Of a stretch of 64,000 nt of DNA, positions 1 to 64,000 are shown in pieces; within the stretch, counting starts at the first letter, position 1, and each line of letters starts with the position of its first letter. This DNA is from Acanthopleura granulata. Its lineage: Eukaryota > Mollusca > Polyplacophora > Chitonida > Chitonidae. The notes under the pieces are model-generated. The model ran no database searches. It had not been told where the DNA came from and saw only the letters and a list, made by a program, of their open reading frames with translations. The translations under genes were made by a program, and so were the position numbers. Where the stretch lies: positions 11,578,765 through 11,642,764 of the forward strand of contig JABBOT010000004.1 in NCBI GenBank assembly GCA_016165875.1, given 5' to 3'.

Positions 1-258
1 CTCAGCGTGTGTGCATGTAATATCGGTGACGATGGAATTGGTAGACTGGTGAGGACGTTGCACGACTTGACAACGTTAAACATTGGCCAGTGTAACAGAC
101 TAACAGATCGGTCACTGTCACATATTGGTGATCATCTGAAAAACTTAAAATCCATTGACTTGTATGGGTGCACAAAAATTACAACTGTGGGCTTGGAAAG
201 AATAATGCAGCTAAGAACACTGACAACTCTGAATCTAGGTCTGTGGCACAGGAGGTGA
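1..258 (+). CDS. FBXL14: FBXL14-like F-box/LRR protein, C-terminal end (5' part outside window)
   Basis: Frame 1 is open from the first base to a TGA at 256-258 (85 residues). It contains about three cysteine-containing leucine-rich repeats, with motifs such as LNIGQCNRLTD, IDLYGCTKIT and a final LNLGLW. Spacing and wording match the last LRRs of metazoan FBXL14, which also ends a few residues after LNLGLW. FBXL14 is the substrate receptor of an SCF (SKP1-CUL1-F-box) ubiquitin ligase, and its vertebrate orthologue targets Snail-type transcription factors. The N-terminal F-box and earlier repeats lie left of the window, so I cannot tell whether base 1 is inside an exon or at a splice edge. The last residues (LWHRR) are shorter than the vertebrate tail. 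FBXL14 is the closest family I recognise; another FBXL member is less likely. Confidence 0.85.
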   Translation, partial: LSVCACNIGDDGIGRLVRTLHDLTTLNIGQCNRLTDRSLSHIGDHLKNLKSIDLYGCTKITTVGLERIMQLRTLTTLNLGLWHRR

Positions 259-2409
259 AATGTTCTGTTTGAACAAGTGTCACATGTTTGTTACTTTGTC
301 AGAGCACAGTTGTTCTGTACGTTTGTGTATGTCCTGATGTTGGTGTATTCTCATCAAGTGCCATTAAAGCTGAGCTATTAACTGAGTGCATAGCCATACT
401 AGGATATTTTATGTATTTACTGCCTGCCCATTTTAATAGTGCAGCGTTGTTAAGTCCTGATCACTGTGGAAGATGGGTGAGATCAGAGTAGACATCACGA
501 CGATGTTTTCCCTAGCTGTTGAATGATGTGCTGTGACTCTCAGTTATATATACTGCTAGACTGATCTATTTTTTTTGTCATCGCCCTACATGTACTTCAA
601 GCCCTTCAGCTTATTTGTCCTAAACAATGTAAGTTCCTGAAACGTGGTGAAGTTTACTACCTAAAGAGATATTCCTGTGACGACTTTACAACGACATGAA
701 TTCTGTCCCCTGATTATGCGAACACAACAGCAACATATTTATCTGGTATAAGATTTCATGCGAATGCTGACATAATATGTGCTATGTTATATTTACAGCT
801 TTAGATATGGATGAAAGAATTTACAGTTATCTTTCTGAGAATTAAGAACTGAGCTGTTGAATGTTTGTTGTACTTTACTGAGGGATACCTATTTTTTCTG
901 TATAATAATGGTCAAGTCTCTCCTGTGGATCAATTCATGTGCTGTAACCACAGTGAAACCTGTAGAATGTTAACTCGGGTAAGATAAACTAGTGTTTTAA
1001 TGTACTGATCACTAATTTTCTAATGAGGGTGTTATCATATTAGCTGTGGAAGAATCTTCTGATGTTAGTTTATGAACAGTAGCTGGTCTTCAAGGTAACT
1101 AAATTGGAAAAGGTGTATGTTTTGTTAGTAATGGTGAAGAATGGTCAATGGAGTGAAGATATTTGGTTCATATAGTTTCATTTCTTCTCCTCTGGAAGAC
1201 ATTAATATCTATGTTTTAGATCGAGGGTTTAAGTAAAACTTGTGTGATGACTTCATTTGGCACTAAAGATAACTGGATGAAGTCCATTATTCCTGACCGG
1301 CTTAATATTTTTCAATTCTGTAAAACACTTTGCTGTATATCTTAGTACAGCTGAAATATAATGGTTATACCAATGGTTGAAATTTGTCTGAGAAAATTGG
1401 TTTATCATAAACAAGACATTTTTAGACAAATAGCTGTTTTTCTTGTAAAAAACAACTATTTTAATTTGACTTGAATATATTTTCGACATACCGACATTGA
1501 CCTTCGTACTACACAAGTACTGTAAACTGTAGCAGGTTGCAGCTATATTCTTAATTAATTTTTCTTTAAGACGAGTGAAAAATGTTTGCTGACCCATTGA
1601 TTTTAATGCAACTAATGAATGCATTACTTTAACAATAATGAGAGGTGTACAAGGATTGCACTGGTTCTAAATATGGACATGGTAATTTCAGTTATTGAAC
1701 TGTATGTAGGTAACCTCTGAATTCTGTGAAAATGAATTTACTCTAACAGCTTTTCATTCCTGATCAACCATCATGTGGTGACCAGATTTGCTGCTGGAGA
1801 CCATGTTGTGTGCTATATTCATACATGTATTCTGTTTAAACCACTGCTGTGTATTAATAATACTGTCTTCTAATGCTTTATACTGTGTCAAACATAAGGG
1901 GAAGTAAGAAGACGGGGTGCCTCATAAACTTTACAATTAATGTGTTCATGTGAAAAACAAATTCATCCGATTCATGTGCAGTTTACCTTAACTCTTGAAA
2001 CTCTTGAAGTCTCTTAAACAAGTTCATAATATGAAAATGTTCACGAGCGAAGACCTTGCAGACATCTGCAGTGAAATATATATGCAACGATAAATGAAAT
2101 GTCATTGTGCATGAAAACTATATTCTATAGATATATATATATATATATTTTCAGAAGAGCATGGTTATCTCTTCTTGAATTACCTTGCGAAATATATGTT
2201 ATGTTTTGTAAGTCTTTGGTGTTTTTTTGTGGATTATGATGACCCTTGTATGGTCTGATCATTTCAGAATTTTCCAAGGTCCTCAACCTGCTTAAGTACC
2301 AGTAGTCTACACTGCCTCAGTTAGAATACCATATGTTAGATAAGTAAGATTAAGACTTTGAATCCAACTTCCACTGACCAAAGTTGTTGGCATGCAAGTA
2401 CAACATAAG
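259..2409 (+). other. Probable FBXL14 3' UTR and downstream non-coding DNA
   Basis: AT-rich sequence after the FBXL14 stop codon, with no coding frame I can support. An ATTAAA at 363-368 is a possible polyadenylation signal close to the stop. No convincing canonical AATAAA occurs before the SINE at about 2.4 kb. A short (AT)n run lies near 2132-2149. The 3' UTR end is therefore undefined. Confidence 0.4.
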
Positions 2410-2600
2410 GACCCAGGGACCTCTTACCAATGTTGTCAATGTGTGTTCAAGTCCAGCCCATGCTGGTTTTCACTTTGGCCATATGTGATAAGGTTTGTCT
2501 GCAACTTGCATATGGGTTTCTTTCCACCATAATACTGACCCCCTTATATAAGTGAAATATTCTTGAGCACAGCATAAAATACCAGTCAAATAAACAAATC
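2410..2600 (+). repeat. tRNA-derived SINE, family A (old, degenerate copy)
   Basis: Contains the B-box-like TTCAAGTCC, a CCACCATAAT block, then the family tail AAGTGAAATATTCTTGAG, a 'CATAAAATACCAGTC' version of the terminus, and an AATAAAC end. The tRNA head is eroded. The AATAAA here belongs to the SINE tail. Confidence 0.75.
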
Positions 2601-5600
2601 ATTGGCCTGGCTACACTGACATGTCAGGGATTTTTCACTGTGAGCAATGGGGCATAGGGTGGCTTGAAATATACACCAATCAACTATTTCTATTTTTGCA
2701 TATGAATGTATATGCACCTTTCATAAAGTAAAGTTGTAAGCTGCATAAGGGGATAAGTATACTGTGATTACTCGGAGATGTTTGCACATTCTCATTTTGA
2801 AGTGAGTTTTATGGCTCTAGATATATTACAGTTGACCAAAAACAAAAATCCTTCAAAGTGTCGTCTCCTTATGAGAAAATTTGGTTCTCGTGGAACTTGT
2901 CGAAACTGTTAAAATTACATTTCAGTCGGGTTGAGGCCTTATTTCAGAAAAAGTTGGGGAAAGCTGTGGAGACATGCGAAATATCGAAACTGAAAAGCCA
3001 AGATGTTGATGAGTTTTTTCATCCAGTCTATTTCAAGTTCAGCCAGTTTCACTTTCTATTCTGATTTTGTTTGGGTTTGAAATGTTTAAAAACAAGCCTG
3101 GAGTCTTTTCAACTTCCATTTTTAGCGTCAACGAAAGCGTTATGATGTCCGTCAAACTTTTTGTTTGGTAAAATGAAAACGTCTTTCTAGACCATGTTGG
3201 GTTCATGGTATCCAGCCGCAGAAAATAATCGTAGGATGAGCTCCTATAGGAAGACTTTTACAGTAGCTTAAAGTAAGAGGTGTAAAGGCCCGCAAACGTG
3301 TATACCTGTACGTAGCATTATACCTAGAAGATTTCTTAAAGTCCCCTCGCTCGAACTCACCTATAATGACGAGATAAACTAAATCCGAAGGGTTAAGGGT
3401 TTCATGTACTCATAAAATCATGTCTTTTGAGGTCGATGCATCTGAAATAGTCTGAAGAATGGATATACCTAACAAATAGAAACATCGGTTAAGTCCGTTA
3501 CCCACATGCATGCTGTAACTATTAGGAATTTGTGGATTATTACTACCTATATATAACGTGAAACGATGGAGATACAGGTTGCCTCTTTGGCCAGGCACCT
3601 GAATTTGACAAGCATATCTGCTTCAGTCAGATGTCACTTGACGTAGTAGAGTATGACTAATCTTCAGTGTGTTACCTGTCAAGCACTGTTGTGAAAAAGT
3701 TACTTTTCACACGTTACAATACATCCATATATTTAAGAAACAAAATTATTTCGACAAGTCAAAACTGATGACACAGACTGACAAGCTTATATGAAACAAA
3801 ACAAAATATGCTCTTCATGCAACATTACTCTAAATGCATGTGTACACGCTTAACTGCATGCATGTTACTTTCAGCTGGCTGGCCCTTGGCCATGCCTGCG
3901 AATCCAAGCAGTGGAACCCGGGTCAAGGAGATCGGTGGGTGGAACAAAGGTTCTGGAAGACAATAGACTTAGGGGCGCTATGTACATGTGTGGTCGTCCG
4001 TTGGCGAAAGATGGAAGGCGCCACACCGACGATCGATAGCGGCACGGAAAGCACACTGAAATGAACGAAGTAATAAAAAAAAAGTGGACAGAAGCCATGC
4101 AATGGGCTCTGAATGCAATCACGCAAGGCCTTAGGTCTCTAGGGAAGGCCGCGTCGGAGAAACTCGTAGATATGACATAAGAAGAGTAGCCCGAGTTTGA
4201 CCCCCAACCAACCACACTTCGTCAGATTCTCTGAAATAATTGTGCTTGTTTCCAAATGCAGCAGACATCATGGGTAGGTCAGACTGAGCGAACATGTGAC
4301 AAAATCTCGGAATACGCTAAATTTGTTTTGTAGGTTGTCATCGCGATGGAGCACAGATTCTGAACAAAGACTAGAATTATTACTTTCCCGACGATAATAT
4401 CATTCCCAATATTATCGCGATGCATGCAGTCCAGTACGCCACGTTGCCAATTCAGCCATGGTTCAAGAACAACATTGAGGTTTGCATATTTCGTCTTGTA
4501 CAGGGAGAGATGTCCCAAACGAGGGAAAGTAATTTCGGTGCATATATGTGCGCTACAAATTTGGATCTACGCCTTATACATAGGACAAAATTTTGACATG
4601 ACATAGCAGGAATACCTTATCAGTTGACAAATGTCTCGATATCTTTACATCTAACACTTTAATATAGTATTGCACGACACCCGAGTTGAGCCTTAGATTG
4701 ATAACATTTAAAGCACGTATATATGCACTCGTTTTTAAAGAAACACTGGAAGCCTTCGCCTTTCCACCATACTGCTACGCGATGACAAAGTACAGTGTCC
4801 GGTGTTTGATGCACAATAGAGCTTCAAGGTGCCTAGGCCACCCAAGATCCATGCATGGATTGAATATAGTATTTCCGTTGTTCAGTCGTCGGAAATTATC
4901 TTTAGTTAGAACTAAAAGACAAACCCTTTTGAAAGTAGTCACCGAAATCATACAAGCGGGTAACTGAAAAGTCAGATCTATAGATCTGTAGGCCTATAGG
5001 CGTAATGGCCTCCCTTGGACGCTCGTCTGTTTCGTTCAGAAAATACCTCAGTTCTTAAAAAAAAAAAAGCATACTCACTTCTCTCTCTTGTTTCAGCTGA
5101 AATTCGCTTAAACGTTGCTCGAACCTCATTTTGGAATGCTCTTCTGTGTTGAAAATCAAGTGAACAAACCCTAGTTTGCTTTAATCAAGATCTTGGTACA
5201 TTTCACTAGATAATCTCTAAATACATGCAGGGCTAAATACATTCGTACCTTTCGGAGAGAGTCAAAGCCGACAGCCTGTTGATTTAAGAACAATATTAAA
5301 ATATCTTTCGTAAATGCAGATTAACATGTTTAGTAAATGATAACAGTTATGAACTGTAATGAACGCTGGTATATTATAGCATATGTAATTATATAGTCAT
5401 TTAGAAGTCGGGATTTCAGAAAGACAAGTTAATGTGGTTAAGTGGTTACACGTTCCCAAATAAAACGAATGAATGGATGATTATGGCTTACCGCTACGTC
5501 AGTAATGTTTGAGCCAAATCATGACAAGAACATGTTTAAACCAAGAATCATTGAACGGTTTTCAAAACTCAATGATGAGGACATCGAGAATCAAATAAAA

Positions 5601-6732
5601 AGACGAACATGTTTAAAGAGCGGGTATAGCGTTCCTAGGTGGGGACTCTAATGTACAAGGTTGCAAGGAATATAATGGCTTAATCCATTGTTTATTAGGC
5701 ATTCACGACGGAGCAAGCCTTCATCTCCCCACCGCACCACAGCACAATAGCAGGATGTTTGGGAAAGTTCCACCCCTGTGGTGGGAATGTGTGGCCGATG
5801 GTGCGATGGATGTGACATTTCGGCTATCATATAGCGTGATACTTGTTAACACTGTTCGCCAAAGCCTGAATTCTTCTACCTGCAGCATATAGCAATACAG
5901 AAGTAATTTTTTCGAAAGGAATTATTCTTTTCTTTTTAACATAATGAAAAGGAAGCAAGACGGTAAGGTTCACCGCTGTAACAGAGTGTGTCAGATTGAA
6001 CGTGATCGGTATGTCTAACGTAGCTGTCAATCATCGCGGCTATCCAAGCAGTCTGAAAACTGGGTCAACAACAGAAAATGGAGGTCACCTACCAGGAATC
6101 AAACCCGGCCTCCATGTCCAACACAATTTAGACCGCATGGATTATGTGGACACTAACCAATACCCTACAGCCACAAGCCTGCATTTATAATTGCTTTAAC
6201 ATCACTGTTTCGAAGAGTTCTCTTCAAAGAATAGCAAAGAGTTTTAACAATGAAGGAAGTCGTGCCCCAAAAGGATCTTTTGAAATATTCAGATGCAAGT
6301 CTGAATTGTGTTCTGAGATACACCATCCTTCACCCTAAAATCAGGATTTGTGAGGGTCTAAGACTGCATCAAGATCAGTGAAATGAACATTGAGGCATTT
6401 TCGGTTTCTGTAGCATCTATAACGATGCCGGAATTGATACTTTATTGCAAACACATGGACCCCATACACTCAAAAATACAACTTTTAAAATCGTAAAAAT
6501 AGAAAACTTTATGAAATTATTATATTTGGACGGCTATTCACCAAATCCCTGCCACACCAAACCCCTAATTTAGGCATCTTTATATATGACAGATATTACA
6601 CTGCGAAATGCATAGACAATTTATAGCGTTATTTCAGCTTTAATTTTAACAATAAAACTATCTCTTTCATTTCATGACATACAATGCATGTTATCCCACC
6701 GTTAAGTATTCCCAGAAATCAAATAAGGCATA
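2601..6732. other. Intergenic, no supported gene
   Basis: No frame here shows a recognisable domain. The best partial signal is a frame at 3872-4064 (+) preceded by TTACTTTCAG and followed by an AATAAA within 4069-4079. It resembles a terminal exon only by these generic signals and has no recognisable protein similarity. The rest is AT-rich and uninformative. Confidence 0.35.
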
Positions 6733-6968
6733 ATGGGCTTGTGGCTCAGTCGGTTGGCGCGCTGGCGCAGCGCAATGACCCATAAGCCTTCCACCAATGC
6801 GCTTTCCGTACGTGGTAAGGTCTGCCAGCAACCTACGGAAGGTCGTGGGTTTCCCCCGGGCTCTGTCCGGTTTTCTCCCGCCAGTGTTGGCTGCCGTCGT
6901 ATAAGTGAAATATTCTTGAGTACGGCGTAAAACACCAATTACATAAATAAATAAATAAATAAATAAAT
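6733..6968 (+). repeat. tRNA-derived SINE, family A, with (AAAT)n tail and internal deletion
   Basis: The head has a clear pol III A box (TGGCTCAGTCGG, 6742-6753). The body, from the CAGCAACCTACGG block to TATAAGTGAAATATTCTTGAG, is well preserved and ends in tandem AAATAAAT units. The stretch that carries the B box in other copies (for example 44056-44070) is missing: the sequence jumps from CCACCAATGCG straight to the CGTACGTGG block. This copy therefore lacks half of its internal promoter. Confidence 0.85.
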
Positions 6969-9900
6969 CAAAAGCATAAGGTATATTTAACCTACTCATA
7001 AAAATGTCCAAAGGAAAAAAAATAATTTACAATCTTAGAGCCAGGTCTGCCATGGCTTGAATTCAGCAAATGTATCTTAAATGTATGTGCCAGTTTCCGT
7101 GGTTTAAATGTGTCGATCGAGATTCCCTGTACAGTACTTAAAACCCTACGTTTTATAGAAAGTCCAAACAGGTGTGTGGTGTACTGTCAACCATACAAAT
7201 GATAAATAGGAGATAATCTAAGGGAGATAATCGTTCAAGAGCAACGTTTAGCTATAGCTATAATTACCGACACTTTCTACAAAAAAAAGAGCTATCAAAA
7301 ACCATTTTAAAATGTCAGATGCCTTCAACACGTATTCCACCTCATCGTTTTTAAGTGCGGTTTTAATCGCCGCCACACAGATACATGTACAATGTTGTAT
7401 GAATGGCATTGGAATATCTCAGAGGTTATTTAAGTGTATAACTCAAGTGTATAAGTTACGGTTAGAAATACACTTCATATCATCGAAGTACCTTGACTGT
7501 CCCAATACTCCACAACAAAGGATCGCCTGTGGTTTTACAATGGTTGGTTGGTCCTCAAACATGCACTATCGCTTTTTAGTAAATATTTTAGTATACCTGT
7601 GTTTATTTATGCCAGCCTTAGGCAAGAAAACATTCCACGTTACGGAAAATTGCTTTTCCATGTATTTGATACGCTTACTTTTCTCCATTTTCACTACACC
7701 CTGAGTTGATGTAAACCATAAAACCGAATTCAAAACCTGTACTAATATATTAAGATCTGCTAAGCCTACACTTTACTAGGATTGTTCTTTATGGCCCTGT
7801 TTTGTTTATTCACTTCCCTTAGGGATAAGATCTCGGTGTGTAATGACCAGTATCCATAACGGCCCATCTAAACAGACTGACATATCAATGACGGCGAACG
7901 AACAGATGCAGATTACCCCCCAGGTCCCGATTTAAGCGGTTAAGGACACCATATATATATGACTACTGAGAGATCGGACTGAAAAAAAGGATTTGGTACT
8001 AAGTACTAAGCAAATGTGTAATAGTTTAATTAATTTTACTAATATGGTTGATGGATGTGTACTCGAGGTGTGATAGTTCGGACAACAGATTGTTGTGTTA
8101 AGGGTTTTGTATACATTGATTTAACGAACCAATATCACAAATACATAGGCCATTGATAGCACTGAAATCAACATATAAATACACACATACAGAAAGAAAT
8201 TTATAATAAGCATAGGCATATATAGCTCCCCTTTACATTAAATATAAGCTATCAATGGACGTATACGATATGCATACATCAGCGTGAGAAAATAAACGGT
8301 ATATTAATATCCTGACTCTACGTTAATAGCTAAACAATATATTTCATTTCAGAGAATCTTCGTGAAAGATGAAGTAATACGCGTGTGACATGACTGTCTA
8401 TATTAGATATATACAAACCCTTGAAACATTGCTTATAAAAAGACAAACGCTTCACAAAACTTCTTCCTGAACTAGAGTATATAAGGGGAAAGAATCACCA
8501 AGCTCTGTAGGTGTACTTTTTGTGGAATCATCATTAGAACGACGTGGGGGTTAAGTAGGAAATATTTTATGCTGGCAAAGACTCGTTATCCTTATCTTGG
8601 ATGTCAAATGGAGAAGGTTTTTATGAATTTCGTGATGTTTTACATCCCACTGATAAAGACTTTAAACAAAAACGAAGTGAACCTGTCAGTGCGTTTTCCG
8701 GCACAGACTACGCAATCGCCCCAGGCACGAGTCACTTTGGCTGCCATAAGAACTGTTGTGAGTTACTTGAGATAACGTAAAATTTAAATGTTCACTACAC
8801 CTCACCAATTAAACAGACACATTTAGATAACACAAGTCCCACGGATAATTACTCTTAACTTGGGCGGGACCTTTGACACCAGACTGTTATGTTTTACCCT
8901 AGGTCCATCTTTTAACAGGCACTGTTACCTGCGGGCGAAAGTTAAAACAATGTCAGGTAATTAAAGTTGTGAACTGGTTGTGACTTTTAGTAATCACCAA
9001 ACGTTTTTCTTCAGTCTGTCTCAGATAGACGTTTGCACGTGTTATTCATCACCTGCCAACGACACCGTTAAGAATAATAATGACACTTATATGCGGCTAA
9101 GATGAAAGGCAAGGTAAAATATCAAAACTATAAAGTTTTTGATTTGGCGTAGTTAATTAGACTGGGTCGGATGGTTTACGGTCTTGAGGGGTATCTTTTG
9201 TCCCCAGAAGACATAATATCAAAGGTTTACGGCCTGTGAGAAAACAGATAAGCGGTAGACACTTTTAACAAGAGGAAGTCATACATCATTTTTCGACTCA
9301 AGCATCTTGATTTTTTTGAATGAGCTAGGATTAAAATAGTCTTCAAGGTGTTCGGGATTAATCTGACAGGTAATGTCAACTCATCCGTTTTAGCTTCACC
9401 TTATTGATGCAATCAAGAGAGTCAAAGTCAGAGTCATTAGAAATGTATAGTTGTATAGTCATCAGTTTATGTTTTATTGTTACACTATAATTTATCACAG
9501 TTCAATTATGCTATCTCTGAACTGATTACGTAACACTAATTAGCAAAAATCGCCTGTAATCAAACAGTTCCGGTGAGAATATGGCACGAAAGCCATACGT
9601 CAGTTTCCGCACCCAAGATTCCCAGATGTGCATGCATCTTCTAGATCCACATTCCAGCTGCATATGGCATGTTATCTGATTTTTACGGCAAATTTGTGAA
9701 ACTTTTAAGGTTAATTTCACACGTTCGTTTAGCCTTCGCTGAAAATACACCAATGTCTAGCACATGTAGCTATGCACACACGTGACAGCCATTTGCATCA
9801 TTGCTTCAGTACGTAATATTCGCACAGAATACTAAAACCAAAGATACTCACAAACATTATTCATCACACACGCGATTGCAGTGTTAATTGCCTGTGTATT

Positions 9901-10320
9901 GGCATTATTAACACAGAGAGTTGAAATAATAGATTTTGACCTGGATTATTGTATGTATACATGTACTTACACATAATTACACGAACGGGTGCGATATGCA
10001 TTGTGCTGTCACTTGTTTAAAAGTAGAAACCAAAGACAGTGACAAAGAATATTATGTACACATAATTATAAGCGCATGTATGATACAAGGCACTGCCAGT
10101 TGATTGAGAATATAGGTTGTATTCACACAAAAAAAGTTGAAAACAAAGATATCGACAGAGATTATTCCTTGTACATTAGTATAGTGAAAAGGATGCTGAA
10201 CAATGCATTGTTAGACCACATTACAGACACCCGTGTAACATTATGCAGTTACAGTAATGAAATGCCATAATTTAACAATTATTACAACATGCTTGGTACT
10301 TGTACTCCGACCTGTAAAAT
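6969..10320. other. Intergenic, no supported gene
   Basis: AT-rich DNA. A 130-codon frame at 7312-7704 (+) has a hydrophobic internal stretch but no family resemblance, no splice or UTR signals and AT-driven composition. I do not call it a gene. Confidence 0.35.
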
Positions 10321-10472
10321 GTAATACATGTATTACTGCATTATGAATGATGTGTGATGCCCATAATGTAACATTATAACATAATGGGGAGCAAAGTGCT
10401 ACCCATGGTGTAATAATTTTTACATTATTACTTTCGGAGGATTGCATTAAGATGCCCATAATGTAACACATC
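10321..10472. repeat. Cluster of palindromes and a short direct repeat (MITE-like)
   Basis: A perfect 16-bp palindrome GTAATACATGTATTAC (10321-10336) is followed by an 18-bp direct repeat GATGCCCATAATGTAACA at 10355-10372 and again at 10451-10468. Between them is an imperfect inverted pair (CCCATAATGT / ACATAATGGG) and a hairpin with perfect 8-bp arms (GTAATAAT / ATTATTAC). Such density of symmetry in about 150 bp suggests a small foldback element or its remnant. No terminal duplication was defined. Confidence 0.5.
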
Positions 10473-10825
10473 GACATTCAGATGGGATTTTCATGATCAG
10501 TACAATGACGCCCTTGCTCAAAGATGCATTTTGCTTCATTCCCTCTTCCTTTTCAGTTAGGGCCTGCTGGTGTGGATGGAAAATAGATTTGGTATCCAAA
10601 ATCTTCCCGCTCGAGCAATCCCCAAATTCAAGAATATATTATAAACAAAAAGGGATAGTCTTCCTGATATACGTTGCAACAGGTGTATCGTATTATTTGT
10701 GTGTACAGGAGTAAGTACCTCACGAAGCTATCTACCGACTTTCGACAGGTACTTTAACAAATGCGACGTTATTTATCAAGCACAATAGTGAAATGCATAA
10801 TTAGCTCTGAGAGCGATCGGCCATG

Positions 10826-10866
10826 TTCCCAGCTTAGCTTCCACATTCTGAAAGCTAAGCTGGGAA
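10826..10866. repeat. Perfect 15-bp inverted repeat (hairpin)
   Basis: Left arm TTCCCAGCTTAGCTT (10826-10840) and right arm AAGCTAAGCTGGGAA (10852-10866) are exact reverse complements separated by 11 nt. The total is 41 nt. Pairing does not extend outwards, which makes it short for an animal microRNA precursor. Confidence 0.6.
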
Positions 10867-10941
10867 GAATGAAACAAATCACAGATCTAATGCATAATAT
10901 ACACCGCACTGTAATACTTTTCTTTCAGTCCAATTTTATAT

Positions 10942-11158
10942 GTATATTTATTGGGCGTAATTATTTGTTCCATTGGTATTTTACGTCATACTCAAGACTA
11001 TTTCTCTTATACCGCGGCGGCCAGCATTATATGGTGGGAGGAAACCGTACCAAGCACGGTGGAAACCCACAACCATTCGGAGTTTGCTGACAAACCTTCC
11101 CACACACGGCCGGATAGGAAACCAGCATGAGCTGGGCTTGAACGCACAGCAATTGTAG
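10942..11158 (-). repeat. tRNA-derived SINE, family A (antisense copy)
   Basis: Reverse complement of the family. The + strand begins with TATTTATTGGGCG, then CATTGGTATTTTACG (tail), CATACTCAAGACTATTTCTC, the CGGCGGCCAGCATTAT block, and near 11130 the remains of the B-box region (GAGCTGGGCTTGAACGCACA). Confidence 0.8.
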
Positions 11159-14100
11159 TGTGTAGACCCTATACGAATTTGTATTTTAAAGTGCGTAGCT
11201 TTGGATTATTTGAACTATTAAGTTGCTTACCATGAATCTATTCGTGCACTGTTAAGCTATAGACCAATACCTCTGAATTTTACATTTATTCTAATTTTAG
11301 TTAGTTTTAATTACATGTATACTTTGTTATACACTCTCTACGTTAATTAAATTATATTTGTACCTCCTATGCATTATAACAGGTATTTAAAATTATACAA
11401 CAGATACCAAACCGTCAAAATAATTTAAGCGACGTTACAAATGTTCAAGATTATGAAACTTTAAGGACGGTTATATTTATGCGTTATATAACACATCATT
11501 TAAAGAAAAGTTAAAATATTCCAGTTGCTGTTTTGAAGTTTCTCCGTAGTACGAATATATATATAAATGTGAATGAATAAAGAGTGTAGTATTGGCCATG
11601 GTTATGATAATTGTCAAAACACAACAATATTGTGCAGGTGTTCTCGACATGTCAAGCACAGTAATCTGCTTGAGGTAAACTTCAAACTTTACATTCATAC
11701 TTTTCGGTTGGTTTCCATACATTTCACTGACTATATTACCAGTAAATCCAAATGACTTTTATTCTCGAGATAACTCGCGCTATTGACAAAAACATTATCC
11801 AGTGCTTCGTAATAGTATATACAAGATATTGTTTATAGACGGAAGAATAGCGACCGGAGTATATTTAAAATTATTAGCCTTGTACCTGCTGTGGAGGCCC
11901 TCAACATGAGTCTTGTTGACGGATATAGTATGTGGTAAGAGTTTAAAGTTAAAACAAGACCACAGAAGTCACATATAAGTGATATAACGCAACCTTCATA
12001 TTAACTATCTAACCATTTTAAGGAAATATACAGAGCAGAATATTACACCAAAGAATAAAATGAAAGATTGTGTAAACAGATGTCTTCATTTTAGATAAAC
12101 TCATCTGGAAATGAAGGAATGGCGAAGAAGTTTAAATATATACATTTTCAGCTTGTGGAGAGAAACCCTTTGTGTTGAAACAATAACATACCAACAATTT
12201 AATACTGGGCCTCAATTCCAACCTTGCTAATGTATAGGACTTCACGAACACCTGACAAGGGGGGGGGGGGTCGAATTCCATGAGAAATGACTAGATTAAA
12301 TTATGTTTCGAAATTAAAATGCTTTTTCTAAATAAGTGTCTTTTCCGCATCTCCCGAAAACAGAACAGTTGGATATTTGACGGAGAGAATTCTCAGGCAG
12401 TGTGCACAAATCGTTTAAATCAGCAGAACACATTACTAGAGGGTAGTGGGGGGGGGGTAATTTGATGAACCGACTTTTAGCGCTTATAACATTGTTGTTG
12501 GGAAATGCATACTTACATCCGAAACAAAAATTCTGTTCTGGACGTCCTTGTCGGAACATAGGCAAACCTACCTTAATACACCGAGAGCTGGCCTCTGATC
12601 ACCGACAGGTGGATAGGTAACAGTAACGCAAAGCGGCGGTAACACTTGGCTTAGGCAGTCTACTCCTGATTTCCACCTATGTGCGTGAACTTTTTCTTAA
12701 AAGGCACTTTCACAATTTCTGAATGAATTCTTCAGCGATGACGACCGGTGGTGTCAATATAGTTTGGCTTAGAACAAGACAAGGGAAAATACACCGGTTG
12801 ACACTTGAGACAAAGGAAGCCGGAATTTCAGCATATGTAATGGAAGGCACGATTACCTGCGAATCAAGGAAGGTGTACTGGCTTAGCCTCTGGCAAATTC
12901 TCCTTTTAACAAGACACATAAAACATAGAAAACATACTTCTAGCTGTCTTTTTAACAACGACAAAAACGTCAGCGAAATCTCCGCAGCCACACACATATA
13001 TATATGTAACCTTTCACTTAAAAGTACCTGTCACTATTACACGTGTCTCGTGAATATTATTGCACAAAAGGCTAATGATAATTCAAGTTAAATTGCGCGT
13101 GAAAAACAAGCTTTAATTTGTGAAACTGTTGATTTATATGGCTAGGCGACCTGTATGTAAGGGCTAATGTTAAGAACCCCGCCGACAGCCGTAGAACTTT
13201 AAAGTTAACACTATGCAAGCGTAAGATATACAAACATAACTCCTAATCAGCCTCCCTAACGGGCGGGCATCTGGACTGTGCTATGTGTACATCCGACCAT
13301 ATCTGCATTACGGTTACAGTTGGTTTGTGTTTGTCTGCATAGGCCTGCCTCTTCCGCCAGAGATCCAGACTTACCACATGACAGTAATACTTGAACGGCG
13401 TCGATGACAGAAAATGACAGAAATGCGTGGTTTGTTGCTCGTCATCGCCGTGCATTGTGATAGTTATGTTAACTCAGCAGCCTGCCAAGAGCTGTCTGGC
13501 ATCGCATTCAATTATGTTGTAAGATACCACTAAAGTCTTCTGCCTGAATACATCAAAAGCTAAATTAGACAATCTCTTGATAGGCCCTTTCCATATTAAT
13601 GGGTCTTAGTGATGTATGGAGCTGGGTGTCTTAAGTGGCAGTCAAATGAGTGCGCTAACAACAGAGTCAATACCCACTGTGTAATGACGTTCTTAGTCTT
13701 CATCACTCTTTCCTGTGTGTTTCTGTTGTGTGAAATTTGAATTCCCAAGACAGGTGTAATATGTAATCCGGAAAGGAGAGGTGTGCACAGTCTCGATCTT
13801 GATAAAACGTAATGCATTTCCTTTCATGATAAATTTATACAGCACTTTCACCCATTGCCACCATATCTTCCACAATGATGAAGTTCCAGAGTTGAGTCTT
13901 TCAATCGAAGGGGCGAGGGGTAACCATCTAAAGTACATTCATGGGAATACACTTTTACGATAATCTGGCTTACCTTAACGATTCTACACGGTACAGTTAC
14001 TAAAGGCAATTTGTACATGATCACATTTTAACACATACATGTAAATAAATCAATCGTCACTGGTACAGTAGCGTGCGTACACCACCATTGGAAACAACAC

Positions 14101-14729
14101 TGTAATCCTAACAATATTGACTTCATCCAGTAGAACAGTTATGCAGTGTTGCCACATTCACCCATTTATTGCGTTCAACCGAACTGCAAAAGTGCACGGC
14201 AAACAGTTAGATGCATTAAATAGAAAAATGCAAATCCATGGTTTTAAATAAACATTTCCCTATTCTTGGGACAAGGATTTGAACAGTCGTCTGCTGGGTT
14301 TCGATAAACACGCCTTATGCTTTATGGACGAAAATTTGTGTAGGCATGTGCATGAACAACGCTCAGGCCACAGGTGGCATTAACGTCGTGAAAGCTAAGA
14401 ATAAGCTTAGGATGAATTAATTGAGTGAGCTGAAGATGAATTAATTGTGTATATGGACTTCACAATTTTTCCCTTTCAGAGAACCTAAGTGACCACAGAA
14501 CTGATCTAAAGGTATTCCTCACAGAATGTCCTTTAGACTTACCTCCCCTGCTTTTCACATTAAGCATCAAAAGTATAGAAAATTCCTTTACAAGTTTCTG
14601 CCATTATTCTATTAATCTAAATTAATGATGACATCTTACCTCTCACTCTCTTGACATAGCTACGGCCACTAGATCACCTGGCTGGAGAAGTGACCACTCA
14701 GTAAGATCACGAGGGAAAACACAAGCTCG
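11159..14729. other. Intergenic, no supported gene
   Basis: AT-rich. Holds two guanine runs, G12 at 12259-12270 and G10 at 12448-12457. A short - strand frame starting with an ATG at 13455 runs into a GTGGTAAGT that would make a good splice donor, but nothing connects to it. No recognisable domain. Confidence 0.35.
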
Positions 14730-14858
14730 TTAGCTTTGACGTATTTCATACACAGCTGACCAATAGTAATCAGATCCATTTGTGTTTACTTCCATAAAAA
14801 AAGGTTGAAATGTGTAGAATTTATCATAAATATCCCCTTCAGTGCAGACGAACTTCAC
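14730..14858 (-). CDS. Candidate terminal exon of an unidentified gene
   Basis: On the - strand a strong acceptor (TTATTTCTTTTACAG) ends at 14859 and is followed by an open frame of 42 residues to a TAA at 14730-14732. The peptide begins VKFVCTEGDIYDKF and ends SDYYWSAVYEIRQS. Its composition (aromatic residues, one Cys, no low complexity) looks like real protein. I do not recognise a family and have no upstream exon that joins it convincingly. The fragment at 16041-16152 on the same strand could belong to the same gene. Confidence 0.3.
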   Translation of the reverse strand: MKFVCTEGDIYDKFYTFQPFFMEVNTNGSDYYWSAVYEIRQS

Positions 14859-16040
14859 CTGTAAAAGAAATAATGAGCTATAAATAGTACACAGATAACA
14901 GAAAACACAACATATAGGTGGACGCACTTCGCGTAGTTAAATATACAATTCAAATTCACATCTATCACACAAAATATTTTGTATAAATAAATGTATTTTT
15001 GTGTGATAAATGTGGTCATACAAAAAAAAACATTATTCAGATGTAAAGATATAGCAAATTATTTATCTTGAGTGTGTGTTTGTCTGAGCTTGTGATACCG
15101 ACAATGTTTTGGGTAAAACGTTTAAGCTCTGAACGGATCTTGCTCCAGTTGAGAGATGGTACAATGGTAGCACACTACAGCCACAGTTCATTCTACCAGG
15201 GCGGGCAGACAGCTTTGCCTGAAACAGGTGCTCGCCTGTCTTAGGGCTCTCGTGACATTTGCGAAGGTTAGAACACCCAGAACACGCGGATGATCTGTGA
15301 AACACCTCCACTGGATATCAGGGCTCACGCCTTTTGATTCACAGATACACGGTCTGGCCAACGTCATGCTTATGACAGAGTGTTTGTTGTTTCAGTAGAG
15401 GTTATAGGTTCTGTGTACATTACAAAGATATAAAAGTCAGCGAAATGCTCTGATAATGTATGTGCATATTACAAATGCAGTTTGAACTTGAGGTCAATGT
15501 AACAACCTTTAATACTAAATAAATTTTATTCAAGGCCACCCCAATCTCTGGGCCGCTATAATTATACTATGGGCGTACAAACGATGCGATGTTCGCATGA
15601 AATTATATCTTTGAGTCTAGACGCTCACTGCAACCATCGGCATTCTGACTCCGCCAGAGATACGTTAAATACGTTGTAACGTTAGATCACAGAGGTAGTG
15701 ACTTGGATAACTGACAGGATATCTGCACAAATATTGACGTACGCTGGTTCCGAATTATTAGGCGAGCGCTCTTCTCAGAACTGAAGGACGCTGGCAACCA
15801 TCTGTGTAATTGTCTTGGGACATGCTGTAGTCGCTATCAAGACGAGCTCCAGCAGCCCGTCCCTCCATCGCAACACGAATCTCATACTTGAGTGTAGATG
15901 CAATTTAGCTTTGTCTCCACTCCAATGCACACGATAGTGATTCCGTAACTGCCACATATTTGTAATTCCGCCAAAACGGACATCTTACGGACTTGAGGCT
16001 GAGTATTACTTCACCAAGAGAGCAATGGTAAAGTACGTAC

Positions 16041-16152
16041 CCCTATTGTGATGAACACAATCAGTGAAGCCCGGAACTCTTGCAATGTTTTCTGCATATC
16101 TGCTGCGTACATGACACATATGGGCCAAGTTAACACATTCAGTAACATATTG
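16041..16152 (-). CDS. Candidate internal exon of an unidentified gene
   Basis: A 112-base - strand segment is flanked by a good acceptor (CCTTTTTCTAG) and a good donor (GTACGT). Two frames are open through it. One reads QYVTECVNLAHMCHVRSRY and onward, the other begins NMLLNVLTWPICVMYAADM. With two open frames the true one cannot be chosen. No family recognised. Downstream on the same strand (15960-15750) there are protein-like stretches in different frames, one with an internal TAA, so a decayed gene is also possible. Confidence 0.25.
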
Positions 16153-16359
16153 CTAGAAAAAGGCAGGATGGAAATTACTTGCCTTTCATTGACCCATATG
16201 ACTATATGACAAATGTGCATTGTGTGCAGTATAGTCGTGAAATCGGCAAGCTCTTAGTCCGTTAAGAAGTGCCTATATGTAAACGAGGGTGATACACTCT
16301 TAACCACCTACGTAGGAAAATATATACTTTGGTGAAGAACCTTTGTATACTGACGATGA

Positions 16360-16990
16360 AGGAGAAACAATGTCACACGAATGGCTTATAATTTACAAAG
16401 ACAAAGTTTCTTTCAAAGATTGAAAAGCCATGGGAAAAAGAGAGTCATAAAAAATGAAAGGATCGAATAGAGGAAGACAAATGGACATTGAAACATGTTA
16501 CAGGTCATCCAGAAACAAAGGAACATGGACAAAGAAATGGTCGTAAAATAAGGGTTCAAAAGATAAAATAGTCATAGAAATATCAAATGACTAACCTCAG
16601 TTTGAAATGGTTGTGGTAAAACGAGTCATGGAGAGGGATAATGGACATTAAGAGATGCATACAGAGGAAAAGATCGTTGAAACTCGAAAGGTTCATGGGA
16701 GGATTATGTGATATGGAAACAAATAGATCACAGAAAGATAAGCTGATCATAAAAATATGAAAGTATTGTGGAAATGAAGAAGATTAAAGACAGACGAAAG
16801 GGCCATGCAAAAATGTGGTTCCGAAGAAAGGAAAGTGTGATTGATTATTTCTTACTGAAACAAAATATCCAATGATAAATTGAAGTTGGTGACAAGAAAG
16901 TCATGATATAGTGAGAGAGCATTAAAGTGCGATATAAAGCTGATAATGAATTCACCAGAAAGGATGTAGTAGCTTCCAAAAAGACAGACA
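16360..16990 (+). repeat. Purine-rich, decayed minisatellite-like tract
   Basis: About 630 bp of strongly A/G-biased + strand DNA. A GTCATRRA-like word recurs near 16443, 16503, 16539, 16571, 16625, 16691, 16745, 16802 and 16900, so several intervals are about 54-66 bp. The surrounding words (AAAGG, GGACATTGA, GAAATG) also recur. Units are too diverged to give a clean period by eye. Confidence 0.4.
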
Positions 16991-19900
16991 ATGTTCTAGT
17001 GTTCTCTTTTGTATTGGGAACATCGTAAGGAAAATAAAATAAAATGAAATAGACTCATTTATTTATTTGTAAACTTTCATGATTAGAATTGCATGGGTGG
17101 ATTTTGTAGGCCTAAAAGGACTAACGGTTAAACTTGTAGGTTTTTTCTATGTTGTAGTGCGCTCCCGACAGCTTTGTCAATAACCAAACGTACAGGTAAA
17201 AGTGTTCGTGACGTCGTCGATGACCAATAATAGAGATATGGTCAATAACACCAACCATAGAATTATATGTCTGTAATGCGAGGACGAAAACTGTATCATA
17301 TCCCTATAGTAGTATACAGATTCAGTTTGTTTTAGTTCAAGCCAACATAAGCTGATTATAGGATGTTATTTTCTGCAAAAACTATGACGATTTGGTAACA
17401 AGATTTATCCGATCACTTTCATCAGACGGGGATGGCATTTAGTGTATTTTTATGGCCTAAGACAATCTTGTTTTGCTTTGCACTGTGGATTAATCGTCCA
17501 GTGACAAATGCCTAACAGGACCAGCTCCCCAGTGAGATTTATCCACACACATGCAGATATGGCGGATGTCCTATTTGGCTTTCTCCCCGGCAAGAGGACT
17601 TGGTATTAAATTAAAGGTGCATGCGTGATTTGCTAAAAAAGCTAACTTCAAAGCACACTCAGATTCCAATCTTTATGCTCCATATGGGATCCTAATTCAA
17701 AACTGTGTATAGCAAGACGAGTGCAGCAGGCTCACTCAGATTAATTCGTGTTTGAGGTGAAGAGAAAAACAAATTCAACTAAACTCCAGTGGCATTTTAT
17801 CGCAATGCAGAAGAAAAACGCGATGACATCAAACAATTTGTGAAAAATAAAAAAATATGAAAATCCTTAGGTTTAGAACATTATGTGAAGGGCGATTTAA
17901 CACCAAAGAAATTTGGGGTCATTTTCTGGTTATCAGACTATTTGCCACAACATTTCAGCTTGTAACGGGATTAGGACCTAGCCTTGATCTAACACACCAC
18001 ATGTGGGAGCTATACTCATTTTGTTTTAGTTTTAGTAATTTGCATACCAGGGAGATTTGCGGATACGATGTCTCGATGCCATGTATCATTGATCAAGACT
18101 ATGCTTTATAAGAGCAGTCCACGTCGAGTGCTGGGGTTACTAATTCTAAGATAAGGTATACTTTCTTTATTAGAAATTCGACGCCTTACCCAAGGTTCTA
18201 TAACATCTGACAATATTTTGATTGACTTTGCAGCTGTAAGGGATAAGCACAGGCTATCGGACTGCTGCGCGCGAAGATAGCTGTCTTAAGAGATGGTAAA
18301 TGAATCTCCTTAAAGCCATGGAGAGTATACTCAATAGCTACCAGGTCGTCCATAACGAGAAAAATGGATGTTGTCTAACTTACCTACAATCATTACATAT
18401 ATGTACCAACTACATTTATATATATAATCAATCCGAAGGAAAATAAGTGAAAAATAATAGTATGGGTGAATGCAGATGTGAGGATATTCATCAGGGACGC
18501 ACACATTCTACAAATCAACATGCACGATTTACGTAACATCCGGTGGGCTATCATTCACAATTCATGTTCCAACAGCATATATCTCAATATAATACTATGT
18601 GTATATCTACCATATTGTCACAAATTTCATGACAAATGTCAGATTCATTTACACATTGTGAAATGTCAAATTTATTTATGCATCTTACCGTGGGATTTTA
18701 CATATATACGAACAATAGACTATTTCTCAAGACCTCTAGAATATGATGAAAAAAATACCACCAGCCTCTGACGCAAGGAATGCTTACGCACAACTCATAT
18801 ATCTGCGATTTCACCTTCACACAACATTACCATACCTATAAAATGAGTTCTACATGCCACTTGGGGCCAGTTTTCTTTCGCTTTTTATCTGACTTGCTCT
18901 TGTGATCTGCACCATGGGAGTAGCAAATGGTATATAGCAATGGTAAACCAAACTTGGCCTGTTTTAACTGCACCTGTATATATCGCCTACAGTTACTGTC
19001 TTCTCTGTAACTGTTCCTATATATGTTGCCTAGTTTTTGTCTTCTGTTTAAGCTCTTATTCATATTGTATCGCGCGTGTTAAATGTCAAACAAGACAGGC
19101 AGCTGATAAGTTTAACTGTCACGGCTTTATGAAAACAAGGTCATCTCCATACGGAGCCCACCCACCGTTCTGTGTCCCGTCGTTTCCGGCGCGAGTGGAT
19201 ATCAAAAACACACATGTAGATTTGATAATATTATTTCAGGAAGTAGGATACTCGCCGCGCAGCTCGTAGACACCACATTACGTGATTCATTCAAGTTTTG
19301 CCTCAGATAAAAAGAAAAGTCTTCCCTATTTTCAGGTATAATTGGCCGCAAATTTTATTTTCCTATATACCAGCCTTCAATATTCAAGTAACTTTAACGT
19401 GAATCGCCTGTCGAAGAGCCGATTTCTCTTTCTTGTTTGTTATTCTGTTGACCGTGCATCGTACTTTCTTATACACGCTAATGGAAACATGTCAATAATG
19501 AGTTTTCCACGTGTTTGCAAAGGATGTGGTCAGGAGAAAAGGAGAGGTAGTGCAGATACGCGAATGTCACCAACTATACAATATCAGTGTTACTCATGTA
19601 TAAAGTAACCTGGTTTTCGTGGTACAGTAGAAAATGCCTACACTTTGCAGTGTAGTATTTTACTTCGAGGACATAACCTATGATAAAACTTATCATAGAT
19701 TTTTGTGAAAGTGAAACAACGATAACATGTTCTTGCGCACGCATGGGTGTGTATCGGTCGACAGATGTACAGCAAATATATATAACTGCCATTTAATACT
19801 TCAATGGTTCAAATAATATGACAATCCATTGCTCTGAAAATTAGCCTCCATACTCTGCGAAGAAGTGCAAATGATACAGCGCAAAAAATGGCTATACATT

Positions 19901-22900
19901 GCCGGTTTTATAATTCGACATGTAAAAAAGGCTTAAATGAATAGCAATTGTTTGATAGTCTTCGTATCATTAGGATGATCGATGGCAAACTCCAACCAAG
20001 GTGAATTATTTCATTGGTGACATGTTTTCATCAATTACACCAATGTTTCTCCATCGATCAAAGCCCTTTTAGCACCTTGCAGACCTTTGTTTTCCTACTC
20101 AGGGACAGAACTAGCGGAAGTGTCGGGAGCTGATAGTCTCGGGCTGCAGGTAAGTCACGGTTCTGCGTGAGGAAGACAGGTAACAACTACCTGCTAAAGG
20201 CTGTGTCTCTTTACCTGATTTACCTGCGTTTGTCCATGGTATTAATCAATTATCACCCTTCTTTTGTTTACGGGTCTCGCCTCCACGGACCCTCCCCTAT
20301 CAGATTTTTCTCTCATGGAAACTCTCTTCGTTAGGCACGTTTAAAATCTGAATCATCAAACTTCTGTATCTTTCAGTGGTCACATTATAGGAATGTTATG
20401 TCTCTTCAAAAGAGCAGTACATTATGGCCGCAGATTCCATGGATCTCTTTGTAATAAGGGTATTACTTCTACCGAAAAAGTCAGATTACTTACACAGATC
20501 TGGAAGCAAATATGCATTGTTATGTGGCTATAGGTATCTTAGGTATACTCATATAACAAAAAGCTACCCGGACATCCATCTTCTTACGTGGAAACTGCAT
20601 GAATAGCATGCAAGAGCTTCTGTCTTACCTTCGAAGGATGACTACATGTGATTTCAATATCGATAAGGCCTTCAAGTGGTCTAGGAAACAAGAAGTGTTA
20701 AAAGAGGTATTACAGCCTTGTAATTCACTCTAACTCAGAGAAACATACTTTATATAAATGGCAACACACCACAAAGGCCTAAAGCAACTCAGTTTATAAA
20801 TAAATACTGGACCAACACCAGTTAGTCGTTACCATCATGTGCATTATAATTCAGATTTACAATTATCAAGATAGTTGAAGATCTTATTAAGTACTGGGTA
20901 AATTAAAACGATATCACCAAAATTGTAACAGTATGAGTGAAGAAAGAATACTCAAAATAGGGTATCCCTGTACTGGATAGCCGCTCTTAGAGTAAGGGCT
21001 CTAAGAAGTGTTCCTGATGGCAGACAGTCTATGTGATCCTTGTATTATCGCGGAGAGAGAGAGTACAACATTCCAAACGGCTTTAGAGTGCAAACATACT
21101 GCTCACACAAACCTTTATTTAAACAAGCACTGACAACTGTACTACACGCAATATCTCTGTTTTCTTGTTAAGGACAGCTCTCTTCATAGGGTGAAATCCG
21201 CGCAATTTGTATTTTATTATTTCCTATTAATACCCGCTACAGACTGTTCAGTTTGCTCTCTCGTCAGCGTACCATACAGCAGGTGGTTACTTGACGTGAT
21301 GTATCAAAACCCGAGTACCCGAACGCCTACCCGGATTCCTCCTGGCTTCTGTAGTAAGTAAAGGAATGGTGACAGTATCACACACACCTGGAGTTTGAAG
21401 AGGAACATACATTTCTGAACGAAAACCTCCCGTCTTTAAAGATCTTCAACTCACCTTTGCTCTCAACTTTTACATGCCTTGCAGCGTTTTACTGACAGCT
21501 GGGGAACACTTGGGACACTTACATTCTAAGAGGCACTAAACGGGCTTTAACCCTACTAAATGCGTGCACTCTTCATTATTACATCTTCCACATCCTCGTT
21601 TATCAGTAATGATAGTCATACTTGGACGTGATTTGGGAAGTGTTGTCAAAGTCCTGTAAAACTGGTACATGATTGTTTAAGGTCTATTCTAAAGCACTAA
21701 TTAGTGACGATTATGAATGAAGGTACTCTGTGCGAAACCTCCTAAGGCTTAGCTGTGTGTTAGGAGGCACTGACAAATTGCATCAATGAAAGCTGTCACC
21801 TGGGATTGCTCCGATGGAGGCCGCCTTAGTCCAAGGGAGACCTGATCCTCCCACCACTACCCGAGTAAACAGTGAGCACACTTGGCCTAGCTGTTCGCTG
21901 ACAAGATACAGGTTGAGATCAGACGGAAGGTCAAACAAGGCTGACTCGGGCCGAGCAGAGATGGAAGTCTGCCGTAATGCTGACGCAGGCCACATTCAGG
22001 ACCCACCAGACCAGGTGATGAAGGGCCTAACCCACAACACCTGTCCGCTTGAGCCATCTGCACATCATCATTGGGTGGTTCGTTGATACTAGTAAAGTTT
22101 AATGCGAACTCCACCACGACGAAGGTTTGCAGAATATTTTAGACTGAAGGAAAATCGTGCGTTGAAAATTACGTTAAGGAAAAACCCAACGTCGAAACCA
22201 TCACCTTTTTATTCATAGACCAATGAGGTTTCTGATGGGTTGGTGGTTTTTAAAATTCCTTTGGGCTTACATTTATTATATGACTAGACTAGGCTAAGAG
22301 CAGGCTTCGTAATGTAAGCCATGGCTGCAGTGATATTACAATTATTAGCTACAAAGAGTACAGGATGTAGGAAAAGAATCGTGACAGAGTCACACACACC
22401 TGGACGATGAAGCACTGCGCCAGAGGTTCTGGACATTCTCTCCATGGTTAACCAGTAAGAGAATTATACTTACTGTGAAATGTAGGAAACTTAGACAGAA
22501 ACTTTGACACACTATAGCTTTTGTTTTGGTAATAACCTTGTTTCTTATGTAAAGATGATTAACTATGTCAAAACTGAAAATATCCCTGATATCGTAAAGG
22601 TGGCTTGACTCCTTTTTACCATTATTATGTGATCACATTAAGATCGTCAGTTCGTAGTTTTGCGGGACTAGATATATGTTTTACACTTCTTGGATTATAA
22701 CGATGCAAGATAACGGTTGCGCCGCACGATTTAACGTAAGCGGTTTCCACTCGCTCGCAGCTCAACCTGGTGCTCTTGGTGGATAGATGGTACTGTTGAG
22801 AACACGTGGCGACCGTGCACGGACATCCGGTGCCCATACGTTCAGATCACTCTATTCCCCGGACACGCTCCAGCCTCCCCGCTTTTCTATAAATCTGTAT

Positions 22901-24530
22901 CGCGTTTCCTAGGATAAATCCGCCCCATTGTTTGATCCCATTTAAAACGAGTCGGTGCACAGCTTTTCTTCATAAAATCGCTTTACATTTGATACTTCGG
23001 TCCCAGACAAGTAGAAAAGTACTTTCTCCACAACGCCTCGCACCCAGCAAACTTCCGCGGTATGTAGGCACTTCTTTGGCCAGGCATTCCTGTGTATCTC
23101 CCAAAAGACCTCAACCATTCTCTGATCCGGTAGACACGACATATGCTGTGACCACGCCGAATGCCTACCTCCGCGCTGAGAGCGGGCTGAACTTTACAGA
23201 CGACTAGACCGATGTAAACAAAAATGAGCCGGCCTCTGCTTGTTTATCCTACCCTATCTATTACCAAATCAAAACACTGTCTTTCCACATTCCATAATAT
23301 CAGCTAAACCATGCAATACATGTGCATCTTGATCTGTCAAAGGCTATATAATAAGCCAATATGTCATCTTGGCACAAATGACTTTCATTTCTCAACCCAT
23401 ATCTCTAAGTTCTTTAATTTCTCTCGTCCCTTTTTTTAAGGACCTGTTCCCACAGTGTGACCTATTCTAGTGGTACAAGTGGCTAATTTGAACACTGTGT
23501 GATAACACTTTCACAGTAAATAAACCAACGCGTCTTCAGGATCACGTTTAAGGGCCCTGTTATACATATCTACCGATTCTTGCCTTAATAAACAACAGGG
23601 CAGTCCTTTTCAAATTAGGAATCAAGAGGCATTAAATCAAATCAAACGTACTGCCAACAATGTTTATTTTTACATCAATCTTAGATGTAGAAGGATCACA
23701 AGTTGGCGCCAAAGATAAACTAATGCACGTTTATCGTCAAACGATTACCATATTTCACTGGCGCCTGCGTAATTCCAGTTCATTACGTCATTTTATCGTA
23801 GCAAGTTGACTCTGAAAGCAATGGTGGAAACTGTAAACTTAGCACTTGATATGTACAATCACCTCTCATTAAATACACAACGAATTGTTGAATGATAATT
23901 ACACTATTTTTTGAGGATTTCGACGTAGTAGGAACCATAATTGTGGCGTTTTCTCAAAACTGGAGCATATATAAATATAAAATTGGCAATGAGAGCTTAT
24001 CAGTGAAAATGCGGAGGCGACTGATAGTCGGCTGTGTATTTAACTGGACCATAAAGGCTCTGCCTTTGACGAACTCTTTCGGTGTCTGGAAAGGTGTAAA
24101 TTCACCATAAACTACCACTTTGTGCTAGAAGATTTCCATTTAAACATGAATTGGATTACCGTAAAAAGTGAGTCGATCGGTTTGGGAGGCCATTGAGTGC
24201 AGTGGTGTCTGTCCCGTGACAGATACATTGATTCATTTTCGGAATGGCCTGGTTGAAACATAACAAGATTCTAAGCCTCACAACTGGTCATACATGCAAA
24301 CGTATACTAGCCAGAATTAATGTATACCAGATTCGGTGGATTCGATGTAAAGTGACCCATACCATTGGAATACTTTCAACATTGTTCATTTTCCATCCAA
24401 AACAATGATTTATCAGGTATGTCGAAGTTGTAAAACTTCTACGGAGCCACAGAAGATATGACACACAAATCTGATATCTGCAATACGTTAACAGTGACAA
24501 AGTTTATCTTACACATTCATCATTTTCATC
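16991..24530. other. Intergenic, no supported gene
   Basis: No gene recognised on either strand. The block 21780-22120 is more GC-rich than its surroundings and is open in several frames at once, which suggests a diverged repeat more than a gene. Otherwise AT-rich and featureless. Confidence 0.35.
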
Positions 24531-24591
<61 letters not shown>

Positions 24592-24601
24592 TGTGTGTGT
24601 G
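24531..24601. repeat. (AT)n(GT)n compound microsatellite
   Basis: About 8 AT units (24531-24546) run into an almost pure GT array ending at 24601, with a single TTT interruption at 24588-24590. The Cys-Val repeat frames over it are artefacts of the repeat. Confidence 0.97.
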
Positions 24602-27600
24602 TTTACTAACAACAACAGCAACAAAAACACCACTACAAAAAACTGCTGTAGTATGGGTTCTGTTTAACGACACAGATCAGCAGGACCAGATAACTCTTAT
24701 TCCCGTTTGCAATATGAGGACGTTGACGCTTACAGTTAATGCTCTGAATTTTCTTGTTATAAAGTCTTGAAAGAAAAGGTGTGGACTTGCATGGATCCGT
24801 CCTAATTTCTTACGTTATACACTTTCTTAGTTCTACGGTGGTTTGCGTTGAGGGTTGTATTGGCATTCGGTCTTATGATTATTGATTCAGGGCGTCCATT
24901 ATGGTTGACATAAAAATGTCAGTTCCGACGAACAGATTATACATACTTCGTCAATTAATTACGTCATGTCAATTAGGGCTCACACTAATTCACTTCAGTC
25001 CTATTCTTACCATCAATTTTCCGATCACGGTTATATGTATGGTCGTGTCGAATGTGAAGCTTATATATAGTGGTGATCAGATGGCCATGCTGATGTTGAG
25101 GATATCCATCACTCACTCGGGGCTTCCAGTTCCGCGTGTTGTTTATTATCCTAGATAAATTACAGGTGTGCCGGGATTTTTGAAGTGAACCAAGGAATCC
25201 TTTGTTTATAGGCCTCGACCAGATAACATTCAGAAGTAACAGAATGGTTCTGGCAACAATTTTCGTGATGCCGTGATATACGCTGCATGGTATATATAAT
25301 CTTACACAGAAGTCACTATTATACATGTTTCATTACAGATAAGAACTATCTTCATGAAACTCTTACCTGGCCATTACTTAAATAAACCTACATCCATGTG
25401 CAAATATTTGATAACATTTGTAAAAGATTTTGTTGCAACATTCGCCATGGAGATATTCATCATAAAACGTATTCGTGGTCTATGGCATCGTAACAGACGA
25501 GGTGGATTAACAGATAAATATTGCAATGGGAATGTACATGCATTTTTAATCTTCCATCATGATCACAGTGTGAAATATGAAGAATGTTGGAAATGATTTT
25601 AATTAATTTTCTAAGTTTCAGAAGAAGTACAATACATCCAATGGACAAACAGAGAAATTCTTGTAGTTAATCTCTCTCACGAAGCCTGGTTTCCTTAACA
25701 GTATACGATGAAATACGTTACTCCTGCTACCTGAAAGGTATACATGATCCAGTTGTAGCCATGCTTCATCTCATGGAAGGTTTGCATAGCGGTGGTAACA
25801 GGTGTGAACAGATTATCCCCAGATGAACTATAGTTCTCTCCACCACTCACATGACCTGTTTACGGTTATGATATGATATATGTGTTGTAATCATTTGCGA
25901 GCGCCTTCAAGTGACATTTAGGTGCACCTTGAGACAAGGACCACGTGCTAGCTAACACAATCCAAGCGGAACGCATTGTCATTTGCTTAACGTCTTACAT
26001 CAAAAGCGCGGTACCATTTGAACTGACAAGGTTCTGGGTGAAATGGTACGAGGTTTAGGTGCGGAGAACTGTTTAAACCACGGGCACGACTTTGTCCAGC
26101 CTAGGGTTCTATTTGAATACCACAGGGGTGTGATTCCGGGACGACAGATACAGTAACCTGATGTAGCTGTGTATTGATAACCTGTAAACTCTCGAAACGA
26201 CTAAGCTCTGCATGGAATTACCTGGATTTGTTAGTAAAATTAAGGCAAACTGATCCCAGGAATGAGACTACAGTATAAACTACTATTTCCCAGAGGATGT
26301 ATACACGTGTTAACAGTGAGTCCTCACGGGCTGTGATGTCCAAAAATACAAATATCCATTTAACTGGGATATAAATGTTTTAATTCAACAAGCTTTCATG
26401 GGTACGTGATAGCAATATGTCAAGAAATACAGCAAATCCTCAACATTAAATTTGCTGTGCCACATGACAAAGAACACAGAGAAGGTTTGCCTTTGCGCTG
26501 TGTATACAATGTATTACGGTATAGAAACAGCTCTTGCAATGCAAAGGATCATAAAATACGTTGTGTCGATAGTTAGACTTATCACTGTATCCACGTAAAC
26601 GTCTTACTAAATAGAAACCTGGACCAAGCACATGGTTAACAAATGGAAGCAGCTGTCTGTAGTCAGCGAGAAAATATAAAATTCTGTGATTTAAAATCAA
26701 CAAATGTGAAAGCAAAAAAAAATTTGTCAAAGACTTAACCAGTGTATTAATCAAAGAAAGAAGCTGTGTTTGCTTGAAACTCCTTTGTGCATAAAACTGA
26801 TAACCTCACGGAAAAGTCCTTTACTCTTTACAATTACGATTTAATGAAAAGTATTACAGGGTTGTACGTGTAATACATTTTAACCTGTACTAAAGTTTCA
26901 GGTGAAAAGTGCACTGTCAACGTTTTTAACACAGATCTGTGACAGTTATCAAGGTGCCATCATTTCTGACGCTGAACTATCTGATGCTGTATATTTTATG
27001 TTCTTTGCAAACTTCTGCCTCTTCACGACAGACTGTAAGCAATACATGACGACAAACAAAATACGTTCTAAATTGTAGTATATTTCGAAGCTAGAGACAT
27101 TGAAATCTGACTTGGATTTCTCTCCACGAAGAGTAAATTAGCCATATCTGCAATGAGTGATAGGTAGGCAACACTTCATGCCACGGTACTGACAAGACAG
27201 TTGGTTTAAAGAGTTCCCGAAGCTGTGGATGTGTCCGAATGAGAAAACAGTACCGTTCAGTAATCGAGTTACCAATTCAAGCGCGAGGGAAGTCTGCTGG
27301 ATTTCCACCTCCATGCTACTCATGTTTTTCTCATAAAAAAGTCCAGTAAGTGTTGACAGTTCTTCATGAGCTCGTGTAAACAATCTGTTAACTACGTCGA
27401 TAAGACACACCACCATAAGCTATTTTATCTATATTGTGTATCAATCGACAAGCATAACGATCAATACCCAAACTGGCTGACTCCTAGAGGTATATCCTTG
27501 CAAGTAATTTGTAAACGTAAACAAATGGTGAAACTCACCTGTTGGATTTAATTTTAACCCAGCATCCAAAGGTAAAGTCCATTCCGTGTATGTAAGATGG

Positions 27601-29696
27601 GACGGTCTGTGTATCAGCACCGCAAGTACATTCCCGGATAGAGAACGTGCAATGATTTAACTCTGACTACTATAAGTTTCTCAATGACAGGGTAAGGCAA
27701 ATGCTTCCGGCATGTTGTTAAGATACGGCTGGGTTGGTTGTGTGGCCTGAACGGACGGACCTTTCTCGATAGCATTCCCCTCCACCGCAAGCTCGACCCT
27801 ACACACCATGTGTAAGTACGCATGCGCCCCCTTTAGATGTACGAGACTCTGCTAAGAAACGCTGGAAGAGTTACGGGAGATAATGGGAGAGTGCACTCTA
27901 ATGATCTAATGATAAGATTAAAGTACTGGGCTGTATGTAAGTGACAAGTCGGCGTCGTGATGCAGTGTTTTCAATAACAGCCATGAATAGGGATCGGCGT
28001 TTGTGAACAGTTTGAACGTTTACTAACTTAAGAGATTTGTCATGTTAACTCCGCCTTGCAAACACCAGCCGCCAATCACTCGTAGGATTATTACTTAATT
28101 CACAATGAATCATCCAACGAAAAAAAACCTACTCCGGGATGGTGTACTCTCGTAATCTGACCACAAGCGCGCCATTATTCAGGATGTCCTGTAAAGCTTT
28201 TATTTTGACTCTGTGATACAGTGGCCATACAATAAAAATAAACGAGAATAGTTTAACTACAATATCAAGGAGAACAAGAAAATTTTCCAGCGCGAAGTGT
28301 GCTCTGTCCTGCACAGGCGAGAGTTTGTCGCATCCAGTAAGTGTTTTTTTCCATGTCCCCTCCTTACCTCCGCCTACCGTTCCATCTTCCAGACGCGGGG
28401 TTATATCAACAATACATTCCGACAGGGAAAAACTTCCTCACTCCAGTTTTCATTGCGACCCGGTGACCAAAGAATGTAAGGTCGATTTGTTTTGGCCCCC
28501 GTTAGCGCTCTCCAGGGTTCTACGCGGTTGGACTCTGTTTGCTCTGGAAATTCAAATATTTAATTGGCATGCCAAGGCTAACGAGCATAAAGGCGTGAAA
28601 AGTCATAATTATCTTTGGCCACGTAACCCTCCGCTTCACGCCTTCCCATACTGGATCATGACATACAAGTGCTGAAAGGAAAATTATGAATCCCTTTTTG
28701 TTATTGCTTATATATTCGTCCTTTCATCAAGCGAAGTATAATGTAGTCTTGTATCACGAAAGTCATTTTAAGATGCAGCAGCTTGTTCGAAAACTGATGT
28801 TGATTTTCAATGGAATACATGCAAGTCCAAGAGGAATTAAAAACTCCGCGGTCTCAATTCGGTATATACTGTATGACACATGTCCATTCTATTAAAGTCG
28901 TTTTCGGGATTTAATTCTTTAAAAAGTTTTCCCTTTTTCGATGGTTCCCTGGTAAGAGACTTATTTGAGCGATACACTAGAATCCTGCCAAATATACAAC
29001 TTTCAACTATTATAAAAGCTGGAATATTTTATCTTCCGCGGCATTAATACTCACAAAACATGCGTACATACCGCTTACCTACAGCAAATTTATAGGATGT
29101 GCCGACAATCCACTCCAATCACACATGCCTACAAATGTGTAAGAATTGAAAGCCAAACTGAGACATCAGCATCTGTTTTTTAACGTTTCACAAATAAAGG
29201 TAAAATTAGACATAAACGTTAGAATGTTAGAATTCAGCAAAAGCAATGTAAGATATCGACAGACGTGAAAAGTGGTGAATCAAGGTTATAACGTACATCA
29301 CCGGTGTTTGACTTCACGACAGATGATTTGTGCATGGCAAAAAAGTTCATGTTACCCATCCCCTACATGCAGTGAACTGGTCTGTGAGTTTGCCAAAAAT
29401 ACATGTTGTCAAGGACAATGTTACTTTTACTAAATGTAACTGGCTACAAACAAGGTATTAGTGTAGTATATTCTAAAGGCTTTTAATAATTCTCAGGAAA
29501 GGCTCTGCATGAGCACGGTCATGGAAGATATAAACATAACCGTCGTGAAATACGCCCATATGCAAAATGTTAACCATAATGAACTTTTCATGTCATTTTC
29601 TAAACCGATTTTCAATAAACAATGTTCAGTTCAAACAACAAACGTGCTAAGAAAGTATATAAAGTCTCAGAAATTTGGACAAACTCCTGTATAGAA
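24602..29696. other. Intergenic, no supported gene
   Basis: Three - strand frames look somewhat protein-like: 27138-27416, 26446-26754, and 28129-28314, the last with a hydrophobic N-terminal stretch. None has a recognisable family, and no splice-consistent join between them was found. I treat them as unproven. Confidence 0.3.
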
Positions 29697-30023
29697 AAGC
29701 CGCCTCCAGGTCGGAAGATCAGGGATCAATCCAACGAGTTTAAAAATGGTACTTCATGATGCCTCGCTTGCCGCGCAGCACACAGAGATCAGAGCAAAGA
29801 AACAGTACCGGTCGGCCCGGTGTCAGTATAATGTTACTGGGTTGGATGTCATGTCTGGTATCCTCGACATGATGTTCCAGTGGCGGCAGCACTTTGGCAG
29901 CGTGGACTCGCCCTGCCAGAAGAAGACACAGTATATATACATTTTAAGGACTCCAACTTGTCATATGACTGAAAAATTGTTAAGTACGACGTACGACCCC
30001 AAGCATACATACATACATACATG
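29697..30023 (+). repeat. SINE family B (tail CTGAAAAATTGTTAAGTACG, CATA repeat end)
   Basis: Near-complete copy of a second repeat family. It carries a GGCGGCAGCACTTTGGCAGC block (29882-29901), an AAGGACTCC block, ATATGACTGAAAAATTG, and ends in a CATACATA tandem. The same blocks in the same order occur at 49447-49596. A 112-codon frame across it is a product of the repeat. Confidence 0.8.
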
Positions 30024-33000
30024 CTATAGAAAAGCTGTCAGGAGGAAAGAAACACGGAATCTTTTACAAGCACGTGAATTTTAGCCAATCAGATATATGT
30101 ATCTCAGTTGCGCTTTGATCGCAAAGCTCAAATTACAGCTGTCTAAATACCGAACGTAGCTATTATATTTTACACAATGCACATACAGCCCTTAGCCTGG
30201 TAAAAAAAGTGTTCAACATGTACTCGATCATGTGGCTAACTGAACACAATGCATTCAAGTATATAAAGTCCTCTAAAGAAAGATATCGACATAGCCGTCA
30301 CCATTTCTTACTAGTATTTGATTAAAACAAGGGAGAGATGAGTCAATTTTGTATTACTGTCAATGTGCTTTACTACTTACACTTTAACAGTAGTAACAGC
30401 ACATAAAAGTTGTTAGGTGCGTGAGTTCAGGACGTCTGATATTACATACAATTTGTTGGAATGTATATCCATGATTTAAATCAGAAGAATATACATGTAT
30501 ATAGTAGCTTTCGCTGTCGCTCTAATTCGACTGCTCTTCGAAATTATACTGTCCCAATTGTTATCTATGTAATGTCTGAGCCCAATACATGTCCACCTTA
30601 AACACATACAGATGAAACCCTTTCTCACAGTAAAGTCACAGGGTAAACACGGAGATGAAATTTCATCACTTATAAGGGCTAATTGAACACTTGTTAAAGT
30701 ACGAGAGTGTATTGCTGTACTTCTGCTGCCTGTTATTTCAGACAGGGCCAAGGAGAGTGGTTGACTTATGCCAATATTTGACCGGACATATATCCAAAGG
30801 AGATATTTCCAGGCTTTGACCCTGGGCTATTCCTTCCAAAGCATATCGGGCCTATCATCTCTGGTTAAATATATAGCTAAATTATTATCTCTAGATAAAT
30901 ATATAGCCGCATTTTTTATTGATTAAGTAAAAAAGGACATTTTTGGCTTTATATACCAGGGTACGAAGAGCATATTTTAATGTAACCCAATACCTGTGCC
31001 CTTGGTTGTCTGGATGTCGCCTTAATAAAAGGAACCTCTCATACACACCAAATCCACAACTTGTTCACTCTCAAGCACGCATCGATTCAAGGGAGATAGT
31101 GCACGCAGATTCTCCCTATCCATATAGGGTATGAAAATAAATGTCTAATGTCTGCATAATGTAAGTAATCCTGTCTTTGTTGGTGCCTAAAAGGCTGTGA
31201 AACAAGAAGAAATAACTGTTTAAGCGATTTAACCTTTGGGTCAATGGGGTACCTTTTCCAGCCCAATGCCGACTCGGGCCCCAAATAGAGCTGAGCATTT
31301 TCCCCATACATTGCATGAGAAATACCATAACGGCACTAGTTTATCCACTAAACGTCATGGTAAGGAAAGGAATGAACAATAGACCCAACAGCTTTGACCC
31401 GAATTACTTTTGGCGGGGAAAGGTTCCCTATTATAACACCAACAGAATATGGAGATTAAATTATTAACATACAAGCAGAGTTTGGGAGCTACCTCCATGG
31501 TGTCAAGACCCGAGAAAATGTAGATGTAATCCGAAGTCAAACCTTGGAAAACGTATATTCAGGCGCATGTGATTACCTACATGCAATATGCTGAAGATAC
31601 ATCAACTGTAACCATGCTCCTATAAAGGTGAAACATCTGATGATTATAGATCATCTCTCACCAGGGACTTCTTTTCGTAGTTCGTGTCAAGAAATGAATG
31701 AACAAAATCTTACTAAAATGGATGATGTAATCTTTAGATTTACTCACATATACAAAGCATCGATGAGCATTGAGAACCCATCTGTGACAGCGGTGTTCAA
31801 TTCCTACATGCTGACCTGCCAAAGGTATATCACTATGTGATTTTCTTATGCTTTTGATGCTGGGAACTTTCTTGCCATGTCAAGGCAGATGTTTACGTCT
31901 GACTTTGGTCAGCCAAATGCAGGATGGTTCTATTCAAATTGCAAACTGCGAAGGAAACCATGTGAACTACTTATCCGGGAAGACATGATTGCACTGGGAA
32001 AATCATGTTGTCTTCTTAAATATGGTCTTAAGTATGGTCGATCCAATTTTACAAAATACAGAACCCATTTGTGATACTTGTGCCGACAGCCTGTAGGCGT
32101 GTGCTGTTTCGGTGCCCAGTTTAACGAGACATTCGACGGGTTTTTAGTGGTACAGTAGACAGTTTTGAGCACAAACCTATATACATGGATATATTCCACA
32201 GAAAATTTTTGTAGGATGTTTTACAAAGTTAATTTCAATAGATAACTGTAGGACGTACACTTAAGGAAAGTTTCCCGATAAGTTATGTAACCAATGCTTA
32301 AATGAGCACTCTTTCACCCATAGGGACAAGGAGAGAGGAAAGTTGTGCCTTGAATATTAGTTCCATGGACCTGTACATGAAATTGTGGGTTATTTACGAC
32401 AATGCGTTAGGAAACTGATTTGGAACAAGCTTTACATATTTATAGTGAACATCTCGACTTTGGTTCTGGCCAACGAAATAATCTTCGGATAATCTTGATA
32501 GTGTTGATTTTTTAAAAATTATTATGTTATGCGTTCTTTGGAATGAAAATATTGATATTTCCTCGTCTCAACTGAAATTTCCATATCCTTTTCACCTGCC
32601 ATTTTTCTGACGTAGCATCGCAAAACATGTTTAGGAAAGATCTTATAGTCAGACACCCTCTGTAAATCAATATATACACCATAGCTTTTACATTGGTTTT
32701 CAAATCGAAGACGTTACGTGGGTATATACAGGCGCACTGGATGATCCATGTGTTTTGCATCTGGCTAAGGTCTCTCGGAGGCCGGGGAGCTCAGCCGAAG
32801 ACCAAAAAATACCCTTGATCTACGCTTTGATGTAACAATGTTTGGAAATGTCTAATTACCATATCAGATGTATTAAAGCCGAATGGCTGTGTTTTGCTCG
32901 GCATCGGCATGTCATCAATTCATCAACAGAGCTTATTTTCAGTGCGTTGCGTGGCATTATATGCATAGTGATCGTTTGGCAGCGCATCTTTCGTCGAGCC

Positions 33001-33463
33001 ACTGACTATAACATTGACCACTGCCAACAGAGGAGTGCACTGTCAGGTGTATATCATCATGCGAGATCTGAAAACGAATCCCCAGACGAAACACGCAGCT
33101 CTATTTTGGAAACTTATCTACCGGTGTAAACCATGGCAGTTCAGAAGATGGGCTAATACTTATTTGTTAGGTGTGAATACGACAAGGCCGATAAATAATG
33201 CCATCTGACGATGAAGCTTTGCCTCCACTTTCCTGTTGCGCATCGTTATTAAAAGAAACAAGTTATTACTTCAGTTCAAGGTTTTTGTAAATTTAGTACT
33301 TCCTTTAAACTCGCTTTTATAGCCATGTCATAGTGATTTTTTACAGCTTAGTGTGTTTGTGTAAATGATCCACCGTCTAGTATCTGGTGCCTGATAAATA
33401 CGGTGTGTGTATGCTCTCTCCGTTTTAACCCAAATTCATTATAATGAGCAGTTAGTTGACAGT
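30024..33463. other. Intergenic, no supported gene
   Basis: AT-rich sequence without recognisable genes, RNAs or family repeats. Confidence 0.35.
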
Positions 33464-33464
33464 G

Positions 33465-33508
<44 letters not shown>

Positions 33509-33521
33509 TATATGTATATAT
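33464..33521. repeat. (TA)n microsatellite
   Basis: About 58 bp of TA units with three TACA/TGTA interruptions. Confidence 0.95.
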
Positions 33522-36500
33522 GGAGAGAGTAGATCGACTTGCATTTCAAGCGTCCTCAAACTTAAATCCGTTTCAAACTTGTATAATGTCTTCGCTGTTT
33601 ATACTGATCAGTCCAGGGCAACCCCCTAGCCGCAACGTGCCGCCTCTCCAAGCATCAAACAGTTTTTCACCTGGCCGACAAATACCTGCACTTCTGTGTG
33701 AACCATGGGTCATAGTACATCGATACTACTGTGCCATTGTCACAACACTGGCAAATGTCACAGTTTCAGAGTTTATGACAGTGCTGCCCATTGATGCTGG
33801 AGATGTGGGAGACCCTCTACAGGCTCTAAGTCAACCGGGGTTGTACGAAAGCCAACTGCACCGAACGGACTCGCGCAAACGTACATATCAGTTGCCGGTG
33901 AATACAACTGATAAATATAGTACCTTGTTCTACTCACTGTCTTGCTTTTGTGTTCAGGATGCTTTGTATGAATGCCGGGGTTAATATAGAAGAGAAGGTG
34001 GGCAGTTTTGTTTACCGATTATGAGCACAAAACAAAACATTTTGTCATCCGCATAACAATTGCATACCGAGTAGAGTAACTCTATCGGTTATTATACAGA
34101 TGTCGTATAGCGGTTCGTCATACGCGACTAGTTCCACGTACTATAGCATGTGGAAAGGTTATTATACTATTGTAAGACAGTGTATTGCCTTACTACTGTA
34201 CATGATTTGATGCCGACTTTCCTGTCAACGGCCGTCGGAGTTACTCTCGATGCAAGCACACGCTTGATTTGCCTGTTTCTCAAGACTCATCTCTAGGGGC
34301 CACCAACGCGTTGCTCGGGAGGGTCGCAGGTGAGGGGTAGATACCGCCTATGATCGTGTACCGAACAATCGGCTTAGCCTTATCCTCTCATATGTCCAGA
34401 TAATGGCCCAGAGATTAACCATGAAATCAAAACGAAAACACTTTGTAAGATGAGCTTTTCTGAACAAACAGTCTCCAGTTCGCCTGCTGGTTGGCATTCA
34501 TTGATCTGTGCCCCTCTTACTCTCAAACAAACACCTTGATAACGACAAACTTTGTCGTGGCACGCAACATCTGTGCAAAGGAGGCTTTAAAATGGGGCAT
34601 AGAGTTTGGATGCAGAAGGGCTGTCAAGAAATTGAAATATGAGACTAGCATAGCTATACATGCGTTTGTTGAGAGACTCATATACCTTACTGACGTGAAG
34701 GAAATTAAAAATCTTAAGAATATATTGAAATAAAAACAGCGCGGTAATACCAGGAAGGTAATTTTGGGAATTCCAAAATGAACAAGGACCAATGATATAA
34801 CAGAATGACAAAAAAACACCACGGGTAGGACACACCCAGGCTAATAATCAAAATAATGTTCTTTAACATGCAGTTAATTCTCTAACCTCTGTAGTTCTCG
34901 GAAAACGATCATCTATCAAATGGCAACACGCTATCCTTCTTCACTCATATCGGTCAACACTGGCTACTACTTTTTAGGAGAATGGTTTAATGTTCCTGTT
35001 CATGGAATGCAACTCCTCCTCCTCGGCAAAAATGGTGAGAGTACCAGTTCAGTTAAACTCAGAAAAGTTAATCGGTTTAAGACAAACGGAAAGTCGTCTT
35101 AAACAAGACAAACAATGACAGAAAAAAGTCACAGAAGTAAAGTTTCATGACAGATACCTCTTTCTGAATGTTTGCATGAATTTTTATTGATATAGGTGAC
35201 ATAGTTGCCTCAAGGATTACTTATGGTTCTCCGACGTTAAGCCAGTGCAAGGTGAGGTTGGTGGGATTGGCATATAGACTGTACGAGTCAGTGCTTGGGG
35301 GGTTAGAGATCTATGATGTATGAGGTTACAACCGATATGCGACCTTCTGTCATCTGACAACACCTCATAAGCGACCGCGCATTGTGTGAACGTCGGCCTC
35401 TTGGCTTGTTCACTGTTGGTTGTTCAGGTATACGTATTGATTCTGACAGGCCTCTTCATATCCGGGAAATGTCAACCGACTGTCCCCGCCAGTATGTATT
35501 TGTAGGTAGAAAAAGATATATGTGTTACTTTGAGCCACCGGGTCTGTGCTGTGGATGCGGCGTCGGCGGGAGGGTTATATGAACTACATACTTATATCAC
35601 CACGCCGGCTAGGAGAACGTTTGTGGGACCACAAACCGGTGGGGAGAAAGGCGCAGAAAGGGAAAGAAACTGGGCTCTCGTCTCGTACATGATCCGCAAA
35701 CACTACCACTTTTCAACAGAGTGTTTTTGTGACAATCCCAGACAACGTAGAACGTGATGGAAAGAATGCGTCCATTAGCTGCTAACCCGCCCAGTTTACC
35801 CACCGACGCGCCCGGGGCTGAGGGGCAGTCAGTCCGGAGAAACCCGACTGATCGGGGCATGTTTCATAAAAACATGGTTTGTTGACAAAGGGTACTCATT
35901 CAGAAATGAAGTTTCAGAAAGCGAATTAAATCCCCTAGGCTCTTCCACTGGAGACCTTTGAGAAAATCCAAAGGCTACCCATTGAGACCTAATCCTTCCA
36001 AGTCAACCCTTTCCTGTTCAACGTGGTTTATCATATAATCGGCCATTAAGGGACTGCAATGTATAGCGTTACTTTACATGGAATTGTTGATGGGAGATAA
36101 GAAGCAAGTCTTAGCCATTTTGTCTCCCATGATACCAACACTGGCTGCTTTATTCACTACATTTATCTTTTATTCGTGTTCTTCTAGCACGAAAGTGAAC
36201 TTTGAGGTCACGAAAATACAAAACTCCCCTATGTCATGTTTTGTTTGTAACATACTTCTAAAATACAACATAAAGTGCTCCCGTTATCCAAATGTCTACA
36301 TCTGGCGTCTTATATTCTGAATCCGTTAAACAATATGACAAATATGACACCAGTCAGGTATGCCTACGTAAACCGCTGAAAACCTCCCAGCACAGCTTGG
36401 ATGGAAAAATCAATAAAATCTCCGCTTTTGTATATATATCATCATATATAGTTATAATTTTAACTGATTTTTAACTGGCGATTTGTTGTTGAGTGTATTT

Positions 36501-39500
36501 AACTGATACCAGTTTTACAGTTTTCCACACAATTTACTTTATTGTGGTGATAGTTGCAAGATGAAAACTCAAACTCAAACATGTCAATCATTAAATAGTA
36601 GAAACTTATACACCCTCTGTCACCATACTCAAATTAACGTAAAAAACAGTGCAGTGACGCCAGAGGAGATTCATTAGACGTCACAGGTCAGAAGTTTCAC
36701 CAAAGTCAATGCACATGGGCCATGCATGCAGGCCACTTATCATTACAATTCAGATAGATACTGACAAGATACTTAGTCAATGGTCAAATTTTCAAAACAC
36801 ATATAGGTTTTAGCCGCAATTAATTAGTGCCATGAAAATTGCAGCAGTGGCAATTTTCAATACTGCCAGAAAGTCATGCCCATTTCCAATCAAGTGAATT
36901 ATGTTTTTTTCAGACGGGATTGTAATTATTCTTAGCAAAGCAATGACAATGGCAAAACTGCTCATTATAGTCACAGAAAACGAAAATGTATATGATAATT
37001 ATATAGCGACAAGGCACATGTACTGAAGTACTAAAATATCTGTATGTAGTGCTTACACGATGTCATAGACTAGATTTGCAACCATTCCTTTACTAACACT
37101 GGGAAAGCACTGAGTGGATGAGAGTAAGAGACTGAATGCATCAGTAGGATTTTCCTGTTTCATGATTTTGTCACATAGAATTAAACACAATTACATGTAG
37201 CTGCATGCCCTAAAATTCTTTGAAAACTGCAGTGATGAAATGGTTGCATCAGAGAAACGTCATGTGGTGTTTGCACCCACTCTTAAAGGATTTAGTTGAA
37301 CTTCCGGCAGAATGATGCTTTGAGGTTCTTTATATTGATTTAATTATGTCATCGACAAATTCAGATGCTAGTGTCAAAAAACCTACATTGTGGATGTACG
37401 TGAGCAACCAATGTTGACAGCACGTTTATATCAAGCCGATAAGTCACTGCAGTAATGGTCTGCACAGCCAAGTCCATTAGTGGATTTGCAAGTTCACTTT
37501 GCTCGATTTTCAGTGCCAGTCAGAAAACAATTCTTACATTTCGATTCGGAACTATACTTGGCAGTACAGAGCATATACAGAGGGTCATTTTGCTTTCTGA
37601 ACATCCCACAAGCCACAACTCTCAGCTACATGTTGCTAATGAATTGCGGGTCTTGTATTTTTGGGTCTTTAAGATTGTTTTGGCTGATACCAAATTCGGC
37701 ACTGTATTTGTATAACGGCATATGCCACATTCTCCTGTTATGCCTAACCTGTCGATTCCGAGAGTTTTATGTGAATTATAAACGAATCGTTTTTAAATAT
37801 TCTTGTTTACTTTTTATATAAACAGTTTCTTTTGAAGACCTCGAACTGGAACGGATATTGTCAAAACATATGTGTTTAAGCCTTAATCCCGAAAGTGTAG
37901 AAAGGCGTAATTATGTCTGGATCACTTGCAGTGTACATTATAAAATTTGTCTACTGGAGGGAGCACATTACAGAACGTTGCTTCAACACCATACATACTG
38001 CTGAGAGTGATGTGAAAACTACCCTCAAGAACAGAAGCGTGTGCAAGATATCATACTCATCTTATTAGAACATGTTTGATATTCAGACTTTGCAGCAACT
38101 CATATGTAGTGTAAAATATTGGTTTTATCCATTAAGAAAATCTTGATTTGCCTTTACTTGAAAAGTTACACAATACGTTGTAGTCTCTGTTGTTGTAGAG
38201 TTGGTTGATTTGTTGTAGAATGTACACATAAATGTATATGCGGTGAGACTTTTCATTCGCGAGAAGAAGACAGGAGTAACGTTGTAGTGAGGATGATATA
38301 GGCTGGAGCCGAGAGAGCTCTCGGAGTTTCACCTATTGCTGGGGAATTCGGACAATGGCTTAGGTAGTTGGATACTGTGGATTGTATTTACACTTCCGTC
38401 GGTTAATTTGCTTCTCTCCATCCAGCCTCACACTGGGCGCCGCACGCCGCCTTAATGAACACCAGGTGAGCTTTGACACCTTACCGTTTATTTTATTGTA
38501 TCCATTGTCAGTTGCAAGACCTTTCCCAGAGATCGACAAGAGAACGGCTATGGAGGACTCGCCGTTCACCGACCCAATAGCCATCTCCCTTCTGTACTCT
38601 TCTTACCAGCTTGTTGAAGTGTAGATTTTGAGGACAGAGTCAACACTTAGAAGCGTGGGTTTGTATATTATGGCCCGCATTTGAGGTAAATGCATCATCC
38701 ATGCAGGCCCAAGTTCAGGATCTCAAGGCAAAGTGCATCTCGTTTGAATTGAGGAAAGGGATTAGATAATGTCTCTAGGGCGAAATAAACACTGGAGAAG
38801 TTAAGCCAAGCATTTTTCACCGACTGAGTGCTGTTCTGAGTAATTAATCACAGAAAAGTGGCGGCTAAGTCCGCTGCTGTGACCTAGTGGTGTGAAATGC
38901 CTGCGCTGTCCTTAGCAAACGATTACATAGCACACGTACATCGCTCAAGCCATGGTGATGTCAGATATGGAACGAGTTCACAAAATACTCAGGTGAAAAG
39001 CCGCCTGCCTAGGGCAGTAAAAGAATCTCAGCCGTATAAAACTACACCTGTACGTCATGTGCATAACTCATTAACGGGGACAAACACAGGAGTAGAACTA
39101 TACACTTCACCTATATGCTTGTGTGAAGGATATGTATGTCTTGCATGTGGCTATTCTGCAAAATGTACCCACAGGATCGAAAATGAAAAGGCACATGTAC
39201 AGTTTTAAAACACCGACAATACTCGAGTAGTTTGTTCACTGTGTCATTGCAGTTTTCAAATAAAATATCTATGTTATATGCTTATTCCTCTATGTTAAAG
39301 GGCATACTCATGTAACTGACTACAGCGGTATAAGGTATAACGAGCTACCGACTACCTTATTAGGACGTCATTGTACACGTTTTCCTTTTTTTGTTATAAA
39401 AGCCTACCTTTACCTGTACATGCATATTGGCAACATGAGACAGTTGGGCATTGTAAGTTAACAAACAACATAAGAAATCGATCTTCGTCAGGTGAACACT

Positions 39501-40295
39501 GTCAATCCTTTCAAATTCTCCCCACTCAACTTTCTGACTTCCTTACCAACAACGGTGGTCGCTTTTAATCCGAGAATTGATCCTATTACAATATTTACAA
39601 ATCACTCCAAGACAAGGCTCAATCCCTTTTAAGAAATGGCACCTTTAAATGGCCTGTCTGTCATTTACGTACACGCGGTGATCAAAGCACCTGCATAAGA
39701 CGTCCGTCACGTGAACTTTCACGAATAAACGATTATCCCATGTACAACATAAATTTATGTACTATAATATAGTTTCTTTATGAAATCTACTTCCAAAACG
39801 GCTTTACGTTTGACAAAGTTTTACGCGTGACAAAGGCCCGTGCACTCTGCTCATTTCTGGTCAACCATAAACCTAACCGCAGTCATGAACATCGCCTTTA
39901 GTGCGGCGATGACCACAAATAAACGAAATCATTAAATGAATAGAATGAAGAGGCAGTATATCCATGTCCACTACTGCTGCCCCATATATAACTCATAACA
40001 TTTTGCTTTAAAAATAGAGTTTTCAAAACTTACAAGAGTGTTGTGAACACACATATTCATTTAACCCCAGTGCATGTGCTGTCATGTGTCTGGTTTACCA
40101 AAAAGCATTAAATTTATAAATATTATACTGAATATTTTGTAATGATAAACTTGACGGTATGTTATATTCTTCGTACATTTACCCGCATGCATCGAAAACA
40201 ATCAAGGCCAACAATGAAGTGAACGTCCATACAGAACTGTCACACGCAACACTAGTTCATAGATAATATTAACCTTAAACACCTTTGCTACTTAC
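33522..40295. other. Intergenic, no supported gene
   Basis: The longest frame here (33520-33984, +, 154 codons from an ATG) begins inside the TA microsatellite, has no known domain and no splice or UTR context. A 9-bp hairpin (GAAAATTGC / GCAATTTTC) lies near 36834-36860. Otherwise nothing supported. Confidence 0.35.
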
Positions 40296-40644
40296 TTGAG
40301 ACAATCTGCCTGGTACTCACAGTCCCTTCAAATGTAAATCCATAACTTTGTATTCGAAACAGTACAATTTTTTCTTCAATACACTTTCTTCCGATGCCCA
40401 AATCGACCCCGTTTCTACCATCTCTTAAAGATCCTAGCTCTATTAGCCAGTTAGACGGACTTTTCGTACCAGATGCTGGCGCATGCGCATATACTGCAAG
40501 GACTCTGGCTAGATTAACGTCTAAATATCCAGTAACATGTTTTCCCTTATCTGTTTTGGTGAAAATCTGTATCTCAACAGCGATGAAAGGAAGAATCACC
40601 CCCAAACCAGAAATGTAAAACTTGTCGAGTCTCCAAATTACCAA
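40296..40644 (-). CDS. Candidate exon of an unidentified gene, with consensus splice donor
   Basis: A - strand frame is open from 40644 to the donor CTCAA|GTAAGT, the last exon base being 40296. A plausible acceptor (GAGATACAG) lies inside it before residues IFTKTDKGKHVTGYLDVN, which would give an exon of about 90 residues containing SPSNWLIELGSLRDGRNG and ending TRQIVSS. The other two frames of that strand are closed. I recognise no family, and no partner exon was found. The opposite strand is also partly open. Confidence 0.25.
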
Positions 40645-41744
40645 TCAATATTTGTCTGACCGACACAAAAACTTCGAAATGTCCTTAGCATTCTGCACTT
40701 ATTTGCCTGACCAGCACTGGATTTTCTATTACATTGTGACAAGATAACTAAGGTGTCAGCAGCAATCCACGTGTTTTTGTTCCGGGTGGTTGTCGGACGA
40801 CAGAAACACTGGGGTATAAAATAGATATGGGTGTATAGAGCATGCCTTTGTAATGTATCTATTGAATGTTTATGTTTGGCGGGAATAGCTGGGAAATACG
40901 AGATGTGGCACGAGGGATACTTGTGGGCCCATCTGGCCACCTCTCCGATTGCCCATGTCCTGATAGTGACCTCTGCATAGACTTGGTGTGAAATAGATCG
41001 TATATCAAAGTCGGGTAAATACGTATCCTTGTCTACTTCCATCGACTGCATGCACAGTGAAATACTACAGAGGTATGCGTCTGTCTTCAGGTTTTGCACC
41101 AGAAGCAGTGCTACGTCCCATTGGTATGAGTTGCATGGGTAGCATTTTATGTGTATAATATTACTGTAGACTGAGACTGACACATTTATGTTTGCTTATT
41201 TCCTCAGACAAACGTATATATTAATGGTAGCTACTTTTCGAAGAGTGGAATACATGTAAGGGGATAAAAGGGTGTTATGGAAAAATGTATCTCGCACAAG
41301 TCTTACACACAGAGGAACAAAGGAAAGGTTGTGCCACATATTATACAGAGGCAATCTGTATAATACCTTGGTCCCGCGGCTAGGGAGGGGCACAAAAACA
41401 CCATCTGTTTATTTGAACATCTTATGTAGGTCCTGCATATCATCCACTATTTCTTAGCATTCAACAATAAAGCAATTGTAAGGCTTTTAAGGCAACATTT
41501 GAGTCTACTCTAAACAGTTTTCTCTTTGCTTCAATACGGCGTTATATATAGTAACACTCAAAAGGTAACAGTTACACATATAGATGATAAATATAAGTTG
41601 TGGTTGTTTTTTTTTATTTTAGTCATTGTAACTAGGCCAACAAGTATCGCACCATATATGTAATATTAGCTCATGATACAATTATTGGTGATTCCTAGCT
41701 ACTGGTCCTGAACCAGAGTAATAGTATTTGCTTTATTTATTTCT
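40645..41744. other. Intergenic, no supported gene
   Basis: A 181-codon - strand frame at 40638-41183 has no recognisable domain and irregular composition. It may be chance, or UTR or intron of whatever gene carries the exon candidate just to its left. Confidence 0.3.
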
Positions 41745-42003
41745 GATTGATGTATATACCGCCATACTCAGTATAGTTCCACTGATATAATGACGGTTAG
41801 ACATGTAGGCGAGGGAATTTTTTTTTCATTTTTTGGGGGGGGCCAAGTATAAACTACCGCCCTTCACCAGGTACCTAGCAAGCTTCCTGTCTTAAGGTTC
41901 AAGGTGATCTGGCAAAATCTTGATTCGAACCCGAGATCCCGTTAGTCAGTGTTCGATCGAGTGTGGCGAGGCCAGTGCTTTAGACAAGTGAGCCAGTGTG
42001 GGG
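41745..42003 (-). repeat. tRNA-derived SINE, family C (antisense)
   Basis: Read on the - strand it starts with a tRNA-like head: A box TGGCTCACTTGT (41984-41995) and an almost consensus B box GGGTTCGAATCA (41921-41932). An unrelated body with a run of G on the + strand (41837-41844) follows, then a tail with ATATCAGTGGAACTATACTG and AATAAATAAA. Spacing of the A and B boxes (about 50-60 bp) fits a pol III internal promoter. It is not a functional tRNA gene because no cloverleaf anticodon stem can be drawn. Confidence 0.75.
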
Positions 42004-43976
42004 GTACCCCACAGAATATTAAATGACCAGGATGAAAAAAAAAAACTGTTCGTTTAGTACCGGTATCTATACATTACCGGTAGCAACACGGCCACGTATG
42101 TAGACCTTATTAATTCAGTATAGACACTTAAAACACGCATAGTAGCTTGAACAAAATAACAGAGAACACTTAAAGAGACAACATGATATTACACTTTTCT
42201 ATCTTTTCCCTCACAGTTTGTTCTCAGACCTCCGGAGCAGCACATGTGAGCAAACTGTCACATGGTTTCCCCATGCATGCTCCCACACCACTTGTGAATA
42301 AAACTCCCGCCCACTTTTACCGCGGTGTTAACATTATCCCAAATCCCAGGGAGAGTCTCCGACGCCGGTCACTGGCAGACTGTGTGGGCATCCAAGCCTC
42401 GGTAGACCTCAAAGTTTTAGAAACCACATTTTCACGAAATCTTCTGGTTATACCACACGGCTAAATTTGCTCCACACCTGTGAAACGTCCCTAAATTGGT
42501 TAGACCAACCCCCGAGAATTGACCTTACGGGTCAGTGTGTATAGCCACCATAGTTTGATTACCTTTATACGTATTTCCATCAAGGACCGCCACAAGAGCA
42601 ACCATACCAGAACACCCACTTTGACTTCCGGTTGGACAGATTGAAACTGTGTGGCCTGTGAATGCAAGTTCAGGTGTCTTGCTTCTAGAAATATAAGAAA
42701 TTAGCGATTTGCAATCCCAAGAACTAAAGGAAACATGACAAACCGGTTTGGATGTAGGACTTCTCTATGCTGCAGTATTTTATATTCATTATTGGTATGA
42801 ATTCAAATGAATTTCAAACAGCTGGTGAAATGAATCTTTATTTTTGGTAGAGTTAAGGTAATATACGATCCTAACTCTTGACGTTAACGCCCTCATGGAT
42901 GTATAAGAAAATGCCAATATATGGAGTTGGATAATAAGCCTGAAAATCCTGCCTAAAATAAAAGTGCTAGAGCTCTGTTTCCCAACATTTATCCTATTCT
43001 TTGACCTATAGTGTTTAATACCTGCAGTAAAATTTCCATTCAGAAGGCTGTTTTGCCTGTGATATGCCTCTGGGGATAATTTTGGGTTCAAGCTACTTAA
43101 CGAATACCTTTGATTGTATCAAAAACCCTGATTACCTCTCTAGGCATCCAAAGAACAACATTGGTTGCATGTACACAACAATTAAAAGGAATACTGGAAT
43201 CTGTCTGAAACGTTTTGTTGAGGTAATCTTATGACAAATAGTGATCGGAAGAAAGCCCAGTGATGTCAGCACAAGTTTGGAGGTTGCTCAGGGAATACTT
43301 TTGTTTATTTGAGGCTTTAACGTCAAATTCAAAATTATTCTGCCATATCACCATGCGTGTTTTGTGACATGCACACTGGTCTTGTTGCCGACATTTAGTC
43401 TGGACAGATTTGCTGTTTAGATCTAATGTGGCCTTTTTGCTGGCCTGCAAAACCATTGTATAGCTGATCTTGGCTTTTTCCACACAATTATTCTAGGCTT
43501 ACTGTAACGTCGGACGTGAACCTATCCCTGTTTATACCAAACATTTGATTCAGTTTTCTGTTATAAATTCTTAATATTTGACATTTAGATTTGTGAGTCA
43601 ATGAATAAATATTGTAGTTTTCTACAGTTAAATTGAATAGTAAAGAAATAAGTAATTATACCGACTCACTTCCGCAATACCTGCGACCTCCTGCCAATAG
43701 TCCATGTCGCCAAGCAGGCCTCACAGATCACCGTCGATAACCCATTCAACTGAACGGCTTCCAAGCAAGTCAAGCACTCGCGGTCGCGTTCTTCGTCTGT
43801 TCCAAAAGTTCTAGACAATTAATATGATCATGTCTGCTGTCCTGACCCCAATCATAACTGTACGAAGGTGTAAAAAAATTTTAAAAAGTTCTAAACTGAG
43901 AAAAGTCTTGTCCTTAACTTATACGACCATATAGTCCATCTAGATGGATTCTTTGCGCTATTTGAATACCCTGAGT
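42004..43976. other. Intergenic, no supported gene
   Basis: A 93-codon frame at 42183-42464 (+) has no family resemblance. Nothing else stands out. Confidence 0.35.
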
Positions 43977-44249
43977 TCGGCCTCCGTGGCCGACTCGGTT
44001 ATCGCGCTAACTACAGTACAGCGTAATGACCAATTTGCCTGTCACCAATGTGATCGCTGTGAGTTCAAGCCCTGCTCAAGCTGGATTCCTCTCTGGTCGT
44101 ACATGGAAGGGTAGTCAAGAAGGCTGCGGGTGGTCGTGGGTTTCCTCAGCCCGGTTTCCTCCTACCATAAGGCTGGCCGCTGTCGTGTAAGTGAAATATT
44201 CGTGGGTATAGGGCGTAAAACACCAATCAAATAAATAAATAAAATAATA
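43977..44249 (+). repeat. tRNA-derived SINE, family A (near full length)
   Basis: Best-preserved full-length copy. It has a tRNA-like head (CTCCGTGGCCGACTCGG), a B box GTGAGTTCAAGCCC (about 44058-44071), a central block with GGTCGTGGGTTTCC, then AAGTGAAATATTCGTGGGTA, GGGCGTAAAACACCAATC and an (AAAT)n tail. It lies about 620 bp upstream of the TSR1 start codon. Confidence 0.9.
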
Positions 44250-44522
44250 TTCTGTGATTCATCACATTATCTACACCAGAACTCCGAGTCTCGTCCTTGC
44301 TCTCAGTTATAAGCCACAAAAATTTTTTTATAGTCATATGTTTTATGAGAAAATCATGTAAACGTCTGTGAGATTACTAGCTCTCAACCTTCGTCATACT
44401 GACCAAACAATATAACCATATAAACTAACTCTTTTGCGAAATATTCTTTTATTCTGGCGAGAAATAATGAACCATCCTTGTGACGTCATTTGTTTCTTAG
44501 ACTTTTATTTTTCTTATCTGGA

Positions 44523-44665
44523 TAGTTGCTTTTGGATTTAACGGCTTTACGCCGCCGTACTCAGGAATATTTCACTGATATGCTGATGGTCAGTTTCACA
44601 AATGGAGTAAGCCTACGCAGGCCTAGGTTTCCCGACATCAGTACAGCCCGTCTGACTGTACAGCA
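44523..44665 (-). repeat. SINE-tail variant related to families A and C (antisense)
   Basis: Read on the - strand it contains ATATCAGTGAAATATTCCTG, then AGTACGGCGGCGTAAAGCCG. It shares the 'ATCAGTGAAATATTC' form with family C and the 'GAGTACGGCGTAAA' form with family A. It sits about 200 bp upstream of TSR1 and may lie in its promoter region. Confidence 0.65.
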
Positions 44666-44870
44666 CATGAAATTTATGAAGTCATTTGAAAACATAATTA
44701 AGTAACAAATGTGTCATTCTTCTTCCCCGAAATAATGATTTGGGCCCTTAAGTTATTTATCTATTTTGCCTACAGTCCGTTTTCGTTACTATTCCTAATT
44801 GTAAAAATCACAACCAGTTTCTCGCCACAACAACCACGTGGTGTAAAAATCAATGAAACTCACTGCAAAC

Positions 44871-47800
44871 ATGGCAGCAGATCCAGACCAACAGCGTCAC
44901 AGGCCTGGCACCTTAAAGCAACAAAACAAGTCGCATAAACATGGCAGACATAGAAGTAAAGGCAAACTGGAGAAAGATACTAAAGGTATGTAACCATTGG
45001 TGTATAAAAAGTCAAATAAACTTCGGCGCAGACTTGCCAATAAGGTTGTGTGGCTATTTAGAACAACAACAACGTGTGTTGACAGTTACATACCCTTTTT
45101 CTTACAGGGAGAGTGAGTGTGAAGGTTATGTCGAGAAAGTCAAGACAAGTACAAAAAAGATGTGACAGAAGGAATCAGGTATGATAATTAACTGGAGCAA
45201 TAAGTTAAAGCTTAACTGTGGTGTTTTTGTAACGGTAGAAAGAAGAGGTCCGTAGTTAAAATCAGATTGCTGTTTACATGTAACTTTCCACGTGACACGT
45301 TGCTTCATAGGACAGTTCAGTGAGTCAAGTTGAATGGTGGTGGGACAAATGGAGGATACCTTTTTCAAGTGTTGTCCACTTTAGGACTTGTGATGCGCAC
45401 AGAATCTTTATTACATTCATCTACCGTAAATACATCTGAAACACTTTCTATTAGAACAAAGCAGATGGTGTTATGGTATAAACATCGGCCTACAGATCCA
45501 ATGCTGTTGTCTGATGGGAGTTTGAATCCAGCAGTTTCTTCATGACTCATAAATGTAACCTATTAAGTATACTCCGAACATGCCTACTCGGGAAACATGT
45601 GACGGTGTCATGTGACAGACTACAGTGGCAAGCAAGTTATTCACGCTATTTTTTTGAAAATCAAACATGTTCCTATTCATTTTCTACCTAATGAGAACAC
45701 CATACTAGTTAGCACATGACTGTTGGAATGAAAATGATGTCAAATAGAATATAGACAGCTACTGATAAATATAACCCTATTCTTTACTAGTCCCATTAAG
45801 GGGCCAAGCTGTCAAGAAATATATGTTATGATATTAGTATTTACTCTTACCAGGCAAACAGAGGAGATAATGTAGCAGAATTAAACTGAACATGCATTTT
45901 GCCAATGCTATGTCTGCACTAGAATACTGTTGCAACATTGCCACTAAGGCAAAATAATTCATTCCTACAGAAGTCATTGTCACATATGGCTTTATTTGCA
46001 TGCTGAAATTTTCTTATCAATCAGATTCACTGAATTTGATGAGGACATGGCTGGTTAAAATTATAATTTATCAGTATGGATGATAGTCCAGTTAAACTTT
46101 GAAGCCTGCTTTCTACTATTAATAGCTTCCAGAGCATACACTTGGGGTTTTGAGTTCCACTCCTAGACAGCGTGATTCTGTTCTTTTGACAAACTCCTAG
46201 CTGTAAAACAGTATACCAGTATACAATTTGGACTAGAGTCCATCAACAGATTCCTTGCACTTTTTTAATATTCTTTGAGTCACTGCAACAGTGTCCGTGC
46301 TAATGTCATGATGCCCTGCTCATTTCTATGCCAGTGAGATTTTCAGTGCAGTTTCTCACAGTTTTGAGCACATTTGTTTGCATGGCTATTAAAACCCTGG
46401 CATTTTGTATGTTCACAAACTGTAAGTCTTTCAAAAAAGATGTTGAGTGCTCTGTGTCAATATACATTACTGGGACCCAGTCTTATAGAAATAGGACTAG
46501 TATGGTATAATACTTGATGATGCATTTGGCAGGCACATCAGTTACGGAAGCAGAGACGTGATGAAGCACTAACCAAGAAGAGGAACCGAGGGGGACATGG
46601 AAGTCCCCCACACTTAGTGGTTTGTTGTCTCTGTTCCATTATCCTGTTATTTATCAGATTTCTTCAGAATCTTTTGCAATTCAGAAATGATAAACACTTC
46701 CTTCTTGTGCTTGGTGATGTTTGCTATTATTATGAAGCATGAAGAGCTTATAAATAAAAAAAATAAATCCGAATAATTCAAATAATTAATAGTGAAATAT
46801 CATGCTTCTTGTTTTAAGATCAAAAAGTTTTGTTGTAAAATCACAACAATGTGATAAATAGAAACACCTCATGATGTTTACTGTAATCTGCCATGCAGTA
46901 AATTATGCATTCACAATTGCCTATTTATATGTTTCAGGCTGTACTGCCTCTCTGTGATGGTCTTGACACATCCTCACTTGTTAATTTCATGAAGTCATGT
47001 GATGATAGCTTGACAGTTGTTGAAAATGATCAAGGGTTGATTCATATCAGGTGAGCAATATCATGTTATACATTTCAGAAAAATAATACTGGTACTCATT
47101 CCTATCAGTCTGACAGCAGAGTTTTAACTCTACACACAAAATAGCTTAGGACCCAGCTCAGCTTAACCAGACTATTAACTAGGGTCATAAGTGCCCTGTA
47201 TGTGAAATAATAACTTGACTCAACAGAGTTTTATATTCCAGGCATTTCATGTATGGCGGATCAATCCACAGTTATATGGCCACTGGAGCAAACTGCTTAC
47301 AGCACTTGATTTGAGTCTTTTCTTAAGCTCTTGTGTATGCTGAACTTTACAGATATGATTAGCTCTCAGAACTGATTACAGTGTGCTAATCTTTATAACA
47401 TAAGCAGAGTTGTTAGAGAGTGCAATATGTAAACAAGATTTCCTGGTTGTATTTGGCAGAAGACGATTCATGGTCACGTACCTTTTTTAACCTGTTTGGT
47501 ATATATTGTTCTTGACATGGTTATATTTGTGGAAGTGTGTGTTTTGTATTTAGTAGAAACTTTTAATATATGATTAATATACTTACTGACCAAGTATTTC
47601 TTTTTAATGTGAAGAGTAATATAAATTATGACAGTACCGAGGTCTTGTATTAAATAAGGAGATGTTAGCTTTTGCAACCAAACTAAAAAAAAAAAACATT
47701 CCAAAATGAACAAAACAGCCATCAAAATTCTATTTTGTTAAGTTTTAGATTACATCCTTGTATTCCATTAATTTTTAGTGTTCCAAGGTTTAAACAGCGC

Positions 47801-50800
47801 CTGACATTGTGTGTGACTAACTATGGGGACACTGTGTCTGTGTTGGATGCTGCAAAAGTTGCAGACTCTGTCCTATGTCTGCTGTCTCCTGAGGAGGGTA
47901 TGGACGACCAGGGTGAATACACATTAAAGTGTCTTCTGTCTCAAGGTTTACCTGCAGTCAACTTTGTTGTGCAGGTGAGAACAATCATAATCATATAATT
48001 AAACTGACATACACATACTTCTCTTTAACCAAAATATGATTTGGTTACTTTTTTAATTGTATTCCTGTAGAATATCACTTTACAGAGATGAGAACGTCAG
48101 CTAATGTAGAGATATTTATCTTGCAGGGATTTAAACAGATACCTGTAAAGAAGCAAGGCGATGTCAGAAAAGTTTTACAAAGGCAGATAGAATCCAAGTA
48201 AGTGATAAATCAATAACGAGGTATGCCAGCATTGATCATCCAATACTTCAGGGGTCTCCGTGGTGAAGGAGGCTAGCACAGCATAATCACTCAGAGGCCT
48301 CTCACTAATGTGGTCACTGTGAGTTCAAGCCCAGCTTTTGCTGGCTTCCTCTCCAGCTATACCTGGGAAGGCCCACCAGCAACCAGCGGATGGTCATAGG
48401 TTTCTTCTGGGTTCTGTCCACTTTTCTCTCGCCATAATGACTGTCGCCATGGTATAAGTGAAATATTCTTGAGTACAGTGAATGAAATAAACAGTTTGTT
48501 TAGTAATGTCTTGTGATATGTGGAGAATAGTGAGATAGTCCTTGAGATCATTACTGACCAGTGAAGTGTGGTGTTTCAGCAGATTAAATTCCCATTAAGA
48601 TCAATAGAGTAGATCTGATTTGGTGAACGAGTGCCCTTTTCTTGAAATACTTTTTTAGTATTGCTGATATATTAGATTATTTTTAGCATGATACTACTGA
48701 CGATGGCAAATGTTGGTCCTTGTATATATATTTAGCAAGATGTTGTGAACTCTCTCTGTTACATTTGTGTTGGAAAATTCTGAATGCATTGTAGGACCCA
48801 GAAGCAAAGAAACAGTGTAAATAGCTGTTTCGTTTTACTTCTAGATTTCCGGGCGAAAAATTCCATTCTCTTGATGACACGCAAGATGCATTACTCGTGT
48901 TAAGGCAGTTGACGAATCAGAAGTTAAAGCAAATCCACTACAGGGAAAAAAGACCTCATATGATAGCTGAGGAGATTCAGTTTGAGCTTGAAAATGCAGA
49001 GGTACTTCATGACATGTGTAGTGAAAACTGTTTGTCATCACCTTGTCTTGTGTTTGAAATTTCATATTTCTTTTTTGTGTACGGGTGTAATTTTTTGGTT
49101 TTGAGTAAAAATTTTGGCCAGTGATTAATCATAAGTTGTAGACAGCAGAACAGTTTGACGTGTTGAAGTCACAGATCCCTAAGATGAGGCCAGCATTCTT
49201 ATATATCTAAAAGATTTGCTGTTTAATGGAAAGTTACACACATTACATGTGTAGTCGTGTTACATTTGTGCATGTTTCCATTCATAATAAAATAAGTTAC
49301 ATTTTATTTTTTGCAGAAATGTAAAACATTCTAGTATAACTACTTAGTCAAGTTAACTGTAGCCTTATATATTACTGGCTCAACACTGAGAAGTTAGAGC
49401 AAGGAAACAGGACAGGTCAGGTTGACTGGGTGAGTCGTCATATCTGATGTCTTTGGCATAAGGTTCTAATGGCGGCAGCACTTTGGCAGCATGGGCTCAC
49501 CCTGCCACAAGAAAACACAGCATGTATACCTACTAAGGACTCCTCATCATCATATAACTGAAAAATTGTCACAAAAATGTAAACCCAAGCATAAATGTGT
49601 ACATATATACTACGTACAGATGTTCATTTACCCTGATTAGAGTGTTTTATCCAAAGCACTGTATTCTGATGTTGAATGAACTGCTTCTGTCGTCTGTCAA
49701 CAACCTGCAGATGCTCGTGGTTTTATCCCGGGCTTTGCCCAGTTTCCTCCCATCATAATGCTGGCCACCGTCATATAATTGAAATATTCTTCAGTACAGC
49801 ATAACATGCCAATCAAATAAAGAAAAAAATGAACTACTTCTCTCTTGATATTTTGATAATATATGCGTGTTTAAACGCTTACCACCTGCTGTATTTTCTG
49901 TTTGGGGGACCTTATTAGAGTGAGTGTGGAACACTGAAGGTGTGCGGGTACCTCCGTGGGCGGAGTCTCTCTGTGAATGGTCTTGTACACATACCAGGTT
50001 GGGGTGACTTCCAGATGTCACAGATTGATGCCCCGAAAGACCCATACCATCTTCAGTTAGGACAGGACAAACTGCGAAGGAAAAATAGTGAAGTAACTAA
50101 AATGCCTATGAAACAGTTCCTTTTGGCCTGCATTACAGAATTGAAAATACTGAAACTATGGGACACATGCCACCCTTCATTGCTTTCTGTTTGTTGCATA
50201 TATTTCTATTGTATAAATGTACTAGGGCAATTCACGAATGTGATTGTTCATTGTTCTGCTGCAGATTCATATTTAGTTTGTGAGGAAACACCACTGAAAT
50301 GTGATAACTTAAGTACAAGATCTTTCCATTGGCACTTCATTGAGCATGTGTAAACATAAAATTCTTTTTATATGACTGAAATAGAAAGTAATAATTTTTC
50401 CACTGGAGATCAGTAAATAGAAGTGAAAACAGCATCACATTTACAGACTTCAGTCATTAATAAGCATTGCTTTAGGGTAGCGACAGCTCATGTATTGAGA
50501 TGGAGGAGGAGGAGAAAATCCTTGCTCGTGCGGATCCCACAAAGCAGGTGTCTCTCCAGAGTGAGGTTATACCAGACCCCATGGAGGGGGAACAAACATG
50601 GCCGACGCCAGAGGAAATGGCAGAGGCAGAAGGTGAGGCCCTCTGAGAAAGTCTGGTTTCTAGATTGGCTTTGGTGTAAAATTTTATCCATGGCTGCCGC
50701 TATGTTCACTTGACGCTGAGATTTCTATTGATCTTAGACAGGTTTTCTGTTTGTTTTCTGTTTGTCATCCTACTGGAAGTATCTGTGTTTCTGCACTGAA

Positions 50801-53800
50801 AGGAATATTTTATGGCATTTGCTCTTTTGTTAGGGGGAATTTTAAGTATTTTGTAGTGTTTACCTGAAAGTAAACACCACCTTAAGATGGTTACTTGAAT
50901 TATACCATGTATCCATTAAAAATTATTTTTGAAATTATTTTGGAAGGGATCCATGTGTACTGTAGCAGATACATGTAAGTTTTCCTGCACCTGATGGCCA
51001 CAGTAATAATTATTTGTGTGTTATATCCTCCTGGGATTCACATGATACCTCTACTAGACATGTATTGTTGTCTACATGTTTGAGGAATCAGTCTTCTGTT
51101 TGACACACTGAAAGATTTTCTGTTTTCATGGTATTTTTCATTGTATAGTTCTATGGTTAGATAATTTCAGTTTGACTATCAATATTTGTCCAGTTGCTGC
51201 AGAAAGCAAAGTCAGAGTGGTGAAGAAAGTTCCCAGAGGCACCTCTGATTACCAGGCTGCTTGGATCATAAACAGTGACAATGAGGAAGAGGAACTGGTG
51301 AGTGCCTTTAGAGAACTTGAAAATAGATCAAAGGCTACATACCCAAGTGACTTGTCATGTCATAGGGTTGGTCATACTATTGATAAAATACATGCATATT
51401 GGTGAAAGAATCCTTATGATGGTGTAAAATACAAATGAACAGAACATATTTATTTATTTATTTATTTCATTGGTGTTTTACACCATACTCAAGAATATTT
51501 CAATTATACGACGGCAGCCAGCATTATGGCAGGAGGAAACTGGGCAGAGCTCGGGGGAAACCCAGAACCCTACTTCTTTTGTCTTCAAAGTCAGTGAATA
51601 GTACAACAAGCAAAATATGAAACACAGAGCTGCATGTGAGCTGAAATTCAGTCCATACTTTTATAATGATACATATCAGAAACAGAAGGTTGGGTTTAAC
51701 AGGATATATCGATTTGACATATAATCCGTGTGTTAGAAAATCTTCCTTTATTGCCTGATTATTGAAAAGGCATATACTTCTAAAAGGCTTGTTATTGGCA
51801 TTTATATGAAGATGTATTGCACGTGAAGAGTTCACATGAACTTGTCAATTACTTGCAGTCAGAGGATGATAGCGAGGAAGAGAAAAATGTTGTCATGGAA
51901 GCCGAGGAGGATGAAGTCTCTGAGGATGGATCAGATGAGGAGACTGAGGAACAAGAGGACTACGATACAGTCAGTTTGTGATATAACTTCATATTCTAGG
52001 ATAGGATAGATCCATTGTGTAAAACTCTGTTTAAGGTCAAGGTGGTATCTAACTGCCTGCTATGCTGATGATTAAAACATGATCCTGACATTCATGGATT
52101 ACCTACTTTAGAACATTTGTAATAGGGATTGCCTGGGAAAACAAATGCCTAGTTTTGAGAAAAAAAAACAATGGTGTTTATAACAAATATAGAAATATAT
52201 CACATTCTTAGGAAATGTGCAATCCAATAAGAAGTGGCTTGCACAAAATTTCAGATGAATTGTTTGCAACAAATAACCATTTAACAAAGTAAATTTACTG
52301 AGTGTGACTTGTGAGCTGTTTGTAGCTTTTGGAAAAGAATAGTAACTGTCCCATAATGTAATGGAGTGCATATGTATCTTAATTGACAGGTGAGCCTAAC
52401 TGACGACACATCCAGGTATGATGCTAGCATGGACCTGGATGAAGACAGGAAAATGTGAGTGATTCTGTTTACTTTTTCAACTTGATGTTATTGATTACAG
52501 TGAGAACATAATCTTGCATAAAGTCACACCAGGATTTATCAACCAGAAAAAAGGTTTGATATTGCTAAGCTTGTTCTTACTCATTTGGTACAATACTCAA
52601 CCACATTTAAATTTGACAGACTTTTGCTTTCCATAAAAGTAGTGTAATATTTAAGTTGCCCCCAAAACATGTTGTAATTTTAAGTGGGTGTGAACTTAAT
52701 GTCAGCTTTGTGTACTTCCGTTTTGTACTCATTTGCCTGTGCAAAATAATCCTGTTTATTGGTCATTTCATTTGCTCAGCTTGGAGAAGATCAAAGAAGA
52801 GAAGGCTCATGTGACCTTTCCTGATGAGATTGATACGCCCATGGAGACTACAGCCCGTGCACGATTTGCCAGGTAAGGTTCACCAGCTTAAAAGTTTTAA
52901 CATTCGGTTTTTACATACATTATTCTGTCTTTTGGTGAAATGGTCATACGTTAGTTGAAAGGGCCTTTGCTGGTTCTGATACACTCAGGTAAAACCTTGT
53001 ATTTTACTCTGCTCATCAGGCCCTAATCAGGTTCTCATAAGTCTGGCAGTAAGTCTTTTTCATATATCTGGTCATGGCAGGCAGTTTTTTCTGGCACATG
53101 GTTTTCCTCCACCCACAAAACGACTGACAGGCTAAAAGTGAAAAATTCTTAAATATTGCTCTAAATACCATTGAAGTAAATAAATGTTTGAGTTCAAATA
53201 GGTCAGGTGATATGATGTGCTAAAAAGTTATTGGAATTTCTGTTGAGAAAAAGGCACCCATGATAAAAGTTAGTATGTGTGCATGTAGATATGATGAAGA
53301 TATTTGACACTTACTTCTGAAATCCAAATTTAGTATTTGGCAAATTTTAAAAATCTTTTGTGACAGCACAATGTATTTTTCTGAAACATCACATACTAAA
53401 ACATATGTGACGAGGCAAAAATTTAATTCTGGATACTTTTTTCATCCGTTTTAAACCTGTTGTCATGTAAATGATATTCCTCGGTACTGCATACCAGTTC
53501 AATAAATAAATAAACCCTGTATGCATGTTGTGTATTCTTGTTGGTTTAACAGGTACCGTGGGTTGAAGAGTTTCAGGACATCCCCGTGGGATCCTAAAGA
53601 GAACTTGCCACATGATTATGCGAGGATATTCCAGTTTACAGATTTCCAACGAACCAAAAAGCGGGTTATGGCTGAGGAGGTTGATGGGGCCATGGTAATA
53701 TTAAGTCATACATTTCTGAATTGAGTTAAGCAGCTTTGCATTTAGTGTAAAAGTTATGTGTTTAGTATACTTGGAGATAATAAGGTAGACCAAGTAGCAG

Positions 53801-56800
53801 AATGTTTGGCAGCTAGAGGCAGAAAGACAGATGACATTAACGTTTTGTCATAAATGTTTGCCAGGTTCTGGACAAGGTATATTACTTTCTTAAATCATAA
53901 AATTAGAACATGCTGTGTTAAGGTGAAATGACGATTATTATCTATCAAGAATATATAAACACTGAAGAAACAAGAGAGACATCAGTTGTTAATATTTTCA
54001 TGCAGATATAGAATAATTGATCCATAGATTTCTACTTTGGAGATGTCTTCCCATGGCATTTTCATATGTACATGTTTTTGTTTTTTTTTAATGAATCTGT
54101 CTGATATAAGCATTAGTATATGCTGAATAATTATTACACATTTTCTTATTTCTCTTACAGCCTGGCTGGTACATTGCAGTTCATATTGTTGATGTGCCAA
54201 AAGCATTTATGGGTGAGCATTTGTAGTCAATAACATTGTGATCATTAGAGAGCTACTTGTATATATGTCGATTGCCTGAAAACATAACAGCTTTAGAATC
54301 TGTTGTTGAAAATGCCTGAGGGCATTATACACATGTATTATTTTTCTTAACTCACATTGCAGTAGTATAGTTTCAGTATTGCCTAAGTGCCATATGGCCA
54401 TAATCACACATTGGCCAGCTAAGAGAAGTTTCTATATTGTATAATATGTAAATGTGCATTTCACAATTACCCAGTCTTAAATTTTGTCATCACTGTGATT
54501 GTTGTAGAGTCTTATCAGCCTGGGATGCCAGTTGTGTTGTTTGGCCTGCTGCCTCATGAACAGAAAATCTCTGTGGTCAATTTGGTCATAAGAAGGGTAC
54601 CTGGTGAATCACCTACCATCAAGTCCAAAGAGAGGTTGACCTTTCATGTCGGTTACCGGCGGTTTACAGCTTGTCCAATCTTCTCACAGCACACAAATGG
54701 CATGAAGCACAAGGTGACACCATGCATGTGATTAGTCTGGTTGGTTTTAGGAACAACAAGAGACTGAGTAAAAATGTCATTGATATGCTTATTGTACCAT
54801 GTTTTATCACATTTTTCATCAAGGTTGTTTTTGTTTTAAACCTATAGAAACACCAGTCAGAGTCTAGTACTGGTAATGATTATATTCCATTTAAATCCAC
54901 CAAATCTTACATTATTTTAGGAAACAACAGCATGTGTTGACAAGGTGTGTGAAAATTTTTAACATCAGGTGGGAAAGATGAAGCTGTGACAGTGTCATAT
55001 ATATAGGCTTCGAGAAAGAATGGGTTGAAAATTTTGACTGTTTGCTTCTGTGTGTCAAATGTTAATGTTTGCACTGTGGCAGTTGTATACTTGAAAGTAT
55101 GAAGAGTTTGTTTTTAACAGGGGGTGTGGTTCATTGTTGTTTCAGTTTGAGAGGTTCTTGCCCCATGAAGGATCCTCCGTGGCTACCGTGTTTGCTCCAA
55201 TCATGTTTGCTCCAGCTCCAGTCTTGGTCTTTAAGGAAAACCAATTTAGTGAGAGAGTTTTTTTTTTTTGTTCAAAGAAAGAATATAATAAAGGGGGGGG
55301 GGGGGCTGTAGCATAAGTATTTATAGTGAAACACATTGAATTGTGGGTGTGGGTGTTCCTGATGAAATGTAGCTAGAAAGTTGAGAAGTAGTCTTTCTGG
55401 GCACACTTGCACGAAGCCCTCTTAGCATTGAATGTGTAACTACCATGGCAACCAGTACTGTAGGTATGGTAGCTGCATGCTCGTAACCGTTAAGAGGGTT
55501 TCGTGCAAGTGGCCTCTGGTCTATAAAATGTCAGTTATATTTCCTAAGATTCTATAAGTCGATTTTATTCTCTTTTTTAATTCCTTTGGAATATAAGGAT
55601 GGAAGCCATGCCATTGTAGATAGGCCTTTCAAATTTGGTACATAGGTTAAATTGTGCTCAACTAAATGTTAAATTTGTATTTTCCATAGTTACATAATGA
55701 TACAAAGAGTGAACATTGCAGGTAGAGACGTGATTAAAATAGAGTAAAATGCATTCGTCTTTGAAACAGGGCTGTTAGAATCAAAAGTTTCCTTTTCTAC
55801 ATAGTAATAATAATATAGGGGAGTGGTTCTTTGGTTATACATGTACCTGCAGTACATGCATTTACTTTCACCTGCAGGGGGGACCTCCGTGGCTCAGTTG
55901 GTTAGCCTCCCACCAGTGCGGTCACTGTGAGTACAAGTCCAGCCCATGCTGGCTTGCTGACCGGCTGTACGTGGGAAGGTTTGGCAACAACCTCCGGATG
56001 GTCATGGGTTACCACCAGGCTCTGCCTGGTTTTCTCCCACCATAATGCTGGTCGCTGTGGTATAAGTGAAATATTCTTGAGTAAAACCTAAAACACCAAG
56101 CAAATAAATCAAATAAATACTTTCACCTGCAGGATTAATTTACATGATGTGTGTAATCCACCATAATTACTTATACCACTCATGCATAACATTTTTATGA
56201 CAAAGTGATTGTTTTTAAGTTTTTCTCTTCTTGTATATATGTATATTTTTGTTGTGTCGCTTTTGTGTACCAACATGGCACACAATTCTGTGTTCAATCA
56301 TTGTAAATAAAGTTAGTGAAGTGTTCTTTCAACTGATAGGGTTTTTCTCACCTTGATGTTGTAACATGCTTATTTCCCTTCACTTGCAGATGTCCCAGAA
56401 CTAATTGCATCAGGCTCAATCCTCTCCATTAATCCAGACAGGATTATCGCCAAGAGGATAGTTCTAAGTGGTCATCCATTCAAGATCCACAAGCGCTCAG
56501 CAGTTGTTCGCTACATGTTTTTTAATAGAGGTATGCGTCATATTGGTTTTATGTTAATATTCACTCAGCTTTAATACTTCTTGTAATCTTGTATCGAGTG
56601 CAGTAGGGCATTTGTATTTGGGACCCTCATTCACTTCACAACTAATGTGTACTGACATTGGTCATTTACCAATAAGCTGACAGACAAGGACCAACTTTTA
56701 GATGATTTGCCTGTGATGTTAACATCAGAAAGTGTGTCAGGTGCCTGGCAGAAGGCAGTGGTTTAATTTTGGCCCACTGGTTTCCTCCAACCATAAACCA

Positions 56801-58470
56801 GAGCCTCATAATATAAATCAGTATTTCCTGAGTATTGCTTTCAACCAACAAAATCAACTCAATAAATATAAGGGCTATTAGACACTTTTCTACCACGAAC
56901 AGTCATGGAATTAAAGTAAATTGTTTAAATTGCTCAAAGTGAAAGGAGCCAAGTTTACTGTGTAAAGATTACAAGCACTTGACCAATGAGGTTGAACGTT
57001 CATATCCAGCTCCTTCTGGTTTTGCTGTGGCGCATGAGACGGTTGTGGTCGTTGTTAACACACTTTTCATGGGTTGCAGTTGGAATACAGTAATGGTGAA
57101 AATTATGAAGGGTTTCTTGTTTCTTTATACCTCACGTCTGTTCCTCAGATTAGAAAATTCATCATGTTATGTACATGTACATGTGTTTGTGTATTCTAAT
57201 CATTTAATAATGTTGTGTTGTTGATTTCAGAGGATGTATTATGGTTTAAACCTGTAGAGTTGAGGACAAAATGGGGGCGTAGAGGTCACATAAAGGATCC
57301 TCTTGGTGAGTCTCAGACAATTTCAAGCGAAGGCTATTGTTGCAGCCTTGTACATAATTGTTTGTGAATCACCAGTAAATCTTAAGAATAGTTTCGTCTC
57401 TCCGTCTGTAGTATTTGGAGAATTTCTTTAACTTTGCTTGAATAAATCAAAAATGTCAGACAGTACTTTGCTGACTTATGCCCTTTTATATTACTTGAAG
57501 ATGCAACTTTCCCTTATGGCTCCAAAGCTACAGGACAAAAAGTAGTGGATGTATTTCACTGAGTAGTTCTTGCTGAACATTAGAATGTCCCCGTAATCTG
57601 TTGAGCCAGAAGATTATGCATGGTGATTTGTAAGCTGTTTTAACGTGATCTCCTGACAGTAGGGCTTTTGCTTACTGGCCTGCAAAGATTGAGGCTTCTC
57701 TGTTTTGGTGTATGCATATCTGGCAGATACTACAGCGTAAGTTTTGAAGGAGAAAAAATGTAAAACCTAATAATATATCCAAGTTAAATTCTCTCATGAG
57801 CTGAATGCTTTAACCATCCAAAGGAGGAAAGCAGGCATTGGACAGAGGGTGTATAGATTCCTGTGCGTTCACTGCTTGTGGGTCTTTGACGACAGTTAGT
57901 GGGTAATAGCTATCATTTGGCTGTTTGACCATCATGATGTCTATTGAAGACCACCTACTTCCTACCAATACATACCAATAATGTTTGTCAGTACCTTGCC
58001 AAATGTTGTTGGTTTATCCCAGGAACTCCTTTTTCCTCCACTCCTAAAACTGTCTACCGTCTTAACAGTGAAAAATTCTTGAGTTAAACAGCATTCAAGT
58101 AAATAAATATGTATCTACCTGTGCATCTGCAACTTTTGACCTCAGGAGGAACATATTAAGGCAACCTAGCAGTTAGAAAACTGAAACTGACATTACAATA
58201 TGATGAAAGCTGACGTCCTGGGCTCTGCTGTGTGATACATGTATAACCAACTGACTGTCCCATTTTCTGTTGGCAGGTACCCATGGTCACATGAGATGCT
58301 CCTTTGACGGGAAGTTAAAATCACAAGATACTGTTCTGCTTACACTCTACAAAAGAATGTATCCAAAGTGGACTTATAATCCACACGTTCCACATCCACC
58401 AATCAGAGGAGAGTACACAGACACCATGGAAACAGAAGAGGGAGAAGCCTATCAGATGTTCACAGATTGA
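44871..58470 (+). CDS. TSR1: TSR1 ribosome maturation factor, complete 20-exon gene
   Basis: Exons: 44871-44985, 45108-45178, 46533-46619, 46938-47050, 47779-47974, 48127-48197, 48845-49001, 49919-50092, 50476-50632, 51194-51297, 51859-51969, 52390-52454, 52780-52872, 53553-53694, 54161-54212, 54508-54713, 55146-55248, 56390-56530, 57231-57305, 58277-58470. All introns are GT-AG and phases agree. The sum is 2427 nt, or 808 residues plus stop, against about 804 in human TSR1. Landmarks: N-terminal basic [14 protein letters not shown]; GTPase-like region about residues 80-220 with no P-loop, as expected for TSR1 (unlike BMS1); AARP2CN region about 225-325 ([17 protein letters not shown]); [17 protein letters not shown]; acidic stretch about 410-450; then the conserved C-terminal domain with [37 protein letters not shown] and [19 protein letters not shown]1 joins late pre-40S particles and blocks premature translation initiation. 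An in-frame ATG at 44853 has poorer context; 44871 matches the family start. Confidence 0.96.
48252..48495 (+). repeat. SINE family A in TSR1 intron 6
   Basis: Begins GGTCTCCGTGG, has the B box GTGAGTTCAAGCCC (about 48319-48332), CCATAATGACTGTCG, then ATAAGTGAAATATTCTTGAG and a truncated AATGAAATAAAC end. Sense orientation relative to TSR1. Confidence 0.85.
49447..49596 (+). repeat. SINE family B fragment in TSR1 intron 7
   Basis: Matches the 29.7-30.0 kb copy block for block: GGCGGCAGCACTTTGGCAGC (49471-49490), AAGGACTCC, ATATAACTGAAAAATTG and AACCCAAGCATAAA. The 5' head is missing. Confidence 0.8.
49690..49832 (+). repeat. SINE family A, 3' half, in TSR1 intron 7
   Basis: Retains CTCGTGGTTTTATCCCGGGC, CATAATGCTGGCCACCGTC, TGAAATATTCTTCAGTACAG and the ATCAAATAAA end. 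The tRNA-like head is absent. Confidence 0.8.
51451..51575 (-). repeat. SINE family A, 3' half, antisense in TSR1 intron 10
   Basis: The + strand reads (TTTA)n, CATTGGTGTTTTACACCATA, CTCAAGAATATTTCAATTAT, CGGCAGCCAGCATTATG and GGGGGAAACC. This is the reverse complement of the family's 3' half. Confidence 0.85.
53050..53187 (+). repeat. Degenerate SINE family A relative in TSR1 intron 13
   Basis: Diverged copy recognisable by GGCACATGGTTTTCCTCCAC, AAAAGTGAAAAATTCTTAAA and a GAAGTAAATAAATG end. The 57.96-58.11 kb and 56.7 kb copies share its GTGAAAAATTC or CTCC spellings, so these may form an older subfamily. Confidence 0.6.
53460..53516 (+). repeat. SINE family A tail fragment in TSR1 intron 13
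   Basis: Fifty-seven bases corresponding only to the tail (GTCATGTAAATGATATTCC, GGTACTGCATACCAGTTC) and an AATAAATAAATAAA end, about 35 bp before the exon 14 acceptor. Confidence 0.6.
55258..55305. repeat. T12 and G13 homopolymer runs in TSR1 intron 17
   Basis: T12 at 55258-55269 begins 9 bp after the last base of exon 17, and G13 occupies 55293-55305. Both lie just downstream of the donor GTGAGA. Confidence 0.9.
55405..55510. mobile_element. Foldback / MITE-like element in TSR1 intron 17
   Basis: Terminal arms at 55405-55426 (ACTTGCACGAAGCCCTCTTA...) and 55489-55510 are reverse complements at 20 of 22 positions. A second inverted pair lies inside (CTACCAT near 55440 and ATGGTAG near 55466), so most of the 106 bp can fold back. 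No coding capacity. No unambiguous target-site duplication seen by eye. Confidence 0.6.
55878..56118 (+). repeat. SINE family A (near full length) in TSR1 intron 17
   Basis: Head ACCTCCGTGGCTCAGTTGG contains a good A box (TGGCTCAGTTGG). The B-box region reads GTGAGTACAAGTCC. The body has CATAATGCTGGTCGCTGTGG and the tail ATAAGTGAAATATTCTTGAG, with CAAATAAATCAAATAAAT at the end. The tRNA-like left end is the clearest in the window. Confidence 0.9.
56690..56875 (+). repeat. Degenerate SINE family A relative in TSR1 intron 18
   Basis: Weak copy: TGGTTTCCTCCAACCATAAA, then ATATAAATCAGTATTTCCTG, AGTATTGCTTTCAACCAA and CAATAAATATAAG. Only the order of the blocks identifies it. Confidence 0.5.
57960..58112 (+). 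repeat. Degenerate SINE family A relative in TSR1 intron 19
   Basis: Blocks GTTGGTTTATCCCAGG, TTTTCCTCCACTCC, ACAGTGAAAAATTCTTGAG and ATTCAAGTAAATAAATA, matching the spelling of the 53.05-53.19 kb copy. Confidence 0.6.
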
Positions 58471-58608
58471 AAATTATTTAAAATTCTCTCAGACTGAAGA
58501 CACAAAATCTGAACATTCAGCATTCGGGATAGTGAACATATGAATGTTATTTTATTTAAGCCCACCAGCTTTATAAGAACATTTTTCAGGATCAAAACTG
58601 AGTGCCTC

Positions 58609-58614
58609 AATAAA
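58609..58614 (+). other. TSR1 polyadenylation signal AATAAA
   Basis: Canonical AATAAA 139 nt after the TSR1 stop codon. A GT/T-rich stretch (TTATTTTGTGTCTTTTTTATTT) follows 18 nt downstream and would serve as the downstream element, giving a short 3' UTR of roughly 160 nt. Confidence 0.8.
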
Positions 58615-58639
58615 GCTGGCTCATATACATGCTTATTTT

Positions 58640-59578
58640 GTGTCTTTTTTATTTAAGTTAGGAGTTAATCTCCTCATTACCTGGTTTGGATTATGTGGTT
58701 TTAGTGAAGTTCTTGAAATCCTAAACTTCATTTCATAACAGATCAGTACTTGATTGTAATAGAGGGTTGCCTTTATTTGGGGTTCAAACCATTCAGGCTT
58801 GAATCCCTATTGTTTTTGTTTGGATTAATATTATTATTATTCTCGGCAATTTTGTCTTGAGAAAACAGCGAGTCGCACAGCTATGAAACTTCAGTATGTT
58901 TTAGCTATCGACCTAAAGTTTTGCACCTAAACTTTTGGACACTTATGATCACGTGACTTGATGGCTGTATTGGATTTTGATGAAAACCAGTAAAAATCTG
59001 CATTTCCCAAACGGCTGACGCGTTAGAGATGAAATTTAAAATGCAGTTGCACAAAGCCTAGGTACATTCAGAGTGGTTTTGAGGACTTCTCAGGAAAAGT
59101 GTACAAGCTCGCTATTGGGTGAATATGTCATGTGACCGAAAAAATTTGCTAATAATTTCTACACTTGTACAGGTGATGTCCTACAAACAGCCCTATCTGA
59201 TGATAGGATATGCAAATTTTGGAAAACCGGAAGTGACGTCCTCAAAACGGAAGTGGGTATATCTCCATAACAAATCAATCTAGAGACGCAATCTTAAGGC
59301 CTAACAGCATCCCAATGCATGGAGACAAATTTTACCTAACCGGAAGTTACATCAGTGAACGAAAGTACTACATGCTAAAAAAGATCACCATATTTGCAAG
59401 TTTCGAAATTGAAAAACTTATGCAGCTAAAATGGCTGGGTAGAAATGAATGAAATTCGCCACCAGCATAGAGCCCTGAAGAAGAAAATATCCAAAAGACA
59501 GTTCCATTTGGTAATGAATCTACTTGTAGTTCGAACTCCTATCTAGACAATCCCGTGTGAAAGACATAACCATCCAAC
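58640..59578. other. Spacer between TSR1 and the virus-like element; ETS/CRE-like motifs
   Basis: No gene seen. Between 59.2 and 59.4 kb the word CGGAAGT occurs three times (from 59228, 59248 and 59341). The first is part of CCGGAAGTGACGTC (59227-59240), an ETS site fused to a CRE/ATF half-site. The left end of the mobile element must fall somewhere in this interval, but I could not identify a terminal repeat. Confidence 0.4.
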
Positions 59579-62500
59579 ATGACTAGTATAGATTATTTGA
59601 TTGACGAGATTCTTGCAGAGTACGAGCCTGGGTATATTCTCGATAAACCTATTCCGGAACACGCCGAAAACCGTCTCCACCGGCCGTTGAGGCCAAAACG
59701 GCCATTCATTGACATTCACCCTCCCCCGGTCCAGCCACTGGGTTGAGATTCTGAACGATGCCAAAGACGAGTTTGAAGTTGATGACGCCACTGCGGTCTT
59801 CTTCACGTGGCGGGTTGAAGCAGAGGACCCACTTGACATCGGCGATATTGAAATCGCTGATGGTATGCACGCCAGAGCTGGGCGACTGGCCCTTGATGCC
59901 CGCATGGCGGATGCAAGGGCGGCTCAGTTTCTCACCGCGCTTCCTGAGGAGGATGAGTTCTTACCGCGAATCAAGTTCTGACTGGGATTGACAGCGCGTT
60001 CTATCAGAACGCCTACCTTGTCACCGCGGTCGTGTAAGGAATCTACCACGTGCCAGCCTCGCTCCGCTAAGGGATGGCGACCTTAGCTGTGTGGCCCAGA
60101 GACTTGTGGAGCACTTCGAGGGAGCCTTGCGGGGTCAGGGCCTCACTCCCGCAATGCGTCAGAAAATCAAAGAGTGGGAGGAGAGGATGCATGAAACGGG
60201 CGCTGCGGTCGATGATGTGGCAAAATTGGAAAGGGTCTTTAGAAGGGCAATCATCCTGTGGGACATTGCCGGCGAGGACATACAACAGCGGCAAATACCA
60301 GGTCAGTAGGTGGAAACCAATACAGCTCATTTATCACAAGGGCCACGCCGGGTCCAAAGACCTCCACTGCCCCCAAAGCAGAAAGGTCCACATCTATGAG
60401 GGCGACGTCTGGTAGGTCATCGGGGAAGCTACCCAGGGCGAGCCCTTAGCTGCCTGGCTGTTGGGTGGGCAAGACAGGCAACTCGATGTCGACCAGTTCG
60501 TGCTACAAGACGGTCACACCTACAGGACACAGGGGGCCCACGAGAGGCCCCAAGAAATCTGCACCAAGATAGATAACTTCGAACTGGCCGAGAGGGGGTT
60601 CGGCGAGAACCACTCCACCAGCATCATGGCGAAAGAAAAGAATGACTGGAAGCCAATCCCAGCCAGCCTGCTTGACGATATCCAGAAGGCTTGCCTGGAG
60701 CATAGCCAGGAATACGATGGACTACAACACGAGGGGCGTCCTCAACATCGCCATGAAAGCCTGCTACCTGGCCTCCTTTCAGGGAGAAAACGATGCTAAG
60801 CCCTATTTTGAACGTTTCGGACACCCAACCCACCGCATGACCCGTGTAGCCATCAATGAACCCCTCCCCAAAGAAGAGGCTTCCCCGAGGTCCAGGAGTG
60901 GGAATTCACCGACTGTCATCCCCTCGTGGTTTAGGAGGCATTTAGCAGAGAATGGGTGGAACCCAACGCCGCTCCTTGCCTTCCTGAAAAAGTCTGGCCT
61001 CCTGAAGTCCTTCATGGTAAGTGAAGCAATCATTACCTTTACCTACCAGACCAATCAAGGGTGCAACATCATCGGCAAATTCACGCAGGGAAACGGAAAA
61101 CGGCTGACCAGGCGGCTAGCGACAGACTAGGGTGAACTTGACTTCCTTGTGCGGGACACCCGTCAAAGCGGCACCCTGGTTGCAGCACCAATGAAATGCT
61201 TCCTAGGCCATATCCTCATACACTACGATGGCTCCCATCCTCAGTAAACTCACTTAAGGGCATCTATGTTGGCCTATGCCCACATCAACCTCCTCTCTGT
61301 GCTTTCGAGGTTCGAACCCGAGGAAGCCGTCAGGATGGCAACCGATTCCATTTATGTGAGAAAGCAGCACTGCACAAGCTCGAAGGGATTGAGGTGTATG
61401 TGGCCCCCAAGGCCTGCAGCTGCAACGAAGCTTGTTGTGTCTATTGTCTCACAGGGATAACGCGTCTTCCTCCGGTTGCCCCAGCCAAATGGCGGGACTA
61501 GGAAGAAAGGATATACATGCCCATGGAACATGTAGCCTACCTCGCCAAGCCCGAATACCGAAGACAGCAAAAAGACACGCCAGACTCTTCTTCACCACGT
61601 CACGATAACCCACTGACCAGACACCACTATCTGAATGGTGGCGGAGGCAGAGGAAAAACGACGAGAGCTATGGAGCTCTTCCGCGGTAAACACCTCCTCG
61701 TCTTCACGCCCAGTCATCGGTTGGCTAAAGAGATGCGTGCCAGAGCGGTCAAAGCCCAGACTTATAACAGCTTCTTCCGTTGGAGTGTTCCGACTGAGTG
61801 GATCCCGGAAAGAATGGGTCAGAAGTTTGTCCCTCGCGTCATCATCTGGGATGAGGTATGGACTCTGCCCCGGCCCATATTGGAGACCTTTCTCGAATGG
61901 CTCGAACACAAGGGGGTTCAGGTTATCTCCTGCGACGATCAGGACAATCACGACTGGCTGCGTCAAGCTGCAGACTACTATGAAGAGGTCGAAGAAGATC
62001 CAGTCCTTAGAACCCTCAAAAAGCAGCCAGGTCCAGTGTTAAGAAATGCAAAAGGTTCTCTCCGGTTGTCTTGGATGGGGTAGATTCTTTGAAACCTGCA
62101 AGCCCGGTCACCTCATCTTCGCCTCGAGACAGAAAGTCCGCGACCGAGCACAGGAAATGCTATTTCAGCGGCACAAGGGTATCTTGCCCAACACCCCAGT
62201 GCCCCTGCTGTACCACCCGACAGACAGCCAGAAACAAAACATAGTCCTGGTCCCGCGCACGAACGATGGTCGATGTCAGCATGGAGGCAGCAGGGGCAGC
62301 CTTCCAGACCGATGACTAGCGCCTTGGTTATGCCCTCACAGTCCACTAGAGGCAGGATATCACGATCAAAGACGTCCAAAAATTTCGGAACAATCGACGA
62401 TTACCTCAAATGGTCAAACCTTGGCTATCTTGCCGTATGAAGAGTGGAGTATCCCAGCCAGCTCGAATCGGTAGTCTGCCCCCCGAGGAGTGTTCCGAGG

Positions 62501-62810
62501 TAAGCCAAATCACCGAGCAGCAACTTCGCAAAACCATCCAGAGGAAGTTGGTGGCTTACAAGCGCCAGGATCAAGCCAAGGGACCCAGGTTTAACCTGAA
62601 GGTCGATCACATCATTCTTCTCAAGGAACAGCAAAATAACCGCTGTGCCGCTTCCAATATTAGGCTCCAAATGGCTTACAAACCAAAGTATACCTTGCAG
62701 TTCAGTGTAGACGGGTTTTACAACTCCATGGGCCACAGTAATGATAACATTGGGTTGACCTGTCTCAAATGCAACGGAATAAAGGGATGTGCAGTTCTCA
62801 AACCTGAGGA
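59579..62810 (+). pseudogene. Broken PolB-SF1 helicase-HNH replication protein gene
   Basis: Probable start ATG at 59579 (MTSIDYLIDEIL), about 3.2 kb, or roughly 1070 codons if intact. Order: N-terminal region of unknown role; family B polymerase palm with a motif A-like MKACYLASFQG (60753-60785) and a motif C-like ATDSIYV (61338-61358); SF1 helicase with Walker A GGGGRGKTT (61637-61663), Walker B-type PRVIIWDEV (61832-61858) and a motif V-like GYALTVH before 62347; HNH/zinc nuclease from about 62590 (RCAAS, SVDGFYNSMGH, CLKCN). Breaks: in-frame stops at 60413, 61128, 61245, 61499, 62040, 62317 and 62347. Frame changes near 59740, 59985, 60310, 60710, 61362, 62030 and 62260. The motif A Asp position is Ala (GCC, 60750-60752), and the HNH block has lost several usual residues. 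Domain calls are by eye. The protein would replicate the element's DNA. Confidence 0.7.
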
Positions 62811-63760
62811 CCCCAGCCGGAGGAAGATGAGTGTGGCGGGGCACCGCGAGAGGTTCCTCGCGGAAAACTCCCCACTGCGGGCCATCTACCAGATAGTACA
62901 ACATAGCCTCGTCAGGTTTAGTTACCGAGCATCCGAGCCTACACATCCAGGGACCACACTGGATCAGACCACCCTCCAGCTGACCGGGCTGGTACAGATA
63001 GCGAACGCCTGCCCTGAAGGGAGCTTTTGCTCATAAAGGCCAACAGGCTGGCCTGGAACAGTGGAGGAGCTCCTTTGTGCCATCGTTTCTGTCTTGATGG
63101 CCTCGGAAGGCTGCTTACCAGTGGGTCGGGTCACTATTCCGTTCAAAGCCGCCACGACTGCGGGTAACCGGTTCACCCACTCAGAAGAACGCCCAGAAGG
63201 GAGCCGCATGTCTTGGGCGTATTGGTTCCCGAACAGTCGCTCAGGTAGGGTCCGATTGAACCGCTCAACGATCGCCTGGTCCCGATGGATGTCCACACCC
63301 CTATGCCTGACAGAAACCCCATGCTTCGAGAGCAGTGGGCTCCCTGCACCCATGAACTCCCTCCCAGGGTCGATCTGCAGCAGTTCAGGCCGCCTCAGAG
63401 ACCCCTGCTTATAGAAACGGCCCAGATCATCAGCAACCTCTTGGGGTCCTTTTGTGGTTAGTTCCTTTGAATCGGCTGGCGACATCGACAACTGTGAATC
63501 CAGCACAGGGCATACTTGTAGGTGCGCTTGCCCACCTTGTCGTGTGATAGAAAGAGCAGATCAGCTTCATGGAGCTGATTTGGTGCAGAAACATCAAATT
63601 TTTGCCGTGGATTACGCCGTCGGGGTAGTAGGAAAATCTGCCAGATGGCCAATCGCGAGCTGTGCCTTCAGACACCTTCGCAGCAGAAGCTAGTTTCTTG
63701 ATGGCGGCAATGCCTCTCCAGTAGCCCTTGGGCCTATATTATATCTTCAATAGACGAATA
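62800..63760 (-). pseudogene. Broken rve/DDE integrase gene (Polinton-type)
   Basis: Reads right to left. The N-terminal part starts near 63760 (KGYWRG at about 63728, interrupted by a TAA just upstream). Catalytic core: first Asp in HEADLLFL (about 63561), second Asp in QIDPGREF (codon 63369-63371), Glu in AIVERFNRTL (codon 63264-63266). The Asp-to-Glu step is 35 positions, as in retroviral-type integrases, and all three acidic residues are kept. A C-terminal domain follows in another frame (RYLYQPGQ at about 63005 to VTKPDEAMLYYL and DGPQWGVF) and ends around 62805. Frameshifts lie near 63620-63650, 63490-63510 and 63005. The N- and C-terminal regions flank the rve core as in Polinton integrases. 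It would insert the element's DNA into host chromosomes. It converges on the replication gene, with 3' ends meeting at about 62.8 kb. Confidence 0.75.
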
Positions 63761-64000
63761 GAAAACTGGTCGGCCAAGATAGTAGGCACCATAAGCAAGG
63801 TATTCCAGCAGCCTGATAAGTCTCTAACAGGCGGCAGCCACAGGTTCAGACAGCTACCCGGTCGTCCCCAGGAGGTTGGACGGGCTCTCCAGCACCTTTG
63901 CTGCGAAATGCATTACGGTCTTTTCGTTTTGCCGCCAGATATCGAACGACTTTTATGCGTTATCAACCAGTACATGGACTATAGAACCAGGAATTTTGTT
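63745..64000 (-). pseudogene. Further element-encoded frame, partial, unidentified
   Basis: On the - strand the frame running from the right edge towards 63745 contains protein-like stretches (FDIWRQNEKTVMHFAAKVLE, about 63883-63942; RLIRLLEYLAYGAYYLG, about 63768-63818) broken by three stop codons (near 63953, 63862 and 63822). It lies directly upstream of the integrase on the same strand and shares the element's composition. No family recognised. It may be the 3' end of a neighbouring element gene. Confidence 0.35.

What the first reader, a model, noticed from the sequence alone, without database searches (positions are those of the whole stretch)
59579..64000. Virus-like integrating element with a fused PolB-helicase-HNH replication protein
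Canonical Polinton/Maverick elements carry PolB, an rve integrase, a packaging ATPase, a protease and capsid genes. Here the polymerase palm is followed in one apparent reading unit by an SF1 helicase (Walker A GGGGRGKTT, Walker B IIWDEV) and an HNH nuclease, and an rve integrase converges from the other strand. A single protein combining synthesis, unwinding and nicking would be an autonomous replisome. It may mark a distinct lineage of polinton-like elements. The domains are seen in sequence. The single-protein reading and the lineage claim are inference. My impression that related fusions occur in other aquatic invertebrates and in some fungi is unverified recollection.
Basis: partly seen in the sequence, partly recalled or inferred. 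Interest (0 to 1): 0.88.

Follow-up and report, generated by a model that had tools for sequence, protein, structure and literature searches.

The report
Virus-like element with fused replication protein
The end of this window holds the decayed remains of a virus-like mobile element whose copying enzyme, unwinding enzyme and DNA-cutting domain form one protein; this design is already known from viruses of single-celled organisms, and here it is seen in many copies in what is probably an animal genome.

Summary
Window 59739-62799 aligns colinearly with residues 43-1158 of a 1,160-residue protein that is intact elsewhere: N-terminal region, vOTU-like motifs, protein-primed PolB palm, SF1 helicase, HNH. 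A convergent rve integrase lies at 62967-63738. The window copy is a fossil in many frames; the single-protein reading comes from relatives: 24 of 31 database proteins of 1,000 residues or more carry palm motif C, Walker A and HNH in order in one frame. A predicted structure of one matches phi29 DNA polymerase and RecD2/Pif1/Dda helicases. Motif C lacks its first Asp (0 DTDS in 230 proteins), the published hallmark of 'Tlr1-like helicases' (pPolB-S1H) of polinton-like viruses, some of which also end in HNH. Right of 64000 the same element has an A32-type packaging ATPase and a capsid-like gene. The genome holds at least 144 merged helicase places. The 'novel fusion' claim fails: this is a new, probably animal, member of a known kind. 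No paper I saw describes it in animals, but key papers are not in the library.

The parts
59448..59543 (+). remnant of a small cysteine-rich ORF that precedes the replication gene in other copies
   Evidence: tblastn with an L026 ORF, 65% over 34 aa, E 3e-6
59739..59978 (+). N-terminal region of the replication protein (residues 43-118 of P0144); position of a terminal protein, not identified as one
   Evidence: 74% identity
60070..60349 (+). vOTU-like protease motifs: Cys block 60070-60099, His block 60332-60349
   Evidence: positions; conservation of the two blocks
60660..61412 (+). protein-primed PolB palm: motif A 60750-60767 (Asp lost in this copy), B 61068-61091, C 61338-61358 (ATDS)
   Evidence: 59% identity to P0144 402-664; fold match of P0144 to phi29 polymerase
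61502..62485 (+). SF1 helicase (Pif1/RecD2/Dda-like); Walker A 61637-61663, Walker B 61841-61858
   Evidence: AAA_30 E 8e-5, below cut-off in this copy; relative L029 E 5e-12, above cut-off
62641..62799 (+). HNH endonuclease domain, degenerate in this copy
   Evidence: weak, E 0.11; relative L011 just above Pfam cut-off; relative L029, PHROG endonuclease VII, E 3e-6
62967..63738 (-). rve (retroviral-type) integrase, in two overlapping frames, convergent to the replication gene
   Evidence: frames; alignment; relatives L011 and L029 above Pfam cut-off

Best explanation
This is a decayed, integrated polinton-like virus (PLV) of the Tlr1-helicase type. Its main replication gene encoded one protein of about 1,160 residues: N-terminal domain, vOTU-like protease, protein-primed PolB palm, SF1 helicase, HNH. 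Next to it lie an rve integrase, unassigned ORFs, an A32-type packaging ATPase and a capsid-like gene. Shown here: domain order, motifs, predicted folds of palm and helicase, gene neighbourhood, multicopy spread, inverted termini in one copy. Inferred: the N-terminal domain primes synthesis at the ends of a linear genome and the vOTU trims it off; the palm copies by strand displacement; the helicase opens the duplex ahead; the HNH nicks or cuts DNA as a homing-type or resolving nuclease; the integrase inserts the linear product; the ATPase packages it into capsids. The window copy, with its broken frames and lost catalytic residues, should do none of this now.
Against: No PolB profile is hit by sequence: Pfam on the 46 members of A6 at E 0.01 finds helicase families only, and no HNH family either. 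By Pfam, HNH passes its cut-off only in L011 and only just (21.5 against 21.4 bits); the L028 piece gave nothing. TP and vOTU rest on position and motifs; model confidence there is low. The capsid model is poor (pLDDT 47.6) and gives no proof of a double jelly roll. Inverted termini were found at both ends in one copy of three looked at, and no 6-bp target duplication was seen there. The window copy itself gives only weak Pfam hits.
Confidence: 0.9

Rival explanations
1. A canonical Polinton/Maverick with its own separate pPolB, into which a helicase and a homing nuclease gene were inserted or placed by chance decay.
For: rve integrase, A32 ATPase and capsid-like gene are Polinton-type genes.
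Against: Relatives have palm motif C, helicase and HNH in one frame (24 of 31); motif C lacks the first Asp (0 DTDS of 230); the ORFs scanned hit no PolB family. A genome-wide search for a separate pPolB was not made.
Confidence: 0.05
2. The element is now purely a transposon spread inside genomes, with capsid genes as relics, rather than a virus that forms particles.
For: Many places in this genome, most with stops or cut short; no relative confirmed in IMG/VR by 6 scans.
Against: Capsid-like frames stay open in several copies about 90% identical to L031, and 2,974 homologous proteins pass E 0.001 (120 listed, many on contigs of a few kb). This hints at selection on the capsid gene, but the contigs may be host DNA.
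Confidence: 0.4
3. A Helitron or other helicase-bearing transposon rather than a PLV.
Confidence: 0.02

Closest known systems
Tlr1-like helicases (pPolB-S1H) of polinton-like viruses, the Tetrahymena Tlr1 element and transpovirons (PMC11071308)
   Same: vOTU-like motifs, then palm, then SF1 helicase in one protein; first Asp of motif C missing; GIY-YIG or HNH at the C-terminus reported there; the Tlr1 element also has an rve integrase
   Different: Found here in a probably animal genome, with relatives in molluscs, a coral and Glomeromycotina; C-terminal domain is HNH, not the GIY-YIG of Tlr1
Canonical Polinton/Maverick
   Same: rve integrase, A32 packaging ATPase, capsid-like gene, integrated multicopy element
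   Different: Polymerase fused to SF1 helicase and HNH; motif C altered
OmPLV of Oxyrrhis marina (PMC12721341)
   Same: single helicase SF1 plus pPolB protein in an endogenous PLV
   Different: There the helicase is N-terminal, the exonuclease is complete and a tyrosine recombinase stands in for rve; here the helicase follows the palm and the integrase is rve
Cryptophyte PLVs with HNH-helicase fusions (PMC12220804)
   Same: HNH joined to a PLV helicase, rve integrase next to it in one cluster
   Different: There HNH is N-terminal to the helicase

Membership tests
Tlr1-like helicase / pPolB-S1H | palm with PolB motifs A, B, C followed by SF1 helicase in one protein | tested here: met
   fold matches; no PolB Pfam hit
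Tlr1-like helicase / pPolB-S1H | first Asp of motif C (DTD) replaced | tested here: met
   0 of 230 proteins hold DTDS; 89 matches of the motif C pattern, none with Asp there, most often VATDSIY (62) and VATDSLY (16)
Tlr1-like helicase / pPolB-S1H | vOTU protease with Cys and His before the palm | tested here: inconclusive
   motifs only: 36 of 37 covering rows keep H-N-x-H, and all 23 rows displayed of the 32 covering keep N-C-V (46 rows); fold not tested, low pLDDT there
Tlr1-like helicase / pPolB-S1H | TPR1/TPR2 and a terminal-protein domain | tested here: inconclusive
   phi29 polymerase alignment spans model 300-708; subdomains and TP not resolved
Tlr1-like helicase / pPolB-S1H | homing-type endonuclease (GIY-YIG or HNH) at the C-terminus in some members | tested here: met
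   L011 HNH just above Pfam cut-off; L029 PHROG endonuclease VII 3e-6; motif in 24 of 31; none of 46 rows at Pfam E 0.01
Polinton-like virus (Preplasmiviricota) | FtsK/A32-type packaging ATPase | tested here: met
   Pox_A32 E 2.9e-6 above cut-off in L011; window's own copy 63% identical over 84 aa in L010
[quoted passage not shown]
   Capsid_N in 11 of 11 rows, best 1.6e-4, below cut-off where the score is shown; UniRef calls P0328 Major capsid protein; structure model too poor
Polinton-like virus (Preplasmiviricota) | minor capsid protein and separate maturation protease | tested here: inconclusive
   several unassigned ORFs beyond the capsid-like gene, no Pfam match above cut-off
Canonical Polinton/Maverick | polymerase as a stand-alone pPolB with DTD motif C | tested here: not met
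   for the relatives' palm-bearing proteins
Canonical Polinton/Maverick | rve integrase | tested here: met
Canonical Polinton/Maverick | terminal inverted repeats and 6-bp target duplication | tested here: inconclusive
   inverted termini at both ends of the C1 copy, right-end repeats only at C25, neither at C10; no target duplication in the C1 flanks
OmPLV-type helicase-pPolB | helicase N-terminal to the polymerase | tested here: not met
   Walker A follows motif C wherever both were matched

The most novel reading that the evidence does not exclude
Animals and arbuscular mycorrhizal fungi each host an old, separate lineage of polinton-like viruses that copy themselves with one vOTU-palm-helicase-HNH protein and integrate with an rve integrase. 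The lineage bridges Polintons and Tlr1-type PLVs and still forms virions that move between aquatic invertebrates.
Probability: 0.3. Interest if true: 0.65.

Novelty: new member of a known kind. Interest (0 to 1): 0.42.

Why it matters
The papers seen tie pPolB-S1H proteins to PLVs, a ciliate element and giant-virus parasites (PMC11071308), and animal capsid genes to Maverick-Polintons apart from cnidarian ones (PMC10120064, passages). Abundant, capsid-bearing pPolB-S1H-HNH elements in invertebrate and fungal genomes would widen that group's known host range and supply many intact proteins with which to test whether one polypeptide can prime, unwind and copy a linear genome despite the altered motif C.

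Tried and rejected
Pfam on window fragments alone was too weak to decide; relatives settled it. PolB by sequence profile: no hit; the palm rests on motifs and fold. IMG/VR: 6 scans gave no confirmed relative; the tool's patterns were few, so absence is weak evidence. Capsid structure: model too poor to search. A 149-bp 97% inverted repeat flanking the L026 copy was first taken for its TIR, then dropped because no other locus then held shares it. A 574-bp 77% inverted pair around the C10 copy was also set aside: no terminal pattern of the C1 copy was matched inside it. TIRs around the window copy: none recognisable. Recalled, from no call: that H6WBE3 may be a transpoviron protein; a paper search for the accession found nothing. 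Literature searches that might have shown an animal or fungal pPolB-S1H element; I saw titles and abstract starts only, and none named one. Krupovic et al. 2016, the adintovirus paper and, by a recalled DOI, the coral polintovirus paper are not held, so absence from print is not shown. Against novelty in fungi: PMC7805220 (passages) reports PLV genes including a DNA helicase in Allomyces and recalls earlier 'Polintons' without capsid gene in Rhizophagus, which may be relatives of these.

Full report
What was checked. The window is C4:11578765-11642764 of an unnamed 606.5-Mb, 87-contig assembly. The reported stretch stands out by GC (0.53-0.54 against 0.35-0.44 in the other 2-kb steps). Frames there are short: none over 228 aa. 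On the window fragments alone, Pfam gave only weak AAA_30 (8e-5) and HNH (0.11) hits, none above cut-off.

Relatives in the same genome. The HNH fragment found 155 matches (150 of 516 candidates scored), a helicase piece 151 (150 of 403 scored), and a capsid-like piece 122 (106 of 958 scored). These counts are lower bounds for candidates but include split pieces; the 150 listed helicase rows merge to 144 places. One search fetched 20 stretches of about 10 kb: two of the window's own element and 18 others. Where pieces are kept, the 18 show one order: replication pieces on one strand, rve integrase converging from the other. L026 gave no rve match, and L020 and L023 lack several polymerase pieces. 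In some other copies the domains pass Pfam cut-offs: in L011 AAA_30 2e-11, rve 9e-8 and, only just, HNH 2.6e-4; in L029 AAA_30 5e-12 and rve 9e-10. The L028 HNH piece gave no Pfam hit. In L029 helicase and HNH share one open 422-aa frame, whose end matches PHROG endonuclease VII at 3e-6.

The single protein. A search with that frame gave 208 proteins (120 listed). A second search, with residues 1-420 of one of them (P0024), gave 157 (120 listed). Of the 230 distinct proteins in hand, 31 have 1,000 aa or more; 24 of these 31 carry palm motif C, Walker A and HNH in that order in one frame. The other 7 lack a match to at least one of the three patterns (stricter patterns in the table). P0144 (1,160 aa) aligns to window 59739-62799 over residues 43-1158. 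That is strong evidence that the window holds a broken copy of one long gene.

The rest of the element. Right of 64000 the window's own copy continues: an unassigned ORF (40% identical over 263 aa to an L011 ORF), an ATPase (63% over 84 aa to the L011 piece, which matches Pox_A32 at 2.9e-6, above cut-off) and a capsid-like gene, with further shared ORFs to about L010 7.1 kb, i.e. about 71.1 kb in window coordinates. In the C1 copy the capsid-like gene is open over 388 aa. It has 2,974 homologues at E 0.001 (120 listed), one called Major capsid protein by UniRef. Capsid_N is hit by 11 of 11 aligned rows, best 1.6e-4, below cut-off where the score is shown; a PDB profile search found no capsid and the structure model failed. 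So 'double jelly roll' is likely but unproven. Of 102 merged capsid-like places, 37 have the helicase within 10 kb, 35 of them on the opposite strand and downstream; 1,000 random placements gave a mean of 0.8 and at most 4. The two exceptions look like one duplicated copy on C1 and C81. Six contig lengths occur in both the replication and the capsid lists (362308, 29170, 14105, 11702, 10057, 6477), which suggests the same linkage elsewhere.

Termini. The C1 copy (L011, L031, L032) has inverted ends beginning ACAGGGTGTCCC, imperfect (pieces of 119 bp at 87% and 42 bp at 81%), with subrepeats at both ends, giving a span of 14.6 kb. The C25 copy shows the same subrepeats at its right end only, the C10 copy no outer end. 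The C1 flanks show no 6-bp duplication. No such ends are recognisable around the window copy.

Who has it. Named relatives: Elysia marginata, Elysia crispata, Desmophyllum pertusum and Sinanodonta woodiana; Diversispora, Gigaspora, Racocetra, Cetraspora, Ambispora and Rhizophagus. Proteins labelled 'Candidatus Thiodiazotropha' are probably clam-host contamination (inference). In a quick tree of 47 proteins that I chose, the 11 fungal rows form one group (SH-aLRT 100); the four named animal rows fall outside it in two subgroups, one with support 100 and one, holding the partial Desmophyllum row, with 89 (long branches noted there). The window copy scores best with P0144 of the second subgroup (1270 summed bits; the 12 proteins tried from P0144's side score 705-1270, the 10 from P0122's side 526-1080), L029 with P0122 of the first. 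Host: an animal is inferred from these relatives; no marker confirmed it.

What it is. PMC11071308 (section 10 read; passages) describes Tlr1-like helicases as vOTU-palm-SF1 helicase proteins with TP variants, the first motif C Asp missing, and GIY-YIG or HNH at the C-terminus. The window element fits the features that could be decided here; vOTU, TPR and TP stay open. It therefore belongs to a known kind, and that paper's authors predict such palms to be active. OmPLV (PMC12721341, passages) has the reverse order. Cryptophyte PLVs (PMC12220804, passages) have HNH on the other side of the helicase. PMC10120064 (passages) surveyed protists and left animals out of its genome set; it notes that metazoan capsid genes cluster as Maverick-Polintons, except cnidarian ones. 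PMC7805220 (passages) reports PLV genes with a DNA helicase in the fungus Allomyces and mentions earlier Polintons of Rhizophagus. None of the passages seen reports this architecture in molluscs or Glomeromycotina, but the founding 2016 paper is not held.

How it probably works. Priming at linear ends, self-cleavage by vOTU, strand-displacing synthesis with the helicase in cis, HNH nicking, rve-type insertion and packaging by the ATPase are inferences from the domains. No activity was shown. The most uncertain step is the HNH: homing-type selfish nuclease, or a replication or resolution nuclease. Its presence at the same end in 24 of 31 long proteins, and in fungal as well as animal members (P0185 of Racocetra among the 24; HNH motif also in P0213 of Gigaspora), favours a kept function over a passing insertion.

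Noticed in passing
G000:C2:15432532, 15438692, 15444852: Three HNH fragments of equal score spaced exactly 6,160 bases apart: part of the element seems to lie in a tandem array.
   Followed up: no
G000:C18:438627 and 444237; C10:500113, 623291, 692719: Further fragments with equal scores, hinting at local or segmental duplication of old copies.
   Followed up: no
P0014, P0025, P0123: Some relatives carry an insertion of roughly 80-160 residues between helicase Walker A and Walker B; in P0014 it holds two repeats.
   Followed up: no
P0322: One open frame of 643 aa joins the capsid-like protein and the A32 ATPase.
   Followed up: no
L010:8572-8681 (-), about 72.6 kb in window coordinates: A stray 78% identical piece of the element's small cysteine-rich ORF in inverted orientation without a polymerase beside it; a second fragment or the far end of the element.
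   Followed up: partly
L026:716-864 and L030:3641-3493: A 149-bp inverted repeat of 97% identity flanks one copy but was not found in the other loci held.
   Followed up: partly
NCBI records named Candidatus Thiodiazotropha: Eukaryotic virus-like genes appear in symbiont MAGs of lucinid clams, probably host contamination.
   Followed up: no
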